This document shows, piece after piece, positions 1 through 58,881 of a stretch of DNA of 58,881 bases. The notes under the pieces are model-generated. The model saw only the letters and a program-made list of their open reading frames with translations. It did no database searches and was not told where the DNA came from. A program made the translations under genes and the position numbers. This DNA is from a virus. Numbering within the stretch: the first letter of the stretch is position 1; each line of letters begins with the position of its first letter. The stretch lies in the IMG/VR virus record IMGVR_UViG_3300036767_001238, positions 1 to 58,881 of that record. One strand, written 5' to 3'.

Positions 1-58
1 GATGGTTTTTTCAGGTTTGCGCTAAAGAACATTTCGTGAACTTCACCACGCGGAGCGC

Positions 59-613
59 TCATTGTGGAAGTATGCGCAAGTAGCACTGATCCTTCGCTTC
101 TTTCGCGAGGTAAATGACCTGAAACCCTGCCTGCTTTGCCTTCTCCGGCAGATCTTGCGGCCCGTTCCATAGATCTGGACCACCAGCGCGTTCCACCTCT
201 CCGCTCGATTTTGCTTCGTCAGCGGCATCGAACCGATCGATTAGAAGGCGCTGTTTGCAATCGACGTCTTGCCGATATCGTTTCCATTCTTCCAGCTCCC
301 CGACGGCGGAATAGGTGAAGCCAAGTAGCACAGTTTCCGGTTCGTCGCCATCGACGTAGAACCGGGCGCGTTGTCCGCACGACAGGCTTTCAAGGTCGAC
401 GCCGTATCGCCGGGTGACGGCTCTCTCAATCTCAGCTGGGACCTGACCGGCAACATCGCGCAGAGCTTCAATGTCTCCGAACACGGCCGTGACCGATAAG
501 AACCCGAGCCTGTAACAAAACACGATTTCCTCGAGCGCCGCGCGCTGGTGCGCACTCAGGGTATCCAGTGCAGCCGAATATCCTGTCAAAGCGTTTATGT
601 TTCGAAACTGCAT
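59..613 (-). CDS. hypothetical phage protein, distal end of late operon
   Basis: Unrecognised 184-residue soluble protein. The start is the ATG at 613, chosen because an AGGAGG lies just upstream; longer in-frame extensions run into the preceding gene and lack such a site. It has no signal peptide or membrane segment, and the second half is charged. It follows the glycine-rich tail protein by 11 bases on the same strand, so it probably belongs to the tail-fibre block, perhaps as a fibre assembly or accessory protein. That role is inferred from position only. Bases 1-58 hold nothing I can identify. Confidence 0.7.
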   Translation of the reverse strand: MQFRNINALTGYSAALDTLSAHQRAALEEIVFCYRLGFLSVTAVFGDIEALRDVAGQVPAEIERAVTRRYGVDLESLSCGQRARFYVDGDEPETVLLGFTYSAVGELEEWKRYRQDVDCKQRLLIDRFDAADEAKSSGEVERAGGPDLWNGPQDLPEKAKQAGFQVIYLAKEAKDQCYLRILPQ

Positions 614-624
614 TTTCTCGCCTC

Positions 625-1347
625 CTAGTCGACGACCACCGAGCCGCTCGCTGTGAAGCTGGCGGCTTTTTCGTCCCAAGTGAGGTGTGCAGATCCCGCA
701 GCCCCGTCGCCTCCGCGATATCCGGCAATAGAGCCAAGGCCGCCTGCACCAATGCTGACGGTCAACACATCACCGTAGACCACCTCGAGTGAGCCGATGC
801 GCCGTGTCCCAGCCGAGCCGCCAAACCCGCCGGCGCCCGAGGAATCGTAAGTTGACGGATTGTCACCACCCCCTCCACCGCCACCTGCGCCGTAGGATGA
901 ACTGGGCGCGGCACCGCCAGCAGAATTGACGTTTCCTCCAGCACCACCAGGCCCGTACACCGACCATTCGCCGTCATTTCCGGAACGTGGCGCCTGACCG
1001 TTCAAGCCCCCCAAACCACCGGCCGCTGAAACCAACTGTTTACCTGCTGATGTGATCTTTGTGGCACCACCAGAATCCGCTCTTCCCGAGGCAGTGCCAT
1101 CCCCCACACCATGTCCGCCGCCCCCGCCACCACCGATGATTTCATAATCGACGACTACCGTCAGAGCGCCGCCACGGAATTCAGAAAACGATATTGTACC
1201 GTTCGCGGGAATCCGCAGGTTGGGCGCACCCGCAGCAGGGACGCGACCGGCTCCGCGATAGAAGGCGCTCAAGGGCAACTCAGCATCGCCACCAAATTCG
1301 GCAGCGATGCTCGAGAGAGACAAAGCCCCAGATACCACAACTGCCAT
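625..1347 (-). CDS. glycine-rich tail fibre/tip protein
   Basis: 240 residues starting at ATG 1347, in a TGATCATG junction with the previous gene's stop. The N-terminus (MAVVVSGALSLSSIAAEFGG) is typical of phage tail proteins that carry a glycine-rich distal domain. The middle (about residues 70-190) is dominated by runs of Gly, Ser and Ala, including several stretches of seven or more glycines. Such Gly-rich modules form polyglycine-II-type receptor-binding tips in some tail adhesins. Its place at the end of the fibre block fits a tip or adhesin role. The domain type is inferred from composition. Confidence 0.65.
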   Translation of the reverse strand: MAVVVSGALSLSSIAAEFGGDAELPLSAFYRGAGRVPAAGAPNLRIPANGTISFSEFRGGALTVVVDYEIIGGGGGGGHGVGDGTASGRADSGGATKITSAGKQLVSAAGGLGGLNGQAPRSGNDGEWSVYGPGGAGGNVNSAGGAAPSSSYGAGGGGGGGDNPSTYDSSGAGGFGGSAGTRRIGSLEVVYGDVLTVSIGAGGLGSIAGYRGGDGAAGSAHLTWDEKAASFTASGSVVVD

Positions 1348-1349
1348 GA

Positions 1350-1697
1350 TCAAGGTGCTCCAAATGCGGTGACATCGCCGGACACGATCAGATTTCCGTC
1401 TGGATCAAGACGCATCCGTGCTGCGCCATCGTGATAGAACCGCAGATTGCCGCTTGCATCAGCCGTGATGGTCCAGTCGCCAACTTGCCCATATGCAAGG
1501 GCACCAAGCCCCAGACTTGATGCGACCGCCTGCGGCGACCCGATCTCGACAATCGTAAATGTGCCATTTCCGTTATCGCGTTTAAGGAAGAGCTTGCCGT
1601 CTCGGGTGTTGATTGCAAGTTCGCCAAGGTCGATTTGGGCCGTTGTGGGCACCTTGCCGGGGACGGCCGACCTTTTGTTCAAGACCCTGGACGTCAT
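1350..1697 (-). CDS. short tail fibre / fibre-adapter protein
   Basis: 115 residues. Residues about 20-50 (AQIDLGELAINTRDGKLFLKR and following) resemble the N-terminal module of phage hyaluronidase/tropism-determinant-like fibres, in which a short beta motif precedes a fibre shaft. It overlaps the upstream gene by ATGA (1694-1697), implying translational coupling. The C-terminus (GNLRFYHDGAARMRLDPDGNLIV) is a beta-rich repeat common in fibre proteins. It probably links the baseplate to the glycine-rich tip protein encoded next. Confidence 0.6.
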   Translation of the reverse strand: MTSRVLNKRSAVPGKVPTTAQIDLGELAINTRDGKLFLKRDNGNGTFTIVEIGSPQAVASSLGLGALAYGQVGDWTITADASGNLRFYHDGAARMRLDPDGNLIVSGDVTAFGAP

Positions 1698-2320
1698 GAC
1701 GAAAAGCCTGCTTCTGCGCTCGCAAATTCAATGACTTCGGCGGGCGCTTCATCGACAACCGCTCTTGCGTCCGCCCGCTCGGCTTCGTCCCAGACGATCT
1801 TCGGGTTCGGCACCATCTCGGTCCCGGTCTGCTCGCCGGTCACCTCATCGTAGATGGGCCGCGCGACCTCCGCCGGGAGCGGGCCGATCGCCGCCTGCAC
1901 CACGACGGTCTCCATCACCGGCTCCCCGTTTGTCTCGTCGAACACGGGCTGGCCAAGGTCGTCAATCGCCTGCAGTTCCTCGGTGATCTCGGGGCGACCG
2001 TCCGCCAGCCGATACCGCGCCAGACGGGACTGCGCCTCCCGGTAGGCCGCCAGCTGGTGGTTAAACAGGTTGTGTTCTCCATTCACGAGGTTGTCGGCCT
2101 CCCAGCCCAACGCATAGGCTTGGTAGGAAACGTGCCCCAACGCCTGCACAACGGCCGCGAGCCTCGGAGTGAGGTCAGCGTGCGGGATCACCCGCAGCAG
2201 CTCTTCATCGCCCGTCCGTGCGCCCGCCTGCGCCAGTTCAGCCGCAACATGGGCCATGCCCCGCTTGGTCGCCTGACGCACATCCAGCGGCGCGTCGCCC
2301 TTCTTGATGAAAATCGTCAT
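1694..2320 (-). CDS. hypothetical tail-associated protein
   Basis: 208-residue protein of unknown function, lying between two fibre genes and coupled by ATGA to the next. The N-terminal 100 residues are predicted helical and mildly hydrophobic; the C-terminal half is acidic, with many Asp, Glu and Val. No membrane segment or signal peptide is seen. Conserved position in the fibre block suggests a fibre assembly or attachment role, but the sequence gives no catalytic or binding motif. Confidence 0.6.
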   Translation of the reverse strand: MTIFIKKGDAPLDVRQATKRGMAHVAAELAQAGARTGDEELLRVIPHADLTPRLAAVVQALGHVSYQAYALGWEADNLVNGEHNLFNHQLAAYREAQSRLARYRLADGRPEITEELQAIDDLGQPVFDETNGEPVMETVVVQAAIGPLPAEVARPIYDEVTGEQTGTEMVPNPKIVWDEAERADARAVVDEAPAEVIEFASAEAGFSS

Positions 2321-2323
2321 GGA

Positions 2324-2623
2324 TCAGACCTCGCGCACGCAGATCACGCCAACGTCCACCGTGGCCGGGGCCACCGCGAACACCAGCGAGTAGATGAACC
2401 CGTCGTATGAGATGGTGTAATCCTCGCCCGTGCCGGGACGCTTCAGCGCGCCGCCGACATAGGCGAACTTCGGTTTCCACCCGCGCGGTAGCGCAAATGT
2501 GGTGGTCGCGCCGTCGCCAGAGAACCAGAAGGCCTCCTGCGTGACGCCCGCAGCGACCTTGGCGCGCAGAGCCGCAAGCTCCTCGCGCAGGTTCAGCTCC
2601 GGCTTGGAAATGCTAACTGCCAT
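2324..2623 (-). CDS. small hypothetical phage tail protein
   Basis: 99 residues. The first 30 are a short amphipathic helix; the rest (from about residue 32, FWFSGDGATTTFALPRGWK) looks beta-rich and resembles small fibre-associated beta domains. It sits four bases downstream of the large fibre gene ending at 2628, within the same transcription unit. The function is not recognised. Confidence 0.6.
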   Translation of the reverse strand: MAVSISKPELNLREELAALRAKVAAGVTQEAFWFSGDGATTTFALPRGWKPKFAYVGGALKRPGTGEDYTISYDGFIYSLVFAVAPATVDVGVICVREV

Positions 2624-2627
2624 GTCG

Positions 2628-5096
2628 TCATTGCTCCGCGATCAGGCCGTTGACCGCCGAAATGGCGGTCGTGACCGGTGTTTCGGTGTTGGCCACCCGT
2701 TGGAGGCCGTCGAAGGTGGAGCGGCCCGCCGAAGTCCCGACGTGCAGCAGATTGGTCTTGGGGTCGTGCGCCAGCGCCGTGACCGCATCCGAGGTGCCGA
2801 ACAGCGTGCATTTTGCGCCCGGCTGGAACAGCTTGCGCTCGTCCTCGTAGATTTTGGCGATTTGATCCGGGGCCGGGATCGTTTCTGTAATACGGAATAG
2901 AGAAAGCGACGCTGTCCCAACGGGATGGATGCGAAGCTCATGCAGATCCGACACGATCCCGTGATTCAGATACTGTGACATGAATTTGCCGTCTTGATAG
3001 TGGCGGAAATCACCACCCTCGAAGATCGCCACGTGCAGCGCCCACTGGCCGTTGTGCGGGGGACAATCCCCGCCAGCGTTTAGGCTGCGGCGTCCTTGCC
3101 AGATAAACCGTGGCTGTCCGGTTGTGCCGTCGAAGTAGAGGTTAAAGAATTGCGCGCTGGTGCCGCTACCTAAGGCCTCATGCCAACCGAAAACTTGTGA
3201 GGACGGGTTGCCTTTTGCCCAAAACACCATTGCGAAGGTCGATGCGCCAGAAAGAGAACCTTTGAAGTCTTTTCCCAAGAAATCGACATTGGTTACCATG
3301 TTGCCGTATGAGGCTAGCTCGGCTCCATCCGCTACAGCCTCGCGACGAACGGTTCCGTGCACAGTGAAGCCGCTATTGTTCACCGAGCGATCCGGGACCC
3401 CCGGCCGCACGGAAATATTGTCAAAATCCATGAAGTCCGACAGCGCGCCGGGTTGGAAATGGGTCTTAAGCGTGATGTAGGTCGTAGGACCAGTAGCCGT
3501 GAAGTAGGTTTCGTAAACGCCCACACCCACATTGGCGGGGTGATCGTATAGCTGCGTTCCGTTGGGTCCATAGCCGATCCGGAAGTCTGCCACCCCTCCA
3601 GTGCCACCGATGATTTCGAACTGAGCGCGGTATGTTTGGCCCATGACTGTGGGGACAGCTTGATAGATGTATGCGTTTCCGTAAACGCGAAGCGCACCAT
3701 CAATGACCTCCGCGTAGTCCGCATCACCACTGCCAGAAACCCAGCCGGTCATGTCTGTGTCAAACGTGCCGTTCGTGATCTGCTCCGACGAGACGAGAAC
3801 GGTTTGATCTATGCCGGCAAGCGCAGCCAACTTGATCTTTCCGGGCATCCAGCCTGTATTGTGTTGCGTCGAAATAAACGCAGCCATGCCATTTTCAGGA
3901 CTGTCAGGTTTCCTGCTGACAAGTCCGAGACCCAAGGCGCGAGCGGCTAGCATGTCGCCATAAGGAATTGCACCTTTGCCAATGTTGCCAAAAGCAGTCT
4001 TTGGGAATGCTAAATCACCAGACCAGGCACCGCCGGGATACCAGATATATCGCTCATCAGCCGCCTGGGAATTATAGTCAGCGCCAGCCCAGACCTCATC
4101 ACCGTATGGGATTTTGTGCACATTAACGACGCGGCTTGCAGCGGTGGAACTGTCCTGACCAATCAAAAGTCTGTCGCCAAAAAATGCAATCGAACCAGCG
4201 TTCATCGTGTAGACAGACGCAGTGATGTCCACGACCGTACCGCTGTCCTTGATCACAGAAACTCCGCCAGCGGTAGCTACTGCAATCGTTGGTATGGGAA
4301 GGCTTGTGGCCGGATCAACCGGGGCGTTGGGGAGGACAGTTATAGCGACGTCGTTTGCCGAAGGGTGAGCCAGGACAAACATTGATGGCGGACCAGAATA
4401 CGCGGGGAAAGCAACCGCATTTCTGAACTTCGCAATCAGCACGCTCAGTTTGTATGAACCTCCGCCGACCCCAATATAGGCTTCCTCACTGATGAAGTTT
4501 GCACGGCTAATGCTTCGAGATGAAGACGAGCCGACAAGCCAGCCATTTTGCATTGTTGCAGCAGTTATTGCCCCGCCGCCCGCGGTATTGAAAAACTTGT
4601 CACTACCGACGTCAAAAACCATCCACATAGGCAGCGCAGGATCATCTCCATCATAGATCGTGACCTTCGCAGCCTCAGCCACAATCACTGCAACGGCCGG
4701 GAACTCCCGGCGCGACCCACGAGTAGCAGTATTCAGGTTCTCGTTATACCAGCTCGTGTGCTGGCACCGCCTGCGCCATGCCCCGCCGTCGCTGTCGAGA
4801 CTCGTGTCGTAGACGAACACGTCCACGGCGGTTGCGGCTTTCTCGGCTAGGATCGCGCTTATGCCCTGATAGGTCACGTCGGCTTTCACGGTCGCAAGAT
4901 GGGTGGCGGCGTCAGTCGCGTTTGCGGCTGCTTCGCCCAGGTAGCCTTCGGTCGCCGCCAGCTCGGCCTGTGTGGAAATTATTTCAGCGTCTGCTTGGGA
5001 GACCTTCGCGTCCAGCTGCGACTTGGTGACGTTCGTCTCGCCGGTCAGCTGGTCTACCGAAATCGTCAGCTTCGAGATCGAGCTCATCAGTGTCAT
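2628..5096 (-). CDS. large tail fibre protein with LamG/CBM-like domains (paralogue 2)
   Basis: 822 residues starting at ATG 5096 after an AAGGA ribosome site. Residues 1-88 are heptad-like and Ala/Asp-rich, a likely coiled-coil anchor. Residues 91-162 form a module (VDVFVYDTSLDSDGGAWRRR onward) nearly identical to the same positions of the neighbour at 5164-7605. Middle residues include a CBM-like segment (NGTFDTDMTGW) and a concanavalin-A/LamG-like region before a conserved C-terminal module of about 80 residues (IYEDERKLFQ, LLHVGTSAGRS). The protein is probably a receptor-binding fibre recognising surface glycans. The central region differs strongly from its paralogue while both ends are conserved. 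Confidence 0.75.
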   Translation of the reverse strand: MTLMSSISKLTISVDQLTGETNVTKSQLDAKVSQADAEIISTQAELAATEGYLGEAAANATDAATHLATVKADVTYQGISAILAEKAATAVDVFVYDTSLDSDGGAWRRRCQHTSWYNENLNTATRGSRREFPAVAVIVAEAAKVTIYDGDDPALPMWMVFDVGSDKFFNTAGGGAITAATMQNGWLVGSSSSRSISRANFISEEAYIGVGGGSYKLSVLIAKFRNAVAFPAYSGPPSMFVLAHPSANDVAITVLPNAPVDPATSLPIPTIAVATAGGVSVIKDSGTVVDITASVYTMNAGSIAFFGDRLLIGQDSSTAASRVVNVHKIPYGDEVWAGADYNSQAADERYIWYPGGAWSGDLAFPKTAFGNIGKGAIPYGDMLAARALGLGLVSRKPDSPENGMAAFISTQHNTGWMPGKIKLAALAGIDQTVLVSSEQITNGTFDTDMTGWVSGSGDADYAEVIDGALRVYGNAYIYQAVPTVMGQTYRAQFEIIGGTGGVADFRIGYGPNGTQLYDHPANVGVGVYETYFTATGPTTYITLKTHFQPGALSDFMDFDNISVRPGVPDRSVNNSGFTVHGTVRREAVADGAELASYGNMVTNVDFLGKDFKGSLSGASTFAMVFWAKGNPSSQVFGWHEALGSGTSAQFFNLYFDGTTGQPRFIWQGRRSLNAGGDCPPHNGQWALHVAIFEGGDFRHYQDGKFMSQYLNHGIVSDLHELRIHPVGTASLSLFRITETIPAPDQIAKIYEDERKLFQPGAKCTLFGTSDAVTALAHDPKTNLLHVGTSAGRSTFDGLQRVANTETPVTTAISAVNGLIAEQ

Positions 5097-5163
5097 GTCT
5101 TTGTCCTTAGCGGGGGCGTGAGAAAAAGGGGCGCAATCACGCAGTCAGCGCCGCCCCAATCGC

Positions 5164-7605
5164 TTATTGCTCGACGACCAGATCGCCGGCCGCCGCAATG
5201 GCCGTTGCCACCGGTGCCGTCGTATTCGCCACCCGGCGCAGGCCTTTGAAAACCGACCGGCCAGCACTGGTCCCAACGTGAAGTAGACCGGTGTCAGGAT
5301 CGTGAGCTAGCGCTGCCACCGCGTCAGACACGCCATAAAGCGTGCATGCGGCGTTCTCTTGGAACAGCACCTTTTCGTCTTCGTAGATACGTCGGATTTG
5401 GTCTGCTGTCGGGGCGGTGCCTCCAACACGCCAGAGTGCCATGCCAAGAACGACGGTGATCGTCGGGGCAATGGGATTGTAGCCGATGAATGCCGTCGGG
5501 CGGAGGTCGGAAATATCACCAGCCATGGGGCCTATGAAACCGAGAACCGCGTCCTGATAAATCTCCAGCACACCATTTCGACGAAGCGCGACTACGTGGA
5601 GCCATTTCGAGATTTCGCCTTTGATCGAGCTATAATAGGTGGCCCCATTTGCTCTGAACGCCAGCCGCTCATCAGATGGGTCGGTCGCAGTGTCTTTGAA
5701 GAAATGGAAACCGGTATGCGGAGCGCTTTGACGGGAAAAAAATGTTCCGGTGCTGTTGAGAGCACCACCCCGATACCACCCCATCATGCAGAAATCGCCA
5801 GTACCGAAATCCAAGGCGCTATTGTAAGGCTGCTCAAGATAGTTTGTGGACGAAAACCCGGAATATCCAACCAACTCCGCACCGACGGCAACAGGAGCTC
5901 TGCCAATTGTGCCCTTGACAATAAAACCAGACGCCTTCTTTCCATCAGCAGCGACAGAGCGGTCAGGAATCGATCTAAAGATTTTGAAGTTGTCGATCCA
6001 GCGATCGTTTGACGATGAGTAGAAGAATGGGTACTGCCCCCCAGTGTAGGTGAAAGTGATGTGATTTACGCCAGTGGCAAGGGCTCCATTGGTTGCGCTT
6101 GCGGTATAGTAACCGACAGTTCCGGCTCCTGATCCGCACTCGACTTCGATCGTGTAGGTCTCACCTGTGATCAGGTTTGCGATTGTCGCAGCCGGGATCA
6201 GATTGTGATACGTCGACCCCACGCGAGCAACGCGTCGATTTGCAGCGTCGTATTGCCAGTCAGTTCCAAGGAACCAGCCTGAGGCGTCAGCATCAAACGA
6301 TCCATTGATAGCCAAGTCCTCGCCGACGAGGACAGAATCATCTGTGTCGGCCAACCACGCCCCTTTAATAGCTCCCGGCATCCACCCTGTCGTGTAGGAC
6401 GCCGAAATTGCTGCTGCGCAAAGGCTGCCAATGGATGCGCTGTTCAGCATCAGCTTGGTGAGGCCACCACGTATCCCTGCGCCCCCAAATGCGCGCCCGT
6501 CAGTAAAGCTGCTCATGTAGAATGGAACGTTGATTGTCCCGCCCGCCACGCCAGCGACAATCCCTTTCTGGGTGAAAGTCGGCGATGAAAGCTGATTAAC
6601 TGGCCCGTAGATGCGAAGGTGCGCCGCGTAATAGCCCGAGATCAACTCGTTCTCTGGGTTGAACACAACATCTCCGGCCTCGAGCGTCTCTGCACTAGAA
6701 GTAACAGAACCATCTTGGCGCAAGAGTGCAACCCCGCCCTTGGTTGCAAAAGCCAGTGTCAATTCAGGAAGGCCGGTTGATGGATTTTCCTGAGCATCAG
6801 GGAGGACGGTCATCGCAACATCGTTGATCCACCCATTAGGTAGGCGGACAACAGGGGACCGCTGGAAGGTTCCCAATGGTCCAAAATTGACAACGCGCAC
6901 GCCGTTCTTGCTCCCATAATTTGAATTGTATCCATAGGTCCCGATCTTCTGCGTTGTGTCTGATACAAAGTTGAAAATCAGAGCACCGCCAAAATTATTG
7001 CCCTCAGACGGGTCTCCGATCGGCTTTCCCGTGGCCACAAGTGCGCCATTCCTAGCTGCGATCGACGTCGCCTCGCACCCATAGCCGTCAACGAACAAAT
7101 ACGCGCCGATAGAGTAGCCGTTGATAACCATCCACATCGGCAGATCAGGATCGTCGCCGTCGTAGATCGTCAGCTTTCCCTTTTCCAAGACCAGCGCCAC
7201 CACCGCCGGAAACTCCCGCCGCGCGCCCCGCGTCGCGGTATTAAGGGGCTCCCGATACCAGCTTGTCCCGGCGCAACGATGCCGCCAGGCTCCACCATCG
7301 CTGTCTTTCGAGGTGTCATAAATGAACACATCGACGGCCTTGACAGCCTTGGTGAGCGCAACCGCAGAAAGATCCTGATAGGCCACAGCCGAGGCGGCCG
7401 ACTGCGCCGCGCTATACGCCGTATCCTTGAAAGCCCCAGCCTGATCGCGGGCCGAAAGCGCATTTGCCTTGGCGGCCTGCGCCTGCGCGGTCGCTGACTG
7501 CGCGTCGGCAACCGAGGCATCAAGGGTGGCTTTCTTGGACACCACAGCCCCCTTCAGTTTGTCGACCGAGGCCGTCAGGGCATCCACTTGCTGTTCAACT
7601 GTCAC
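5164..7605 (-). CDS. large tail fibre protein with LamG/CBM-like domains (paralogue 1)
   Basis: 813 residues and a tandem paralogue of the gene at 2628-5096. It has a coiled-coil-like N-terminus rich in Ala/Gln (1-88). The shared module (VDVFIYDTSKDSDGGAWRHR) begins at residue 91, the same position as in the paralogue. A divergent centre carries a CBM-like stretch (INGSFDADASGWFLG) and a LamG-like sandwich (FCMMGWYRGG, YQDAVLGFIG). The conserved C-terminal module ends in VVEQ. Both genes share strand and order, so homologous recombination between their ends could swap centres. Function as a host-recognition fibre is inferred. Confidence 0.75.
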   Translation of the reverse strand: MTVEQQVDALTASVDKLKGAVVSKKATLDASVADAQSATAQAQAAKANALSARDQAGAFKDTAYSAAQSAASAVAYQDLSAVALTKAVKAVDVFIYDTSKDSDGGAWRHRCAGTSWYREPLNTATRGARREFPAVVALVLEKGKLTIYDGDDPDLPMWMVINGYSIGAYLFVDGYGCEATSIAARNGALVATGKPIGDPSEGNNFGGALIFNFVSDTTQKIGTYGYNSNYGSKNGVRVVNFGPLGTFQRSPVVRLPNGWINDVAMTVLPDAQENPSTGLPELTLAFATKGGVALLRQDGSVTSSAETLEAGDVVFNPENELISGYYAAHLRIYGPVNQLSSPTFTQKGIVAGVAGGTINVPFYMSSFTDGRAFGGAGIRGGLTKLMLNSASIGSLCAAAISASYTTGWMPGAIKGAWLADTDDSVLVGEDLAINGSFDADASGWFLGTDWQYDAANRRVARVGSTYHNLIPAATIANLITGETYTIEVECGSGAGTVGYYTASATNGALATGVNHITFTYTGGQYPFFYSSSNDRWIDNFKIFRSIPDRSVAADGKKASGFIVKGTIGRAPVAVGAELVGYSGFSSTNYLEQPYNSALDFGTGDFCMMGWYRGGALNSTGTFFSRQSAPHTGFHFFKDTATDPSDERLAFRANGATYYSSIKGEISKWLHVVALRRNGVLEIYQDAVLGFIGPMAGDISDLRPTAFIGYNPIAPTITVVLGMALWRVGGTAPTADQIRRIYEDEKVLFQENAACTLYGVSDAVAALAHDPDTGLLHVGTSAGRSVFKGLRRVANTTAPVATAIAAAGDLVVEQ

Positions 7606-7617
7606 GGGCGGGGCTCC

Positions 7618-8325
7618 TTACGAAAAGGCGACGGCGGAGACATACCGCGTCTGCGAATTGACAAAGGCGGTCGCCATTTCCAACATGGCGGTCTGGATGT
7701 CGGTCAGTGGTCCAGCCGCGTCCTGCACGGTACCGATGTTGGTCGCGATCACCTCGATGTCCTCGGCAAGCGGCTGAACAATGGCGGCAGCGGCCGAGGC
7801 GATGGTCTCGCTTTGAGCGGCGTTGGCTTCGCTTTGGGCAGCGGCTTGTTCACTCGACAAAGCCGCCGCTTGGGAAACAGCAGCAGCCTGTTCATAGCCT
7901 GCAGCATTGGTCTCGGATCCGGCCGCCTGCACTGCAGACGCCGCGGCATCAATTGCGCTCTGCGCCGCCTGCGATGCACTCACCTCGGACGCATCTTCAG
8001 ACACCTTGGCATTCCCGGCAGAAACAAAGGCCTCGGATGCTTTGGCCACCGAGGTGGTCGCGGCATTCTGTGCTGCCGTCAGTTGGCTGTTGAAGGTGGC
8101 AAGCTGTGCCTGACCAGCCTCAATGGCTTCTTGCGCCGTCAGCATCTGACTGTAGGTCGCATAGGCTGGCAGGGTTGCATAGTCAGAGGCGCCATCACCG
8201 ACCTTGGTGATGCCCGTATCGATCTCGAAGGCAAATTCGCCCTCGGCCAGGATCGGATTGGCGGCGGTCCATTCGGCTGCGGTGCCGCGGCGCATCTGGA
8301 TTTTGGCAAAGACAGTTGAAGTCAT
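7618..8325 (-). CDS. tail fibre with tropism-determinant/hyaluronidase-type N-terminus
   Basis: 235 residues starting at ATG 8325 behind AGGGAG. The N-terminus (IQMRRGTAAEWTAANPILAE then GEFAFEIDTGITKVGDG) is the classic Mtd/hyaluronidase N-terminal baseplate-docking module, residues 8-55. The remainder is a long Ala/Ser/Gln/Glu-rich coiled coil (about 70-190), consistent with a trimeric shaft. The start overlaps the stop of the previous gene by ATGA (8322-8325). It probably forms the proximal fibre that the large paralogous fibres join. Confidence 0.75.
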   Translation of the reverse strand: MTSTVFAKIQMRRGTAAEWTAANPILAEGEFAFEIDTGITKVGDGASDYATLPAYATYSQMLTAQEAIEAGQAQLATFNSQLTAAQNAATTSVAKASEAFVSAGNAKVSEDASEVSASQAAQSAIDAAASAVQAAGSETNAAGYEQAAAVSQAAALSSEQAAAQSEANAAQSETIASAAAAIVQPLAEDIEVIATNIGTVQDAAGPLTDIQTAMLEMATAFVNSQTRYVSAVAFS

Positions 8326-8783
8326 GGGGTTTCTCCCTGGACGCGGCCATCGATTGTACGGAGACTTGGATCGGCGGCAGCGCCACCGCAGTCGATGACG
8401 GCAAGGCCGGCGTAATCGGTATCGGGTGCCCCACCATCGAGGATCTGCGGGACGTAAGGCACATCGATCTCGACGGGGCCTGCGGCGCGCAATCGAAACG
8501 GCGATTTCCCGAAATAGACGACACCGGACATGCTGTTTCCTTGGTAAACAGTGACTGCTGCCGGCGCGGTGTCCGCGCACAGCCAAAGCGCCTCAAAGGG
8601 TGCGATGCCCCGGATGAGGCGCATCCTCCGGATCGCAAATCCGCCCTCGTCGGGCGGTTCATCTTCCGGTGCCACCTGGCCCCAAATCCGGGTGCCGACT
8701 TGCGGCACCACCAGTGCGCTGGAGGCGTTGAAAGCTACCATGGTCCAGACATCCGGGCTCAGGTCATGCTTGGTCCCGTCCAC
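8322..8783 (-). CDS. hypothetical phage protein before fibre genes
   Basis: 153 residues of unknown function, translationally coupled by ATGA to the fibre gene downstream. It looks like a compact beta-rich protein with conserved Trp and Cys positions (TRIWGQVAP, EALWLCADTAP). It has no membrane segment, although it lies between the spanin genes and the fibre genes. A baseplate-fibre connector is possible but is inference from position. Confidence 0.6.
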   Translation of the reverse strand: MDGTKHDLSPDVWTMVAFNASSALVVPQVGTRIWGQVAPEDEPPDEGGFAIRRMRLIRGIAPFEALWLCADTAPAAVTVYQGNSMSGVVYFGKSPFRLRAAGPVEIDVPYVPQILDGGAPDTDYAGLAVIDCGGAAADPSLRTIDGRVQGETP

Positions 8784-8808
8784 AGATCACCTCAGCGGCT
8801 TCGAAACT

Positions 8809-9012
8809 TCAGGGCCGCCAGCCGCAGAGGCGCGCACCGATTTCATTATGGGTGACGATTTGGGCCAACGTGCCGTCGGTCAGTACATCGGCACGAGATG
8901 GTCTGATGGGGGCCGCCCAATCGCAGGCATCGCGATCGCGCCTCGGATCAATCGCGCATCCAGCGGTCAAGACGGCGCTCAAGATCAGCGCGATCAGCGG
9001 TTTGCACCTCAT
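8809..9012 (-). CDS. Rz1-like outer-membrane spanin lipoprotein
   Basis: 67 residues from ATG 9012 to 8809. A hydrophobic signal sequence (residues 4-18) ends in a clear lipobox, LTAGC, with the lipidated Cys at 19. The mature part is short and ends in Trp-Arg-Pro. The gene starts inside the adjacent membrane protein gene (8948-9205) in another frame, the overlapping architecture typical of Rz/Rz1. Outer-membrane spanins join inner-membrane spanins to fuse the two membranes after endolysin has cut the wall. The family call rests on lipobox, size and overlap, not on sequence similarity. Confidence 0.75.
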   Translation of the reverse strand: MRCKPLIALILSAVLTAGCAIDPRRDRDACDWAAPIRPSRADVLTDGTLAQIVTHNEIGARLCGWRP

Positions 9013-9205
9013 GGGACACCTCCTTCGCTGTTTGCAAGGATCGGATCCGGGCATCAGCACGCCGGACCAGGAATTCGGCCTCAGCCTCCAGACGCCCACG
9101 CCGAAACGCGATCCAGATCGCGGCACCAATCGCAATAACGATCGCCCCCAGCAGAGTGGCCTTCCGGCCGATCCCGGAAAAGATGGCGGTCAGGATCGAG
9201 ATCAC
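8948..9205 (-). CDS. Rz-like inner-membrane spanin
   Basis: 85 residues with one N-terminal membrane span (about 15-34, KATLLGAIVIAIGAAIWIAF) followed by a charged helical periplasmic domain rich in Arg, Glu and Ala. This is the signal-anchor plus coiled-coil plan of i-spanins. The o-spanin gene overlaps its last 65 bases in another frame. The start overlaps the stop of the upstream gene by ATGA (9202-9205). It completes a holin / endolysin / spanin lysis cassette. Confidence 0.75.
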   Translation of the reverse strand: MISILTAIFSGIGRKATLLGAIVIAIGAAIWIAFRRGRLEAEAEFLVRRADARIRSLQTAKEVSHEVQTADRADLERRLDRWMRD

Positions 9206-9432
9206 TTTTCGCCCTCCCCTGAGATGGGCTGGCCCGACGTTCTGAAGCAGTGGGTGTCGAGCAACAGCACGGTGACACCGTCAGCCTCGGCGGCGGCACG
9301 AATTCGGTCATGACTAATGACAGCCGCGTCCTCGCATGCGGCAAAGGTGCGCATCACCCCCGGATAGAGATCAGACCCGCAGGCCAGAGCCTCGCCAATC
9401 GATATGCACGCGGAAACGATCAAGACCCACAT
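9202..9432 (-). CDS. small secreted protein in lysis cassette
   Basis: 76 residues with a short hydrophobic N-terminal segment (MWVLIVSACISIGEALACGS) that looks like a signal peptide, then about 55 polar residues with several cysteines. It is sandwiched between endolysin and i-spanin with one-base and ATGA overlaps. ATG 9432 is preferred; a GTG one codon upstream is also possible. The function is unknown. A periplasmic lysis accessory or regulator would fit its place, but nothing in the sequence proves it. Confidence 0.6.
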   Translation of the reverse strand: MWVLIVSACISIGEALACGSDLYPGVMRTFAACEDAAVISHDRIRAAAEADGVTVLLLDTHCFRTSGQPISGEGEK

Positions 9433-10364
9433 CACGGGGTCTTCCCGCTGCGATGATCTTCAATCCGGGCATTGCGGGCTTTCAGGGCGTAGAAGATAAC
9501 GCCAATGAACACAGCCACCCCGACCCAGGGCAATGCCGCTTGTACGGCGTCCGTCAGCCCAACCAGATCCAGCACCCGCTCCGCGGTATCACGCGCTTCT
9601 TCTGCCTGAGTCAGCACCGGTGCAATCTGCGCGGCCACAGAACCTGCAGCACCCAGGACGCCAAGCCCCACCTGGGCATTCGCCGCCGTGACAATGCGAC
9701 TGCCTTCTGGCACGCCCGCGGCCCGTTCCGGCGCGACCGGCCGCGGCCCCGCCGTCGTCAGTGCCTTCGTCAGTGCCACATCGATGATCGGCACAAGTGG
9801 CATCCCATGGTCATCGCGAAACGCCAGGATCGCCGCGCGGGTGCGAGGCCCGACCTGACCATCAACCTGGCCCACCTCGTGATAGCCAAGCGCTTTGAGG
9901 CGTGCCTGTACTTCACGCACCGAGAGCGTCACGGCTGGCGCCACATTGCCCGCGCGCCGCACCCCGAGCAGCCGCGATTTCGCATAGCGCTGGATATTGA
10001 CGGCATCGGACTGGTTGCCGCCCAGAACCTCAATCATGGAGCCTGCCGCCTTCACGAAGAATCCGACATGGCCCTGCCAGGCTTTCGAGCTCCGCGAAAA
10101 GACGACGATGTCGCCTGTCTGCGCATCCGCCAGATCAACGGGAATGCCCCACTGGAGATAGGACCGCGCGTTAAGGCGTCGAGTGGAGCTCAACCCAGCC
10201 TTTTCCAAGCAGTGGCCCACGAAAGCCGCACACCAGGCGACAGAGTCATGTTCCACCCAGTCATGTCCAACCGAGGCATACATATCCATAATGGCGGGAT
10301 TGTCTTCAGGCCCCAGGCCCTCGGTGGTGCCGATGTAGGATTGGGCGATTTCAAAAGGGGTCAT
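9432..10364 (-). CDS. endolysin: NlpC/P60-CHAP-like amidase/peptidase, PG-binding domain, C-terminal membrane span
   Basis: 310 residues. Residues 1-130 match the TIGR02594-type Cys peptidase fold: Cys45 (SVAWCAAFVGHC), His99 (WQGHVGFF) and Asn117 (LGGNQSD) are the likely catalytic residues. Residues about 147-185 form a peptidoglycan_binding_1 domain (REVQARLKALGY, VGPRTRAAILAFR). A linker leads to one strong C-terminal membrane span (about 279-296, LPWVGVAVFIGVIFYALKA) and a basic tail. There is no N-terminal signal, so release would depend on the holin or on this tail span. It cleaves the host wall at lysis. The C-terminal anchor is unusual for a soluble endolysin. Confidence 0.85.
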   Translation of the reverse strand: MTPFEIAQSYIGTTEGLGPEDNPAIMDMYASVGHDWVEHDSVAWCAAFVGHCLEKAGLSSTRRLNARSYLQWGIPVDLADAQTGDIVVFSRSSKAWQGHVGFFVKAAGSMIEVLGGNQSDAVNIQRYAKSRLLGVRRAGNVAPAVTLSVREVQARLKALGYHEVGQVDGQVGPRTRAAILAFRDDHGMPLVPIIDVALTKALTTAGPRPVAPERAAGVPEGSRIVTAANAQVGLGVLGAAGSVAAQIAPVLTQAEEARDTAERVLDLVGLTDAVQAALPWVGVAVFIGVIFYALKARNARIEDHRSGKTP

Positions 10365-10380
10365 GCGAGCCTCCTTGCAA

Positions 10381-10408
10381 AAGAAAACGCCGCCCCCGAG
10401 GACGGCGT
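10381..10408 (-). terminator. rho-independent terminator between holin and endolysin genes
   Basis: On the minus strand, ACGCCG pairs with CGGCGT across a 10-base loop and is followed by TTTTCTTTT. It lies between the holin gene (10438-10749) and the endolysin gene, inside the late unit. A partial terminator here could lower or delay expression of endolysin, spanins and fibres. Confidence 0.65.
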
Positions 10409-10437
10409 GTGATCAGGCGATCGATGTTGGGCGGGTG

Positions 10438-10749
10438 CTATTTCTTGCAACCGATCCAGGCGCAGAGCAGGCTTTCGGCGCCACGGGGCCCGAGATAGGC
10501 GAGCGTGGCGACAAACCCGGTTGAGACCGGCTGGGTCAGACCGATGTAATTTGCCGCGGCATCACCGATCAGCGCCATGCCCACGGCGACAGGAATTTCC
10601 CACAGGAGTTCCTTGCCGAAGAAGCGGCGGTTGCCGAGTTTCACCTCGCCGGAATGCCACATGAGCCGGCCGGTGAAGGCACCGATCAGGGTGGTGATGG
10701 CCCCGCCAAAGAGGTGGTTGATGGTTTCGATAAAACTGTTGTCCGGCAT
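10438..10749 (-). CDS. LydA-like holin (holin superfamily III)
   Basis: 103 residues resembling the P1 LydA family (Phage_holin_3_3). It has an N-terminal segment (INHLFGGAITTLIGAFTGRL), a short charged stretch with KELLWEIPVAVGMALIGDAA, and a third hydrophobic segment near the C-terminus (STGFVATLAYLGPRGAESLL). It oligomerises in the inner membrane to set lysis timing and release the endolysin encoded next. It lies directly after the tail gene D, the usual place for the lysis module in P2-like tails. Confidence 0.75.
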   Translation of the reverse strand: MPDNSFIETINHLFGGAITTLIGAFTGRLMWHSGEVKLGNRRFFGKELLWEIPVAVGMALIGDAAANYIGLTQPVSTGFVATLAYLGPRGAESLLCAWIGCKK

Positions 10750-10767
10750 CTCCCTGCCTCCTTGGTC

Positions 10768-11853
10768 TCAGAACGGCCCGGTTGCATCCGGATCGATGAT
10801 GGGCGGCACATTCGAGCTTGGCGCCGCCGGTGCGGTGGTCTCCGCCCGCACATCTGTGCCTGCGCCTTGGCTTGGCTGTTTCAGCTCCAAGGTGGTGACA
10901 AAGCCGCCCGCGCGCGTCAGCGTGTGGGTCACCGCTTCAATGCGATAGGACCCATCGACACCGGGCCGTGTGCCAGACACAAGGCACAGCCCATCGGGCA
11001 TCGCCGCCGTATTGCCCTCGATGACCACTGTGCCTTCACCTGCATCTCGAGCCGTCGTGGCGGCATCGCTCTCACCCTGCTGGGTGGTTTCCAACTCGCC
11101 CGCCCGGGCGAAGCGATCTGCGTAGATGCATAGAACATCGACGCCTGTTTCGCGCTCGACAACCTGCCAAGCCCCGGCCGCCACATCATACCAGCGCCCA
11201 CGGACCGCCCCGAACTGTGGGCGACCGAGGCTAGGGGCAATGTCCCAGCTTTGCAGATTCTGACCCCAAGTGGCGGCAATGGCCGTCGCGTAATCGGCGT
11301 TACGTTTTGAGAGCACAATCCGCCCGCCGGTGACGCGGAAATTGCCACCGATTTCACGAGCGAGCCGCTCGCCCATGGCGATCAGGCTTTCGTCGCGCAT
11401 CTCGAAATAGCCGCGGGTGAGATTACGCAGCGCCGGATCGATCTCGATCTGCGTGATGCCCGCATGCACCGCCGCCTCGCGCAGGATCGTTTCCACCGTC
11501 GCCCCATCCCAATGGCGCTGCTGGCCTTCTTTGGCCCGGCCTGTCGTATCCATGCCTTTTGCCGTGATGCGGAGACGTCGGCCAGAACTGCGGGTGCCGG
11601 AGGATTTCACCTCATCGACCGTGCCCTCGAAAACGACACGCAGCCCCTCGCTCTCCCAGCCAAGCGCAATCGACACGAGCGCGCCGATCTGGGGCAGAAC
11701 TATGCGCCCATCGGTATCATCAATCTCCAAATCCGCGCTGTCAGTATGGGTGCCCACCTTGTCCGAGACCTGCAAACCCAAAAGGACCGGCATTAGCGTC
11801 GTGGTGATATTCGAGCCCGCAACGGTCACGTTGAATAGCGCATGCTTTGACAT
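10768..11853 (-). CDS. D: P2 gpD-like tail (late control) protein
   Basis: 361 residues, the normal size for the gpD / VgrG-N-like hub protein of contractile tails. It begins with a beta-barrel pattern (NVTVAGSNITTTLMPVLLGLQVSDKVGTHTDSADLEIDD, split by natural turns) typical of the family. A central helical stretch (ETILREAAVHAGI) and a C-terminal region ending in disordered Ala/Pro follow. It forms the baseplate hub between the gpV spike and the tube. Order X, then D, matches P2. Confidence 0.85.
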   Translation of the reverse strand: MSKHALFNVTVAGSNITTTLMPVLLGLQVSDKVGTHTDSADLEIDDTDGRIVLPQIGALVSIALGWESEGLRVVFEGTVDEVKSSGTRSSGRRLRITAKGMDTTGRAKEGQQRHWDGATVETILREAAVHAGITQIEIDPALRNLTRGYFEMRDESLIAMGERLAREIGGNFRVTGGRIVLSKRNADYATAIAATWGQNLQSWDIAPSLGRPQFGAVRGRWYDVAAGAWQVVERETGVDVLCIYADRFARAGELETTQQGESDAATTARDAGEGTVVIEGNTAAMPDGLCLVSGTRPGVDGSYRIEAVTHTLTRAGGFVTTLELKQPSQGAGTDVRAETTAPAAPSSNVPPIIDPDATGPF

Positions 11854-11865
11854 GATCCACCTGCC

Positions 11866-12093
11866 TCACCAAAGCCGGATCGGATCCAGAACCTGCTGCT
11901 CCCGCGGGATCGGTATCGGCATCTCGAAGCTTGTGCCCACCGGCAGGGTCTGGCCCAGATCGGCAAGCCCCGGGTTCAGATCGTAGATCGCCTCCACGAG
12001 CCCCAGCATTGGCCGTTTGAACCTGCGCCAAACGAGGGTCGCAACAGTTAGCCCTTCGCCTTCCACGGTCACGGTTTCGATCACCTGGTCCAT
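11866..12093 (-). CDS. X: P2 gpX-like tail protein (LysM-like)
   Basis: 75 residues, close to the P2 gpX length of about 70. The motif VATLVWRRFKRPMLGLVEAIYDLNPGLAD (residues about 17-46, quoted across two adjoining blocks) and the Pro-rich end (FEMPIPIPR) fit the tail_X/LysM-like family that helps tail completion. It overlaps the end of gpU by 13 bases. Confidence 0.85.
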   Translation of the reverse strand: MDQVIETVTVEGEGLTVATLVWRRFKRPMLGLVEAIYDLNPGLADLGQTLPVGTSFEMPIPIPREQQVLDPIRLW

Positions 12094-12512
12094 AGGAGCA
12101 CATCTGCCAGAAGAGAGAAGAAGGACCCCGCGCTTGGCGCACTGGCCCGTTTCACCGTGATGTCGACATCGATCACTTTGCCGACGCCATTGCGGCCCAG
12201 ATAGGAGGCGCGCTCGGTCACCGAGAGGATATTGACCCAGCCCATCAAGGCCCCATCGCCCCGCATCATATATTGCGGCCGTCCCGAGGCGCGGGCTTGC
12301 GACAAAAGCGTCAGCTGACCCATGCCACCAAACTTTTCTGGATAGAGCCGCGCCTTGATCGTCCAGCTTTCCGGGCCTTCGCCGACATATTCAAGGATGG
12401 GTCGCGCGCCGAGCACGGGCTTTTCGGCAAAGCTGGCCTCCGTGCCGTGGCTATAGCCATCGGTGTTGAAGGGCAGGATTTCGAACTGGACCGGACCAAG
12501 CATCATCAGCAT
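12081..12512 (-). CDS. U: P2 gpU-like tail protein
   Basis: 143 residues starting at ATG 12512, which shares one base with the stop of the tape measure gene (TGATG). The N-terminus (MLMMLGPVQFEILPFNTDGY) and the segment LGARPILEYVGEGPESWTIK are characteristic of the phage_P2 gpU family, which caps or completes the tail tube. Order tape measure, U, X, D is that of P2. Confidence 0.88.
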   Translation of the reverse strand: MLMMLGPVQFEILPFNTDGYSHGTEASFAEKPVLGARPILEYVGEGPESWTIKARLYPEKFGGMGQLTLLSQARASGRPQYMMRGDGALMGWVNILSVTERASYLGRNGVGKVIDVDITVKRASAPSAGSFFSLLADVLLWTR

Positions 12513-14950
12513 CAGGCAAACCTCAGCCCGGTATCGGCATAGACCCCACGAAACGCTTCGCGGATCTGGTCCCGTAGTTGGCGGGTGATTTCCGCGGCAA
12601 GCTGCTGCGGGTCCGCCGTCGCGCCCGTGATGGTGATCGGCGCATTGACCGAGACCTCCACCGGCCCCGTACCGCCCATACTGCCTGTCGGGTTCACATA
12701 GCCATTGCGATTGGCCGTAATGAGCTCCGGCCCACGCTCGCCCACCAGATAAGTGCCACCGCGCGAGATGGGCCCACCGGCGGCCCGGGTGCCATCAATA
12801 CCGGAGAATTCATCGACAGCCACGGCTGGGGATTCATCCCCACCGCCAAGCCAGGCCGGCATCGACGGCCAGCGGATTATGTTCGAAAGGTCAATATTGC
12901 CGATCGCATCGACAATGCGGCTTGGGATGCCCCGGATCCAGGCGATCAGCTCTTCGAACTTGGCGACCATGCCATCCCAAAGCGCCTGGATTGCCTCAAG
13001 CCCCTTGTCGTAGAGCCCGGTAACCAGCCCCGCAAAACCGTCAATGATCCGGCCGGTCAGATTGGACGCGTTTTGCGCAATGCGGGCCTGCTCTTCTTCT
13101 GAGAGTACCTCTTGCTCAAAAAGCCCGGAGCTGAAGAACCCGGTGATTGCGTCGACCGCCGCCCCGAGGGCTGATCCCAACCCCGAGAAAGCGCCCGAGA
13201 TGGCATCAGTGATCGGCGTCAGAAAGCTGAGCTTTTCGCCGAGCCAGTCGAGCGGGCCCTGCAAGCGCTCAGAGATCGCTTGGCCGACGCCAGAAAGCGT
13301 GGCCGTGATCCGGTCCCAATAGCGGTAAATCGTGAAGCCTGCCGCAGCAACGGCTGCCGCCACCGCTGCAAAAGTCGCCCAAACCGGCGCCGAAATCGTC
13401 GCCACCGCCGTCCCGATCGCGGCAATGCCAGAGGACAGCGCCCCAACACCCGGGACCGCCAGCGCAATGCCGGTCAGGCCCGCACGAAGCCGCCCCAGCG
13501 TCCCGAGGGGCTGTCCACCCATCGCCGCCAAGGCCGACTGCAGCCCGATCATTTCCGTGGCAGCGGTTCGCGCGCCAATGGCTGCGCGTCCGATGGTGTT
13601 GTAACCCGCCGCAATCATCGACAGCAGACCGCCGCGGCCAAAGAGCCCTGCGAATTGCAGCGCCGACATCGCGCCTTTGAAGGCGATGACCGCCGCAGTG
13701 GCGCCCACCACCGCGAGTGTCACCTCCGGATAGGCGGCCGCCAATTCCGAGATCCGCAGGATCAGCGGGGTGATCGCCTCTGCCAGCGAGGTGATCGCCG
13801 GCATCAGCGCATTGCCAATCGTGACCTGCAGTTCGGTCAGCACGTTATGGAACCGCTGCATATTGGCCTGGAAGGTGTTGTTGCGCGCCTCGAACTCGGC
13901 AAAGGCGGAGCCCGCGTAATTGGCGCGATCGCCCACCATCCCAAGCGTGTCTTCGACAAGGCCGAGGTTGGTTAGGAGCGGCCCCAGGGCCCTGGCTTCA
14001 TTGCCAAAGAGCTGGCTCGAAATTGCGGCCTGTTGTTCACGCGGGATCTGGCTGATGCGGCGCAGCACATCAAGCGTCGTGCCCACCGCGTCTTCCTGCA
14101 TGCGCCGTGCGACAGCTTCTGCATCAAGCCCAAGCTCTTGAAACGCCTCCCGTTGTGCGCGCGTCGCCGCCGAGCCGCGGGTCAAGGCCGCCCCCATGTT
14201 CCGGAAACTCGTCGCCGCCACCTCACTTTGTGCGCCTGCGGCGAGCATTGCGGAGGCAAAGGCCGAGGTCTCTTCGGCAGAAAACCCGAAGAGCGTCGCC
14301 TGCGCCCCAACGCGGCGGACCACATCAAGAATATCAGCCGCACTCGAGGCCTGACTGTTGGAAAGATGGTTCATGGCATCCGCCAGAGAAACCGTCTCAT
14401 CGATCGTGAGCCCCAGGGCCGTCATCAGGTTCGCCATAGAGGCGCCGGCCTGATCAGCGCTGATGTCGAACGCCACCCCGATCCGCGCGGCAGCATCGGT
14501 GAAGCGAACTAGGTCTTGCCCCGCAATGCCTGCCTGTCCGGCCGCGGCGGCAATTTCAGCCAGGCCCGTCACCGCAATAGGAATGTCGCGCGACAGAGCA
14601 AAGAGATCCTGCTGGAACTGACTGAAGCCCTCGGGTGTCGGAAAATCCACCACCTTGCGCACATCCGCCATGGCGCTTTCAAATTCTGACGCCGCGGCAA
14701 TCGGACCACCGATGGCTTCGCGCAGCGCATAGAAGCTGGCGGCCGCATCGACCAGCCCACCCCGTGCAGTGGCCAGCGCGCGATTGTTGCGCGTGATCGC
14801 AGCGTTCAACCGGTCGCCGAAGGTCATCGGCAGACCGTTGTTTTCTCGGATGCGGGTGGAAATGCCGGCGAGCGCACTGGCCGCTTGGCGCGCAGGGCTC
14901 GTCACGCGATCGAGCAGCTCGATCACCAGCTGGGAGGTCAGCGTTGCCAA
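12512..14950 (-). CDS. T: tail tape measure protein (TP901/P2 gpT type)
   Basis: 812 residues. The N-terminal half carries the TP901 tape-measure core (SEFESAMADVRKVVDF through IAAAAGQAGIAGQDL, about residues 85-170). Helical Ala-rich regions follow, with two hydrophobic segments (around residues 410-435 and 510-535) that may insert in the host membrane at DNA ejection. The C-terminus has a GGTYLVGERGPELI-type motif common at tape-measure ends. It sets tail length and occupies the tube lumen. It follows the gpE/E' frameshift pair, as in P2. Confidence 0.9.
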   Translation of the reverse strand: MATLTSQLVIELLDRVTSPARQAASALAGISTRIRENNGLPMTFGDRLNAAITRNNRALATARGGLVDAAASFYALREAIGGPIAAASEFESAMADVRKVVDFPTPEGFSQFQQDLFALSRDIPIAVTGLAEIAAAAGQAGIAGQDLVRFTDAAARIGVAFDISADQAGASMANLMTALGLTIDETVSLADAMNHLSNSQASSAADILDVVRRVGAQATLFGFSAEETSAFASAMLAAGAQSEVAATSFRNMGAALTRGSAATRAQREAFQELGLDAEAVARRMQEDAVGTTLDVLRRISQIPREQQAAISSQLFGNEARALGPLLTNLGLVEDTLGMVGDRANYAGSAFAEFEARNNTFQANMQRFHNVLTELQVTIGNALMPAITSLAEAITPLILRISELAAAYPEVTLAVVGATAAVIAFKGAMSALQFAGLFGRGGLLSMIAAGYNTIGRAAIGARTAATEMIGLQSALAAMGGQPLGTLGRLRAGLTGIALAVPGVGALSSGIAAIGTAVATISAPVWATFAAVAAAVAAAGFTIYRYWDRITATLSGVGQAISERLQGPLDWLGEKLSFLTPITDAISGAFSGLGSALGAAVDAITGFFSSGLFEQEVLSEEEQARIAQNASNLTGRIIDGFAGLVTGLYDKGLEAIQALWDGMVAKFEELIAWIRGIPSRIVDAIGNIDLSNIIRWPSMPAWLGGGDESPAVAVDEFSGIDGTRAAGGPISRGGTYLVGERGPELITANRNGYVNPTGSMGGTGPVEVSVNAPITITGATADPQQLAAEITRQLRDQIREAFRGVYADTGLRFA

Positions 14951-14960
14951 GGGGTCAGGC

Positions 14961-15125
14961 TCACTTCAGTATTGCGGCGCGCGCCAGGCGACGGGCCTCG
15001 GCATGCCAAAGCACCAGCTCCGGCCAGTCCATGTCCATCAGATCCGTGATCGGCGTGTTCAACCAGTGGGCGGTTTCGGCTGTGACAGCGCGCCAGTCGC
15101 AGATGCCGTGCCCTTTGGGAAAAAA
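14961..15125 (-). CDS. gpE' extension read by -1 frameshift from gpE
   Basis: In the -1 frame relative to gpE, an open frame runs from the slippery site to a TGA at 14961-14963. Its end reads LNTPITDLMDMDWPELVLW then HAEARRLARAAILK, which matches the P2 GpE family pattern (short, with Trp-Pro and Leu-Trp-Trp/Trp-His positions). It has no good start codon of its own, so it should be made as a gpE-E' fusion that chaperones the tape measure. The gene is too short and start-less for ordinary ORF calling. Confidence 0.8.
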   Translation of the reverse strand, partial: FFPKGHGICDWRAVTAETAHWLNTPITDLMDMDWPELVLWHAEARRLARAAILK

Positions 15126-15376
15126 CCGGCGATCACCTCGGAGATCGCGGTAAAATCATCTGTGTCCATCTCCTCGATCGCTTCTCGCGGCAGATCGGTC
15201 AGAACAGCAGCCATGATGATGCCCTGTTCCAACTGATCCTCGATCCCGGCCAAGGCATCCTGCAGGGTCTTGAGATCCTTCACTTTCGGCTTCTTGACGC
15301 TGACCTCGGTGAGGGTCTGATCGCCCAAGGCGATCGGCACCGAAAGCGGCAGTCGTTTATTGTGATGCTGTGCCAT
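15059..15376 (-). CDS. E: tail assembly chaperone gpE
   Basis: 105 residues from ATG 15376, which has GAGAGG just upstream; an in-frame TTG at 15388 overlaps the tube gene and is less likely. The sequence (QTLTEVSVKKPKVKDLKTLQ, then a helical acidic stretch) fits the Phage_TAC_7 / P2 gpE family. A slippery heptamer 17 codons before its stop allows a fraction of ribosomes to continue in the -1 frame into gpE'. Both forms load onto the tape measure protein encoded next. Confidence 0.88.
   Translation of the reverse strand: MAQHHNKRLPLSVPIALGDQTLTEVSVKKPKVKDLKTLQDALAGIEDQLEQGIIMAAVLTDLPREAIEEMDTDDFTAISEVIAGFFPKGTASATGALSQPKPPTG
15119..15125 (-). other. programmed -1 ribosomal frameshift site T TTT TTC
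   Basis: On the minus strand the gpE reading frame is GGT TTT TTC CCA, giving the canonical X XXY YYZ heptamer T TTT TTC exactly in phase. The -1 frame is open from there through the gpE' segment. P2 is known to use a T TTT TTG heptamer at the same place between E and E'. The site is seen in sequence; its activity is inferred from the family. Confidence 0.85.
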
Positions 15377-15384
15377 GGGCCCTC

Positions 15385-15921
15385 TCAAAATCCGTTGGGA
15401 ATGCGCAGGATGTTGCGTTCATCGGCATTCTGGGAGGTGCCATCCACGCGCCAATCGGCGGTGAAAAAGTCCCAGTAGAGTTTCTCGACCCCGCCAAAAT
15501 GCAGCTCGTAATGCAGGATTTCCGAGATCGAATAGTCAAAGCCCTGCATTTCACCGCGTTGGAAGGCCTCGGGGTTTGCCGCCCCAAGCCGGCCTTCGAG
15601 CACGGCTTTCGCCTCGATAGCCTCGCCCGTGCGTTTTGAGCGGATCGAGCCATAGGCTGTGAATTTCTTGCGCGAGGCAGCCCCCAGCCCGAACTGGGTC
15701 AAGAGGTCCGGGTCCCAGCCCGCCAGCTTGAAGCTGGCCTCCAGTTTCTGGATACCGACGGCCACTTCGATCTGCACGCGTGACCCGCCGGGGTGATAAT
15801 CCTGAAAGCTTTCCTGCAGATTGGGCAGCTGCAACTCGGTCAGCGTCAGGTGTTTCGAGGCCGTCGGGTCCTCATCGCCGCAAAAAAGGTTTGCGGCTTC
15901 CATGATGTAGATGTTGCTCAT
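15385..15921 (-). CDS. FII: major tail tube protein (P2 gpFII)
   Basis: 178 residues, normal for gpFII. The N-terminus (MSNIYIMEAANLFCGDEDPT) and the conserved centre (QDYHPGGSRVQIEVAVGIQK) are characteristic. It polymerises into the inner tube of the contractile tail. It is preceded by the sheath gene with an 11-base gap and followed by gpE. Confidence 0.92.
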   Translation of the reverse strand: MSNIYIMEAANLFCGDEDPTASKHLTLTELQLPNLQESFQDYHPGGSRVQIEVAVGIQKLEASFKLAGWDPDLLTQFGLGAASRKKFTAYGSIRSKRTGEAIEAKAVLEGRLGAANPEAFQRGEMQGFDYSISEILHYELHFGGVEKLYWDFFTADWRVDGTSQNADERNILRIPNGF

Positions 15922-15932
15922 GCTGTGTTCCC

Positions 15933-17180
15933 TCAGCCGGTGATGGTGCCGACCTGCGCAAGCAGATCATCGAGCAGCGCGTCCAGCGCAGGGCGATAGC
16001 GGGCAGATTGAATGCCAAGATACCGCAGCACCGGCGCCTCCTCGGCCGCAAAGCTCACGGTGAACCGGCCTTGGCGCAGTTCCTCGGGCGTGTTCTGATC
16101 GCGGGTGAACTTCAACTCGAAGCCGAGGATGTCGCCATCGGCCTTGAGGTTCCGCAGCCCCGTTTCCATGGTGTTCAGGATCGCCTGAATGGTTTGGCCG
16201 GTGACGTTGAAGCGGCCAAGATAGAACCGCAGGGTCCGGAGCAGCATCAGATGAATGAAGTCCCTCCCGCGGGTGACGTTGTAAAACCGCCAGAGATCAT
16301 CTTCTCCGGCATTGTCGGTGCCAACAAAGATGAACCCACCCTGACCGATGGCGCTTTCGACGCCCATTTCACCGCGCAGGATCACGCCGATATTGGCCGA
16401 CAAGAGCCGCTGGCCCTCGGTCGCGCCGTCCGTCAGCGAGAAGTTAATCGGGCGCGATGGTCCCACAATCCCCTGCACGGGCTGGTTGGCCCAGGAGTGG
16501 AAAGGTCGGCCCTGCTTTTCGTGATCACGACGCACGCCAATGCCGATGATGGCGGGCGATGCGGGTTGAACCACACTCACGCCCTCGGCGTAGACCTTCA
16601 CTGCCGGATCGACCGGAATGAGGCGAGACGAGGAAATGGTCTCGCGCCAGTCGATGGCGTCTTGCTCTGTCGTGGCCGGGCCGTCGACCACCGCATGGGC
16701 CAAGAGCTTCTCGCAGATGGGCGGCAGCGCGGCGCAAACCGGGTTCGCCTCAGCCCCGGTGCGCTGGCTGGTGAATCCCGGCGCGCAAAGGAGCCGCGGG
16801 ATCATGCCAATCTCGGGGCCGGAGCGTAGAAAAGCCGAAAGCCCCGTCAGCGCGCCGTCGCCCACGACATTGGCAATCGTCGCCGCGGGATCGGCGCCCT
16901 CTTCGACGCGAACCAGGACCACTTTGGCCGCGACCTGGAATTCGCCAAGCTGCGCGTTGAGCAGAACCAGCGCGTCTTTCAGCGTACCTGCGTCCCCGAG
17001 CGCGGTCAGCTTGGCCGCATCGTCGGAATAGAGAAACACCGGTGTATCGGCGGGAAAGACCGATGCATCCGCATCCGGTGCGGTGCCGATAACGCCGACC
17101 ACCGACATATCGCTCCAGACCGGTGGGCGAGGCTCATTGTCGATCCGTGTGATCGAAATCCCGAAAGTCGGGTCGGACAT
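15933..17180 (-). CDS. FI: contractile tail sheath protein (P2 gpFI)
   Basis: 415 residues, close to P2 gpFI (about 396). The start region (FGISITRIDNEPRPPVWSDM, SVVGVIGTAPDAD) and the conserved C-terminal domain (DLWRFYNVTRGRDFIHLMLL, FELKFTRDQNTPEELRQG) identify the sheath family. It surrounds the tube and contracts at infection. This is direct evidence that the phage is a myovirus. Confidence 0.93.
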   Translation of the reverse strand: MSDPTFGISITRIDNEPRPPVWSDMSVVGVIGTAPDADASVFPADTPVFLYSDDAAKLTALGDAGTLKDALVLLNAQLGEFQVAAKVVLVRVEEGADPAATIANVVGDGALTGLSAFLRSGPEIGMIPRLLCAPGFTSQRTGAEANPVCAALPPICEKLLAHAVVDGPATTEQDAIDWRETISSSRLIPVDPAVKVYAEGVSVVQPASPAIIGIGVRRDHEKQGRPFHSWANQPVQGIVGPSRPINFSLTDGATEGQRLLSANIGVILRGEMGVESAIGQGGFIFVGTDNAGEDDLWRFYNVTRGRDFIHLMLLRTLRFYLGRFNVTGQTIQAILNTMETGLRNLKADGDILGFELKFTRDQNTPEELRQGRFTVSFAAEEAPVLRYLGIQSARYRPALDALLDDLLAQVGTITG

Positions 17181-17220
17181 GGCTGTCCCTCCTTGAATTT
17201 ATCAGGGCAAAAGGTGCCGG

Positions 17221-18027
17221 TCAGTAAGACCCGCCATCCACCGTGGCGATTTGGGCCTGCAACCCATCGAGCGTGCTTTGCAGATTTGAAACCTGGGCAA
17301 TCGTGTGCCCGTGGCTGCTGGCCGCCTTACTCGCGAGCTGAGCCGTGAGCGTCGGGATATCGCCGATCCCAAGCGCCACTGAGCCGGTTTGCCCATTCAC
17401 CGATGACACTGGTCCGTTTGCCAGAACGCTTTCAGCGACGGCCGCTGCATCGGCGGCATCTTGCGCCGCCTGTTGGGCCAGGAGCAACGTGTTGGCCACA
17501 TTGGCGGCCGCCTCAATCAGCGATGAGGCAAGGCCAGCGCTCGCGGAAATCACCCAGTCTTCATGCTGGGCTGCGCCGATGTTGCCATGAATGGCGACAA
17601 CCTCCCCTGCGAGCCCGCCGTTTTCGCGGGCATAAGCGGCCACCCGAAACACTGCCCAGTCGTTCAAGCTGTCCGTGCCGCCGCGGGAGATCACCACATA
17701 GGGCGTAGGCGCAAAAAGCGCGCGCGCCGGCGTGTCATTGATCTCAAAGGTGGTCTCGAGCCCGAGTGTAAGAGTCAGCGGCGTCGCTGAGGTAGCCACC
17801 AGAAACCCATTTTCTGCCGCGGCCGATGCTGTGGCCAGTGCGGGCCCGAGGACCTCATTCACCCGGGTCAGACCAAGCGTGACCAGATTGTCGGTCGCCG
17901 TGCCGATCTGGGCAAGCTGCGTATTCAGTTCCGCGAGGCTTTCCGCGATTAGTCGATAGCGGCGGTTGAAGAAATCTCGGTCGAGATCCTGATTGTCGCG
18001 CACGCGCAGATCTTCAAACCTCAGCAT
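17221..18027 (-). CDS. tail fibre/collar-like structural protein
   Basis: 268 residues. The first half (RYRLIAESLAELNTQLAQIG) is helical. The centre has a beta-rich stretch, then an Ala-rich coiled coil (about 170-205), and the C-terminal part has the fibre repeat VSSVNGQTGSVALGIGDIP followed by a second coil. This repeat type is common in shafts of phage tail fibres. It lies between the H-position protein and the sheath gene, where P2 has the fibre-assembly gene G. The exact role is unknown. Confidence 0.65.
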   Translation of the reverse strand: MLRFEDLRVRDNQDLDRDFFNRRYRLIAESLAELNTQLAQIGTATDNLVTLGLTRVNEVLGPALATASAAAENGFLVATSATPLTLTLGLETTFEINDTPARALFAPTPYVVISRGGTDSLNDWAVFRVAAYARENGGLAGEVVAIHGNIGAAQHEDWVISASAGLASSLIEAAANVANTLLLAQQAAQDAADAAAVAESVLANGPVSSVNGQTGSVALGIGDIPTLTAQLASKAASSHGHTIAQVSNLQSTLDGLQAQIATVDGGSY

Positions 18028-18031
18028 GGCG

Positions 18032-18202
18032 TCAGCCTTTCTTCAGTAGTTCGGATGTCGCGATGGCCTCGGGATGATCTGCCGATAAACTGTCGAAGAT
18101 TGCCGCCGTGACGGTATAGCGCGCGCCCGGCCGAAACCGGGCGCCGGCAAATTCAAGGGGACGGTTCACCGTCACCCGGTAATGGGTCGGTTTGGAGGCC
18201 AT
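18032..18202 (-). CDS. small hypothetical protein between fibre genes
   Basis: 56 codons (ATG 18202 to TGA 18032-18034), easily missed because of its size. It begins MASKPTHYRVTVNRPLEFAG and ends SELLKKG, is basic and beta-rich, and contains no rare features. It fills the gap between two structural genes on the same strand, with only four bases to the next start. In related phages small proteins at this place are conserved; function unknown. Confidence 0.6.
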   Translation of the reverse strand: MASKPTHYRVTVNRPLEFAGARFRPGARYTVTAAIFDSLSADHPEAIATSELLKKG

Positions 18203-18239
18203 GGGTTGATTTTCCTTGTGTGGATTTGGGCGAACCAGA

Positions 18240-20546
18240 TCAGCTTTGCGCGTATTCGATCAGCTCACTGACCAGAAACGGCAGTGCCGCACTGACGGTC
18301 GAGCCCACGATCTTGACCGCGTAAGTGCTGACCGAGGTCACATTGAAGATCGACGTCCGCCGCACCGTACCATCGGCCAGCACAACGTCCTCGACCACAT
18401 CAGCCGCCTCGGAGCCGGTCAAACCCGCCCCGGTTAGCAAGGTGATGGTGCAATCGTGGTTTGCCTCTTCAAAATGCTGCAGATCGGTCACCACCTTGAC
18501 GCTGGTTGTGGGCGAGCCGAGCGTGCGGGCGTCTGACACCCAGGTGAAGGCCGTTTTCGGGCGCGTCGCCACAGCCTGCGATCCTGTTAAGCCAAAGCCC
18601 GGCATCAGGTCCGTGGTGCCGGTGAGGGTCACGCGCAGCGGCAGAAGTGCGGGCAGGCCCGAAAGGTCGGGCCCATTCGCCTCACCATCCAGCGCCACCC
18701 AGGCCCCATTCACCTGCACCTCGATATCGGTGCGACAGGCCGGCGGCGTCACGCCGGGATGCAGCACGTCGAGATCGAGGATGCCGCCCGCAAGTTGCAG
18801 TGCCGTCAGTTCTACCGAGAGCCGCGTGCGCTCAAACCGCGCGAAGTAAAGCCGCATCTTCATGTCATCAACGAGATTGCCCGCAAAAAAGGCGCCGTCG
18901 GTCGAGACAAAGAAGGTGCCCTGGACCACCCCGTTGTCGGTATTGGTCATGGCGACATAGTGATCACCGGTGGTGACCAGCACGATCGCATAGCGCCGTC
19001 CCGCCGTCAGGAAGGTCGGCGTGATGGGCAGCTTGGTTTCCACCAGCGACGGCAGCCCCACTTCCGTGGAAATCGCCCCCACTTGGATATCCAGAACCGG
19101 CAGCGTGGTGCGCGAGATGACCCGGGACAGGTCTGGCATGCCAAAGGCGGTCTCGGTCACAAGAACTGTCACATCACCTGCCGCGGCCTTGCGTGAGAAG
19201 TAGAGCCCCACTTGGCTCAGCCAGCCGTCTTGGGAGTTCAGGAAGGTCTGCGCCACCTGCTGGCCATTGATCGTGGCCGTGGTGGTCACCCGGTCCCAGT
19301 ATTGCTCCTCATAGGTGTCGATCCAGAAGCGGCGCACCCGGATCCAGTGCACATTGCCATTGGGCACCCGCGCACCATTCGGCATGCGGTCCGGCAGGCC
19401 GTTGGTCACTTCCCAAGTCTCGCCCGCCCGGCGGAAAATATTGTCTGCCAGATCATAGGTGCCCTGACGCCACCAGCGGCTGTTGGTGCAGACCACCATG
19501 GAATTGCCATAGCGCCGCCGCGTGCGGGCGCGCGTGAGCTGGCGGATGTCTGTGGTCTCGAAGGTGTATTGCGCAAGCCGGGTTTCAGAGGCGTAGCCCG
19601 TCAGATCAAGCCGGACGCCATGGGCATATTTGGGCAGCACAAAGCCGCTGGCATTGGCAATATAGACGTTGTTCGGGTTCAGAAGCGCGAGTTCCGAGGT
19701 TTCCGCCCCGGCCCGCGGAAAGCGTATGCCTTCCTCAACCACCGCATCGAAACTGGGGTGGTCAACGTTCGAGCCCTCCGCCGTCAGGAAGTGGTTCGTG
19801 CCATAGTAAATATAGGCGCCCGGCGCATAGACTTCGGTACGCAACTCATCGAGTTGTTCGGTGAGCTCGACAATCTCGGCCTTGGTGGCATAACCCGCCA
19901 GACGATCCGCCAGCGCAGACAGGTCCGTGCGCAGCGTATCCACCTGACCGCTGATCTGCCCGCGCCAGTTTTCCAGGGCAATCGTGCGGTTTGCAACATT
20001 GCGCAGGTTCGGCAGTTGCGTCGCCTGCCACTGCTCAATGGCCACCACACCGGAGGTGTCGAGGAGTACATAGGCGATGACTGTCACATTGGCATCTGTC
20101 GCCGGATAGCTCGGGTCTGGCCCCTCGGTGCCAGCCACGGTGGAAATCTCCGCGCGGCGAAGGCTTTCCATCGCCACGGACTGCGGCTCGGTGGTGCCCG
20201 TTTGTGCGTCGATCAGGAAATCCCGCGGCTGGACGTCCGTCTCGACCTCTTGGCCGAAGCTGACGATGGCCACGCGTTTACGGGTCACCAGTGGTAGTAC
20301 GTTGAAGAGATCAACAATGATGTCCTCGCCGCGCGCATAGACCGCCCCGCCGGCGTACAGCCTGCCTGCCGACAGCGTGAGTTCTGTGGCCGCTGTTTTC
20401 GTGGCGGAAAACCCCGAATAGGCTTTGCCGGCCTCAAGCGCATCGCGAACGATATGGTCCATCGAAGCGCGGCCAAAATCCTGCATGTTGTTGAGATCGG
20501 CGGATTGCAGCTCCTGCCGATCGCGGTAGATGACGTTGCGTTCCAT
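18240..20546 (-). CDS. baseplate/tail fibre protein at P2 gpH position (DUF4815-like)
   Basis: 768 residues. The N-terminal motif VIYRDRQELQSADLNNMQDF resembles DUF4815-type phage proteins that start with a short docking element. A coiled-coil segment (about 190-235, DLSALADRLAGYATKAEIVE) is followed by several beta-rich domains to the end (STVSAALPFLVSELIEYAQS). It occupies the position of gpH, directly after gene I, three bases from its stop. It is likely the first long baseplate-attached fibre; sequence similarity to gpH itself is not evident to me. Confidence 0.65.
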   Translation of the reverse strand: MERNVIYRDRQELQSADLNNMQDFGRASMDHIVRDALEAGKAYSGFSATKTAATELTLSAGRLYAGGAVYARGEDIIVDLFNVLPLVTRKRVAIVSFGQEVETDVQPRDFLIDAQTGTTEPQSVAMESLRRAEISTVAGTEGPDPSYPATDANVTVIAYVLLDTSGVVAIEQWQATQLPNLRNVANRTIALENWRGQISGQVDTLRTDLSALADRLAGYATKAEIVELTEQLDELRTEVYAPGAYIYYGTNHFLTAEGSNVDHPSFDAVVEEGIRFPRAGAETSELALLNPNNVYIANASGFVLPKYAHGVRLDLTGYASETRLAQYTFETTDIRQLTRARTRRRYGNSMVVCTNSRWWRQGTYDLADNIFRRAGETWEVTNGLPDRMPNGARVPNGNVHWIRVRRFWIDTYEEQYWDRVTTTATINGQQVAQTFLNSQDGWLSQVGLYFSRKAAAGDVTVLVTETAFGMPDLSRVISRTTLPVLDIQVGAISTEVGLPSLVETKLPITPTFLTAGRRYAIVLVTTGDHYVAMTNTDNGVVQGTFFVSTDGAFFAGNLVDDMKMRLYFARFERTRLSVELTALQLAGGILDLDVLHPGVTPPACRTDIEVQVNGAWVALDGEANGPDLSGLPALLPLRVTLTGTTDLMPGFGLTGSQAVATRPKTAFTWVSDARTLGSPTTSVKVVTDLQHFEEANHDCTITLLTGAGLTGSEAADVVEDVVLADGTVRRTSIFNVTSVSTYAVKIVGSTVSAALPFLVSELIEYAQS

Positions 20547-20549
20547 GCC

Positions 20550-21809
20550 TCAAACCTCAGTTAATGCGCCAAGCGTGAGATCCCCCACAGCGCGGCGGTC
20601 GCCCGGTCGCGGCACGCGCCAGGTCTTTGTGTTGATCAGGACCTTGTCCCGGAGTGATTTGGCGACCATCACCGCCGCACGCGTATCGTCGACCGGCTTG
20701 GTGCTGGCGGCCACGACATAGCCATTGACGAACCGGCCCGCGGTCCGCGGATGTCGCTTCCCCTTGATGCGGGTCAGCACTTCGGCCGTATAGGGCGGCA
20801 TCCCAAGGCGGGTGTAGCCCAGATGGGTGGACCGCTTGCGCTCATCGAGCACGCGGCCCGGATCATGGATGTGCCAGCGATCGTAGAGGTGCCGCCAGGC
20901 GATTGTTGCCGGCAGGCAGGCGCCAGAGACGCGCTGCCACGCAGCACCCGGAAACAGGGACATCGCTTGTGCCGCATGGGTCTCGGCGACCTGCTGCGGG
21001 CGAACATCGATGAGATCGCCCTTGGGCAGGACGGTTGTGTATTGCTCCCGGCCCAGCCGATAGCTGTAGGTCTCGTCGCGCGGGATGCGAACGATCCGCT
21101 GACGCACGCCAATGTCGTCGATCAGGAAAGGCTGCGCTTTCGGCCTATCGCCAAGATGAATGGCCGCCGTGGGCTTGGGTGCCAGCACCACCTCGTCATA
21201 CTCAATCGCGTTGAAGTCCCCAACGCTTTCTGGGGTCACCGTGCGAAGCATCAGATTGGTCTCCTCGCCACGGTCAAAGAGTTTTGCCGTTCGGATGTAT
21301 TTGGTCTCAGCAATCGAGACAGGGTTGTTTGGCCCCGCGAAAGCCGTGCCCGGGCCGTCCGGCGCCGACAAAAACCGGGTGTTCCGGCCGGAAACACCCC
21401 GCGCGATAAAGGGATAGACCCTCAGTTGCGAGAAGCGGTCGAGATAGGCGCCACGTTCCGTCTCCGTGAGCGCCTTTGACAAATAGGTCTTGGCCGGCGG
21501 CACGATGAAGCGCCGCGCTTCCGCCCCCATGACGGCAAGGGCTTCAGCGATCGCCGTCTGTGTGCCCTTGATCGCATGAAACGGCAGCGATCGGGCCGTC
21601 CGGGCGCGTTTTTTCTCCTCCGGCCAATCTTTGTCCCAGAGATCAACTGATAAGCCCCAGGCGAGCCAAGGCAAATGGGGTGCTGGCACCAACGCGGGCT
21701 GGACGAGTTGGCGCAGGGCGATGGGCAGGTCAGCGATGCGCGCCCCGGTGAGATCGACGGCCTCCTCGAAGGAAGTTCGGTTGTCGGGCAGCAGGGTTTC
21801 TTGAGCCAT
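20550..21809 (-). CDS. I: tail protein I (baseplate), extended
   Basis: 419 residues. The N-terminal 180 residues match tail protein I (TIGR01634-type): SLPFHAIKGTQTAIAEALAV and LPWLAWGLSVDLWDKDW are hallmarks. P2 gpI is only about 176 residues, so the C-terminal 230 residues are an extension of unknown function. In P2 this gene follows J directly; here a two-gene toxin-antitoxin unit on the other strand has been inserted between them. Confidence 0.85.
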   Translation of the reverse strand: MAQETLLPDNRTSFEEAVDLTGARIADLPIALRQLVQPALVPAPHLPWLAWGLSVDLWDKDWPEEKKRARTARSLPFHAIKGTQTAIAEALAVMGAEARRFIVPPAKTYLSKALTETERGAYLDRFSQLRVYPFIARGVSGRNTRFLSAPDGPGTAFAGPNNPVSIAETKYIRTAKLFDRGEETNLMLRTVTPESVGDFNAIEYDEVVLAPKPTAAIHLGDRPKAQPFLIDDIGVRQRIVRIPRDETYSYRLGREQYTTVLPKGDLIDVRPQQVAETHAAQAMSLFPGAAWQRVSGACLPATIAWRHLYDRWHIHDPGRVLDERKRSTHLGYTRLGMPPYTAEVLTRIKGKRHPRTAGRFVNGYVVAASTKPVDDTRAAVMVAKSLRDKVLINTKTWRVPRPGDRRAVGDLTLGALTEV

Positions 21810-21882
21810 CGTGCCGCCTTCCCGTTACATAAGGGGGATGTGCTTGAGGACGTCCGGTCCCCTGGTCAGAAAATTCTTCCTT

Positions 21883-21899
21883 GTGGAATATTTATCCAC
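21883..21899. promoter_or_regulatory. inverted repeat, putative operator of the Xre-RES unit
   Basis: GTGGA and TCCAC are perfect inverted arms separated by the 7-base AT-rich spacer ATATTTA, immediately before the first possible ATG (21901) of the antitoxin. Xre antitoxins of this family usually bind such dyads to repress their own promoter. Site seen; function inferred. Confidence 0.5.
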
Positions 21900-21927
21900 T
21901 ATGATTCCATCAGGAAGGATTCTGCCC

Positions 21928-22308
21928 ATGTTGAACGGACTCTCTCAAGCACACGCGACAGGGCGTGGTGCGGTTCTAACCAAAGCTGCTGTGCGCGCCG
22001 CCGAGCGTCTTGAATTGCCTGGCAGCAAGTTGGCCGAGATGCTTGGCGTATCTGAGGCGCAAGTGTCACGCTTCAAGAAAGGCGAGGCGATTATCAACGA
22101 TCGGTCGAAGGCATTTGAATTGGCTGCCCTCTTTGTGCGCGCCTTCCGATCTCTGGATGCGATTACTGGTGGCAATGAAGCCGTAGCACGCGCTTGGTTG
22201 GTAGCACCCAATACCGCTTTAGGGGCCCGCCCTGCTGACCGAATTACCACAGCCCAAGGACTCGTTGATGTCGTCGCCTATCTGGACACCCGCCGCGCTC
22301 CGCTCTGA
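21928..22308 (+). CDS. Xre/MbcA/ParS-type antitoxin of RES toxin
   Basis: 126 residues from ATG 21928 with AGGAAGG upstream; an in-frame ATG at 21901 is possible. Residues 33-52 form a helix-turn-helix (SKLAEMLGVSEAQVSRFKKG). Residues about 66-123 form the MbcA/ParS/Xre toxin-binding domain (DUF2384-like: FRSLDAITGGNEAVARAWLV, then TALGARPADRITTAQGL). It neutralises the RES toxin and represses the unit. The gene overlaps the toxin by 41 bases and runs against the late operon between tail genes I and J, so it must have its own promoter. Confidence 0.88.
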   Translation: MLNGLSQAHATGRGAVLTKAAVRAAERLELPGSKLAEMLGVSEAQVSRFKKGEAIINDRSKAFELAALFVRAFRSLDAITGGNEAVARAWLVAPNTALGARPADRITTAQGLVDVVAYLDTRRAPL

Positions 22309-23041
22309 ACTCGAAGCACTCGAAACTCGGGCGTGGCGGTTGGTGGAAGCGCAGCACCGTGTTTCAACACTCAAGCTGACCGACAACCTTGACGACCAAG
22401 CCGCTCTTGAAGCCATTCTTGATGAAACCAAGCCAGCGCTTCCAAGCAACTGCGCGCACCTCGATTATCTCTTGGCAACTCCGTTTCGTTACCGGCCGTA
22501 TCCTGCAGGGTCTAGGTTTCGCAGAGCCGGCTTTACACCCGGTGTTTGGTATGGCGCCGAGCAGCCAGAGACTGCGGCGGCAGAGATGGTCTTTTATCGT
22601 TTTCTCTTCTACGCAGAAAGCCCAGATACTCCGTTTCCAGATGATGCTGCAGACTACACCGCCTTTGCTGCTGACATTGCCTCCAATTCCGCGATCGATC
22701 TGACAAAGGGTAAATTATCTGCAGATTCCCCAACCTGGACGCACCTCACAGATTACGAACATTGCCAAAGCTTGGCGGATGCAACCAGGGAGGCTGGAGG
22801 TCAGGTCATCCGGTACATGTCGATCCGTGACCCAAATCAATTGGCTAATCTTGCTGTTTTGGACTGTGCTGCGTTCCGCTCCTCAACTCCGGTTGATCGG
22901 CAGACCTGGCGCATTCGCATTAGCCGAAGCGGCGCGCAGGCTATTCGCGAGTACCCCGCTCTCGGCTTGGAGTTTCCTCCTCACTCTTTTGCCGAGGACC
23001 CGAGGCTCCAAAGCATGAATTGGCATCGGCCCAGCCTGTGA
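22268..23041 (+). CDS. RES-domain toxin (MbcT/ParT family)
   Basis: 257 residues starting at ATG 22268. The RES domain is clear: FRYRPYPAGSRFRRAG (Arg at 83-86), GVWYGAE with Tyr95, and a Glu at about 106 in TAAAE, with a Ser-containing C-terminal strand. RES toxins degrade NAD+ or ADP-ribosylate targets using these Arg, Tyr and Glu residues. It is longer than MbcT (about 185) because of an N-terminal helical region. Together with the preceding Xre gene it forms a complete type II system carried as a moron by the prophage. Confidence 0.9.
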   Translation: MSSPIWTPAALRSELEALETRAWRLVEAQHRVSTLKLTDNLDDQAALEAILDETKPALPSNCAHLDYLLATPFRYRPYPAGSRFRRAGFTPGVWYGAEQPETAAAEMVFYRFLFYAESPDTPFPDDAADYTAFAADIASNSAIDLTKGKLSADSPTWTHLTDYEHCQSLADATREAGGQVIRYMSIRDPNQLANLAVLDCAAFRSSTPVDRQTWRIRISRSGAQAIREYPALGLEFPPHSFAEDPRLQSMNWHRPSL

Positions 23042-23064
23042 CAAACCCACAGACAATTCCTGAC

Positions 23065-23103
23065 GGATCGCAAAAATCAGCCCTGTTTGGATTTTTCAGA
23101 TCC
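23065..23103. terminator. dyad between convergent RES toxin and tail gene J
   Basis: GGATC-GC-AAAAATC pairs with GATTTTT-CA-GATCC around an 11-base loop. The outer GGATC/GATCC and inner AAAAATC/GATTTTT arms are perfect. The symmetric A/T arms could serve as a weak bidirectional terminator insulating the toxin unit from the late operon. It is AT-rich, so strength is uncertain. Confidence 0.45.
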
Positions 23104-23117
23104 TCGGTGAACTTTCC

Positions 23118-24005
23118 TCAAGCATCGCGCGAATCCGCGACCGTAATGGTAATAGCCTCCACGGCGTAGACCTCGGTCGGCCCCAGAACGATGTCCGCGG
23201 CAGGTGAGGTCAGGTCTACCGAATGCACACCTTCCTGATGCAGTTTCGAGAAGATGGCCGAGCGACGCAGGTTCATGCCCAGCATCCGGTTCGTTTCCAC
23301 CCACGAGGTCAACGCGCTGACCGCGCGATCGCGCACCAGGTTGCCGTCCGGGCCCGGATAGAGCGTCAGAGTCGCGTTGATGGTGACCGGATGTACGGCA
23401 GGTCCCAGCACCTCAACCATGTCCGTGAGCGGCCGGACGTCATTGTCGATGAGCGCCAGCCGGACGGTCTCCCGTTCTTCGAGGCTCGGAATGGGGTCTT
23501 CGCCCGCGCGTAAAATCGTCACGCGCACCCGACCCGGCGTCGTCATGATCGCGGTGGCATCCCGCGCCCATGGGGCGGCACTGAGGGCGTGATAGACATA
23601 GGCCCCCTCTGGCCCCGCGACCGAAAACGCATCAGGCGCGAGTTGCACCCGGCGCCGCAGGCGCGCATCGTCTTCAGCAACCAGCGCACCGGTCTCGTCC
23701 TCGACCTGCATCCGAGCTGTGGCAAAGAGGGCCGCCAGGTGATCGAGGTTGCTGCCGAAGGATGACGCCAGCAGAACCGAGCGGGCGGCATCATTGATCC
23801 GCGCGCGCAGGAGCAGTTCGCGGTAGGCAAAGGCCTCGATCAATTTGCGCGCGGGCTCGCTTTCGAGATCGATGACGCCGGCGATGTCCGGAAAACGCGT
23901 GACGAGATCGTCACGCATGTCTTTGACAATGGTCTCATAGTCCAGCGTCTCGATCACATCAGGCGGCGGAAGACCTGCCAGATTGATCGCAGTAAAGCGG
24001 CTCAT
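23118..24005 (-). CDS. J: baseplate assembly protein J
   Basis: 295 residues, matching P2 gpJ (302). The N-terminus (INLAGLPPPDVIETLDYETI) and the motif LESEPARKLIEAFAYRELLL RARIN region are diagnostic of the family; the C-terminal beta domain ends VEAITITV. It forms the baseplate wedge with gpW and gpI. It overlaps gpW by ATGA (24002-24005). The region after its stop holds the dyad and the RES-Xre unit rather than gene I directly. Confidence 0.92.
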   Translation of the reverse strand: MSRFTAINLAGLPPPDVIETLDYETIVKDMRDDLVTRFPDIAGVIDLESEPARKLIEAFAYRELLLRARINDAARSVLLASSFGSNLDHLAALFATARMQVEDETGALVAEDDARLRRRVQLAPDAFSVAGPEGAYVYHALSAAPWARDATAIMTTPGRVRVTILRAGEDPIPSLEERETVRLALIDNDVRPLTDMVEVLGPAVHPVTINATLTLYPGPDGNLVRDRAVSALTSWVETNRMLGMNLRRSAIFSKLHQEGVHSVDLTSPAADIVLGPTEVYAVEAITITVADSRDA

Positions 24006-24427
24006 ACCAGGGCCTCCCGGGTTTCAATCAGGACGCCATCAAGATTGGCATAGGCATCAATCCGGCGCGCGCCCTCTACGGTATAATCACCGAACATCGC
24101 CCGGGGCCGATATTCGCCCTCGAGGAAGACATGCAAGGCGCCCGCGCGTGTGACCTCAACGACCTGGATGCGCGTCACCCGATAGCGCGGCTCGAATTGC
24201 TCGATGGCCGAGGTCACCGCCGCGAAAAAGGGCGTCACCTCGTTTGGACTGATCGTGCGCCCCATCAGATGCGGCACGAAGGATCCATACCATTCGCGCA
24301 TCACCCGGCTGCCAAACCGTGTGGTGAAGATATCCTGCAGGCTTTGCACCACATGCGGCCAGCCCTCAAGGATGCGGCCCGTCGCGGCATTCAGCCCGAC
24401 TGACGGATTGGGGGAAAGGCTTACCAT
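24002..24427 (-). CDS. W: baseplate assembly protein W (gp25-like)
   Basis: 141 residues. The motifs SLQDIFTTRFGSRVMREWYG and FEPRYRVTRIQV are hallmarks of the GPW/gp25 family, which is a central wedge component in contractile injection machines. It is slightly longer than P2 gpW (115). It sits between the small gene at 24437 and gpJ, with ATGA coupling to J. Confidence 0.9.
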   Translation of the reverse strand: MVSLSPNPSVGLNAATGRILEGWPHVVQSLQDIFTTRFGSRVMREWYGSFVPHLMGRTISPNEVTPFFAAVTSAIEQFEPRYRVTRIQVVEVTRAGALHVFLEGEYRPRAMFGDYTVEGARRIDAYANLDGVLIETREALV

Positions 24428-24436
24428 GGTCCAGTG

Positions 24437-24649
24437 TTACATCGTGGCCTCGGGGGTGTCAGATTTCGACACAGGCTTTGCAGGCTTGGTCTGTTTGGCG
24501 GCTGGTTTGACATCCAGCGCCCGCAGCGAGCCGAGGCGAACCTCGTGTTCGGCCTGTTTTTCGGTGAGGGTGAGGATCGTACCGACGCCCGTGTTGGTTT
24601 GGCCCGCGACAAAGCGGCCGGCGGTTTCGGTGATAGCGTAGCGTGGCAT
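24437..24649 (-). CDS. small hypothetical protein in baseplate operon
   Basis: 70 residues from ATG 24649. The N-terminal half (MPRYAITETAGRFVAGQTNT) is a small beta domain; the C-terminal half is Lys/Pro/Ala-rich and probably disordered. It lies between gpV and gpW with short gaps of about ten bases. No family recognised; conserved small proteins of this sort appear at the same place in related prophages. Confidence 0.6.
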   Translation of the reverse strand: MPRYAITETAGRFVAGQTNTGVGTILTLTEKQAEHEVRLGSLRALDVKPAAKQTKPAKPVSKSDTPEATM

Positions 24650-24662
24650 GGAGTCGTCCTTG

Positions 24663-25202
24663 TCAGTTCGCAGGCGTGCCGGTGACCGACGGCCCGGACA
24701 ACACGCCGCTGTGTATGTGGCTGTCGCCAATGTTTTTGCTGTTGTGACGGACCTCGCCGCCGGTGATTTCAACGTTGGCGCTGTCAACCTTGAAACGCAC
24801 ATCCCCAACGGCAATCTCGAGGCTGTCTTCTGCCAGGGTCACAGTAACGCTACCAAAACGCAGCACATTCTGGTCGGCTGCCGTCGAGGGCGACGGGTTA
24901 CCACTGGAGTGGGTCAGCGGCACGGCGACCGCTTGCTGGAAATCCCCGTTCGGCGACATCGCGGTGAACTGCTGCCCGACCGTGGGCGGTGTGTGGACCC
25001 GCAGGGCGCCAGAGAACTGCGCGTACGGGATCCACGGAGAGAGAAACCGCCCCTCGGTCCCATGCGCAGGCCCAAAGTCTAGCCGGATCCGTTGCGTGTT
25101 TGTATCAACCTCGGCCACAGTGCCGTGCCGCATCATACCCGCGAACCGGCGCTCCAATTCAGCGATACGCGCGGCCAATTCCACCAATTCGCGGATCGCC
25201 AT
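24663..25202 (-). CDS. V: baseplate spike protein V
   Basis: 179 residues, the family's normal size (P2 gpV is 211). An OB-fold region (HGTVAEVDTNTQRIRLDFGP) is followed by a beta-helix part, and the C-terminus carries DSHIHSGVLSG, whose His-x-His is the metal-binding tip signature of P2-type spikes. It punctures the outer membrane. It is the first of the V-W-J-I baseplate series. Confidence 0.9.
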   Translation of the reverse strand: MAIRELVELAARIAELERRFAGMMRHGTVAEVDTNTQRIRLDFGPAHGTEGRFLSPWIPYAQFSGALRVHTPPTVGQQFTAMSPNGDFQQAVAVPLTHSSGNPSPSTAADQNVLRFGSVTVTLAEDSLEIAVGDVRFKVDSANVEITGGEVRHNSKNIGDSHIHSGVLSGPSVTGTPAN

Positions 25203-25203
25203 G

Positions 25204-26016
25204 TCATGATGCCTCTGCCGCGGTCATTGTTGCATCGATCACCGTGACGCGCTCGCCTTCCTCGTCGAAGATGACCGCATCCATGGTCACGGGATCACCT
25301 TGGGCATCGAGCTTGGGCAAAACACCCAGTTGATCCATGACCTCTAGCGGCACACCCAGCATCTGCGCAGTGCGCGCCCAATCGCGGACATCATTACCCT
25401 CGATCTGCTCGCGCAGCATGGCCGCAATTGGCGCCAGGGTCTGATCCGCGTCCATCAGCGCAAAGACCTCGCCCCAAGCGGTGCCGGACGGGATGTCCGC
25501 CCCTATCGCTGGCGTGTCGACCAGATCGCAGGTCAAAACCAGCTGTCGGGCGGCGAAGCGCACGCCGTTTTCCGTGGAGGCCCCGCGACGTGAGAGCCGC
25601 CGGGTCACACGGGGCACCAGTTTCATCCAGGCGCGCGCCCAGGCACTGTCATCGCGGGTGAGCGCGGTGACAACCTGGTGCTCCATCATGTCGAGCGTCA
25701 GTTCCATCCCCTCATCCGTATGCGGAATGGCAATGGTGATCTGCCCGCCCTGACCGTCGCGTGCTGGAACCTCGACCCGCGCGGCGATGGCGAGCTCGAT
25801 GACCAGATCGCAGCGCTGATTATCGCCTGCAAGGTCACGACCGATGATGTCGGCCTCATGTTCATCCGTCGTCAGCACCAGAAGCGGCTGACGGTTTTCT
25901 GCGATGGTCTGATCGATCGGATCGACCGCGCTGTCGAACACACGTACTCCAGCAAGGGTGCGGTCCCGGAGCGCGCGAGCCGCGGTCAATCGCATGACAA
26001 GTCGCGTCAGGCTCAT
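25204..26016 (-). CDS. hypothetical tail completion/terminator candidate
   Basis: 270 residues of a phage family I cannot name. It starts MSLTRLVMRLTAARALRDRT and contains LLVLTTDEHEADI and HTDEGMELTLDMMEHQV. It is coupled to the upstream gene by ATGA (26013-26016) and lies between the head-tail joining candidate and gpV. This is where tail terminator or completion proteins are encoded in hybrid phages, so such a role is inferred. No membrane segment. Confidence 0.6.
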   Translation of the reverse strand: MSLTRLVMRLTAARALRDRTLAGVRVFDSAVDPIDQTIAENRQPLLVLTTDEHEADIIGRDLAGDNQRCDLVIELAIAARVEVPARDGQGGQITIAIPHTDEGMELTLDMMEHQVVTALTRDDSAWARAWMKLVPRVTRRLSRRGASTENGVRFAARQLVLTCDLVDTPAIGADIPSGTAWGEVFALMDADQTLAPIAAMLREQIEGNDVRDWARTAQMLGVPLEVMDQLGVLPKLDAQGDPVTMDAVIFDEEGERVTVIDATMTAAEAS

Positions 26017-26426
26017 GGAGTTTCATCCTCTCGAACAAGCATCAGGTTCAAATCGCCCAGATCCGAGGTTGCAACCCTCGAGATTGCATAGATCGGCTGG
26101 CCACTGCGGGCCGTCAGGATGACGGCGTCGCCGGTGATCGGCAGCCATGGCAGCTGATCGATCTGCGGTTTGGCGATCCAGAACTCGGCAGCAGCGGTCG
26201 ACAGCTTGGTCGTGCCCGACATTTGCCCACCACGCGCTTGGCCGCGCAGATCTTCTTGCGCGGGACCAGCCGAAAAGATGCCGTAGGCCATTGCCTCGGG
26301 GCGGTCCGGGTCGGCACTACGTTCCGCATATTGGGTGGACATGCGAGGGCGCAGAAGGGCCGGCTCGGCAAAGACCGCCTTGACTGCTGCGCTGGTGTGG
26401 GCATCCAAGTCATTGAAAAGAGACAT
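26013..26426 (-). CDS. head-tail joining protein candidate (lambda FII-like)
   Basis: 137 residues. Length and layout resemble lambda gpFII: an N-terminal helix (LFNDLDAHTSAAVKAVFAEP), a variable loop region, then LPWLPITGDAVILTARSGQP and a closing beta pattern IYAISRVATSDLGDLNLML. It follows the capsid gene in transcription order with only antitoxin-like genes in between, where lambda has FI and FII. The similarity is at pattern level, so the call is moderate. Confidence 0.55.
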   Translation of the reverse strand: MSLFNDLDAHTSAAVKAVFAEPALLRPRMSTQYAERSADPDRPEAMAYGIFSAGPAQEDLRGQARGGQMSGTTKLSTAAAEFWIAKPQIDQLPWLPITGDAVILTARSGQPIYAISRVATSDLGDLNLMLVREDETP

Positions 26427-26455
26427 GAGAATATCACCGCCACGAGGAAATGCAG

Positions 26456-26638
26456 ATGGAAGACACGCCCATCAGAACCACCGAGGAGCATCGACAGGCC
26501 CTTCAGCAGATCGAACGACTATGGCACGCCGCCCCCGGTTCACCCGACGAAGTCAGACTGGAAAAATTGGTGACCGCAGTGGAGGCTTATGAAGCGCAGA
26601 AGTTCAGCGGGTGGGACGAGGAGCAGACCCAAGGCTGA
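26456..26638 (+). CDS. HigA-like antitoxin N-terminal fragment, no HTH
   Basis: 60 residues from ATG 26456 (GAGG eight bases upstream); an ATG two codons earlier is possible. The body (PIRTTEEHRQALQQIERLWH, PGSPDEVRLEKLVTAVEAYE) closely follows the N-terminal helical region of HigA-type antitoxins. The protein then ends where the DNA-binding helix-turn-helix should begin. No HigB toxin lies beside it. It is either a decayed antitoxin or a stand-alone neutralising fragment. It points against the late operon. Confidence 0.6.
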   Translation: MEDTPIRTTEEHRQALQQIERLWHAAPGSPDEVRLEKLVTAVEAYEAQKFSGWDEEQTQG

Positions 26639-26651
26639 CAGCCGCTGTCAG
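26635..26651. terminator. perfect hairpin between convergent genes
   Basis: CTGACAG and CTGTCAG form a perfect 7-bp stem with a CCG loop. It covers the last codon and stop of the + strand gene and the stop end of the minus-strand gene at 26648. There is no T tract, so it is a hairpin separating convergent genes rather than a classical terminator. Confidence 0.45.
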
Positions 26652-26941
26652 AACTTACTGGTTCGGCAGACCCCGAGTTTAAAGCCAAGGGCTCTGACTG
26701 CCGCCAATACCAGTGAAAATGGCGGGTCATTCCCATCACGAAATGCCTCAAGCAATGCAGTATGCTCTATGCCAACTTGCGCGGCTATGCCTTCGGGGCC
26801 GCGTGCTCGGATTACGTCACCGATGGCGCCAATGATCACCAGAGCGTCACCATCATCGAAAGCAGCTTCCAAATACGCGTCCTGCTCGACACGCGTCTGA
26901 AGATGTTCCTGAATATCCCATTGGGAGATTTCGTGAGGCAT
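26648..26941 (-). CDS. orphan HI1420-family addiction-module antidote (HTH)
   Basis: 97 residues. The layout matches the HI1420/TIGR02684 antidote family: WDIQEHLQTRVEQDAYLEAA, then FDDGDALVIIGAIGDVIRAR, then an HTH-like LAAQVGIEHTALLEAF-type segment (here IAAQVGIEHTALLEAF) and a closing LAAVRALGFKLGV. The usual Gp49/RelE-like toxin should precede it, but only 81 bases separate it from the capsid stop. It therefore appears as a lone antitoxin or regulator, convergent with the HigA-like fragment. Confidence 0.72.
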   Translation of the reverse strand: MPHEISQWDIQEHLQTRVEQDAYLEAAFDDGDALVIIGAIGDVIRARGPEGIAAQVGIEHTALLEAFRDGNDPPFSLVLAAVRALGFKLGVCRTSKF

Positions 26942-27022
26942 ATAGCTGCTTTCTTTGATGCGGCCAGCATAACGTTGCTCTGGATGTCATTCCAACGCAA
27001 CGCCTCTTCCGGCCCTGCTCGA

Positions 27023-28054
27023 TTACGTCCGCTTGCCCGGGATCAGGACCCGCGGCCGTGTGCAGTAATGCAGCGCGTTCATCTGGAACTCGAGGTTCAC
27101 ACCCTTGCCGTTCTGCATCTCCCACTGCTTGCCGTAGAGGCGCTGGCCCGGCGTGTTCACGGTCTCGATGTAATCGGCCGGTGCATAGACCGTGCGGAAG
27201 AGACCAGGCACGCCCGAAGGCACGAGGTGGCACTTGTCAGTGTCGATGCCGACGTTCTGGCCGCCGCGGTAGTTCATCCAGGTGATGCCGCCAAACTCGA
27301 AGGCGCCGTAAATGCCGGAATTGCCCGAGTTGATATAGGCGTTCCGGAGCGATGCCGCGTCTGCATAGCCCTTGTAAGTTTCGCGGACCTCTTGGTGGGC
27401 GATGAGATCATCGAAGAACGCGTCGCCGCAAAGCGCCATGATGCCTGTATAGGGCAGCCCGTCGAGAATGCCTGCCATCTGACGGATGACACCCGCGCAT
27501 TTCTTGCGGAGTGCGCCATCGGCGGCGCTCGCATTGTCGAGGTCGAAGTCCACCACTGCCTGCTGGTTTTCGCCAAACTCGGTGAAGTAATCGAACAGAA
27601 CCGAGCCATCAGCATCGAGTAGCTGGCCGGTCTTGAGAATGTTCAGCCGGTGGTATTCCTCGGTCAGTGCAAAGAACTGGCTCGCCTCGGCCGCGCGGTC
27701 TGCGATCTTCTGCTGCAGGCGCTCGACGGCAACCTCTTGGCCGAAAGCGCGGACCTGCTGCACCTCGTCGGCATAGATCGCATCATCGACCTGGAAGTGC
27801 GGCACCTTCAGCATGCGTACGGCGCGTTTCGATTTATCGAAGGTCTGGCCTGGACCACCGCGCGGGCTCGCGGAGACCAGCATGCGGTTTTGCTCTTTGT
27901 CCTTCTCGATTGCGATGTCGAGCGTATCGATGCTGGTGGTCTGGAACAGCCCCATTTGCCCGATGCGGGACGGGGTGTATTTGATCTCACGAAGCGCGTC
28001 CGTGAGGCGCATGACGCTGAAGGCGTCCTGACTGAAGATGTTGAGGATCGACAT
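27023..28054 (-). CDS. major capsid protein (lambda gpE family)
   Basis: 343 residues, matching lambda gpE (341). The N-terminus (LTDALREIKYTPSRIGQMGL) and the C-terminal region (GKGVNLEFQMNALHYCTRPR) are characteristic of Phage_cap_E. It forms the HK97-fold shell, stabilised by the decoration protein encoded 371 bases upstream. AGGACCTCC provides a ribosome site. A HicB-like gene on the other strand sits in the gap before it. Confidence 0.92.
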   Translation of the reverse strand: MSILNIFSQDAFSVMRLTDALREIKYTPSRIGQMGLFQTTSIDTLDIAIEKDKEQNRMLVSASPRGGPGQTFDKSKRAVRMLKVPHFQVDDAIYADEVQQVRAFGQEVAVERLQQKIADRAAEASQFFALTEEYHRLNILKTGQLLDADGSVLFDYFTEFGENQQAVVDFDLDNASAADGALRKKCAGVIRQMAGILDGLPYTGIMALCGDAFFDDLIAHQEVRETYKGYADAASLRNAYINSGNSGIYGAFEFGGITWMNYRGGQNVGIDTDKCHLVPSGVPGLFRTVYAPADYIETVNTPGQRLYGKQWEMQNGKGVNLEFQMNALHYCTRPRVLIPGKRT

Positions 28055-28196
28055 GGGAGGTCCTTTTATTGCGTCGGCGCGCCAGCAACTGGTCGCGCAA
28101 GATCACCCTGCGGCCCGAGGCTGCAGGAGATCGCTTTGGTTGAGTGGACGGCGTTTTCGCCTTGCCTTGCAGGCCTCGGCGCGCCACCGTTGCCAC

Positions 28197-28406
28197 ATGC
28201 AAAAAACGATGGAATATCGCGGGTATCAGGCCGAAGTTTCCGAAGAGGGAGAGCTATTGGTCGGGCACATCTCCGTCATTCGAGACCGGGTTGGTTTCCA
28301 CGCGGAAAGCTTTGAGGCGTTGCGCGAAGCCTTCAGGGAAGCCGTGGACGATTATCTTGACGTCTGCCAGATTGTCGGTAAGTCACCAGCCAAGCCTGAC
28401 ACATAA
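28197..28406 (+). CDS. orphan HicB-type antitoxin
   Basis: 69 residues from ATG 28197 (second ATG at 28209). MEYRGYQAEVSEEGELLVGH followed by RDRVGFHAESFEALREAFRE and AVDDYLDVCQIVGKSPAKP is a full match to the HicB pattern. The preceding 142 bases contain no recognisable HicA mRNA interferase, which normally lies directly upstream. It lacks any C-terminal DNA-binding domain. It is located against the late operon between capsid and decoration genes, so it may neutralise a host or rival HicA rather than form an addiction pair. Confidence 0.75.
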   Translation: MQKTMEYRGYQAEVSEEGELLVGHISVIRDRVGFHAESFEALREAFREAVDDYLDVCQIVGKSPAKPDT

Positions 28407-28424
28407 TCGCAAGACGGGATCAAA

Positions 28425-28796
28425 TTACCGCACGATGATCCCGGCCGTCGCGAGATCAGCTTGGGCAGCTGCCTTTTCCGCCGCCTCATCGCGGTCGGGA
28501 TGGTAGATCAGGATCTTGCCGTTGACCTCTGCATCCCGCGTGATGGCGGCCACCGCAACATCACTGCCCGTGGCATCGCAGCCGTAGAGCGCGATCGCCA
28601 CGGCCGTCTGGCTGCCATCGGTCGCGCCGACGGCGCTCGCCAGATATTTGCCGCTGGCGGTGATTTTGCCGAGTACCGAGCCCGGAGCGATGATACCCGC
28701 GCCGCTGGCGATGGTGATGTTTTCTCGGGACCGCTGGCCGTTGGCCTCGGTCATCAGGAATTCGCCGGGATGCCGGCCTTCGATGAGAACGGTCAT
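28425..28796 (-). CDS. head decoration protein (lambda gpD family)
   Basis: 123 residues (lambda gpD is 110). The N-terminus (RHPGEFLMTEANGQRSRENI) and the pattern IAPGSVLGKITASGKY are typical for the HDPD family. It trims the expanded capsid as trimers. Order C, D, E matches lambda. Its stop lies close to that of the convergent HicB gene. Confidence 0.9.
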   Translation of the reverse strand: MTVLIEGRHPGEFLMTEANGQRSRENITIASGAGIIAPGSVLGKITASGKYLASAVGATDGSQTAVAIALYGCDATGSDVAVAAITRDAEVNGKILIYHPDRDEAAEKAAAQADLATAGIIVR

Positions 28797-28812
28797 GGAC
28801 GGTCTCTCCTAT

Positions 28813-29223
28813 TTAGCTGAAGCGCGCATTGGCCTGGGTGATAGCTTTCGCCCACCCGGCCGCATTTCGTTCAGACCGGTTGCGGTGATCGGCCGGGGTT
28901 TCGGCCCCGAGTTCAGCCTCTTGCGCAGCTCGGTCAGCGATGGACGTTGCTGCACTGGCCTTCGGCGAAGCGGCCAGAACCTTGGCCGCGTCGGCCGCCG
29001 TCATTTCAGTTTCAAGCGCCAACACCAAGGCTTGCGCTTCCCGACCTTCCGTTTCCGGAGCGGTCAGGATGACTTTGATCCGCGCTGTGGCCTCCGCCTT
29101 ACCGGCAGTAACGCCAGCCACATGGGCCTCCGTCCGCGCGGCTTCGACAGCCGCCTGTAAATCTGCGGGGCTGATGGCAGCGACGTCACTCGCGGGCGCC
29201 TCGCTTTGGGGTGTTTTGGTCAT
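28813..29223 (-). CDS. nested scaffold protein (Nu3-like), internal in-frame start
   Basis: ATG 29223 lies in frame inside the S49 protease gene and is preceded by AGGGAGGA at ideal distance, a stronger ribosome site than most genes here. The product (136 residues, starting MTKTPQSEAPASD) would be the isolated C-terminal scaffold, rich in Ala, Glu and Thr with a long predicted helix. Lambda makes Nu3 from the end of gene C in the same way. Initiation is inferred from the site; translation is not shown. Confidence 0.75.
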   Translation of the reverse strand: MTKTPQSEAPASDVAAISPADLQAAVEAARTEAHVAGVTAGKAEATARIKVILTAPETEGREAQALVLALETEMTAADAAKVLAASPKASAATSIADRAAQEAELGAETPADHRNRSERNAAGWAKAITQANARFS

Positions 29224-30150
29224 AGGTCCTCCCTTTCTCTGGGGGCTTGCCCCGGAGGGCGGTTGCGAGAGCGCGGCGATCACCTCCTCAAGGCTCGCCA
29301 TGCGATCAGCGAGGCCCTGGGCGATGGCATCGGCGCCAAGATAGGTGCGAGCTTCTGTCGCCCGGATAGCCTCAGAACTGATCCGACCGGCGCGCCCTTC
29401 GGCCACGAGACCGACGAACTGGTCGTAGATTTTCAGGACCTCGGCCTGCAGGTCTGCGCGTACGGCGTCTGACAGCGGCCCAAACGGGTGGCCGTCGACC
29501 TTGTGGGCACCAGCATGGATCAGCGTTGGCTTCACGCCGCGATCCTCAAGCTCGCCTGAGCGATCGAGATGGGTCAGCACCACACCGATCGAGCCGACCA
29601 TCGAGGTGGGCGAGACGATGATTTCCGAGGCCGCACTGGCGATGCCATAGGCGGCCGACGCTGCGACATCATTTACAAAGGCCACGACAGGTTTGGTCTT
29701 GTTGACGGCACTGACCAGCTTGGCCGTGGCAAACATGCCCGTGGCCTCGCCGCCAGGGCTGTCGATATCCAAGAGGATTGCCCGCACATCCGGGTCGGCT
29801 TCCGCCTCGCGCAACTGTGCTGCAATCCCCTCATAGGACACGAGGCCCGAACTGGCGCCGATCCAGGCACCACGGTTCACCAAGCTGCCGACGATCGGCA
29901 GGATGGCGACGCCGTTTTCGAGGCGCATCGTGCTGAAGTTGCCATTGTCGCGGCGGTAGCTGCCCACGAAGCGGTTCGCCTGTGGGTCCAGCGCCGACAA
30001 TGGCTCGATCCCGATCCGCCCCTGCAGCACGTGCAGGATCAGATCAGCCTTGTCTGGATGCAGAAGCAGCGGCCGGTTAAGAACGCGTCCTGCGATCTGT
30101 GCGAGAGACGGACCTGCCGCGGCTCGTTTTATATCGGGCGGTTCCGTCAC
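28813..30150 (-). CDS. capsid maturation protease (S49/lambda gpC) with scaffold domain
   Basis: 445 residues from GTG 30150, chosen because AGGAGG sits six bases upstream and GTGA overlaps the stop of gpW. The S49 peptidase domain spans residues about 75-300. Ser165 (DVAASAAYGIA) and Lys217 (HAGAHKVDG) form the likely catalytic dyad, and SMVGSIGV is the conserved strand. The C-terminal part (from residue 310) is an Ala/Glu-rich scaffold, also made separately from an internal start. It cleaves scaffold and portal during prohead maturation. Confidence 0.9.
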   Translation of the reverse strand: MTEPPDIKRAAAGPSLAQIAGRVLNRPLLLHPDKADLILHVLQGRIGIEPLSALDPQANRFVGSYRRDNGNFSTMRLENGVAILPIVGSLVNRGAWIGASSGLVSYEGIAAQLREAEADPDVRAILLDIDSPGGEATGMFATAKLVSAVNKTKPVVAFVNDVAASAAYGIASAASEIIVSPTSMVGSIGVVLTHLDRSGELEDRGVKPTLIHAGAHKVDGHPFGPLSDAVRADLQAEVLKIYDQFVGLVAEGRAGRISSEAIRATEARTYLGADAIAQGLADRMASLEEVIAALSQPPSGASPQRKGGPMTKTPQSEAPASDVAAISPADLQAAVEAARTEAHVAGVTAGKAEATARIKVILTAPETEGREAQALVLALETEMTAADAAKVLAASPKASAATSIADRAAQEAELGAETPADHRNRSERNAAGWAKAITQANARFS

Positions 30151-30407
30151 CTCACCCCTCCTGTACCAAGTGCAAAGCGCCGCGGACCGCGGCCCTGCAG
30201 CTGGGCGCATTGTTCCTCAAAGCAGCGAATGACCGCCAAAAGCCGGTCGGGATGCGCCCGGTGATAGGTCACCGACCGTTCCACCCCGTTTGATCCCGCC
30301 CGGAACCGCACCTCCATGGCGCCTTCGCCCGCCACCAGACGCACATAGACCTGGCGAAGGCTGGCAGCGGCAGCGCAAGGATCCGCTTCATCGATGCTGA
30401 TCGTCAT
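30147..30407 (-). CDS. head-tail joining protein (lambda gpW-like)
   Basis: 86 residues (lambda gpW is 68). AAAASLRQVYVRLVAGEGAM, an RSVTYHRAHPDRLLAVI helix-strand pattern and the C-terminal RGPRRFALG echo gpW, whose end reads RGPAGF. It stops up the filled head for tail joining. It is coupled by ATGA to the portal gene and by GTGA to the protease gene. In lambda W lies between A and B; here it follows the portal. Confidence 0.7.
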   Translation of the reverse strand: MTISIDEADPCAAAASLRQVYVRLVAGEGAMEVRFRAGSNGVERSVTYHRAHPDRLLAVIRCFEEQCAQLQGRGPRRFALGTGGVR

Positions 30408-32026
30408 GCCTTGGCCTCATCGCCCGTGTTGTCCTGTTCATCTGAGGCCGCCGTCGGGCCACCACCCTGCGCCCCCATCATCTGCGGCTCGGGCAGCCCG
30501 TACTCGGCACGAAGTGCTCGTTCTTGGGCCAGTTGCTGATAGACATCGTCCACATCCGCCCCGAGATCGGTGCAGATCATCGCGTCCGACATCACGCCGA
30601 GCCGCTTCCAGACCTCATGCGCCTTGGCCTTCTTCAGATCATCCGCCTGTGGTCGCGGATCACCGCGCCATTCCGCGCGGCACGCCGCCGTGCGATTGGC
30701 CAAGAACCCGGCAATGCCACCGGGAAACGGCAGGCTTCCCGCCTCGATCTCTTCTTCAAGCCAGGCCTCGTAGATCGGCTGGCAGAACGGCGCCATGATA
30801 TTGCGCCGCCGCGCCTTGGTGATGGCAAAGATCTCCGTCGTTGCCGCTTGCAGCGACGAATAGGTCGCCCCCACATTGTCACCCGTGGCGCTTTCATAGG
30901 TCAGCCCCAGGCACCGCGCGAGTTCACGCAGCAGGTGCATCGAGAAGGCGGCATAGTCCGAAGACGGGTGGTTCGAGGTGTGGAACGTCAGCTCCTGGCC
31001 CGGGAAGAGGTGGGCCAAGCGGCCGTTGATGCCCACATCCAGCGTGCTGCCATCATAATAGCCCGCCACCATTTCGATATAGGCCTCCATCGGCGAGATG
31101 CCCTGGGCCAGCATCTGCGCCTGTTCCTGCGGCGTCAGCAGACCCTGCAGCACCTGTTCCGTCGGCTCATCCGAGGTGATGGTCACCGCAAACAGCGTCT
31201 GCACGATCGCCGCCATCAGCGTGGCATCCGCCAGCTGATCGAATTGCCGCGCGACCTGCAGCGCCGGTACCAGAGGCGAGATGCCCCGATGCGTGCCTGG
31301 CGCCCCTTCGAAGATGTGGATCACGCGAGGCCGGCCCGCAGCATCGCGGGCGCGGACGTCATATTCGACGTCGTGTTGGAACAGGTCCTTGCGGATCGCG
31401 CGGTAGCCCACGGGCATGCCATCGGCATCCGTATAGATCCCGTTGATCAGCCGCCGCATGCTTTCGGTCTTGCGCGACAGGCGTTGCGGCGGAAGCAGAC
31501 GCACCTTGGTGCCGTAGCGGTTCCACGGCCGCTTGCGCCAAGGCAGTTCGGCAAGGATTTCGCCGGTGACCAGCCAGGAACGGAAGGCGGCTGCCTGCAT
31601 CTGCCCAAAGGTCCGCAAACCCTGAATATCGCATTCCTGGGCGTTGCGCGCCCAAAGCTCGAAGCGCCGCTCCACCGTCTTGGCCCAGTCTGACGCCTCT
31701 ACAGGCGTCATGCCGAAGGTCTCGTTCTCTGGCAGCGCCTTCAGCTGCAGGCCTGTGCCCACCGTATTGGCGACACATTGCTCCAGCGCACCGGCCAGCC
31801 AGCCGCTGTTGTGCAGAAGGTCATTGACCCTTGCCGCCGCGTCATCCCAGGCCTCACCGATATCATCCTGCGCCTCGCGCAGCGCCGGTTTCCAACCGGC
31901 GAAGGTCACGCCCCGCCCGCCGCGCATGTATTTGCCGGAGGGTCTGGGGAGGCTCATCCCCTCCGGCCCAGCCGCCGGAGGCAGCGCCTCAGCCAGCAGG
32001 TCTTTCAACTTTGCGATCACGGACAT
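30404..32026 (-). CDS. portal protein (lambda gpB family)
   Basis: 540 residues (lambda gpB 533). LLHNSGWLAGALEQCVANTV, GMTPVEASDWAKTVERRFEL and the strand WLVTGEILAELPWRKR are characteristic of the lambda portal family. The C-terminus is Gly/Ala-rich and probably disordered. It forms the dodecameric ring for DNA packaging. It starts five bases after the terminase large subunit ends. Confidence 0.93.
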   Translation of the reverse strand: MSVIAKLKDLLAEALPPAAGPEGMSLPRPSGKYMRGGRGVTFAGWKPALREAQDDIGEAWDDAAARVNDLLHNSGWLAGALEQCVANTVGTGLQLKALPENETFGMTPVEASDWAKTVERRFELWARNAQECDIQGLRTFGQMQAAAFRSWLVTGEILAELPWRKRPWNRYGTKVRLLPPQRLSRKTESMRRLINGIYTDADGMPVGYRAIRKDLFQHDVEYDVRARDAAGRPRVIHIFEGAPGTHRGISPLVPALQVARQFDQLADATLMAAIVQTLFAVTITSDEPTEQVLQGLLTPQEQAQMLAQGISPMEAYIEMVAGYYDGSTLDVGINGRLAHLFPGQELTFHTSNHPSSDYAAFSMHLLRELARCLGLTYESATGDNVGATYSSLQAATTEIFAITKARRRNIMAPFCQPIYEAWLEEEIEAGSLPFPGGIAGFLANRTAACRAEWRGDPRPQADDLKKAKAHEVWKRLGVMSDAMICTDLGADVDDVYQQLAQERALRAEYGLPEPQMMGAQGGGPTAASDEQDNTGDEAKA

Positions 32027-32031
32027 GTGCG

Positions 32032-34095
32032 TTATCCATTCAGCCTGCTGCCATGGCGGGCAAACCGCCCGCGCAGAGCGCCGCTGCGACTGCTGCCTGG
32101 GAAGGAGCGCGATGCCGGCGGCGGCGCCTTTGATGTCTCAGGCTCAGGTGCTGTCACCCAGGTTGGGTCATGCCCGTCGGGCACTGCGGCCTCCAGAGTG
32201 GTCTGTCGTTCGATCCCCTCCGGGATGCGCTGGACGTTCAGCGTGTATCCGATGGCCGCACAGAGCGCCTCGCAGTCCAGAAAGTGGTTGTTGCGCGACC
32301 GTTTCACCCAGATGGGCTTGCCCTCGACCACGACCCGCACCTCCGAGGTCAGCTGCTTGCAGTAATCCTCCGAGACCGCTTCATGGACATGAAACGCCCC
32401 CGGCTGATCGGCCGGCGTGCGGATGCGCGACATCACCAGCGATTTAAAGAAGTCGGTCGAGAGCGTCACGAGGTCGATCGAATAGAGCGCCTTCTTGCCA
32501 TCGGGCTTCACCTCGATCTTAGACACCCGATAGGGCGGGCTCTGGACGTCCTTGCCCTTCGTCGGGGCGCAGAGCCAGCTGTAGCGCCGGCAGAACTCGT
32601 AGACCTTGTGCTCGTTGCCAAGCTCCGGCTTGTCCGGCCGGAAGCCGGAGTCCACGAACACCTTCTCGATCTGCATGCCGCCCACCGGCGTCAGCATCAG
32701 GTCCGCAAGAGCCGACCAGACGTCGTCATCCTCCGTTGGGCCGTAAAGCTGGCCGTTGTCGATGAGCCAGGACGTGCCCCGCGCCCCAAAAGCCCGGATC
32801 ACATAGACCAGGCTGAACTTCTGGACGTCGACGCCCATGACCAGCCGCAATCCGCCCGCGGGCACATCGCCCGGCCGGTAGGGCTGGCGGCGTTCCATGA
32901 TTTCCTGCCAGTCGGGCACATCGCCCGAGGCGGTCATGGCGTAGCATTCGCCAAAGCCCGCATTCATCGCCGTCTGGATCCGGTCGTGATCGCCCGATCC
33001 AAGTGCGGTGAGGTAAGTCTCCGCCCGCTGACCCCAGCTCACGAAGGGCGAGCAGAGCCCCGAGGTCCACATCGACAGCGTGGCGCTCTCCGCCGGTGCG
33101 CCGGTGACATGCGGGCCATCGTCTTTCAGTTCAACCTGCTGTCCCGGCGCGACCATCGCGCCGTGCGCATTCATCCAACCCTTATCGGCCTCGCTATGCT
33201 GGCCGCCGCAGCGTGGACATTCCAGTGTCGCGGCCTGCTTGGCCTGCGCCGGCGTCGCGCGCTCGGGCCAGCGCAGCTGCTTGAAGCGCGGGATGAAGTA
33301 TTCGTAGCAGTGTCGGCAGGGCCAGACCCAGTGATGCCGCGTACCTTCCTGCCAGAGCTTCCAGATTGGGCTTTCGAGATCCTCCGGCGCCGAGCGCGCC
33401 CAGAACTCGAGGCCACTCGATACGTCCGGTTCGATTTCCACGAGGCCCCGCGCCGGTGTGCTGGTGATTGCCGTCACAAAATCGGCATAGGTTTCGCCCC
33501 GCGCCTCGACGAGGCCCAGAACATCCCCTTGGCCTTTCACATTGGCCATCATCTCATCGTATTCGTCGATCAGCGCCAAGGCGGCGGGGTCGGATTTCAG
33601 GGCTGTGGAGGAGCCCGCATGCGCGAGGCGCAACCGAACGCCGGCCACATGTTTCAGCGTTTTCTTCATCCGGCGGCCGCGCACAACCTTGTTTGCCAGC
33701 GTGTCGGCCTCATCAAGAAGTGCCATCAGCCGCGGTTCGAACTGGTCGGTCAGAAACTCCTTCGTCGGTCCCACATAGAGGATTGGTGCCGGGCGCTGAT
33801 CGAGCCTTGCGCCGATAATGTCCAGCATGCTGTCGGTCTTGCCCGACTGCGCCGAAGTCACCGCCACCACCCGGCGATAGCCGCCGCGATGCACAGCGGC
33901 CGACCATGGGATCATGTAAGGCGTGAGCCCCGGATCACGGGGGCCGGGAATGCCGGCAGTTTCTGGATAAATCCGGTGTGCGGCCGCCCAAGGGGCCGGG
34001 TCACGTTTCTCGCTCGGCCTCCAGATCGCCGCTGCCAGCGACCAGAGCTGCGCCTGCTTTGTCGGCCGCCCCTGCAATACGTTCAAGCGCGCCAT
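32032..34095 (-). CDS. terminase large subunit (lambda gpA family)
   Basis: 687 residues (lambda gpA 641). Walker A is VTSAQSGKTD (residues about 79-88) and Walker B ALALIDEYDE (about 172-181). A zinc-ribbon pair, WPCRHC and LECPRCGGQH, follows at about 265-300. The nuclease domain contains GVDVQKFSLVYVI. It packages DNA and cuts cos. The chosen ATG 34095 overlaps the small subunit by 95 bases; a shorter start inside is possible but would lose little. Confidence 0.93.
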   Translation of the reverse strand: MARLNVLQGRPTKQAQLWSLAAAIWRPSEKRDPAPWAAAHRIYPETAGIPGPRDPGLTPYMIPWSAAVHRGGYRRVVAVTSAQSGKTDSMLDIIGARLDQRPAPILYVGPTKEFLTDQFEPRLMALLDEADTLANKVVRGRRMKKTLKHVAGVRLRLAHAGSSTALKSDPAALALIDEYDEMMANVKGQGDVLGLVEARGETYADFVTAITSTPARGLVEIEPDVSSGLEFWARSAPEDLESPIWKLWQEGTRHHWVWPCRHCYEYFIPRFKQLRWPERATPAQAKQAATLECPRCGGQHSEADKGWMNAHGAMVAPGQQVELKDDGPHVTGAPAESATLSMWTSGLCSPFVSWGQRAETYLTALGSGDHDRIQTAMNAGFGECYAMTASGDVPDWQEIMERRQPYRPGDVPAGGLRLVMGVDVQKFSLVYVIRAFGARGTSWLIDNGQLYGPTEDDDVWSALADLMLTPVGGMQIEKVFVDSGFRPDKPELGNEHKVYEFCRRYSWLCAPTKGKDVQSPPYRVSKIEVKPDGKKALYSIDLVTLSTDFFKSLVMSRIRTPADQPGAFHVHEAVSEDYCKQLTSEVRVVVEGKPIWVKRSRNNHFLDCEALCAAIGYTLNVQRIPEGIERQTTLEAAVPDGHDPTWVTAPEPETSKAPPPASRSFPGSSRSGALRGRFARHGSRLNG

Positions 34096-34498
34096 CGATC
34101 ACCTCTTCGAGCGCGCGCCGCGCCTCCATATCGCGCGTGTAGCGCGCCGCGAGACCGACAAGCTCTGCCCGCACCAGCGCCGCCATCTCGCCCACCACGG
34201 CCTTTGCATCCTCCATCGGGATCAACTCCCGGCTGCGTTCCTGGATTCTGAGTTCAATTTCACGCGTGCGCGCTTCCGTGGCCCGGCTGGCCACCGCGGC
34301 CTTATTGTTCTTTGAAAGCTGGTCTTCGTAATAGGCGAGTGCCCCGCGAATGACGCCGACCAGCGTGTATTCCCCGCGCTGTGCCCGATCCATGTAGCCC
34401 GATTTGACCAGCCCCTGGACCCAGCGGTCCGAGCGACCCAGCAGGGCCGCGGCTTGAGAGACCGTAATGGTTTGGCCGCGCGTACGAGGTTCAGACAT
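34001..34498 (-). CDS. terminase small subunit (Nu1-like)
   Basis: 165 residues from ATG 34498. The N-terminus (TVSQAAALLGRSDRWVQGLV) is a winged helix-turn-helix like Nu1; the rest is a long helical region (AAVASRATEARTREIELRIQ) used for oligomerisation and contact with gpA. It binds the cos region, which should lie near or just upstream of this gene. AGGAGG is present before the start. Confidence 0.85.
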   Translation of the reverse strand: MSEPRTRGQTITVSQAAALLGRSDRWVQGLVKSGYMDRAQRGEYTLVGVIRGALAYYEDQLSKNNKAAVASRATEARTREIELRIQERSRELIPMEDAKAVVGEMAALVRAELVGLAARYTRDMEARRALEEVIDGALERIAGAADKAGAALVAGSGDLEAERET

Positions 34499-34518
34499 CA
34501 AGCTGCCTCCTGTTCAAT

Positions 34519-34543
34519 ACGGGAGGACAGTTGCTCTTCCCGT
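34519..34543. repeat. dyad between glycosyltransferase stop and terminase start
   Basis: ACGGGA and TCCCGT form a perfect 6-bp inverted repeat across 13 bases, directly after the stop of the glycosyltransferase gene. It could end transcription of that gene or be part of the cos/cosB region that normally adjoins the terminase small gene. Neither is proved. Confidence 0.35.
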
Positions 34544-34545
34544 TA

Positions 34546-35619
34546 TTATCGGCGGAACCGGCGGATCAGACCGGGCGCTGCCGCATAACTCGCAAAGAAC
34601 AGCACCCCGAAGATCACAACGGCCAGAAACGCATTCTGATTTTGGTTCCACAGCAGCACACCCGCGATTGGCGGTGCGATGACGAAGGGCAACAAGACCA
34701 GTGTCGTGAGCGGGTTTGCAATTTGACGCCGGTTTCGGCCGAGGATGCATATTTCCAGTGCGCGCATCACCATTTGATGCACATGCAACCGATCCGGGGC
34801 CGAAACGTCCTTGTTTCTGCGAGACCTCCGATAGATCGCCAGCAGCGTATCAGCCACAGGCCAATACATCGTGAGCAAAATGGCCCAGGGCGAGACATCA
34901 GGCGCATTGAGCAGAACCGCTATTCCGAACCAACTCAGCACAAATCCGATGGTGTATGCCCCAGCATCGCCGAGGAAGATCAGACCAAAGGGATAGTTCA
35001 CGAGGAAGAACCCGAATATCCCTGCGGCAACCATCATCGCGAGGTGGACCATCGTGGCGTAGCCTGCCAGCTCCGCGATTTGGCTCAGGGCCATGGCTGC
35101 TGCGATAGCCGTCATAGACGCGAGGCCGTTCACCCCATCAATTAGGTTGAAGCCGTTTGCGATACCTGCCGTCACCAGAAGGGTAAGCGGAACGCCGACC
35201 GCCCAGTGCGCTACCAGCAGGTCTAGCCCAGGGATTCCGGCACGTGGCAGCCAAACGCCCAAGAGCCAGATCGCCAGCAAACTCGCGCCCATGGCAGACA
35301 ACATCCGCCGTCGAGGCGACATGTGGAACCCAAGGTCCTCTGCCAGCCCCACAACAAAGAGGAGCGAGGTCGCAAGAACGAAATTGGCATACGGCCCAGA
35401 AATTGAAACGGGAGCAAAGATCACGCTCAGACCCAGTGCACCAAAGATCGCCACGCCCCCAACACGTGGGGTGAGCCGCGTGTGCATGGACTGAACCGCC
35501 CGCAAGTCATCCGTACGCCCGCTCAGGCGCGGAAACCGAGAGCGCAGCAAAACAACCACAGCACAAATCACAAACGCAAGCGCGGCCAAAACAAACTCGT
35601 GCCATTCGAAATGCAACAT
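34546..35619 (-). CDS. WecA/MraY-type glycosyltransferase family 4 membrane protein (moron)
   Basis: 357 residues from ATG 35619 (an in-frame TTG at 35646 is alternative). About ten membrane spans. Family landmarks are GLAEDLGFHMSPRRRML, ANGFNLIDGVNGLAS (conserved Asn/Asp cluster) and GLIFLGDAGAYTIGFVLSW. Enzymes of this family transfer a sugar-1-phosphate to undecaprenyl phosphate to begin O-antigen or capsule synthesis. It has no role in virion assembly and sits between terminase and early genes, so it is probably a lysogenic-conversion gene altering the phage receptor. An 11-base G tract lies about 120 bases upstream of the start. Confidence 0.85.
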   Translation of the reverse strand: MLHFEWHEFVLAALAFVICAVVVLLRSRFPRLSGRTDDLRAVQSMHTRLTPRVGGVAIFGALGLSVIFAPVSISGPYANFVLATSLLFVVGLAEDLGFHMSPRRRMLSAMGASLLAIWLLGVWLPRAGIPGLDLLVAHWAVGVPLTLLVTAGIANGFNLIDGVNGLASMTAIAAAMALSQIAELAGYATMVHLAMMVAAGIFGFFLVNYPFGLIFLGDAGAYTIGFVLSWFGIAVLLNAPDVSPWAILLTMYWPVADTLLAIYRRSRRNKDVSAPDRLHVHQMVMRALEICILGRNRRQIANPLTTLVLLPFVIAPPIAGVLLWNQNQNAFLAVVIFGVLFFASYAAAPGLIRRFRR

Positions 35620-35739
35620 GGCGTTGTGAACCAAGGGCGGCCCCAATCAAAGATTTGAGATAAGTCTCAGGATGATATGGAGCCTAATAGGCCAATCGGC
35701 CCAATATCGCCAACACCGTAAAGCAACGAGGTGCTTCTA

Positions 35740-35750
35740 CCCCCCCCCCC
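35740..35750. repeat. 11-base C tract (G tract on glycosyltransferase strand)
   Basis: Eleven consecutive C, hence G11 on the strand of the glycosyltransferase gene and upstream of it. On that strand a TTGCAA lies nine bases before the tract and TAGAAG directly after it. The tract could therefore sit between the -35 and -10 elements of a phase-variable promoter. Such a tract could also be a sequencing-length artefact. Confidence 0.6.
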
Positions 35751-35768
35751 GTTACATTTTTGCAACAC

Positions 35769-35800
35769 GGCAAGGCGCGATCTGCCGTTGGCGCCTTGTC
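35769..35800 (-). terminator. hairpin at end of DUF7220 gene
   Basis: On the minus strand GACAAGGCGC pairs with GCGCCTTGCC (nine of ten) around a 12-base loop that itself can pair. It straddles the stop of the DUF7220 gene. There is no long T run directly after it, so it may be a rho-dependent or weak terminator that separates this gene from the glycosyltransferase. Confidence 0.45.
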
Positions 35801-36011
35801 ATAGCCTACAGCGGTTGAACAGCCGACGCAGAGCATAACCACGGATCAATGATACGGCTGTAAAGATCAGCCCAAGACCGAGGTTCTCGACCACGCCGAC
35901 GCGCAGGCCAAAGGTCGGAAACACAGCGAACTGCGTGGCAACCGCCAACGCGTAGCCCACCACCGTGTTGGTCGCGGCCTCAATCAGCGACCCGCGTCTT
36001 GATTGCGCCAT
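35799..36011 (-). CDS. DUF7220 small membrane protein
   Basis: 70 residues from ATG 36011 with AGAGGGGA upstream. It has two membrane spans (TVVGYALAVATQFAVFPTFG and ENLGLGLIFTAVSLIRGYAL) and ends RRLFNRCRL, the standard layout of DUF7220 proteins found in alphaproteobacterial phages. Function unknown; an inner-membrane role such as superinfection exclusion is possible but unproved. It has its own TATAAT promoter. Confidence 0.75.
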   Translation of the reverse strand: MAQSRRGSLIEAATNTVVGYALAVATQFAVFPTFGLRVGVVENLGLGLIFTAVSLIRGYALRRLFNRCRL

Positions 36012-36041
36012 GATCCCCTCTAAGGCAATGTAATTGCTACG

Positions 36042-36069
36042 ATTATAGTGGATATACTGGATCTTCAGA
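36042..36069 (-). promoter_or_regulatory. sigma70-type promoter of DUF7220 gene
   Basis: On the minus strand TCTGAA and a perfect TATAAT are spaced by 16 bases, ending about 30 bases before the DUF7220 start codon. The -35 is weak, so activation or high local AT content may help. The same stretch separates this gene from the divergent + strand small genes. Confidence 0.5.
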
Positions 36070-36114
36070 GCGAAGATTCCTTGACGCAAACGACGCACTC
36101 CAAGGACCTCGCCC

Positions 36115-36297
36115 ATGACCATCGCCGAACGCTACAACGCCGCCGCCGCAAAACTTTTGCCGCATATGGCTGCCGACCTGGAGGTCGACCCTGCCATCAC
36201 CGACGCCAACCACATCGACGAGATTGTCTTTCGCCGCAGCGAATTCCTCGGCGGCATGGCCATCGCGATCCTCGCCATGATCGACCAGCAGAACTGA
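36115..36297 (+). CDS. small hypothetical phage protein
   Basis: 60 residues (MTIAERYNAAAAKLLPHMAA ... AILAMIDQQN), helical and acidic. It opens a run of small + strand genes (36.1-38.1 kb) that is divergent from DUF7220. Such clusters of small proteins are common in the accessory region of prophages and often encode host-takeover or anti-defence proteins. No family recognised. Confidence 0.55.
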   Translation: MTIAERYNAAAAKLLPHMAADLEVDPAITDANHIDEIVFRRSEFLGGMAIAILAMIDQQN

Positions 36298-36308
36298 GGG
36301 ACCCAAAC

Positions 36309-36527
36309 ATGAGTGCCATTACCACCATCCGCATTTACCACGACACGCTGCCCGCGCATTTCGATCGTTCACGGCCGGATGCTGTTGCGGAGGCCATCCA
36401 GACAGCACTGCGCGAAGATGGGGTCGCCGCTCAAGCCTCCGACGTTTTCTCGCATCTGAAGATTGAACTGCCCACAAACCAGTTGGTCGAGGCAAGCCGC
36501 GTTTTAGCCGAACTTCATCTCATTTGA
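36309..36527 (+). CDS. small hypothetical phage protein
   Basis: 72 residues from ATG 36309, 11 bases after the preceding stop. It starts MSAITTIRIYHDTLPAHFDR and carries a helical C-terminal half (TNQLVEASRVLAELHLI). The alternating strand-helix pattern suggests a small alpha-beta fold. No family recognised. Confidence 0.55.
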   Translation: MSAITTIRIYHDTLPAHFDRSRPDAVAEAIQTALREDGVAAQASDVFSHLKIELPTNQLVEASRVLAELHLI

Positions 36528-36539
36528 CGGAAAACACTG

Positions 36540-36824
36540 ATGAGCACCCGCGCACAGATCGCGATCGAGACTGGGCCCGATGAATGGGCCCATGTTTACT
36601 GCCATTACGACGGCTACCCAGAGCACATGTTGCCCGCGCTGGCGCCTTGGACGCCCGAGGACATCCTCGCCGCTCGCGAAATCCGACAGGTTCGTGCCGA
36701 CGCGCTGGACTGTTTCGATCCGCCGCGCGCGCCCCGCATCCTGCCGCGCCCGACATGCGAGCTCTCGCATCTCTACATCTGGCAAGACAGCGGCTGGGTC
36801 GATTTTACGGACCGCGCCGAATGA
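36540..36824 (+). CDS. conserved phage protein, function unknown
   Basis: 94 residues. The motif VYCHYDGYPEHMLPAL (residues about 19-34) recurs in many phage and plasmid proteins of unknown function that begin with a short 'STRAQI' strand, as here (MSTRAQIAIETGPDEWAHVY). The C-terminal part contains LYIWQDSGWVDF. Twelve bases separate it from the previous gene. Confidence 0.65.
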   Translation: MSTRAQIAIETGPDEWAHVYCHYDGYPEHMLPALAPWTPEDILAAREIRQVRADALDCFDPPRAPRILPRPTCELSHLYIWQDSGWVDFTDRAE

Positions 36825-36926
36825 TCCAATAGCAATAATAGAACACTGATTTTGCTACACTTTCCGACGCGATCGAGCGACTCTGACCTCACAGAACGAG
36901 ACGCAACTCAGCCCACGGAGAACAAA

Positions 36927-37274
36927 ATGACCAACCCCGCCGCCCCCCTGATCGCCGACTTTCGCACCCGCGCAGATGAGATTGACCGCCTGCTGGCCCC
37001 AACTGGCTGCGCCACGATCGCCTCGCACAACTGGATCGTCATCGACGATTTCGGGCCGCTGACCTTCACCTTGACGCCCGAGGGCAAGAAGCACCGCGCG
37101 ATCTGCACCGGGCATGGCAGCGCACACAAGGTCAATCGCTTCACCCGCGAGGACGCTGAGCGCCTTGCCATAGCCTGCAATGCCCGCGCGGTTTTCTGGG
37201 CCGATGCTGCGCGCGAAGAGGCCACAACACTGCGGCAGCACATCGCCACGCTGGAAGCGGCAACAGCGGCCTGA
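36927..37274 (+). CDS. hypothetical phage protein
   Basis: 115 residues from ATG 36927. A beta-rich middle (HNWIVIDDFGPLTFTLTPEG) is followed by helices with several Ala and Glu (ERLAIACNARAVFWADAARE). Part of the + strand small-gene run, with its own AT-rich upstream region (36825-36926). Function unknown. Confidence 0.6.
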   Translation: MTNPAAPLIADFRTRADEIDRLLAPTGCATIASHNWIVIDDFGPLTFTLTPEGKKHRAICTGHGSAHKVNRFTREDAERLAIACNARAVFWADAAREEATTLRQHIATLEAATAA

Positions 37275-37289
37275 GCTAAGGAAAAACCA

Positions 37290-37691
37290 ATGATCAATGC
37301 CGCCACTCTTCCCAGCCGCAACACCGATCACGGGTTCTTCGGAACCCTGACCACCTGCCCGGAGCGCGACAGGCGCACGAGCGAGGTCTGGATCCTCGCC
37401 AGCCGCCTGATCGCCCAAGCCGTCAACGCCACCTCCGAGGAGGAGATGATCGGCATCCGCGACTTCCTTGATAGCCGATCGGGGCGACATTTCGCGGACG
37501 AGGTGGTAGGCGCGCTCCAGTGCGGTGCGCCGGATTGCGAAGCCGCCATCGCCGCCGCTATAGCCAAATGGCAGGACTGGCGCATCACCCGCGCAACAGA
37601 GCGCAGCGACGGAATTCCCGCTGGCCTGCCTTACCTCACGGGCTGGGTTCAGCATTTCGTGGTCACCGCCAGCATGGAAGAGCAGCACTGA
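37290..37691 (+). CDS. hypothetical phage protein
   Basis: 133 residues (MINAATLPSRNTDHGFFGTL ... MEEQH). It resembles small helical proteins of the accessory regions of alphaproteobacterial prophages, with the pattern SRLIAQAVNATSEEEMIGIR. A rho-independent terminator lies 20 bases after its stop, ending this short transcription unit. Confidence 0.6.
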   Translation: MINAATLPSRNTDHGFFGTLTTCPERDRRTSEVWILASRLIAQAVNATSEEEMIGIRDFLDSRSGRHFADEVVGALQCGAPDCEAAIAAAIAKWQDWRITRATERSDGIPAGLPYLTGWVQHFVVTASMEEQH

Positions 37692-37710
37692 ACCAGCGCC
37701 GAACCGACCC

Positions 37711-37733
37711 AGCCCGCCCGCGTGGCGGGCTTT
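37711..37733 (+). terminator. rho-independent terminator of small-gene run
   Basis: GCCCGCC pairs with GGCGGGC around a CGCGT loop and is followed by TTT. The stem is strong; the T run is short. It lies after the gene at 37290-37691. Confidence 0.65.
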
Positions 37734-37783
37734 CGGCAGTATAAGGCGTCGCATGCTGCCGCGCCGAACTGCCGGAGAAGACC

Positions 37784-38053
37784 ATGGCCAAGGCCGCAAA
37801 GACCACGAAACCCGAGACGCTTGCAGAGGAAAAAGCCGAGGCCCCCAAGGTCCAGAGGGTCACCAAACAACAGATCATGATCGACATGCTGTCGCGCCCG
37901 GAAGGCGCCACCATCGAAGAGCTAGTCGAGGCGACCGGCTGGCTTTCACATACCTGCAGAGGCGCCATGTCCGGCGCGCTTAAGAAAAAGCTGGGGCTGA
38001 CCATCACCTCCGAAAAAGTGGATCAGCGCGGGCGGGTCTATCGGTTAACGTGA
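37784..38053 (+). CDS. DUF3489 helix-turn-helix protein
   Basis: 89 residues. After a charged Ala/Lys N-terminus, the DUF3489 motif is clear: VTKQQIMIDMLSRPEGATIE, LVEATGWLSHTCRGAMSGAL, and KLGLTITSEKVDQRGRVYRL. This winged-helix-like family is probably a DNA-binding regulator. It is convergent with the YoeB toxin gene, with 33 bases between the stops. Confidence 0.85.
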   Translation: MAKAAKTTKPETLAEEKAEAPKVQRVTKQQIMIDMLSRPEGATIEELVEATGWLSHTCRGAMSGALKKKLGLTITSEKVDQRGRVYRLT

Positions 38054-38086
38054 GCACCAGCCCACTGCCGTTCCGCAATCCACCGC

Positions 38087-38353
38087 TCAATAATGAAAGC
38101 GCAGCTGTGCGATTTCCAAGCTTTGGTGATCGCCCGAGCCACTGACGCGGTAGACCATCCGATCTTGATGCGAAATCCTGCGCGACCACCAACCAGAGAG
38201 GTCACCCCGCAACGGTTCAGGTTTACCGACACCCTTGAACGGTGTGCGTTGGCATTGCTTGATCAGTTCATTGATCCGATCACGAACCTTGGGATTATTG
38301 TCAGCCCAATAAAGATAATCTTCCCAAGCCTCGTCAGAAAAAATCAGTTTCAA
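38087..38353 (-). CDS. yoeB: YoeB/Txe-family ribosome-dependent mRNA interferase
   Basis: 88 residues. It matches YoeB throughout (MKLIFSDEAWEDYLYWADNN). The catalytic residues are kept: Glu46 (KPEPL), Arg65 (HQDRMVY) and the C-terminal His87-Tyr88; relative to the 84-residue E. coli protein a four-residue insertion lies before the last strand. It cleaves mRNA in the ribosomal A site. The start overlaps the antitoxin stop by ATGA. It looks intact and active. Confidence 0.95.
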   Translation of the reverse strand: MKLIFSDEAWEDYLYWADNNPKVRDRINELIKQCQRTPFKGVGKPEPLRGDLSGWWSRRISHQDRMVYRVSGSGDHQSLEIAQLRFHY

Positions 38354-38601
38354 TCCAGCAGCTCGCGCGTTTGCCCACCATCACCATCAAGCTGGGCGAT
38401 AGCCGACCGCAAGCGGGATGCATTGCGCGGGTTTGAAAGCAAATGAAGCGTTTCGTTGATCGCGCTCCAAGCTTCGAGAGACACGACGACGACGGCCTCG
38501 CCCTTCTTGCGTGTGACGATGACTTCTTCTTTGTCGTTGATCGCGCGGTCCATCACAGACTTTAGCTGTGCACGCGCATCCGAATAGGTCATGACGTTCA
38601 T
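38350..38601 (-). CDS. yefM: YefM/Axe-family antitoxin
   Basis: 83 residues. The N-terminal fold (MNVMTYSDARAQLKSVMDRA) and EEVIVTRKKGEAVVVVSLEA are standard Phd/YefM. The C-terminal region wraps the toxin. GGGAG precedes the start. Two direct TGTACGA repeats spaced 12 bases lie 29-47 bases upstream, as expected for YefM-YoeB autoregulation. Confidence 0.94.
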   Translation of the reverse strand: MNVMTYSDARAQLKSVMDRAINDKEEVIVTRKKGEAVVVVSLEAWSAINETLHLLSNPRNASRLRSAIAQLDGDGGQTRELLD

Positions 38602-38629
38602 AGTAGCTCTCCCGAAAACGCTTCATACA

Positions 38630-38648
38630 TGTACGACATATTGTACGA
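38630..38648 (-). promoter_or_regulatory. YefM operator-like repeats
   Basis: TGTACGA occurs at 38630-38636 and 38642-38648, period 12 bases. E. coli YefM recognises TGTACA cores with the same 12-base spacing. The site is in the promoter region of the yefM-like gene. Match to the known operator layout is inference from memory of that system. Confidence 0.6.
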
Positions 38649-38797
38649 TTTCAAGTGGCAAGTTTTTCGGCGGGGCACGTGTGAAGATTGTCTTGACCAC
38701 CTCGACATTGACGCACAGGGTATTTTCGATGGCATTGCAACAACTTGGCGTGCGCGACACTGCGATCAGCCACGAACCACCCGTCGGGGAATCGAAA

Positions 38798-38998
38798 ATG
38801 ATCAAACCAAACCAAGATACTCAGCTTGGCCACCAGGCTCAGGCAGAAACAGCATCAGAGACACGGCAATCGACGGACGCCGATGCCGAACACCGAGAGG
38901 CCATTGCCGGCATCACCAAAGGGCTATCGCAAGCCCTGGCGGGACGTGGGGTTGAGGCAAGACGCTTTTTCAAAGAATTGAAGGCGTCTCGAGGGTAG
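38798..38998 (+). CDS. small hypothetical protein
   Basis: 66 residues from ATG 38798 with GGGGA upstream; the frame is open further upstream but without a ribosome site. Gln/Ala/Glu-rich N-terminus, then a helical end (AIAGITKGLSQALAGRGVEA then RRFFKELKASRG). The end recalls C-termini of small antitoxins, but that is weak. Divergent from yefM. Confidence 0.4.
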   Translation: MIKPNQDTQLGHQAQAETASETRQSTDADAEHREAIAGITKGLSQALAGRGVEARRFFKELKASRG

Positions 38999-39037
38999 GA
39001 TATTCACAAGCCGCTGCTTACTCTTCGATGGCCTGCC

Positions 39038-39484
39038 TTATTTTGACCTCGAACGCGGTGACGTATGACCGTCGCCGGTGAGAGCGGCGTCCTCGGCGAG
39101 CCATGCAGCGGTCATTGGGTCATCCTGATCCTTCAACCCACCAGACCTGCGAAACCGAAGCCCAAACTGCCGTGCAACACTCGCACCCAAGATGGCGCCA
39201 ATCCCGTCTGCAACAAGGTCCACCCACTCGGCCTGTCGGCCAAAGAAGGGCTGGATCACCTCAATCGCTCCACCATAGGCAATGACGCTCAGAATAACCC
39301 ACACCGTCCAGCGTGGCCGCACGAGCGGCAGCGGGAACGCGAGACAGGCGAAGGCCAGGATATGGTAGATCTTGTCCGACCCTGCCGGACCACCGGCGGG
39401 CATCGGCGCCAGGGTGAGCACGGCAATGACCACCGCCAGAACGAGTGTCACCGCGCTGCCAATCGCCATCCGTCTCAGTTTCAT
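39038..39484 (-). CDS. VanZ-like membrane protein (moron)
   Basis: 148 residues from ATG 39484. Four membrane spans in the VanZ layout: an N-terminal span (VTLVLAVVIAVLTLAPMPAG), the conserved DKIYHILAFACLAFPL, VWVILSVIAYGGAIEVIQPF and WVDLVADGIGAILGASV. The cytoplasmic tail is charged. VanZ-like proteins are membrane proteins of uncertain role (VanZ gives low-level teicoplanin resistance in Gram-positives). In this prophage it may modify the envelope during lysogeny. Confidence 0.8.
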   Translation of the reverse strand: MKLRRMAIGSAVTLVLAVVIAVLTLAPMPAGGPAGSDKIYHILAFACLAFPLPLVRPRWTVWVILSVIAYGGAIEVIQPFFGRQAEWVDLVADGIGAILGASVARQFGLRFRRSGGLKDQDDPMTAAWLAEDAALTGDGHTSPRSRSK

Positions 39485-39566
39485 CTGCCCTTGCGCCACA
39501 CATCGCTCCTCTGGGTGAACGCCCATCAGCGCGGTTTTCCCATGGAGTGTCAATGGCGTAGCCGCG

Positions 39567-40880
39567 TCAGACCCCAGTTTCGGCGACGACCGGCATGGTC
39601 TCGCCAGAGTTCAGATCATCAAAACTCTGCCGACTGCTTTCCAGCACCGCGGCCTCACCCGTTAACTCCTGCCAGCGGCGCACGATCACATCCACATATT
39701 TCGGGTCGAGTTCGATCAAAGACGCGTGGCGACCGGTCTTTTCAGCGGCGATGAGCGTCGTGCCGCTGCCGCCGAACGGGTCAAACACCAGATCACCCTT
39801 GCGGCTCGAGTTGCGGATTGCCCGTTCGACCAGAGACACCGGCTTCATCGTGGGATGCAGATCATTCTTATGGGGCCGCTCGATGTTCCAAACATCGCCC
39901 TGGTCACGGTCGCCGCACCAGTGGCGCTTCACACCCTCGGGCCAGCCGTAGAGGATTGGCTCATACTGGCGCTGATAGTCCGCGCGACCCAGGGTGAAGC
40001 GGTCCTTCGCCCAAATGATGAAGGTCGACCAATGGCCGCCTGCGGATTTGAATGCGGATTGCAGCGTCTGCAGCTCGCTGGACGACATGCAGATGTAGAC
40101 CGCGCCGTCCGTGTGCGCGTTGATGAGCACGCAGGCGTCGTAGAGGAATTGACCGAAGCCATCGCCCAGGGCGTCGTTCTTGATCCGCCGGCCCTTGCCG
40201 GCCTTTTCGGCGCCGACGCCGCCGGCGTAGTCCACATTGTAGGGTGGATCACAAAAGCAGAGGTCTGCCTTCACATCGCCGAGGACCTTGGCCACATCCG
40301 TCGCCACCGTGCTGTCGCCGCAGAGCAGCCGGTGCTTGCCCATGAGCCAGACATCGCCGGGCCGCGTCACCGGGGCCTCGGGCACTTCCGGCACATCGTC
40401 GGGATCCGTCAGGCCGCCCGTGGTGTCGATCAGCGCGTCCGGCAGGATCTCGGCCAGATCCTCGGCACTGAAGCCGATCAGCGACATGTCCTCGATCCCG
40501 AAATCCTCGCGCAGCTCCACGATCTCGATGCGCAGCATCTCCGGGTCCCACTCGGCAATCTCCGCGAGCCGGTTGTCGGCCAGCGTGTAAAGCCGCCGGT
40601 CCTCTTCGGACCAGCCGCGTGCCACCATCACCGGCACTTCCGCAAGGCCCAACTGGGCGGCGGCCATCAGCCGGCCGTGGCCCGCGATGATCGTTCCGTC
40701 TTCTGCCACCAGCATCGGGATGGTGAAGCCGAACCGCTCCATTGACGCCGCGATCTGGTCGATCTGCTCCGGTGGGTGCTGGCGCGCGTTTTTCGCGTAG
40801 GGGACCAAGTCGGCCACCTGCCACATCTCGACCTGCGCCGCGGGCCAAGCCTGCGGGGTAATTTTAGATTGTGCGGTCAT
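39567..40880 (-). CDS. ParB-like domain fused to DNA adenine/cytosine-N4 methyltransferase
   Basis: 437 residues from ATG 40880 (a second ATG at 40898). The ParB/Srx-like domain occupies residues about 20-135, with the GHGR motif at 67-70. The N4/N6 methyltransferase follows: CFCDPPYNVDY (DPPY at 211-214) comes before DPFGGSGTT (367-375), the beta-class order. No restriction enzyme is nearby, so it is an orphan methylase, likely protecting phage DNA from host restriction or altering regulation. The ParB domain may add DNA or nucleotide binding. Confidence 0.9.
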   Translation of the reverse strand: MTAQSKITPQAWPAAQVEMWQVADLVPYAKNARQHPPEQIDQIAASMERFGFTIPMLVAEDGTIIAGHGRLMAAAQLGLAEVPVMVARGWSEEDRRLYTLADNRLAEIAEWDPEMLRIEIVELREDFGIEDMSLIGFSAEDLAEILPDALIDTTGGLTDPDDVPEVPEAPVTRPGDVWLMGKHRLLCGDSTVATDVAKVLGDVKADLCFCDPPYNVDYAGGVGAEKAGKGRRIKNDALGDGFGQFLYDACVLINAHTDGAVYICMSSSELQTLQSAFKSAGGHWSTFIIWAKDRFTLGRADYQRQYEPILYGWPEGVKRHWCGDRDQGDVWNIERPHKNDLHPTMKPVSLVERAIRNSSRKGDLVFDPFGGSGTTLIAAEKTGRHASLIELDPKYVDVIVRRWQELTGEAAVLESSRQSFDDLNSGETMPVVAETGV

Positions 40881-40898
40881 CAGATACCTGTCGGGCAT

Positions 40899-41349
40899 GG
40901 GTCACCGCCCCGCTGAACCGAAACGAGCCGCAGGGGGTCATTTCGTTTTGCGGACAGCGAAACTTCCATGTTTTATTGGGATTCAGCGCGGTTTCAGGGA
41001 TCAAAACCTGCGCGAAACGAAGTGGATTTCAGGGGGGTGCATTTCGCCAATTCTGGACCTAAGGCCCTGATTTCATTGAGGCGGACCCTCTTTGAAACGA
41101 AGCGAAATGGTTTTTTGAAACGAGAAAAAACGCTCAAATATCGCGAGGCGGCGGCCCCGCATCGAACTTTCTCTAGGAAGGGACCCAAGGGGTCCCCCGT
41201 CTGTCTGTGTCGTAGCCCGTCAGCACGCTGATTTGGCCCATGCAAGTGTTTTATCGCGGCCAAGACTCGCGGTCCAACAAATAAATGTCCCGCTGTTTTC
41301 TTTTCTTGTTGCCATTGGAAAGACTCGACTTTCTTGTCCCGCTCGGCCG
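40899..41349. repeat. 450-bp non-coding region with GAAACGA repeats and a hairpin
   Basis: No convincing gene. Four perfect copies of GAAACGA in the same orientation at 40920, 41014, 41094 and 41117, spaced 94, 80 and 23 bases. Farther right is a perfect hairpin GGGACCC-AAG-GGGTCCC at 41180-41196. The region separates the methyltransferase from the minor-tail-like gene and may hold promoters or protein-binding sites; no function is shown. Confidence 0.5.
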
Positions 41350-41883
41350 TCACATGTCCAAAATCTGCTCAATCTGACGCGTGGCCTCGGCCAGCACATC
41401 GGGTTGCGCGGCCTCAAATGCGTCGCGTGTTGCGTCCTGCACCATCTCTTTCGGGATGGCTGGGCCGAACATCTTCCGTATCGGCAGGCGCGCGCTCCCC
41501 TCGCGCACGAAGGCGTTGTTGGCAAGCGAGCCGACAAGGAACGCACTCTCGAACCGCTGCCAGCGCCCCCAGGGCTTGGCGCGCACGCCGTAGGCAAACT
41601 GCCGAGGGCTGAAATGCGACAGGCCCAGATAGTCGCCGCGGGCCTCGATCGTGTAGGTCAGGTTTGAGAACGTCGATCGGATCGAGCGTGTCTCGCGGTT
41701 GATGAGCGCAGCCTTCGCGCCCGTTTGTTGACGAAGGGCACGGCGCACCTGGGTGCGGACCTTGTTGCCCTCGCTGTTCAGCGCACGATTGAAGGCGCGC
41801 GTGGCCGCTTGTTCACCCAGTCGGGCGACAGCGGCTTCGAAGTGAATGCGGGTCTGATCGAGGTCGCGGATGATGACATTCAC
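41350..41883 (-). CDS. minor tail protein Z-like
   Basis: 177 residues from GTG 41883 (GGGAGG eight bases upstream); the frame continues upstream without a ribosome site. VNVIIRDLDQTRIHFEAAVA, ATRAFNRALNSEGNKVRTQV and SIRSTFSNLTYTIEARGDYL fit the Minor_tail_Z/gpZ pattern of lambda-like phages, which acts at the tail-head junction. It is oddly placed among early and accessory genes, far from the tail module. A second copy of this function is not seen elsewhere. Confidence 0.65.
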   Translation of the reverse strand: MNVIIRDLDQTRIHFEAAVARLGEQAATRAFNRALNSEGNKVRTQVRRALRQQTGAKAALINRETRSIRSTFSNLTYTIEARGDYLGLSHFSPRQFAYGVRAKPWGRWQRFESAFLVGSLANNAFVREGSARLPIRKMFGPAIPKEMVQDATRDAFEAAQPDVLAEATRQIEQILDM

Positions 41884-41913
41884 AGCCCCTGCCTCCCACG
41901 CACACGACACCGA

Positions 41914-41930
41914 GTATATCGTTTATATAC
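41914..41930. promoter_or_regulatory. inverted repeat upstream of VapBC genes
   Basis: GTATAT and ATATAC are perfect arms with a CGTTT spacer. It lies in the AT-rich stretch between the minor-tail-like gene and the antitoxin start, 142 bases before the antitoxin ATG. A similar GTATATAC palindrome overlaps the promoter of the AbrB-Doc unit at 43444. An operator role is inferred. Confidence 0.4.
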
Positions 41931-42071
41931 CCCTGGAAAATTTTTCTGTCTCGCCTTCCGATGTCCCGCTGAAAAGTGTCCCGCTGAACCGAAAGGGGTT
42001 GACAGGTTTTGCGACAACCCGATTGCGCCAACCAAAATTTTCCGGTAAAGATTTCCGGAAAGGAGAACATC

Positions 42072-42353
42072 ATGACCGTAAGTCAGTCCAACACCACTCA
42101 GTGGCGCAAGCGACAGGCGGCACTCGGCTTCGTTCGGGTCGAGGTCCAAGTGCGCAAAGAAGACGCCAGCCTGGTGCGAGAGATTGCCAACGCGCTTGGC
42201 GATCCAGCGCGGCACGATGCAACCCGCGCGATCTTGCGCCAAAAAATCACACGTTCGCCTTCCAAAAGCTTCAAGGCGCTTCTTGCCTCTGCGCCCTTGG
42301 AGGGTATCGAGCTTGATCGTCCAAGCGATTTCGGTCGCGAGATTGATTTGTGA
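42072..42353 (+). CDS. VapB/FitA-type antitoxin
   Basis: 93 residues from ATG 42072 with AGGAG at 42061-42065. An N-terminal ribbon-like DNA-binding segment (GFVRVEVQVRKEDASLVREI) is followed by a C-terminal tail rich in Ser, Arg and Asp that should block the toxin. It ends in a GTGA overlap with vapC (42350-42353). No strong named family hit from sequence alone, but operon and size fit. Confidence 0.75.
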   Translation: MTVSQSNTTQWRKRQAALGFVRVEVQVRKEDASLVREIANALGDPARHDATRAILRQKITRSPSKSFKALLASAPLEGIELDRPSDFGREIDL

Positions 42354-42763
42354 GCTACCTGATCGACACCAACGTCATCTCCGAACTGCGCAAAGGCGAC
42401 CGATGCGACCCGGCAGTAGCCGCGTGGTGGGCAAAGGTGGACGAGGATGAACTCTGGACCAGCGCACTCGTTCTCGGTGAAATTCGTAGGGGCATCGAAC
42501 TTGCAAGGCGTCGCGACCCACAAAAAGCAAAAGCTTTGGAAGCGTGGTTGGAAGAAGTTGTCTCCGGATTTGGCGACCGCGTTCTGCATGTAGACGCGCA
42601 AGTTGCCGATGAATGGGGACGGATGAACGCTATTCGTCCGCTTCCTGTCATCGATGCCCTAATTGCAGCCACCGCAAGAGCCAATGGCCTCATCTTTGTA
42701 ACCCGAAATGGAACGGATGTTCAGGGCGTTGGTGTCGAAATCCTCAATCCTTTCGCAGACTGA
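42350..42763 (+). CDS. vapC: VapC/FitB-type PIN-domain toxin
   Basis: 137 residues. PIN-domain acidic residues are all visible: Asp6 (LIDTNVISEL), Glu44 (LVLGEIRRG), Asp102 (LPVIDALIAATA) and the C-terminal TRNGTDV. It is an Mg-dependent RNase that cleaves tRNA or rRNA. GTGA-coupled to the antitoxin. It is convergent with the Doc gene (24 bases between stops). Confidence 0.92.
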   Translation: MSYLIDTNVISELRKGDRCDPAVAAWWAKVDEDELWTSALVLGEIRRGIELARRRDPQKAKALEAWLEEVVSGFGDRVLHVDAQVADEWGRMNAIRPLPVIDALIAATARANGLIFVTRNGTDVQGVGVEILNPFAD

Positions 42764-42786
42764 GAAAGTGCGACGTCATCACCACG

Positions 42787-43197
42787 CTATGCCGGCGTCT
42801 CGCTGCGGGCCCCAATAGCGAACTTCAGCCCGCCAAGCCAAGTCGCGAAGCTTTCCTCGGAAATCACGCCAGATGCCAAGTCTTCCATCGCCCTGACGCC
42901 GTCGAGCGGATCCGGACGCAAGCCGAAGCCATTCAGGCGCAGAAACGTGGCGGACGTTACAAAGGCTGTCCGCTTGTTGCCATCAACAAAAGCATGCGCC
43001 TTCGCAATCCCAAACGCATAAGCCGCGGCAATTTCATCAAGGCTCGGCTCGCCATAGGCCGCCTTGTTGCGGGGACGCTCCATCGCGGCCTCGAGAAGCT
43101 GGATGTCGCGCATGCCTGACGCACCGCCGTGGCGCGCGATTTGGCGATCATGGATGATAAGAACCGCCTGCAGCGGCACCCATACCGGCTCGCTCAC
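42787..43197 (-). CDS. doc: Doc-family (Fic fold) toxin
   Basis: 136 residues from GTG 43197, coupled by GTGA to the antitoxin stop. The Doc/Fic motif HAFVDGNKRT is at residues 68-77 with all key positions kept (P1 Doc has HIFNDANKRT at 66). P1 Doc phosphorylates EF-Tu and so blocks translation. N-terminal helix pattern (LLEAAMERPRNKAAYGE) also fits. Confidence 0.93.
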   Translation of the reverse strand: MSEPVWVPLQAVLIIHDRQIARHGGASGMRDIQLLEAAMERPRNKAAYGEPSLDEIAAAYAFGIAKAHAFVDGNKRTAFVTSATFLRLNGFGLRPDPLDGVRAMEDLASGVISEESFATWLGGLKFAIGARSETPA

Positions 43198-43418
43198 GCA
43201 AGCGCCTGCAGCATGTCACGGTTTTCGTCCATGACGATTTGCGCTGCAGCGAGAGCTGCGGCCAACTCAGGGTTCTGCAGCGTGATCTTCAGGCTGCCAT
43301 CGTCGCCTCGCACCAGGTAGACCGTATCCCCTTCGCGGGCATCAAGGGCCGCCAGCATTTCCGCCGATAGCGTAACTACAGCCGAGTTGCCGACTTTGCG
43401 GATGCGGGTTTCGAACAT
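43194..43418 (-). CDS. AbrB/MazE-type antitoxin of Doc
   Basis: 74 residues. The SpoVT-AbrB fold is clear: MFETRIRKVGNSAVVTLSAE and LDAREGDTVYLVRGDDGSLK. The C-terminal tail (ALAAAQIVMDENRDMLQALA) would neutralise Doc in place of the Phd tail found in P1. AGGAGG precedes the start and a consensus promoter lies 27 bases upstream. Confidence 0.88.
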   Translation of the reverse strand: MFETRIRKVGNSAVVTLSAEMLAALDAREGDTVYLVRGDDGSLKITLQNPELAAALAAAQIVMDENRDMLQALA

Positions 43419-43444
43419 GACAGGCCTCCTCGTGAATACATCGG

Positions 43445-43473
43445 TATATACGTGTTTTGGGCGATGGATGCAA
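43445..43473 (-). promoter_or_regulatory. sigma70 promoter and palindromic operator of abrB-doc
   Basis: On the minus strand TTGCAT and TATATA are 17 bases apart. The -10 is embedded in the perfect palindrome GTATATAC (43444-43451), an obvious place for autorepression by the AbrB-like antitoxin. Confidence 0.65.
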
Positions 43474-43510
43474 GGTCAGGCGCCGCGCCAGGCCAGCACA
43501 GCGCCCAGCA

Positions 43511-43936
43511 TCACACCGTCTGCTCAATCACGAACTCCATCGACCGCTTGCGCGGCACGGTCCTGCCGTTGAGTTTCCAGACGATCACAGCCAGCCCGTA
43601 TTCGTGCCGCCGGTTTGCAGCAGAGCGGCTGATGCCCTGATGCCAGCTAATCCGCTTCCATGGCTTGCGATTAGCGCGCGCCCAGAGGATCTGGCCGATG
43701 TCCTTGTCAACCCACCGCAGCCAAAGCATCGCCTCATCGGCCTGCGTGATCATCCGCGGCGATGGCAGCGGCTTTTTCATCCTTGGCTCTTGCTCGACTT
43801 GATCCGCGAAGGTGGAAACGTATTCCGGCCAAGCGCTGACGTAACCCTGTGGGCGGACCGGCGGCATGGAGCGCATGACGTCTGCCGCGAGGTCCAGCCG
43901 GTCGGCTACCATTGCCCGTGTCCAGTTATCGGCCAT
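43511..43936 (-). CDS. DUF6362 phage protein with HTH-like region
   Basis: 141 residues. The DUF6362 hallmark is MITQADEAMLWLRWVDKDIG followed by WARANRKPWKRISWHQGISR and SAANRRHEYGLAVIVWKLNG. The last part looks like a helix-turn-helix. It overlaps the upstream small gene by 11 bases and ends the early minus-strand operon, so it may regulate late transcription. That role is inferred. Confidence 0.8.
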   Translation of the reverse strand: MADNWTRAMVADRLDLAADVMRSMPPVRPQGYVSAWPEYVSTFADQVEQEPRMKKPLPSPRMITQADEAMLWLRWVDKDIGQILWARANRKPWKRISWHQGISRSAANRRHEYGLAVIVWKLNGRTVPRKRSMEFVIEQTV

Positions 43937-44135
43937 GACGAACCTCCCTCACGGCTGGCAGCTTGCCGTAAAGCTTCTCGCCCAGCTGGCGAACCAGTTC
44001 ACGTTCCGGCCAGGTGAGCCGATGATCGTCGAGCGAGACTGCCAGCATGTGCTGCTCATGCCAACCATCGCGCTTGACCTGTTCAGGGTCACGGCGATTG
44101 CCGCCGTAACCCTTGGGGGTGAACCGCATGCCCAT
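43926..44135 (-). CDS. small hypothetical phage protein
   Basis: 69 residues, basic, with the pattern MGMRFTPKGYGGNRRDPEQV and WPERELVRQLGEKLYG. The start shares one base with the stop of the RuvC-like gene (44135). No family recognised; it sits in the tightly packed resolvase/DUF6362 end of the early operon. Confidence 0.65.
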   Translation of the reverse strand: MGMRFTPKGYGGNRRDPEQVKRDGWHEQHMLAVSLDDHRLTWPERELVRQLGEKLYGKLPAVREVRHGR

Positions 44136-44656
44136 CAGGTCAGCCCTCCCTGCGTCTCAATCGCCCAGAGTAGGATGGCGATGGCATCCGCCTCGTTGTC
44201 ATCCGCTGGGCTGAAACCGTGCTTGCGGGCGGCATCGATCATGGCCTGCTTGTTCGCATTGCCGTGGCCGGTGGCGTGACGCTTGATGGTCCCCACCGGG
44301 ACGCCCTGGTAGGGCACCCCCCGCAGCTCTGCCCAAGCTGTCAGCGTGGCCATCAGACCACCGTAGACGTGGGCTGCGTCAGTGCCTGCGTGCCGACGGA
44401 CCTCTTCGAAGTAGATTGCCTCAATCGGACCGGGCAGGCGATCCATCTCGGACAGCCAGTTCGTGAAGCGCAGGTAGCGCATGCCGCCGCCATCGTAGCG
44501 GCCAGGCTTGAAACTGACGGTGCCGCTAGTGATGAGGCCATCGAAGCCGCGGATCGCCCAGCCGGTTGTCGTGCCGAGATCAAGGGCAAGGATGGTCTTT
44601 GCGCCGCCAAAAGTCTCAGGCAGCGTCGGGGGCGAGATCAGTTCATTTGTGTTCAT
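44135..44656 (-). CDS. RuvC-like Holliday junction resolvase
   Basis: 173 residues. The RNase H-fold acidic residues are visible: Asp26 (ILALDLGTTTGWA), Glu83/84 (IYFEEVRRH) and the C-terminal DDNEADA (151-156) ending in a helix. The fold and GTIKRHATGHGNANK segment match phage RuvC-like resolvases. It resolves branched DNA before packaging or after recombination. It is the first gene on the far side of the repeat array at 44765-45028. Confidence 0.88.
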   Translation of the reverse strand: MNTNELISPPTLPETFGGAKTILALDLGTTTGWAIRGFDGLITSGTVSFKPGRYDGGGMRYLRFTNWLSEMDRLPGPIEAIYFEEVRRHAGTDAAHVYGGLMATLTAWAELRGVPYQGVPVGTIKRHATGHGNANKQAMIDAARKHGFSPADDNEADAIAILLWAIETQGGLT

Positions 44657-44764
44657 TGTGAAGGCTCACGTATTCGAGTGTGCCTTCGGCTTTGGTCAGC
44701 GCGAAAATACCCCGCCAGACTCTGGGGAACAAGAAAAATCGCGGTGGTCAGGTCTGCACTGCCT

Positions 44765-44856
44765 GTCACCAACCTGTCACCAACCTCTCAGGGGGTTGGT
44801 GACAGGAATATCTCAACAAAAACAACGCTGTCACCAACGTCACCAACGTCACCAAC
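44765..44856. repeat. left iteron block, six GTCACCAAC copies
   Basis: Starts at 44765, 44776, 44795 (inverted), 44830, 44839 and 44848. The last three are exact head-to-tail tandem copies with 9-base period. Confidence 0.85.
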
Positions 44857-44939
44857 CAAATACTTTGTATGTATATGAAGATGGGTTCGGGAGGGGAAAA
44901 TACACGCATATATGGATAAGAGTAGAAGATCGCCGTTAG

Positions 44940-45028
44940 GTTGGTGACGTTGGTGACAGCATTGTTTCTAAACCATTTTTTCCGTCACCATCCTTCGGCG
45001 GGGTTGGTGACATGCGCAGGTTGGTGAC
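44940..45028. repeat. right iteron block, four GTTGGTGAC copies
   Basis: Starts at 44940, 44949 (tandem), 45003 and 45020, all in the orientation opposite to most of the left block. A GTCACCATC variant lies at 44984. Confidence 0.85.
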
Positions 45029-45059
45029 AAAATAAAGGGGCGCCCGGCCTGGACGCCCC
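45029..45059 (-). terminator. rho-independent terminator of the primase-helicase operon
   Basis: On the minus strand GGGGCG pairs with CGCCCC around 11 bases and is followed by TTTATTTT. It lies between the gene stop (45095) and the first iteron, insulating the repeat array from transcription. Confidence 0.7.
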
Positions 45060-45066
45060 CCCCCCC
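45056..45066. repeat. second 11-base C tract
   Basis: Eleven C in a row, forming G11 at the 5' side of the terminator stem on the minus strand. It lies outside any gene. Same length as the tract at 35740. Confidence 0.7.
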
Positions 45067-45094
45067 ACAATGGTGGTGTGTTTTGTTGACGGCG

Positions 45095-47659
45095 CTATTC
45101 GTTTGGCCTGCGATATCGCCATTCGCGTTCGCCACCTTCGCGACGCTGATAGCGCTCCCAGCCTTTCTTCTTGAGATACCCAGAGACCCGCATCTGATCC
45201 GTCCGCGACCATCGCGCCGGTTCAGCTCCTATGGCCTCTTCCAATATCTCACCTACGGACACATCTCGCAGCGGCTCGTGGCGCAGAACGCTCTCACGAC
45301 GGGGCGGATCGAAGGATGAATAGCTATCCCCCACAACGCGAAGCTCGTGCGTCAGCCAGTGCTCGATCAGCCCGTCCCACGCGTCGGACTGGTATCGCTT
45401 GTCCTGCTCTTCGCGCGCCGATTTCAGGAGCTCCTTGTCCTCGATCCACCAGATGGCGCCATCCTTGAACCGTGCCACGGCCTCGGCCCAGAGCTGGTCC
45501 CGGTCCCGCGCGAGAGCATCGATGTCGATGTCGCCGCAGCGGATTGGCCAAAAGCGGCGGTTACCGGTTTCATCGCGTAGATAAGTGTCCGGGTTCACCG
45601 TGCCGGCAAAGACGCATTGGCGTTTGATCTCGACCGTGTGGCGACCATAGGGTGGCCGGAACCGGTCCGTGGTGCGGGTCAGGAACGCCTTGATACGCGA
45701 AACCTCGGCGCGGCCGATGGCGTCCAATTCCGCGATTTCGACGATCCAGACACCTTGCATGTGGATGGCTGCATCCTTGGACCCGAGGTCTGGCAACTCG
45801 TCCGTGAACCAGTCCTCGCCTGCCAGTATCTTGAGGGCTGTGGATTTGCGCGCGCCCTGCTCGCCCTCGAGGATTAGCATGTGGTCGGCCTTCACACCCG
45901 GCCGATAGACACGCGCAATGGCAGATATCAGCCACAGGCTTCCCATGGCATGGGTCAATTCCGTGGGCTCAGCGCCCAGGTAGCGGCTGGCCCAGGTCTC
46001 GAGGCGACCTGTGCCGTCCCATTGCAGGTGGTCGAGATAGGCGCGCACCGGGTGAATGCGGTGGTCGCGGGCGACTGCGCCGACCGAGCGGCCAACAACG
46101 AGGGGCGCAACATTCACTTCCCGGTGCTGAAGCCATTCGGCCAGCCGGATGTCGTCGCTGTCCTCCCACGGCCGCGGATAGTCCGTGTTCTGCTCATCCC
46201 AAGGCACTGGCTGCAACACGACCACCTCCTGGCGGAAGTCATCAAAGGCGATAGTGCCTGCAAAGGCCGGATCGGAGCTCAGCGCAATGATGACATTGGC
46301 CTCGTTGCGCTCGGGCGTTCCCGAAAGATCAAGGCGCAGCCGGTTCGCCCAAGCCGGGCGGGCAGCGGGCTTCATAAGGTCGCCGGTGCTGTTCAAACGG
46401 CGGCGCAGAACGCTGAGTTGCTTATCTAGGATCGACATTGCAATCCCGGTGCGCGCCTTGATCAGCGACAGCACATGGCGTTCTTCCATGGGCTCGAGCC
46501 GCGCCTTGACGATGCGCCCCATAAGGGTGCCCAACTCGGCGAGATCGGGCGGATTGGTGAGCCCCTCGGTTGCGGTGGCCAGCGCGTCGGCGGCAGGCTC
46601 CAGATCTGTGGCAGGCTTCGTCACGCCGCTGTCATCGCGCAAGAGCTTGCCCTCGGGGGTCGTTATTTGACTGCCGTAATCCGTCTTAACGGCCCCCCGC
46701 AGAAGATCGTCGTTGAAATCATCGCCATGGAGCGGGGCAATCACCTCGTTTGGGATGTCCGCCATGTTCAACCGGTCTGACAATGTTGCGGCCGCCTGAC
46801 GCCCTACCTCGCCCGCATCGGCAAAGATCGTGACGCGGCGTGTGCACTGAGGCCATTTGAACCTTGCTATGCCATCGGCCGATAAGGCCGCCCACACAGG
46901 TTTTCCAAAGATCGCGGCAGCCGCGAGCGCCGTCTCGATCCCCTCGGCCACACCCAGATGACCATCTTCAGGCAGCGGAAAGAGCCGCACCGCCGCTTCT
47001 GCGATCGTGCCCAACATCTTCTTGCCCGCAGGTGCCTTGCCGCTTCCGTCGTCCATGAGGAAGGTGCGATGGATGCCCCCGACTGGATCACCATTTGCCA
47101 GGCGCGGGATCGCCACCATGCCGGGCCAGCCACGTCGACTGTCGTAATCTGTGAGGTCAGGGTGAAACAGGAGATCCGGCGAGCCCGGATCTCTCAGCCC
47201 CCGCGACTGGAGATACGTTTCGGCAAGGCTTCCGGCCAGAGGCACGCACCCGTCCAGAATGCGGCGAATTTCAAGGCTGTGATCAGGGCGCGCTGGCGAA
47301 GCCGGTCGTGCTGGCAAGTCACGCTCCAGGCGAGCCAGACGGGCCGCCTCATCAAAGAGGCGCCCTTCGCTCATGCCCGTGGCGTGGTAGATCATGTCGA
47401 TTGGCCCCGCACGTTCGCCCGTCGCAAAATCGAAGCCCCAGCCTGCATAGGGCCCATCAAGATGGATGACACACGAGCCCTCACCGCGGGAACGGCGCCC
47501 GGAGAGGTCGGCGCACCGCATCGCGCGTTTATCATGGGTAAGCTTTGCCTCCGGGAAGAGAGGGGGCAGCCAATCGCGGGCCGTGGCCGCGAGCCGCGCC
47601 TTGATAGCGGTCAAGTCATGTCGGGCGGTGGGGATGAAGACATCGTTGAGGTCGATCAC
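45095..47659 (-). CDS. TOPRIM primase fused to VapE/DUF5906-type helicase
   Basis: 854 residues from GTG 47659, chosen because GAGG precedes it and the longer frame overlaps the upstream gene. The N-terminal half is a primase with an AEGIETALAA TOPRIM signature at about residue 238. The C-terminal half is a VirE/VapE-like ATPase: Walker A LEGEQGARKST near 597-607, preceded by HPVRAYLDHLQWDGTGRLET, and followed by the conserved GTVNPDTYLRDETGNRRFWP. It should open and copy the phage origin. The iteron array sits directly after its stop. Confidence 0.9.
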   Translation of the reverse strand: MIDLNDVFIPTARHDLTAIKARLAATARDWLPPLFPEAKLTHDKRAMRCADLSGRRSRGEGSCVIHLDGPYAGWGFDFATGERAGPIDMIYHATGMSEGRLFDEAARLARLERDLPARPASPARPDHSLEIRRILDGCVPLAGSLAETYLQSRGLRDPGSPDLLFHPDLTDYDSRRGWPGMVAIPRLANGDPVGGIHRTFLMDDGSGKAPAGKKMLGTIAEAAVRLFPLPEDGHLGVAEGIETALAAAAIFGKPVWAALSADGIARFKWPQCTRRVTIFADAGEVGRQAAATLSDRLNMADIPNEVIAPLHGDDFNDDLLRGAVKTDYGSQITTPEGKLLRDDSGVTKPATDLEPAADALATATEGLTNPPDLAELGTLMGRIVKARLEPMEERHVLSLIKARTGIAMSILDKQLSVLRRRLNSTGDLMKPAARPAWANRLRLDLSGTPERNEANVIIALSSDPAFAGTIAFDDFRQEVVVLQPVPWDEQNTDYPRPWEDSDDIRLAEWLQHREVNVAPLVVGRSVGAVARDHRIHPVRAYLDHLQWDGTGRLETWASRYLGAEPTELTHAMGSLWLISAIARVYRPGVKADHMLILEGEQGARKSTALKILAGEDWFTDELPDLGSKDAAIHMQGVWIVEIAELDAIGRAEVSRIKAFLTRTTDRFRPPYGRHTVEIKRQCVFAGTVNPDTYLRDETGNRRFWPIRCGDIDIDALARDRDQLWAEAVARFKDGAIWWIEDKELLKSAREEQDKRYQSDAWDGLIEHWLTHELRVVGDSYSSFDPPRRESVLRHEPLRDVSVGEILEEAIGAEPARWSRTDQMRVSGYLKKKGWERYQRREGGEREWRYRRPNE

Positions 47660-47669
47660 GGGCCATACC

Positions 47670-48989
47670 TCATGCAAGCAGCACAAGGCCGCGCTCCGCG
47701 CGGGTGATCGCGGTGTAGAGCCATCGGCGGCGGTCAAGCTCGCTGCGACCAAGCCCATCATCCCAGACGATCACATTCTCCCACTGCGATCCTTGCGCCT
47801 TGTGCGCGGTGATCGCCCAACCAAACGTCGCCTCGATCAGATGCTTTTTCTCCTTCCAATCCCGATCATGGCGCGTGCGATCAAAATCGATATGGTCCTC
47901 AAAATGTCCCTTGTAGATGCGCAGACGGCCAGGTTTGCCATTGGGGTGAGGCGTTCCCACCTCACGGCCGTCCTCGTCCGTCACCACGGCCGAGAAGTAG
48001 AGGCTGCCCTCGTCCACGATCTCTTCGAGCGTTAGGAACATGCCATTGATCAACCCGAGGTCATTCTGGTTCTTCAGGCAGATGATCTTCTCGGCAGCTC
48101 CTGACGGCAGGACGCCACCGGCCAGACCGGCCGCCTCGCGCATGGCATTGTTCAACTGCAGCCGCGTCGCGTTCATGCCGCAAATCAGCTGCCCGCCGCG
48201 TAGCGCCTGATCGGGTGTGATATCGGCCTTGTGCATCTTGGCGACATGGTCGTCATAGCTGCCGAAGCCAATCGGCTGGCCCTCGCGCGCCATGGTGGCC
48301 AGACGGATGATGGCGCTCTCGGATGCCTGTCGGTGAATTTCGGTCAACATCACATCCGGAGCGACGTTGGTGAACGCCCCGTTTCCCTTGATCGGGGGAA
48401 GCTGACCGGGATCACCCAGCACAAGGATGGGTTTCTTGAAGCTCATCAAATCCCGCGCCATCTCCTCGCCCACCATGGACACCTCATCAAGCACGATCAG
48501 TTTGGCGTCGGCGGCATCGCTTTGTGTGTTCAGCGCAAAGCGGGGCTTTTTCATCGCCGATAGCGCCTGGCGCATTGCCTCAATTCCAGCCTCCGCCGCT
48601 GTCCGATCGAACCCGGACAAAGATCTGACGCTGATTTCTGCCTCGCGCACTTTCTGCGCTACCGCTGCGATTTCCTCTTCTGTGGCCTCCGACACAGAAT
48701 AAATCAGACTGTGAATGGTGCGCGCAGGCGTGCCCTTTCGACTCAAGACCAGCGCGGCCTTGCCTGTGAAGGTAGCGGTGACGACGCCCGGCACGCAGGT
48801 GCCTTCGCGGGCGCTCCGGTGTGGCGAAAGGCCCAGTTCATCAAGTGCAAACTTCAGCACGGTAGATTTTCCGCTTCCCGCGTAGCCAAAAAGCCGGAAA
48901 ACCTGCTGCTCATGGGTTCGGGTTTCAAACCAAGACTTGATCGCGCGGATGGCAGCCGCCTGACTATTGGAGGGCGTGAAACTGGTCAT
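47670..48989 (-). CDS. RecD/Dda-type superfamily 1 DNA helicase
   Basis: 439 residues from ATG 48989 (AAGGGA upstream, ATGA overlap with the previous gene). Walker A GYAGSGKST at 35-43, Walker B LIVLDEVSMVG, then GDPGQLPPIKG and the C-terminal motifs GWAITAHKAQGSQW and YTAITRAERGL. It resembles T4 Dda/RecD2. It probably acts in phage DNA replication or recombination with the primase-helicase encoded next. Confidence 0.9.
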   Translation of the reverse strand: MTSFTPSNSQAAAIRAIKSWFETRTHEQQVFRLFGYAGSGKSTVLKFALDELGLSPHRSAREGTCVPGVVTATFTGKAALVLSRKGTPARTIHSLIYSVSEATEEEIAAVAQKVREAEISVRSLSGFDRTAAEAGIEAMRQALSAMKKPRFALNTQSDAADAKLIVLDEVSMVGEEMARDLMSFKKPILVLGDPGQLPPIKGNGAFTNVAPDVMLTEIHRQASESAIIRLATMAREGQPIGFGSYDDHVAKMHKADITPDQALRGGQLICGMNATRLQLNNAMREAAGLAGGVLPSGAAEKIICLKNQNDLGLINGMFLTLEEIVDEGSLYFSAVVTDEDGREVGTPHPNGKPGRLRIYKGHFEDHIDFDRTRHDRDWKEKKHLIEATFGWAITAHKAQGSQWENVIVWDDGLGRSELDRRRWLYTAITRAERGLVLLA

Positions 48990-49732
48990 GCGGCTGTTCC
49001 CTTTACGATGTAATCCTTGACCACGCCTCCCTGTGCGGGGTCGCCGACCTGGCATTGGCGAACAAAGACACGGCGGCCGTCTGCGAGTTGGCGCCAATGG
49101 CCACGGCGGATATGCCATCGCGGGCTGGCATGGGTGCCGCCCTGCGGCGCGCTTTTCGCACGCAGCCGCTCCGGATCGATCGTGATTTGATGCCAGGTCC
49201 AGCCGCGAACGCCTGCCTTCGAATATTTTCGGCGCAAAGCTGGCATGATGGTTCGCGGCTTCACCTCTGCCACCTGAGACAGGATGCTCAGGGCCCGCCA
49301 GACGATGCCAGTCGCAACCTCGCCGTAAATGCTGATCTCATCCTCGCCCAGCTTTGGGTTCGGGTATCCTTCGGCCAACCCGGGTTCGGAGAAGACGGCG
49401 TGGATCAGGCAATCCGTCCATTTTCGCTTGCGCTGGTCCTTGAAGACAAAGGCTGCTTCGACGCGATCGTCAAACTGACGCGCATAGACCAACAGTGAGG
49501 CGCGTTCCGGTGCCCGGTCCTTGACCTCGAAAACGACGCAAGGGTGCGGCAGCCGGAGCGGTCCAGCAATGATTTGCGTGCGCAGTGCACCGACTTCGTC
49601 GCTGTCGAAGCTTTCCTGATCGTCGAAATAATAGACCGGCGCAGTCTCGATGCCTTCAAAGAGAAAGCCGAAGGTCGATATCTGCCGAAACCGGGACGCG
49701 ATGCGCTTGAATTCATATGCCTGAGGGATCAT
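48986..49732 (-). CDS. hypothetical protein of recombination operon
   Basis: 248 residues from ATG 49732, ATGA-coupled on both sides. Regions of note are FGFLFEGIETAPVYYFDDQE, PHPCVVFEVKDRAPERASLL and a basic C-terminal quarter (SPRWHIRRGHWRQLADGRRV) ending DYIVKGTAA. The last part resembles basic C-termini seen in some phage accessory DNA proteins. Function unknown; position between nuclease and helicase suggests a DNA role. Confidence 0.65.
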   Translation of the reverse strand: MIPQAYEFKRIASRFRQISTFGFLFEGIETAPVYYFDDQESFDSDEVGALRTQIIAGPLRLPHPCVVFEVKDRAPERASLLVYARQFDDRVEAAFVFKDQRKRKWTDCLIHAVFSEPGLAEGYPNPKLGEDEISIYGEVATGIVWRALSILSQVAEVKPRTIMPALRRKYSKAGVRGWTWHQITIDPERLRAKSAPQGGTHASPRWHIRRGHWRQLADGRRVFVRQCQVGDPAQGGVVKDYIVKGTAA

Positions 49733-50526
49733 GACTTCGCCCTCCAGCACTGCTGAGCCCAGGCACAGGGTGGATGCCAATGGCCCGCAGCCATGCCACC
49801 CTTGCAGACAACCGAGGTCGGCTCGGCCGCCTCGCGCGGCAGCAAGTCCTGTGCATCCGACGCCCGCACCACGGCGACAGCGCGATCGCTCATCTGCTGG
49901 GCAAGTGCTGCATCGAATGGCACCAGTTCCGCATAGATTTCCATCGTGTCGCGATTGAGCGCGGTGAAGAGCGCCGGGTTCGGCAGCTCCAGATAGGCTT
50001 GGTAGAGCGCGATCTGCGCCGCGTAGACAGGCTTTGAAACGATAACCCCGCGTTTGACCGTGTCCTTCCAACTCGAGGCCCCGAGCGCCTTGGTTTCCCA
50101 AAGTGCGGGATAGGACATCTGGATCGGGCCACTGACGATGCAGCCATCAATATGGCCCTTGAACCGTCCGCCCAGAGCCGTGAAGCCGAACTGCCGACCA
50201 TCGTCGCGCTCGGTGCGCAGATCAAACCCCGCCAGGCGCATCCAGCTGGCGACCATATCCTCGCCGCGATGTCCCGCCTCAAAAATACGGAGGGTTCTGG
50301 GCGTGAAGTCCTGACCTTCGTCTTTTGGCACGGCCAGATAATCATACTGAATCTGCCGCAGGCAGGCGCGGCCAAGACCAGAAGAGCTGACATAGCGACG
50401 CGGACGCTCGCTGCGCTGTCGGGCGCCAAGGCCGATGTCTATCGCATCGCTGAGAGCTGTGGTGATGTCGGGCGTGGGGCGCGCGGTCGCGTATTGCGCG
50501 CCAGACCCATGGTTCAGATCAATCAT
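49729..50526 (-). CDS. PD-(D/E)XK exonuclease (RecB/Cas4-like)
   Basis: 265 residues from ATG 50526 (GAGG eight bases upstream). Nuclease core: GHRGEDMVASWMRLAGF, RFKGHIDGCIVSGP with the catalytic Asp, and LWETKALGASSW with the Glu-x-Lys. A Cys near residue 60 (ACLRQIQYDYL) and several C-terminal Cys (VVCKGGM, PPCAWAQQCW) recall the iron-sulphur cluster of Cas4/AddB-type nucleases. It would resect ends for the Sak4-like annealing or recombinase pathway encoded upstream. Confidence 0.83.
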   Translation of the reverse strand: MIDLNHGSGAQYATARPTPDITTALSDAIDIGLGARQRSERPRRYVSSSGLGRACLRQIQYDYLAVPKDEGQDFTPRTLRIFEAGHRGEDMVASWMRLAGFDLRTERDDGRQFGFTALGGRFKGHIDGCIVSGPIQMSYPALWETKALGASSWKDTVKRGVIVSKPVYAAQIALYQAYLELPNPALFTALNRDTMEIYAELVPFDAALAQQMSDRAVAVVRASDAQDLLPREAAEPTSVVCKGGMAAGHWHPPCAWAQQCWRAKS

Positions 50527-50537
50527 GGGGGAACACC

Positions 50538-50966
50538 TCAAAATGGAATAGGGTCTTCAGGCAGGCGGCCATCGCGTTCCGGCTGCGCGCCTTGGGTCTG
50601 CATGCTCTCGATGTAGCCGGTGACCGCTGCTTCAATTAGCTGGTCGATCTCGGCCGCTGTGCGGTCAAAAAACGGGGTCATCAAACCAAGCGCCGTCAAT
50701 GCTTCCGCAAAATCCTTGCGCGCATCGCGGATGGCCTGTGCCTCGCGGGCTGTTTTATCAATCATTCCGTGGCTCCTCTTGGCGAGGTCCGCGCCGATGT
50801 CCTGACACCGGCGCGAACAGAATTTGTGGAACGGGAACTGCGACCACTGGAGGCGTAGGCAGAAGCCGAAGCCCTGGGCTTCTCGCGCGCAAAGCGCGCA
50901 GACACCTGGGCTCCGCTCGTTCGCGGCGGAAACCCTCCCCCGAAGGGTTTCCGAGACGCCGCTCAC
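50538..50966 (-). CDS. DUF6511 zinc-ribbon-like protein
   Basis: 142 residues from GTG 50966, in a GTGA overlap with the previous gene. Cysteine pattern GVCALCAREAQGFGF and HKFCSRRCQDIG is that of DUF6511, probably a zinc site. The C-terminal half is helical (DFAEALTALGLMTPFFDRTA). Encoded in the recombination operon; function unknown. Confidence 0.78.
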   Translation of the reverse strand: MSGVSETLRGRVSAANERSPGVCALCAREAQGFGFCLRLQWSQFPFHKFCSRRCQDIGADLAKRSHGMIDKTAREAQAIRDARKDFAEALTALGLMTPFFDRTAAEIDQLIEAAVTGYIESMQTQGAQPERDGRLPEDPIPF

Positions 50967-51190
50967 CCCATCAGCAGGTTTTCGAGCTCCGGATGCGCCG
51001 CCGGTTCCTCCCGTATCTTGACGGAGGCCAGAACGACGAACCGGCTGATGGCCACCGAGGCCATGGCGTCGAGATCCGCGAGCCGCAGGCTTGCGATGGG
51101 ACGATCCAATCTTCCGCGGGCCTCGAGCCATTTGCCGATCTCCTTTGCCGCTTCGCGCGTGACATGCGCCTGCCATTCATCCGGGGTCAT
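50963..51190 (-). CDS. small hypothetical protein
   Basis: 75 residues, helical (MTPDEWQAHVTREAAKEIGK ... LENLLMG). It lies four bases from the SSB-like gene and overlaps the DUF6511 start. Members of such operons often regulate or stabilise the neighbouring DNA proteins; no family recognised. Confidence 0.65.
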   Translation of the reverse strand: MTPDEWQAHVTREAAKEIGKWLEARGRLDRPIASLRLADLDAMASVAISRFVVLASVKIREEPAAHPELENLLMG

Positions 51191-51194
51191 GGGC

Positions 51195-51914
51195 TCAGCT
51201 GTTCAACCAGGCCGGAGCACCCCCAGGTGTTGCCGCCGATGTGGACGCGCTAGGCTGTGCTTGCGCGGCTGAGCCCTGCTGCGGCGCGTTGGACCAGCCC
51301 GTCTGGGCAGGGGCTTGTGCGTTCCAGGCTGCCGGCACCGCCGCTGGTGATTTGCGTGGCGGCGCATTGACCGGCTCGGGCGAGACGGTTTCTCCGCGCA
51401 TGATCGCGGCGTAGGTCGGCTCATTGGGCAGCACCACATTCGCGATCTTGTTGCTGTCGCGGTAGTTCGGGTTGTCCGGGGCCTCGACCATGATCCGCGC
51501 GGCAAATGTGATGCCATCAAGCTGCTTGAGCCCAGCGATCACGCGCTTGGAACGGGTCGCCTCGCTCAAATCGTCAGGTTTGAGACCAAGGGCACTGTCG
51601 ATCATCGCCCGGAAGGCGCTTTTCGAGATGTTCCAGCCCTTCGATTGACCTTTTTCGTCGAGCTTGCCGCCCGCAACGGTGAAATTCTGCCAGAACTTGC
51701 GCCGCGCATAGGGTCCCTCGGTCACGGTGAATTCACAGTCGAGCATCTTCGCATCGCTGTGCGGCGAGGCCTTCAAGAGCCCCGCATCCATTTCACTGGC
51801 GCCATTTGCACCACCGGGGCGGAGTTTCATCATCACCTTGGCAAAGGTGCCATCGGGGATCAGCTCGCCCATCGGGGCCATTTGCGGTCCGGCGTCGTTC
51901 AAATCAAAACTCAT
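51195..51914 (-). CDS. SSB-like / single-strand annealing accessory protein
   Basis: 239 residues. An OB-like N-terminal region (PDGTFAKVMMKLRPGGANGA, LDCEFTVTEGPYARRKFWQN) is followed by an Ala/Pro/Gln-rich disordered tail ending TPGGAPAWLNS. This plan is common for phage proteins that act with Sak4-type ATPases. The N-terminal pattern also resembles DUF669-like phage proteins. No acidic SSB tip is present. Confidence 0.6.
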   Translation of the reverse strand: MSFDLNDAGPQMAPMGELIPDGTFAKVMMKLRPGGANGASEMDAGLLKASPHSDAKMLDCEFTVTEGPYARRKFWQNFTVAGGKLDEKGQSKGWNISKSAFRAMIDSALGLKPDDLSEATRSKRVIAGLKQLDGITFAARIMVEAPDNPNYRDSNKIANVVLPNEPTYAAIMRGETVSPEPVNAPPRKSPAAVPAAWNAQAPAQTGWSNAPQQGSAAQAQPSASTSAATPGGAPAWLNS

Positions 51915-51933
51915 GGGAGTTGTCCTTTCCTGT

Positions 51934-52797
51934 TTAGACGGAGGATGCGGTGGGAGGGTTCAGTGCCGCGCGGCCATCAATCTTGGCCAGCAGCGCTGCG
52001 AGGTCCGGCGGCTCAGTCATGTCGAGTCGGCCCGAGCGATCCTTCGCGGGTAAGCCCCAAGGATTGCCGGATTTGCACACGAGGCGGCGGTCGGTGGATG
52101 TCACATCGAGCGTCCAGGCCTCGTCTACATCCTTGCCAAAAAGCTGCATGGAGATGACCTGATCGACGATGCCGGGCAATTCACGGCCCGCTTTGGTGCC
52201 TTCCATTTGCGGCACCCAAGACGACGCCCCGTACTCATCAGTGACTTTTTCCAGCACCCCGACAAAAATGACGGTCTTGCCACGCGCATGCTGCAGGTGC
52301 TTCAGCGCCTGAATCACCTCGCGGCCCAGTAGCCCATAAGCTCCCCGAACATCTGGTTTACCCGTACGGTCTGAAAACGCCTCCGGCTGCTGTTTGGCAT
52401 AGGCCATCGCTTGGCGCGTCAGATCGGTGATGCTGTCGACGAAAATGATCGAGCGGTCTTTCAGAAAGGCTTCCAGCCCGCTTTCGGCATATTTCGTCTG
52501 CACATGGGCGTGGTACTCGGGGCCATAATAGCTGCCTGGGTGCTGCGCTGGATCCGGACCTCCGATCAGGATCACCAGATCCCGGAAATCAGGAAAACTG
52601 CGGATCGGGATGCTGGGCCCGCGCCAGTCCTGCACGGATTTCATGCCAGCCTCGAGGTCGAAACACACTGCCTTGTCTGCGGGCAGCGTCTTGATCAGCG
52701 TGGTTTTGCCCACACCCGGCGGGCCGAATACCGCCAGCGACGTCTTGTTTTCAGATGCCGACAATCGTTCGTCGGCGGTGATGATGCGCAATGCCAT
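51934..52797 (-). CDS. Sak4-like RecA-fold ATPase (AAA_24)
   Basis: 287 residues. Walker A FGPPGVGKTTL at 24-34 and Walker B SIIFVDSITDLTRQA at about 117-131, with LEAGMKSV and KTVIFVGVLEKVTDEYG typical of the AAA_24/Sak4 family of phage recombinases. It is the likely strand-exchange ATPase, paired with the SSB-like protein encoded next. A large hairpin lies upstream. Confidence 0.87.
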   Translation of the reverse strand: MALRIITADERLSASENKTSLAVFGPPGVGKTTLIKTLPADKAVCFDLEAGMKSVQDWRGPSIPIRSFPDFRDLVILIGGPDPAQHPGSYYGPEYHAHVQTKYAESGLEAFLKDRSIIFVDSITDLTRQAMAYAKQQPEAFSDRTGKPDVRGAYGLLGREVIQALKHLQHARGKTVIFVGVLEKVTDEYGASSWVPQMEGTKAGRELPGIVDQVISMQLFGKDVDEAWTLDVTSTDRRLVCKSGNPWGLPAKDRSGRLDMTEPPDLAALLAKIDGRAALNPPTASSV

Positions 52798-52828
52798 GGC
52801 GCGCTCCTTTGGTTGGGTGAAAAATCAA

Positions 52829-52899
52829 CGGCGGCGGGGGGTGACCGGGCGCCGAAGGGGAGCCTGCCCAGCCTTTCGGTCAGGGCGTCCCCGCCGCCG
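52829..52899 (-). terminator. nested long hairpin upstream of the Sak4-like gene
   Basis: CGGCGGCGGGG and CCCCGCCGCCG are perfect 11-bp arms 49 bases apart. Inside, TGACCG pairs with CGGTCA, and further pairing around GGGCAGGC is possible. On the minus strand it is followed by TTGATTTTTC, so it may be a terminator or attenuator between the gene at 52903 and the Sak4-like gene, or a small structured RNA. Confidence 0.55.
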
Positions 52900-52902
52900 C
52901 AT

Positions 52903-53388
52903 TCAGGGGGCTTTGGCCGGCTCGAGCTTGAAGCTGGCCTTGCCAGAGCCGACGGTTCGCGCAGGCTCGAAGCCTTTGTGCCATGCTTCAGGCAGCGCCC
53001 CGTACTTGCGCTCCGAGACCGTCAGCTTGGTGTCGATGAACTCGGCCGGGTCCTCGCCGCTGTCGGCAATGTTCCGGGCAATCTGCGCCAACGCCTCCTG
53101 GTCCCAGTCGACGCGCTTCGGCAGATCAGCGATCACGGTGTAATCGCCATCAGCGAGGCGCACCGTGCCGGTGTCCTTGCCGCAGGCGCGCCGCGCTTCG
53201 GCGGCGCGGGTGGCGTAGCGCACCTCCAGAGCGGTGCTGAACCGCGCTGTGGCAGCCTTCAGCTGTTTGGTGGCATGGGCCAGTTCGGCCTGCAGGCTGG
53301 CGAGCAATTCCACCGGCATCTGCGCCAGATCGCCGGTCGGCATGTTGAGCATGTCGTCCACGCTCGGGGTGTTTTCGGGGTAGGTCAT
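52903..53388 (-). CDS. hypothetical phage protein of early operon
   Basis: 161 residues. It begins MTYPENTPSVDDMLNMPTGD and has a long helical middle (LLASLQAELAHATKQLKAAT) and an acidic C-terminal domain (EDPAEFIDTKLTVSERKYGA). Proteins of this plan occur next to AAA_24 ATPases in alphaproteobacterial phages. Function unknown. Confidence 0.68.
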   Translation of the reverse strand: MTYPENTPSVDDMLNMPTGDLAQMPVELLASLQAELAHATKQLKAATARFSTALEVRYATRAAEARRACGKDTGTVRLADGDYTVIADLPKRVDWDQEALAQIARNIADSGEDPAEFIDTKLTVSERKYGALPEAWHKGFEPARTVGSGKASFKLEPAKAP

Positions 53389-53413
53389 GAGGGGTTCCTT
53401 TTCGGGGGATGGG

Positions 53414-53743
53414 TCAGGCAGCTGCCGCCAGCTGCTTCACTGAAGCGGATGGAACAGCGCCCTTGTGCGGGCGGGCGATGGCGAGATAGGCGAACCGGTC
53501 CGGGCCAAGGCGTTCCTGAACAAGGTGGATGCGACCGAGCTCAGAAAGCCGGTACGCTGCGTTTGCCGTGGCGCGCAAATCCTCAAGCGCGGGTTTGCCA
53601 AGCGTCGAGACATTGGGCGTCGTATCGACCACCAGAAAGCCGCGGTGATAGACGAGGCGCGCGCCAGGCTCGGCGACGTCAACCCACGCCATCAGCGTGA
53701 TTTCCGAAACTACGGGCGCACTGGTTGAGAGATGCGCGATCAT
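53414..53743 (-). CDS. hypothetical phage protein
   Basis: 109 residues from ATG 53743, ATGA-coupled to the AlpA-like gene. It has a beta-rich start (VSEITLMAWVDVAEPGARLV) and a winged-helix-like middle (LRATANAAYRLSELGRIHLV). A small DNA-binding or regulatory role is possible. No family recognised. Confidence 0.65.
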   Translation of the reverse strand: MIAHLSTSAPVVSEITLMAWVDVAEPGARLVYHRGFLVVDTTPNVSTLGKPALEDLRATANAAYRLSELGRIHLVQERLGPDRFAYLAIARPHKGAVPSASVKQLAAAA

Positions 53744-53964
53744 GCGGCGCACTCAACAAGGGTCAGAGCCGGCGCTGGTCCGGCAGCCTCGATATGCTTG
53801 GCCTCAAAGGCCTGGATATCAGTCTGGCGATAGCGCACATGCCGGCCAATTCGGACGAATTGCGGCCCACGGCCTTCAGCGCGCCAACGTTCCAGGGTGC
53901 GCGGCGCAATGTTCCAGCGCCGGGACAAGAGCTTCGTGCTCAATAGGGTGTGATCTTGTTCCAT
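53740..53964 (-). CDS. AlpA/MerR-like HTH protein, excisionase candidate
   Basis: 74 residues from ATG 53964 (GAGG seven bases upstream). The HTH_17 pattern is plain: TKLLSRRWNIAPRTLERWRA and RIGRHVRYRQTDIQAFEAKH. Such proteins act as recombination directionality factors or as transcription activators at the head of early operons. It could serve the serine recombinase at 56.5 kb. Confidence 0.78.
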   Translation of the reverse strand: MEQDHTLLSTKLLSRRWNIAPRTLERWRAEGRGPQFVRIGRHVRYRQTDIQAFEAKHIEAAGPAPALTLVECAA

Positions 53965-54083
53965 GGCGGTCCTCATCGAGTTGATGAGGGCAACTTGCCA
54001 AACCCTTGGGTTGGAGGTCGTGGCATGAATGGTCGGTGATAGAATTTATTTTTTGTTGGAAAATCAATGGTCGGAAAATTTTC

Positions 54084-54146
54084 GGTTGGAGCTCCAACCC
54101 AACACCAACCATTCACCAACCGAGCTCCGACCGAACACCGACCGAA
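54084..54146. repeat. palindrome plus phased direct repeats upstream of AlpA-like gene
   Basis: A perfect 16-bp palindrome (54084-54099: GGTTGGAGCTCCAACC) is followed by CACCAACC at 54103 and 54114 and CCGACCGAA at 54127 and 54138, each pair with an 11-base period. CACCAACC shares its core with the iterons at 44.8-45.0 kb. Likely protein-binding sites for the AlpA-like or initiator protein. Confidence 0.5.
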
Positions 54147-54195
54147 GTGCACTGCTCAGTTCGCGCCAAAATCGAATCACGGTGATCGCCGGACA

Positions 54196-54219
54196 CAAAA
54201 AAGCCCGCGCGAAGCGGGC
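54196..54219 (-). terminator. rho-independent terminator of gene 54242-54940
   Basis: On the minus strand GCCCGC and GCGGGC form a perfect stem around a five-base loop followed by TTTTTT. It ends the transcript of the 232-residue protein before the early operon. Confidence 0.78.
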
Positions 54220-54241
54220 CTGTTCAGCGTGAGGTTCGGTA

Positions 54242-54940
54242 TCAGGGGCCGACACGCATCGTCACCACCAAGGCGGGTTCGAGCATGTAATAGCCTCGGC
54301 GCTTTACGACGGGATGCACGATGTCGCGCCACCCCTTCCGGCTGGAAAACAAATAGCTAAGCTTCAAGGAGGCTGAACCTGCCGCCGCCAAAATCTGAGC
54401 GCCGCGCTGCTCTGGGTCACCCGTGATGGCGCAGATGAACAAATAGTTCAAAGCGCGCGCCTGCATGTCTGTAAAAAGATAGTGCTGTCCATTCAGATCA
54501 AAGGACAAAAACCGATCATAATCATTGGCATGGGGCGCACCCACAGCCATAATCGTCGCCTCAAAATGCTCGCGCTCAGCAGCACGGACAAGCAGCGCGT
54601 CGCGATAGACCACCCAGTCAGTTCCGCCCTCTGACGTTGTCACGAAACCACCGTTTTGAGCAAAGGACGGGACAGAACAGGCCTGCTTGCGCAGCACCCG
54701 CATCGCATCACGCCGTTCCAGATCCACTACCCCCTCGAAGTCAGGGTTGCACCGGCCGGGCCGGTCTTTCCGGTCAGCAACGACGAAAGAGCCATAGACG
54801 CGGACTGACAGGGTCAGTTGGCCCATCTCCACGACGTAGCCCAGCTCCGACTCGGAGATGCCCCAGTCCGCCAGAACCTCCTGTAGGGTGAAATAGTCTC
54901 GTGGAATCAACACTGGCGGCAGCCTCCTTTGTTCACTCAA
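54242..54940 (-). CDS. hypothetical prophage protein opposite the repressor
   Basis: 232 residues, divergent from the CI-like repressor gene. Blocks of note are LQEVLADWGISESELGYVVE (helix-turn-helix-like), FLSFDLNGQHYLFTDMQARA and SLKLSYLFSSRKGWRDIVHP. The last region repeats in proteins of this place in Rhodobacterales prophages. Its position suggests a Cro-like or early regulator, but there is no clear canonical HTH. Terminated by a strong hairpin. Confidence 0.65.
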   Translation of the reverse strand: MSEQRRLPPVLIPRDYFTLQEVLADWGISESELGYVVEMGQLTLSVRVYGSFVVADRKDRPGRCNPDFEGVVDLERRDAMRVLRKQACSVPSFAQNGGFVTTSEGGTDWVVYRDALLVRAAEREHFEATIMAVGAPHANDYDRFLSFDLNGQHYLFTDMQARALNYLFICAITGDPEQRGAQILAAAGSASLKLSYLFSSRKGWRDIVHPVVKRRGYYMLEPALVVTMRVGP

Positions 54941-54953
54941 TGTTCTTATCTGT

Positions 54954-54982
54954 TTGACTGTCCACTTTCAACAGAATAGATA
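54954..54982 (+). promoter_or_regulatory. promoter of CI-like repressor with GTCCAC repeats
   Basis: TTGACT and TAGATA lie 17 bases apart on the + strand, about 35 bases before the repressor start. GTCCAC recurs at 54960 and 54992 (32 bases, about three helical turns), a candidate operator pair. Confidence 0.6.
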
Positions 54983-55016
54983 TCCAATTTAGTCCACAAC
55001 CCGGCTGGGGATAACC

Positions 55017-55691
55017 ATGATCGTCACCAACATCGCACAGCGCCTGAAGGCCCGCGCGTTCCAGCTCGACATGACGCCCGCGGCTGTGGCCGAGGCTTCA
55101 GGTCTGAACCGTTCCTTCATCTACGACATCATCCGCGGTAAGTCTGTGCGGCCGAGCCGTGCCAAGCTGCAGAAGGTTGCAGACGTCTTGAAGGTCGATG
55201 TTGACTGGCTGATCGACGGTGATGGGACGATAGAGGGCGAAGCCCCTAAGATCTATTCTCCGGACACGACCTTCGTCGGCATTTCCGGCGTCAAGGCAAA
55301 GGCTTCTGGGGGTGGCGGCACAATCGTGCATGCCGAGGACGAGCAAGCCAGCAAGCTCTATCATTTTAGGCTGTCCTGGATTGAAGATGAGTTGGAGGCC
55401 AACCCGAAAAACCTGAGGATCCTGCGCGTCACTGGGGACAGCATGGTGCCCACATTGAATGAGGGCGACACAATCCTGGTCGATATGGGGCGCAAGTCAC
55501 CCTATCCGCCAGGGCTTTTCGTATTGCATGACGGCATGGGGCTGATGGCCAAACGGATCGAGCACATTCCGTCCAGCGACCCACCACGCATTCGCGTCAC
55601 TTCCGACAATCCCAACTACTCGCCCTATGACTGCCTTCTCGATGAGGTCAACATCGTTGGGCGGATTCGCTGGTACGGCCGCCGGGTCTAA
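55017..55691 (+). CDS. CI/LexA-type phage repressor (HTH + S24 peptidase fold)
   Basis: 224 residues. Helix-turn-helix at 17-38 (TPAAVAEASGLNRSFIYDII). The S24 domain has Ser142 in VTGDSMVPTL and Lys179 in LMAKRIEH, the standard autocleavage dyad. A clear Ala-Gly cleavage bond is not seen in the linker (residues 90-105 read VKAKASGGGGTIV), so RecA-driven induction may be lost or use another bond. It keeps the lytic genes silent. Confidence 0.9.
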   Translation: MIVTNIAQRLKARAFQLDMTPAAVAEASGLNRSFIYDIIRGKSVRPSRAKLQKVADVLKVDVDWLIDGDGTIEGEAPKIYSPDTTFVGISGVKAKASGGGGTIVHAEDEQASKLYHFRLSWIEDELEANPKNLRILRVTGDSMVPTLNEGDTILVDMGRKSPYPPGLFVLHDGMGLMAKRIEHIPSSDPPRIRVTSDNPNYSPYDCLLDEVNIVGRIRWYGRRV

Positions 55692-55807
55692 TCCGAGCCG
55701 CCGACATGCGGCGCCACAAACCGACATAAGCCGACAAGCTATTGTTTTTGCTTGAATAAGTGAGAAGAGGACGGTTCTCTCAGCGTACAAATCTAAGAGA
55801 ACCCAAA

Positions 55808-56035
55808 ATGTACGACGATATCTTCGCGCCGCTGACTGCGGCCAATGCTTTGCATCCAACGAAAATGACGCCACGCGAGCGGCGTGCTGAACTGTGCAAA
55901 ATCCTTGCAGTTGGATATTTGCGGATGCGCGCTCGAAAAGTCAGGCAACACACTGAAAATAAGAGAGAAAGTTCACTACACTTTCGCGCAAGACGGAGCG
56001 TTCATGCGGAACCAACTCACAAGGAGGTCCCATGA
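55808..56035 (+). CDS. small hypothetical protein of recombinase cassette
   Basis: 75 residues from ATG 55808. RERRAELCKILAVGYLRMRA and the C-terminal ESSLHF are a recognisable pattern of small proteins that precede this recombinase type in Rhodobacterales. It overlaps the DUF2924 gene by ATGA (56032-56035). Function unknown. Confidence 0.7.
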   Translation: MYDDIFAPLTAANALHPTKMTPRERRAELCKILAVGYLRMRARKVRQHTENKRESSLHFRARRSVHAEPTHKEVP

Positions 56036-56484
56036 CCAAAGAAGATCCCGTCTACGCCCGCGTCGCAGCTCTCAGAATTAGGACGCCCACCGAATTGCGC
56101 GAAATCTGGCGCGACCTGATGGGGACAGAGCCACCACCCTTCACCCGGCGCTACCTTGAAACCCGTCTGAGCTATCGCATCCAGGAACTCGCCTATGGCG
56201 GCCTAAAACCAGAGACCCGCAAGCGGCTCGAGGAATTGGCCGAGAAATGGGACGGCGACAACTCCGCCAAAAGGCGGATTCGCCATGATCTCAAGCCCAT
56301 CGCAGGCACCCGCCTGATCCGTGAGTGGCAAGGTGAGGAATACGTCGTGACCGTCACCGCCGATGGCTACGAATGGCAAGGCCGCCCGTATCAATCCCTC
56401 TCCGCCATTGCTCGGGCCATCACCGGCACGCGCTGGAATGGCCCGGTGTTTTTCGGCCTCAACAATTACAGGAAGCGCAAATGA
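56032..56484 (+). CDS. DUF2924 protein
   Basis: 150 residues. The DUF2924 pattern is clear: LRIRTPTELREIWRDLMGTE, FTRRYLETRLSYRIQELAYG and YEWQGRPYQSLSAIARAITG. It always accompanies this class of serine recombinase and is ATGA-coupled to it. It is thought to assist recombination, but its biochemical role is unknown. Confidence 0.9.
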   Translation: MTKEDPVYARVAALRIRTPTELREIWRDLMGTEPPPFTRRYLETRLSYRIQELAYGGLKPETRKRLEELAEKWDGDNSAKRRIRHDLKPIAGTRLIREWQGEEYVVTVTADGYEWQGRPYQSLSAIARAITGTRWNGPVFFGLNNYRKRK

Positions 56485-57797
56485 CAAAACCAGCACCCAG
56501 AAAGATGCGCTGCGCGGTCTATACGCGCAAATCCAGCGAGGAAGGGCTCGAGCAAGAGTTCAACTCGCTTCACGCCCAACGCGAAGCCTGCGAGGCCTAT
56601 ATCGCCAGTCAGCGTTCAGAGGGCTGGGTCGTCCTTCGTGACCACTACGATGACGGCGGCATCTCCGGCGGCACATTGGAGCGGCCCGGGTTAAAACAGC
56701 TGCTGGCCGATATCGAGGACGGCTTGGTCGATGTGGTCGTGGTCTACAAAATCGACCGCCTATCGCGCTCGCTGATGGACTTTTCCAAACTGGTCGAAGC
56801 CTTCGAGCGAAATAACGTGACCTTCGTCTCCGTGACGCAATCGTTCAACACCACGTCATCGATGGGACGATTGACGCTGAACATCCTGCTGTCCTTTGCC
56901 CAATTCGAGCGCGAGGTGACCGCCGAGCGCATCCGCGACAAGGTCGCGGCTTCGAAGAAGAAAGGCATGTGGATGGGCGGCGTCCCACCGTATGGCTACG
57001 TTTGTATCAACCGCCGGCTTGAGATCAACAACGCCCAAGCTGCAGATGTACGGTGGATCTTTGAGCGGTTCGTTAACTTGGGGTCAGCCTTACTTGTCGC
57101 GAAGGAAGCGGCCAAGCGCGGCCTAACGACCCCCAGGGGCAAGCCCATGGACAACAAATACCTTTATCGTATCCTCCGTAACCCGATCTATATCGGCAAG
57201 ATCGTGCACAAGGACGAGACCTATCCCGGCCTGCACAAACCCATCATCGACATGGAAACCTGGGAAAAGGCCCGCGCGATCAATAGTGAAAACCCGCGCA
57301 TTCGCGCCGCTAGCACCCGCAAACAGACCCCTTCACTGCTGGCGGGCCTCATACGTGGACCTGACGGCGCGATGTTTTCGCCGACCCACACCCGCAAGCG
57401 CAATCGGCTCTATCGGTACTATGTCAGCCAGACCATCTTGAAGCACGGTGCTGGCAGCTGTCCTGTGGGCCGCATCCCCGCCGGTGAAATCGAAGCCAAT
57501 GTAACCGCGCAGCTACGCGCAGTCTTCCGTCAACCTGAAATCGTGGCCGAGTCCTGGCGCAACGCTGCAGACGACAAGCGGGCCTGCAGCGAGCAGGATA
57601 TCCACGCGGCGCTCAAAAGCCTTGACCCGCTGTGGAGCGAACTCTTCCCAGCCGAACAAGCGCGCATTGCCTCGATCCTGATCGATCACATCGACGTCTC
57701 CGAAACAGACATGAAGGTGCACCTGCGTGTCGACGGCCTGTGCCACCTCGCCCAGGACCTGAAATCCAGAACTCTCCCCAGAAAGGACGCAGCATGA
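56481..57797 (+). CDS. large serine recombinase (integrase)
   Basis: 438 residues from ATG 56481. The catalytic region is intact: VYTRKSSEEGLEQEFNSLHA with the nucleophilic Ser18, then VVVYKIDRLSRSLMDFSKLV and FAQFEREVTAERIRDKVAAS. A recombinase domain (residues about 190-290) and a short zinc-ribbon region follow. It is at the right end of the prophage and should carry out integration. ATGA-coupled to both neighbours. Confidence 0.95.
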   Translation: MTKPAPRKMRCAVYTRKSSEEGLEQEFNSLHAQREACEAYIASQRSEGWVVLRDHYDDGGISGGTLERPGLKQLLADIEDGLVDVVVVYKIDRLSRSLMDFSKLVEAFERNNVTFVSVTQSFNTTSSMGRLTLNILLSFAQFEREVTAERIRDKVAASKKKGMWMGGVPPYGYVCINRRLEINNAQAADVRWIFERFVNLGSALLVAKEAAKRGLTTPRGKPMDNKYLYRILRNPIYIGKIVHKDETYPGLHKPIIDMETWEKARAINSENPRIRAASTRKQTPSLLAGLIRGPDGAMFSPTHTRKRNRLYRYYVSQTILKHGAGSCPVGRIPAGEIEANVTAQLRAVFRQPEIVAESWRNAADDKRACSEQDIHAALKSLDPLWSELFPAEQARIASILIDHIDVSETDMKVHLRVDGLCHLAQDLKSRTLPRKDAA

Positions 57798-58189
57798 CGG
57801 ACAAAATCACCACAACCGAAACCATCACCCTGACTATTCCCTTCAAGCTTAAAAAGCGTGGAGGTCGCAAAGAGATGGTCCTGCCAGATTTTGCCACACC
57901 ACCTCCGAAACTGGACAACGCGCTGATAAAATCGCTCGCGCGGGCGCATCGCTGGAAACGGCTTGTTGATGAAGGGCATTTTGCGTCGATCAAAGACCTG
58001 GCTGAGCACGAGAAAATTCCAGCCTCCTACATGATCCGCACCATGCGACTAACGACCCTGGCGCCTGACATTGTCGAGGCGATCCTGAAAGGCCGAAACC
58101 CCAACAAAACCCTTCGTGAGTTGCTCGATCCCTTCACACCGATGTGGGCCGAGCAACGCTGGGAGTTCGGCTATCACGACATGCCATGA
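57794..58189 (+). CDS. small HTH protein downstream of integrase
   Basis: 131 residues. Central helix-turn-helix-like segment FASIKDLAEHEKIPASYMIR, end WEFGYHDMP. It is ATGA-coupled to the recombinase and conserved beside it in related prophages. It may be a directionality or architectural factor for integration or excision; that is inference. Confidence 0.78.
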   Translation: MTDKITTTETITLTIPFKLKKRGGRKEMVLPDFATPPPKLDNALIKSLARAHRWKRLVDEGHFASIKDLAEHEKIPASYMIRTMRLTTLAPDIVEAILKGRNPNKTLRELLDPFTPMWAEQRWEFGYHDMP

Positions 58190-58325
58190 AACCGGGCGCC
58201 CGCGTGGACGTGCACCGTCAGGCGCCGTTCGTGGCCGGCTATAGGGAAGTTTCAAGCGGGATTGTCCGCGAAATGTGCGGAGATAGCCAAGGATATTCTC
58301 CGCATGCCCATGTGGCCTGTGCCAA

Positions 58326-58703
58326 TCATGGCAACCCATCGGGTCCGTACAGAAAGTCCTGACTGAAAGCAGCTCTGTCGCCAGCCGTGGCCTTTCGAGC
58401 CGCCGCTGCGCGAACTCGACGGATGACTTCGGCCTTGCCACTTACGTCGCCCAGCACAGCCAAGTCCAAAACCTGTACCGAAGCTGATGGGGAGGCGGCC
58501 ATGATCTGCGCCACAGCGGCCGTAAGGACTTGCTCCAAGTTGGGGCCATTGCGTGTGAAACTGAGCGCGATCACATCCGGACGGCCGCTCCCAACAATCG
58601 TGTCATCCAGCCCCGCTTGAAACAACGCGTCCAAGACATCCGCCTCGTCAGGCTCTCCACCCGGAAAACTGATCACAATCTCGAATTCAAACATCGGCTT
58701 CAT
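58326..58703 (-). CDS. hypothetical protein at right prophage edge
   Basis: 125 residues from ATG 58703 (another ATG at 58694). MFEFEIVISFPGGEPDEADV and LDALFQAGLDDTIVGSGRPD start an alpha-beta fold; the C-terminal part is basic (KAEVIRRVRAAAARKATAGD). It is convergent with the recombinase cassette and probably lies at or beyond the prophage border. No family recognised. Confidence 0.6.
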   Translation of the reverse strand: MKPMFEFEIVISFPGGEPDEADVLDALFQAGLDDTIVGSGRPDVIALSFTRNGPNLEQVLTAAVAQIMAASPSASVQVLDLAVLGDVSGKAEVIRRVRAAAARKATAGDRAAFSQDFLYGPDGLP

Positions 58704-58797
58704 CTTTCGGGATGTGCCGCGTTTCCGGAAGGGATGTTGCCAGAGGCAGGTCAAAAGATTACGCAACCTGCTGTCTGGAAATTCGGATTTGGGCTGA

Positions 58798-58881
58798 TCA
58801 GGCATCCTGGCATTCCCATTTGATATAGGCCTTTGTGTCGACGGCCCATTTTTCGTCGATCTCGACCAGCACGGCGCTGAC
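58798..58881 (-). CDS. 3' end of a possible IS256-type transposase
   Basis: Partial. The minus strand is open from the window edge to a TGA at 58798-58800. The last residues read VSAVLVEIDEKWAVDTKAY and end IKWECQDA, a pattern I associate with IS256-family transposases of Rhodobacterales. Only 27 residues are visible, so the call is tentative. Confidence 0.4.
   Translation of the reverse strand, partial: VSAVLVEIDEKWAVDTKAYIKWECQDA

What the first reader, a model, noticed from the sequence alone, without database searches (positions are those of the whole stretch)
44765..45028. Ten identical iterons in two opposed blocks around an AT-rich core, next to a primase-helicase gene
The nonamer GTCACCAAC or its complement occurs ten times without error in 264 bases: six copies on the left (mostly one orientation), four on the right (all the other), with 83 repeat-free AT-rich bases between. 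Three copies are exact tandems. The array abuts the 3' end of a TOPRIM-VapE gene, with a terminator between. SaPI-type pri-rep proteins use just this plan (iterons on both sides of a melting core, 3' of rep). It looks like an undescribed phage origin in this lineage, with its initiator encoded beside it.
Basis: partly seen in the sequence, partly recalled or inferred. Interest (0 to 1): 0.85.

Follow-up and report, generated by a model that had tools for sequence, protein, structure and literature searches.

The report
Phage replication origin with matched initiator
Ten short repeats beside a phage's primase-helicase gene are very probably its DNA-replication start site, because across some 150 related phages the repeat changes letter in step with single residues in the predicted DNA-reading domain of that protein.

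Summary
In detail: ten exact GTCACCAAC copies in 44765-45028, with no comparable cluster elsewhere in the genome. A further one-mismatch copy (44984) completes a mirror: six sites, an 83-bp AT-richer core, five sites. The array is conserved: 126 of 131 related loci holding both this primase-helicase (VapE, at least 50% identity) and a RuvC-like gene carry one. Arms and core length are kept while the iteron sequence changes. Its constant neighbour is the RuvC-like gene; in 51 of 127 loci it lies 1.1-6.4 kb beyond VapE. RuvC relatives without VapE (66 loci) lack these iterons. The iteron co-varies with VapE's predicted C-terminal winged helix. Q872 goes with GGTG and R/K872 with GGG/GGA in 114 of 115 distinct proteins (the other has a gap), with 15 of 15 evolutionary switches on the same branches. 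R/K853 tracks base 3. RuvC and three other phage proteins show nothing comparable. The 872 rule held in 39 of 41 held-out loci by automatic count (one more on reading, one undecidable). I conclude this is the phage origin, bound by VapE; binding and firing are inferred, not measured. The plan is SaPI-like, but this is a TOPRIM-VapE tailed prophage, not a SaPI.

The parts
44765..45028 (.). Iteron array (putative origin): ten exact GTCACCAAC plus one near copy, mirrored arms
44765..44856 (.). Left arm: iterons at 44765(+), 44776(+), 44795(-), 44830(+), 44839(+), 44848(+)
44857..44939 (.). 83-bp repeat-free core, GC 0.40; candidate melting region. Related loci mostly have 80-87 bp and lower GC than their locus in 81 of 82 cases
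44940..45028 (.). Right arm: iterons at 44940(-), 44949(-), 45003(-), 45020(-) and one-mismatch copy 44984-44992(+)
45034..45062 (-). Terminator-like hairpin between VapE and the array
   Evidence: consensus match only; 2 found in region, 0.7 expected
45095..47761 (-). Primase-helicase initiator: DUF7146 + Toprim_3 + VapE domain + C-terminal winged helix. The ORF is 888 aa; the likely start at 47659 gives 854 aa
45098..45433 (-). C-terminal domain, residues 777-888: predicted winged helix (mean pLDDT 81; about 88-93 over the helix-wing part)
45167..45205 (-). Predicted recognition helix, residues 853-865; R853 (45203-45205) and S860 (45182-45184) track iteron base 3
45110..45157 (-). Predicted wing strands, residues 869-884; Q872 (45146-45148) tracks the T in GGTGAC
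44135..44656 (-). RuvC-like resolvase gene, constant downstream neighbour of the array (108 bp)

Best explanation
The array is the replication origin of this prophage. The initiator is the TOPRIM-VapE primase-helicase encoded at 45095-47659. Its C-terminal winged helix reads each iteron (GTTGGTGAC on the other strand): the recognition helix (853, 860) reads base 3 and the wing (872) reads the centre. Copies of the protein load on the two mirrored arms and probably assemble as two face-to-face helicase hexamers that melt the AT-richer 83-bp core; the same protein primes. Shown by computation: array, mirror geometry, conservation, position, co-variation. Inferred: binding, double hexamer, melting, firing, direction.
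For: Of 131 loci with VapE (at least 50% identity) and RuvC, 126 have an array, with arms such as <<><< core >>><>> kept while the iteron sequence changes. In 115 distinct VapE proteins, Q872 goes with GGTG (33/33) and R/K872 with no T (81/81; one gap), MI/H 1.00; the best column elsewhere in VapE is 0.53, RuvC 0.39, Dda 0.39, Cas4 0.47, DUF6362 0.54. On a tree of the VapE N-terminus only, 15 of 15 switches coincide; among 4067 residue characters in five proteins the next distinct position scores 0.30. R/K853 tracks base 3: 18 switches coincide, of 20 and 22. The rule also holds where the array lies 1.1-6.4 kb from VapE (51 loci). Near pairs differ: L066/L068 share 96% N-terminus and 92% C-terminus but use GTGGTGAC versus GTGGGAC. 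In 41 held-out loci, 39 were right by automatic count. Two divergent proteins fit: Pseudomonas phage Haddon VapE (about 38% identity; K853, G860, R872) has GTGGGAC/GTAGGAC iterons with similar arms, and a Roseomonas plasmid VapE (R853, K872) has GTTGGGGC. The covarying residues fall on a modelled recognition helix and wing. The only PDB relative by sequence is PriRep1 with dsDNA, 7PDS, E 3.5e-61. 66 RuvC loci without VapE have no such iterons.
Against: No binding or replication data. Co-variation shows binding, not that replication starts here. GC skew shows no clear turn at the array. The core is only moderately AT-rich (GC 0.48 mean in relatives). The base-3 rule has exceptions: L044 and L192 (K853 with T), L257/L274 (R853 with A), L293/L299 relaxed. 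The 872 rule fails for the distant Marinobacter phage PS3 (residue aligns as R, iteron GGGGTGACC). The full-length model is poor (pLDDT 68), so the contacts are not modelled on DNA, and the Foldseek match of the C-terminal domain to PriRep1 is weak (E 0.23).
Confidence: 0.85

Rival explanations
1. VapE binds the array, but the array is a control site (copy control or an operator for the RuvC/late genes) and replication starts elsewhere.
For: The array lies upstream of the RuvC gene in almost every locus. A weak promoter-like match overlaps it (44834-44807).
Against: Mirrored arms around an AT-richer core of near-fixed length, 10-12 sites, and a helicase as binder are what an origin needs. In L065 and L068 the array is 370-400 bp from RuvC. 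No second array of this iteron was found in the window.
Confidence: 0.1
2. The array belongs to the RuvC-like resolvase (its binding site or recombination site).
For: RuvC is the constant neighbour; in L062 array and RuvC are inverted together.
Against: Best RuvC column explains 0.39 of the T variation; best RuvC character shares 5 of 15 switches. 66 RuvC loci without VapE have none of these iterons, but several have other arrays next to other initiators.
Confidence: 0.02
3. The repeats are operators of the S24/CI-like repressor (55017-55691).
For: An eleventh copy lies at 55023 in the start of the repressor gene.
Against: One extra copy is near chance (0.45 expected per window). The code follows VapE. 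Ten copies 10 kb from the repressor are unlike an operator region.
Confidence: 0.01
4. Partition, packaging or other structural repeat unrelated to replication.
For: Repeat arrays are also used as centromeres and packaging sites (general knowledge).
Against: The co-varying protein is a primase-helicase. The array sits inside the replication module (helicase, Cas4-like, Sak4-like, RuvC).
Confidence: 0.02

Closest known systems
SaPI Rep / PriRep origin (Staphylococcus pathogenicity islands)
   Same: Self-loading helicase whose C-terminal domain recognises iterons downstream of its gene, apparently as two hexamers (PMC7581432, citing Ubeda 2007). The window helicase family matches PriRep1 7PDS at E 3.5e-61.
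   Different: SaPIs are satellites with archaeo-eukaryotic primases (PMC7581432). This is a tailed prophage with its own head and tail genes, a TOPRIM primase, and an array placed before a RuvC gene.
SCCmec Cch2 and its AAGTG direct repeats
   Same: Helicase C-terminal domain binds repeats in the intergenic stretch after its gene (PMC7581432).
   Different: Only three 5-nt iterons; separate primase; no mirrored arms described there.
Satellite phage P4 alpha protein with ori/crr
   Same: From my own knowledge, not tested here: primase-helicase with a C-terminal winged-helix origin-binding domain and iterons in two blocks.
   Different: Different element, iteron and primase; not compared here.
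Geminivirus Rep iteron-related domain
   Same: Initiator residues vary with a base of the iteron (GGNGTCC with the X3 residue of the IRD; PMC2974675).
   Different: Unrelated rolling-circle initiator; only the idea of a natural code is shared.

Membership tests
SaPI-type Rep origin | Initiator helicase related to SaPI Rep/PriRep | tested here: met
   VapE-family profile versus 7PDS, E 3.5e-61 over residues 432-766
SaPI-type Rep origin | Multiple iterons around an AT-richer core | tested here: met
SaPI-type Rep origin | Origin directly downstream of the helicase gene | tested here: inconclusive
   Met in the window (66 bp) and 76 loci, but 51 loci have it 1.1-6.4 kb away
SaPI-type Rep origin | C-terminal domain of the helicase recognises the iterons | tested here: met
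   By co-variation only; no binding assay
SaPI-type Rep origin | Archaeo-eukaryotic-type primase | tested here: not met
   TOPRIM domain instead
SaPI (the element) | Satellite island that borrows a helper's particle | tested here: not met
   Reading of the window ORFs shows large terminase, portal, sheath and baseplate-like genes, so not filed as a SaPI
Any origin | Supports replication in vivo | not testable with these tools
   Needs an autonomous-replication or marker-frequency experiment

The most novel reading that the evidence does not exclude
The slot [primase-helicase initiator]-[iteron array]-[RuvC-like resolvase] is a general, exchangeable origin cassette of alphaproteobacterial phages. 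Different initiators (VapE, AAA_25 type, Prim-Pol-DUF3987) each bring their own iterons, and the resolvase is functionally tied to the origin, for example in passing from origin-fired to recombination-driven replication. Within the VapE type, the winged helix follows a readable residue-to-base code.
Probability: 0.3. Interest if true: 0.78.

Novelty: new variant of a known kind. Interest (0 to 1): 0.66.

Why it matters
It turns an anonymous repeat array into an origin with an identified initiator and a residue-to-base code that can be read from sequence. Origins and initiators can be matched in phages and plasmids never cultured, and origin compatibility can be predicted. Natural near-identical pairs with different iterons (L066/L068, L069/L071) make the question of how a self-loading primase-helicase finds its origin directly testable with single substitutions. 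I found no earlier description of this origin type in the papers searched; that library is incomplete.

Tried and rejected
RuvC, Dda-like helicase, Cas4-like and DUF6362 proteins as the binder: no comparable co-variation. Co-variation by mere linkage (array next to the C-terminus): rejected because the rule holds in 51 loci with the array 1.1-6.4 kb away and mainly helix and wing residues follow. GC skew as an origin signal: no turn at the array. DnaA-box-like TTATCCATA in the core: seen in the window and L005, not in others such as L003, so not pursued. Full-length structure: too poor to use. Foldseek of the C-terminal model: only weak matches. Literature searches found SaPI/SCCmec and geminivirus parallels but nothing on this family. 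The class-level genome scan found only distant VapE proteins. The automatic array finder picked a wrong repeat in L308 and L295; both were read by eye.

Full report
Observation. A one-mismatch copy at 44984 is the mirror partner of the reversed site 44795. Written on the VapE strand the sites read <<><< core >>><>>, with spacings 17,18,36,9,[core],9,9,36,18,11. In the own genome the 51 copies form no other cluster.

Surroundings. The window is a tailed prophage (ORFs) in a 3.19-Mb genome; VapE relatives occur in Rhodobacterales and other alphaproteobacterial genomes and in 16 other genomes of the window's own family. Around the array: RuvC-like resolvase 44135-44656, VapE primase-helicase 45095-47761 (DUF7146, Toprim_3, VapE-like domain), Dda-like helicase, Cas4-like exonuclease, Sak4-like protein, S24 repressor, serine recombinase. 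A terminator-like hairpin separates VapE from the array.

Relatives. I fetched 80 viral contigs and 80 genome contigs with VapE relatives, and 80 viral contigs with RuvC relatives. Of 131 loci with both VapE (at least 50% identity) and RuvC, 126 have an array of six or more repeats. The array usually ends about 100-180 bp before RuvC. VapE is adjacent in 76 loci and 1.1-6.4 kb away in 51. In L062 array and RuvC are inverted together. Geometry is kept while the iteron changes: GTTGGTGAC, GTGGTGAC, GTTGGGAC, GTGGGAC, GTTGGAC, GTAGGGAC, GTGGGAAC and others. The core is most often 80-87 bp, and less GC-rich than its locus in 81 of 82 cases.

Which protein reads it. I compared the iteron with every column of five phage proteins. 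For base 3 the best columns are VapE R853 (0.70) and S860 (0.67); RuvC, Dda and Cas4 reach 0.32-0.34 and DUF6362 0.38. For the T in GGTGAC, VapE Q872 is perfect: 33 Q with T, 81 R/K without, one gap. On a tree built from VapE residues 1-780 only, the T trait switches 15 times and residue 872 switches on the same 15 branches; base 3 and residue 853 share 18 switches, of 20 and 22. Tested as 4067 residue characters in the five proteins, Q872 has overlap 1.00 and the next distinct position 0.30; for base 3 the leading positions (853, 860, 866, 862, 865) all lie in or just after the recognition helix. The AlphaFold model of residues 777-888 puts 853-865 in a helix and 869-875/878-884 in two wing strands. 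The only PDB relative by sequence is PriRep1 with dsDNA.

Held-out test. With the rule fixed, 41 new distinct VapE C-termini were scored for residue 872 by an automatic count: 39 agree. Of the two others, L308 agrees on reading, and in L337 no RuvC-side array is held. L326 and L336 count as agreeing, but no array was found there, so they carry little weight. The held-out loci are relatives of the training set, not an independent family. The base-3 rule is looser: L257 and L274 (R853) have GTAGGAC, L293 and L299 are mixed. Outside the family, Pseudomonas phages Haddon and U5 (K853, G860, R872) have GTGGGAC/GTAGGAC iterons, in Haddon with similar arms. A Roseomonas plasmid fits too. Marinobacter phage PS3 does not.

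Other initiators. RuvC relatives without VapE carry other repeats upstream (such as AAATCTGG, TTGAAAGA), with other large proteins before them (AAA_25 or Prim-Pol-DUF3987). None of 66 has three or more VapE-type iterons.

Mechanism. Shown: array, geometry, position, co-variation. Inferred: the C-terminal domain binds each iteron; two assemblies on the mirrored arms load two helicase rings facing the core; the core melts; the TOPRIM part primes. The near-fixed core length despite changed core sequence argues for contact across it. Whether RuvC has a part at the origin is open.

Comparison. The plan is that of SaPI Rep origins (PMC7581432), but the element is a tailed prophage, the primase is TOPRIM-type and the fixed neighbour is RuvC. 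A natural initiator-iteron code is known in geminiviruses (PMC2974675), in an unrelated protein. I therefore call this a new variant of a known kind.

Noticed in passing
L050:8208-8478, L033:9474-9717, L055:7477-7778, L007:8442-8569, L347:6326-6664: A second array of a different repeat (GGAGTCCA/GGACTCC type, or GGTTTCCA in Acidithiobacillus phage AcaML1) recurs downstream of the replication module, in several cases just before a DNA methylase gene. Not found in the window.
   Followed up: partly
L084, L085, L093, L102, L116, L119 (upstream of the RuvC-like gene): RuvC-like genes of phages without VapE also follow a large primase or helicase gene and often another kind of repeat array, as if the slot before RuvC were a general origin place.
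   Followed up: partly
L086, L091, L092, L111: Proteins that share the TOPRIM half (41-42% identity); L086 and L091 show no VapE domain in Pfam. They carry other iterons (AGGTCCCC, GGTTCACA, GGCTCACA) in closely similar mirrored geometry with a shorter core.
   Followed up: partly
L349:327-620: Podovirus ctype202 has ten GGTAGTA repeats just before its RuvC-like gene.
   Followed up: no
L346 (after VapE gene end 3407), L345 (after VapE gene end 4700): A VapE gene on a Staphylococcus aureus plasmid is followed by seven TGATGCAA repeats, and one on a Komagataeibacter plasmid by twelve GGTGGCA; an array after VapE looks general.
   Followed up: no
window 55023-55031: Eleventh exact nonamer in the first codons of the S24 repressor gene; near chance expectation.
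   Followed up: partly
window 44857-44939: The core contains TTATCCATA (minus strand), a DnaA-box-like word, shared with L005 but not L003.
   Followed up: partly
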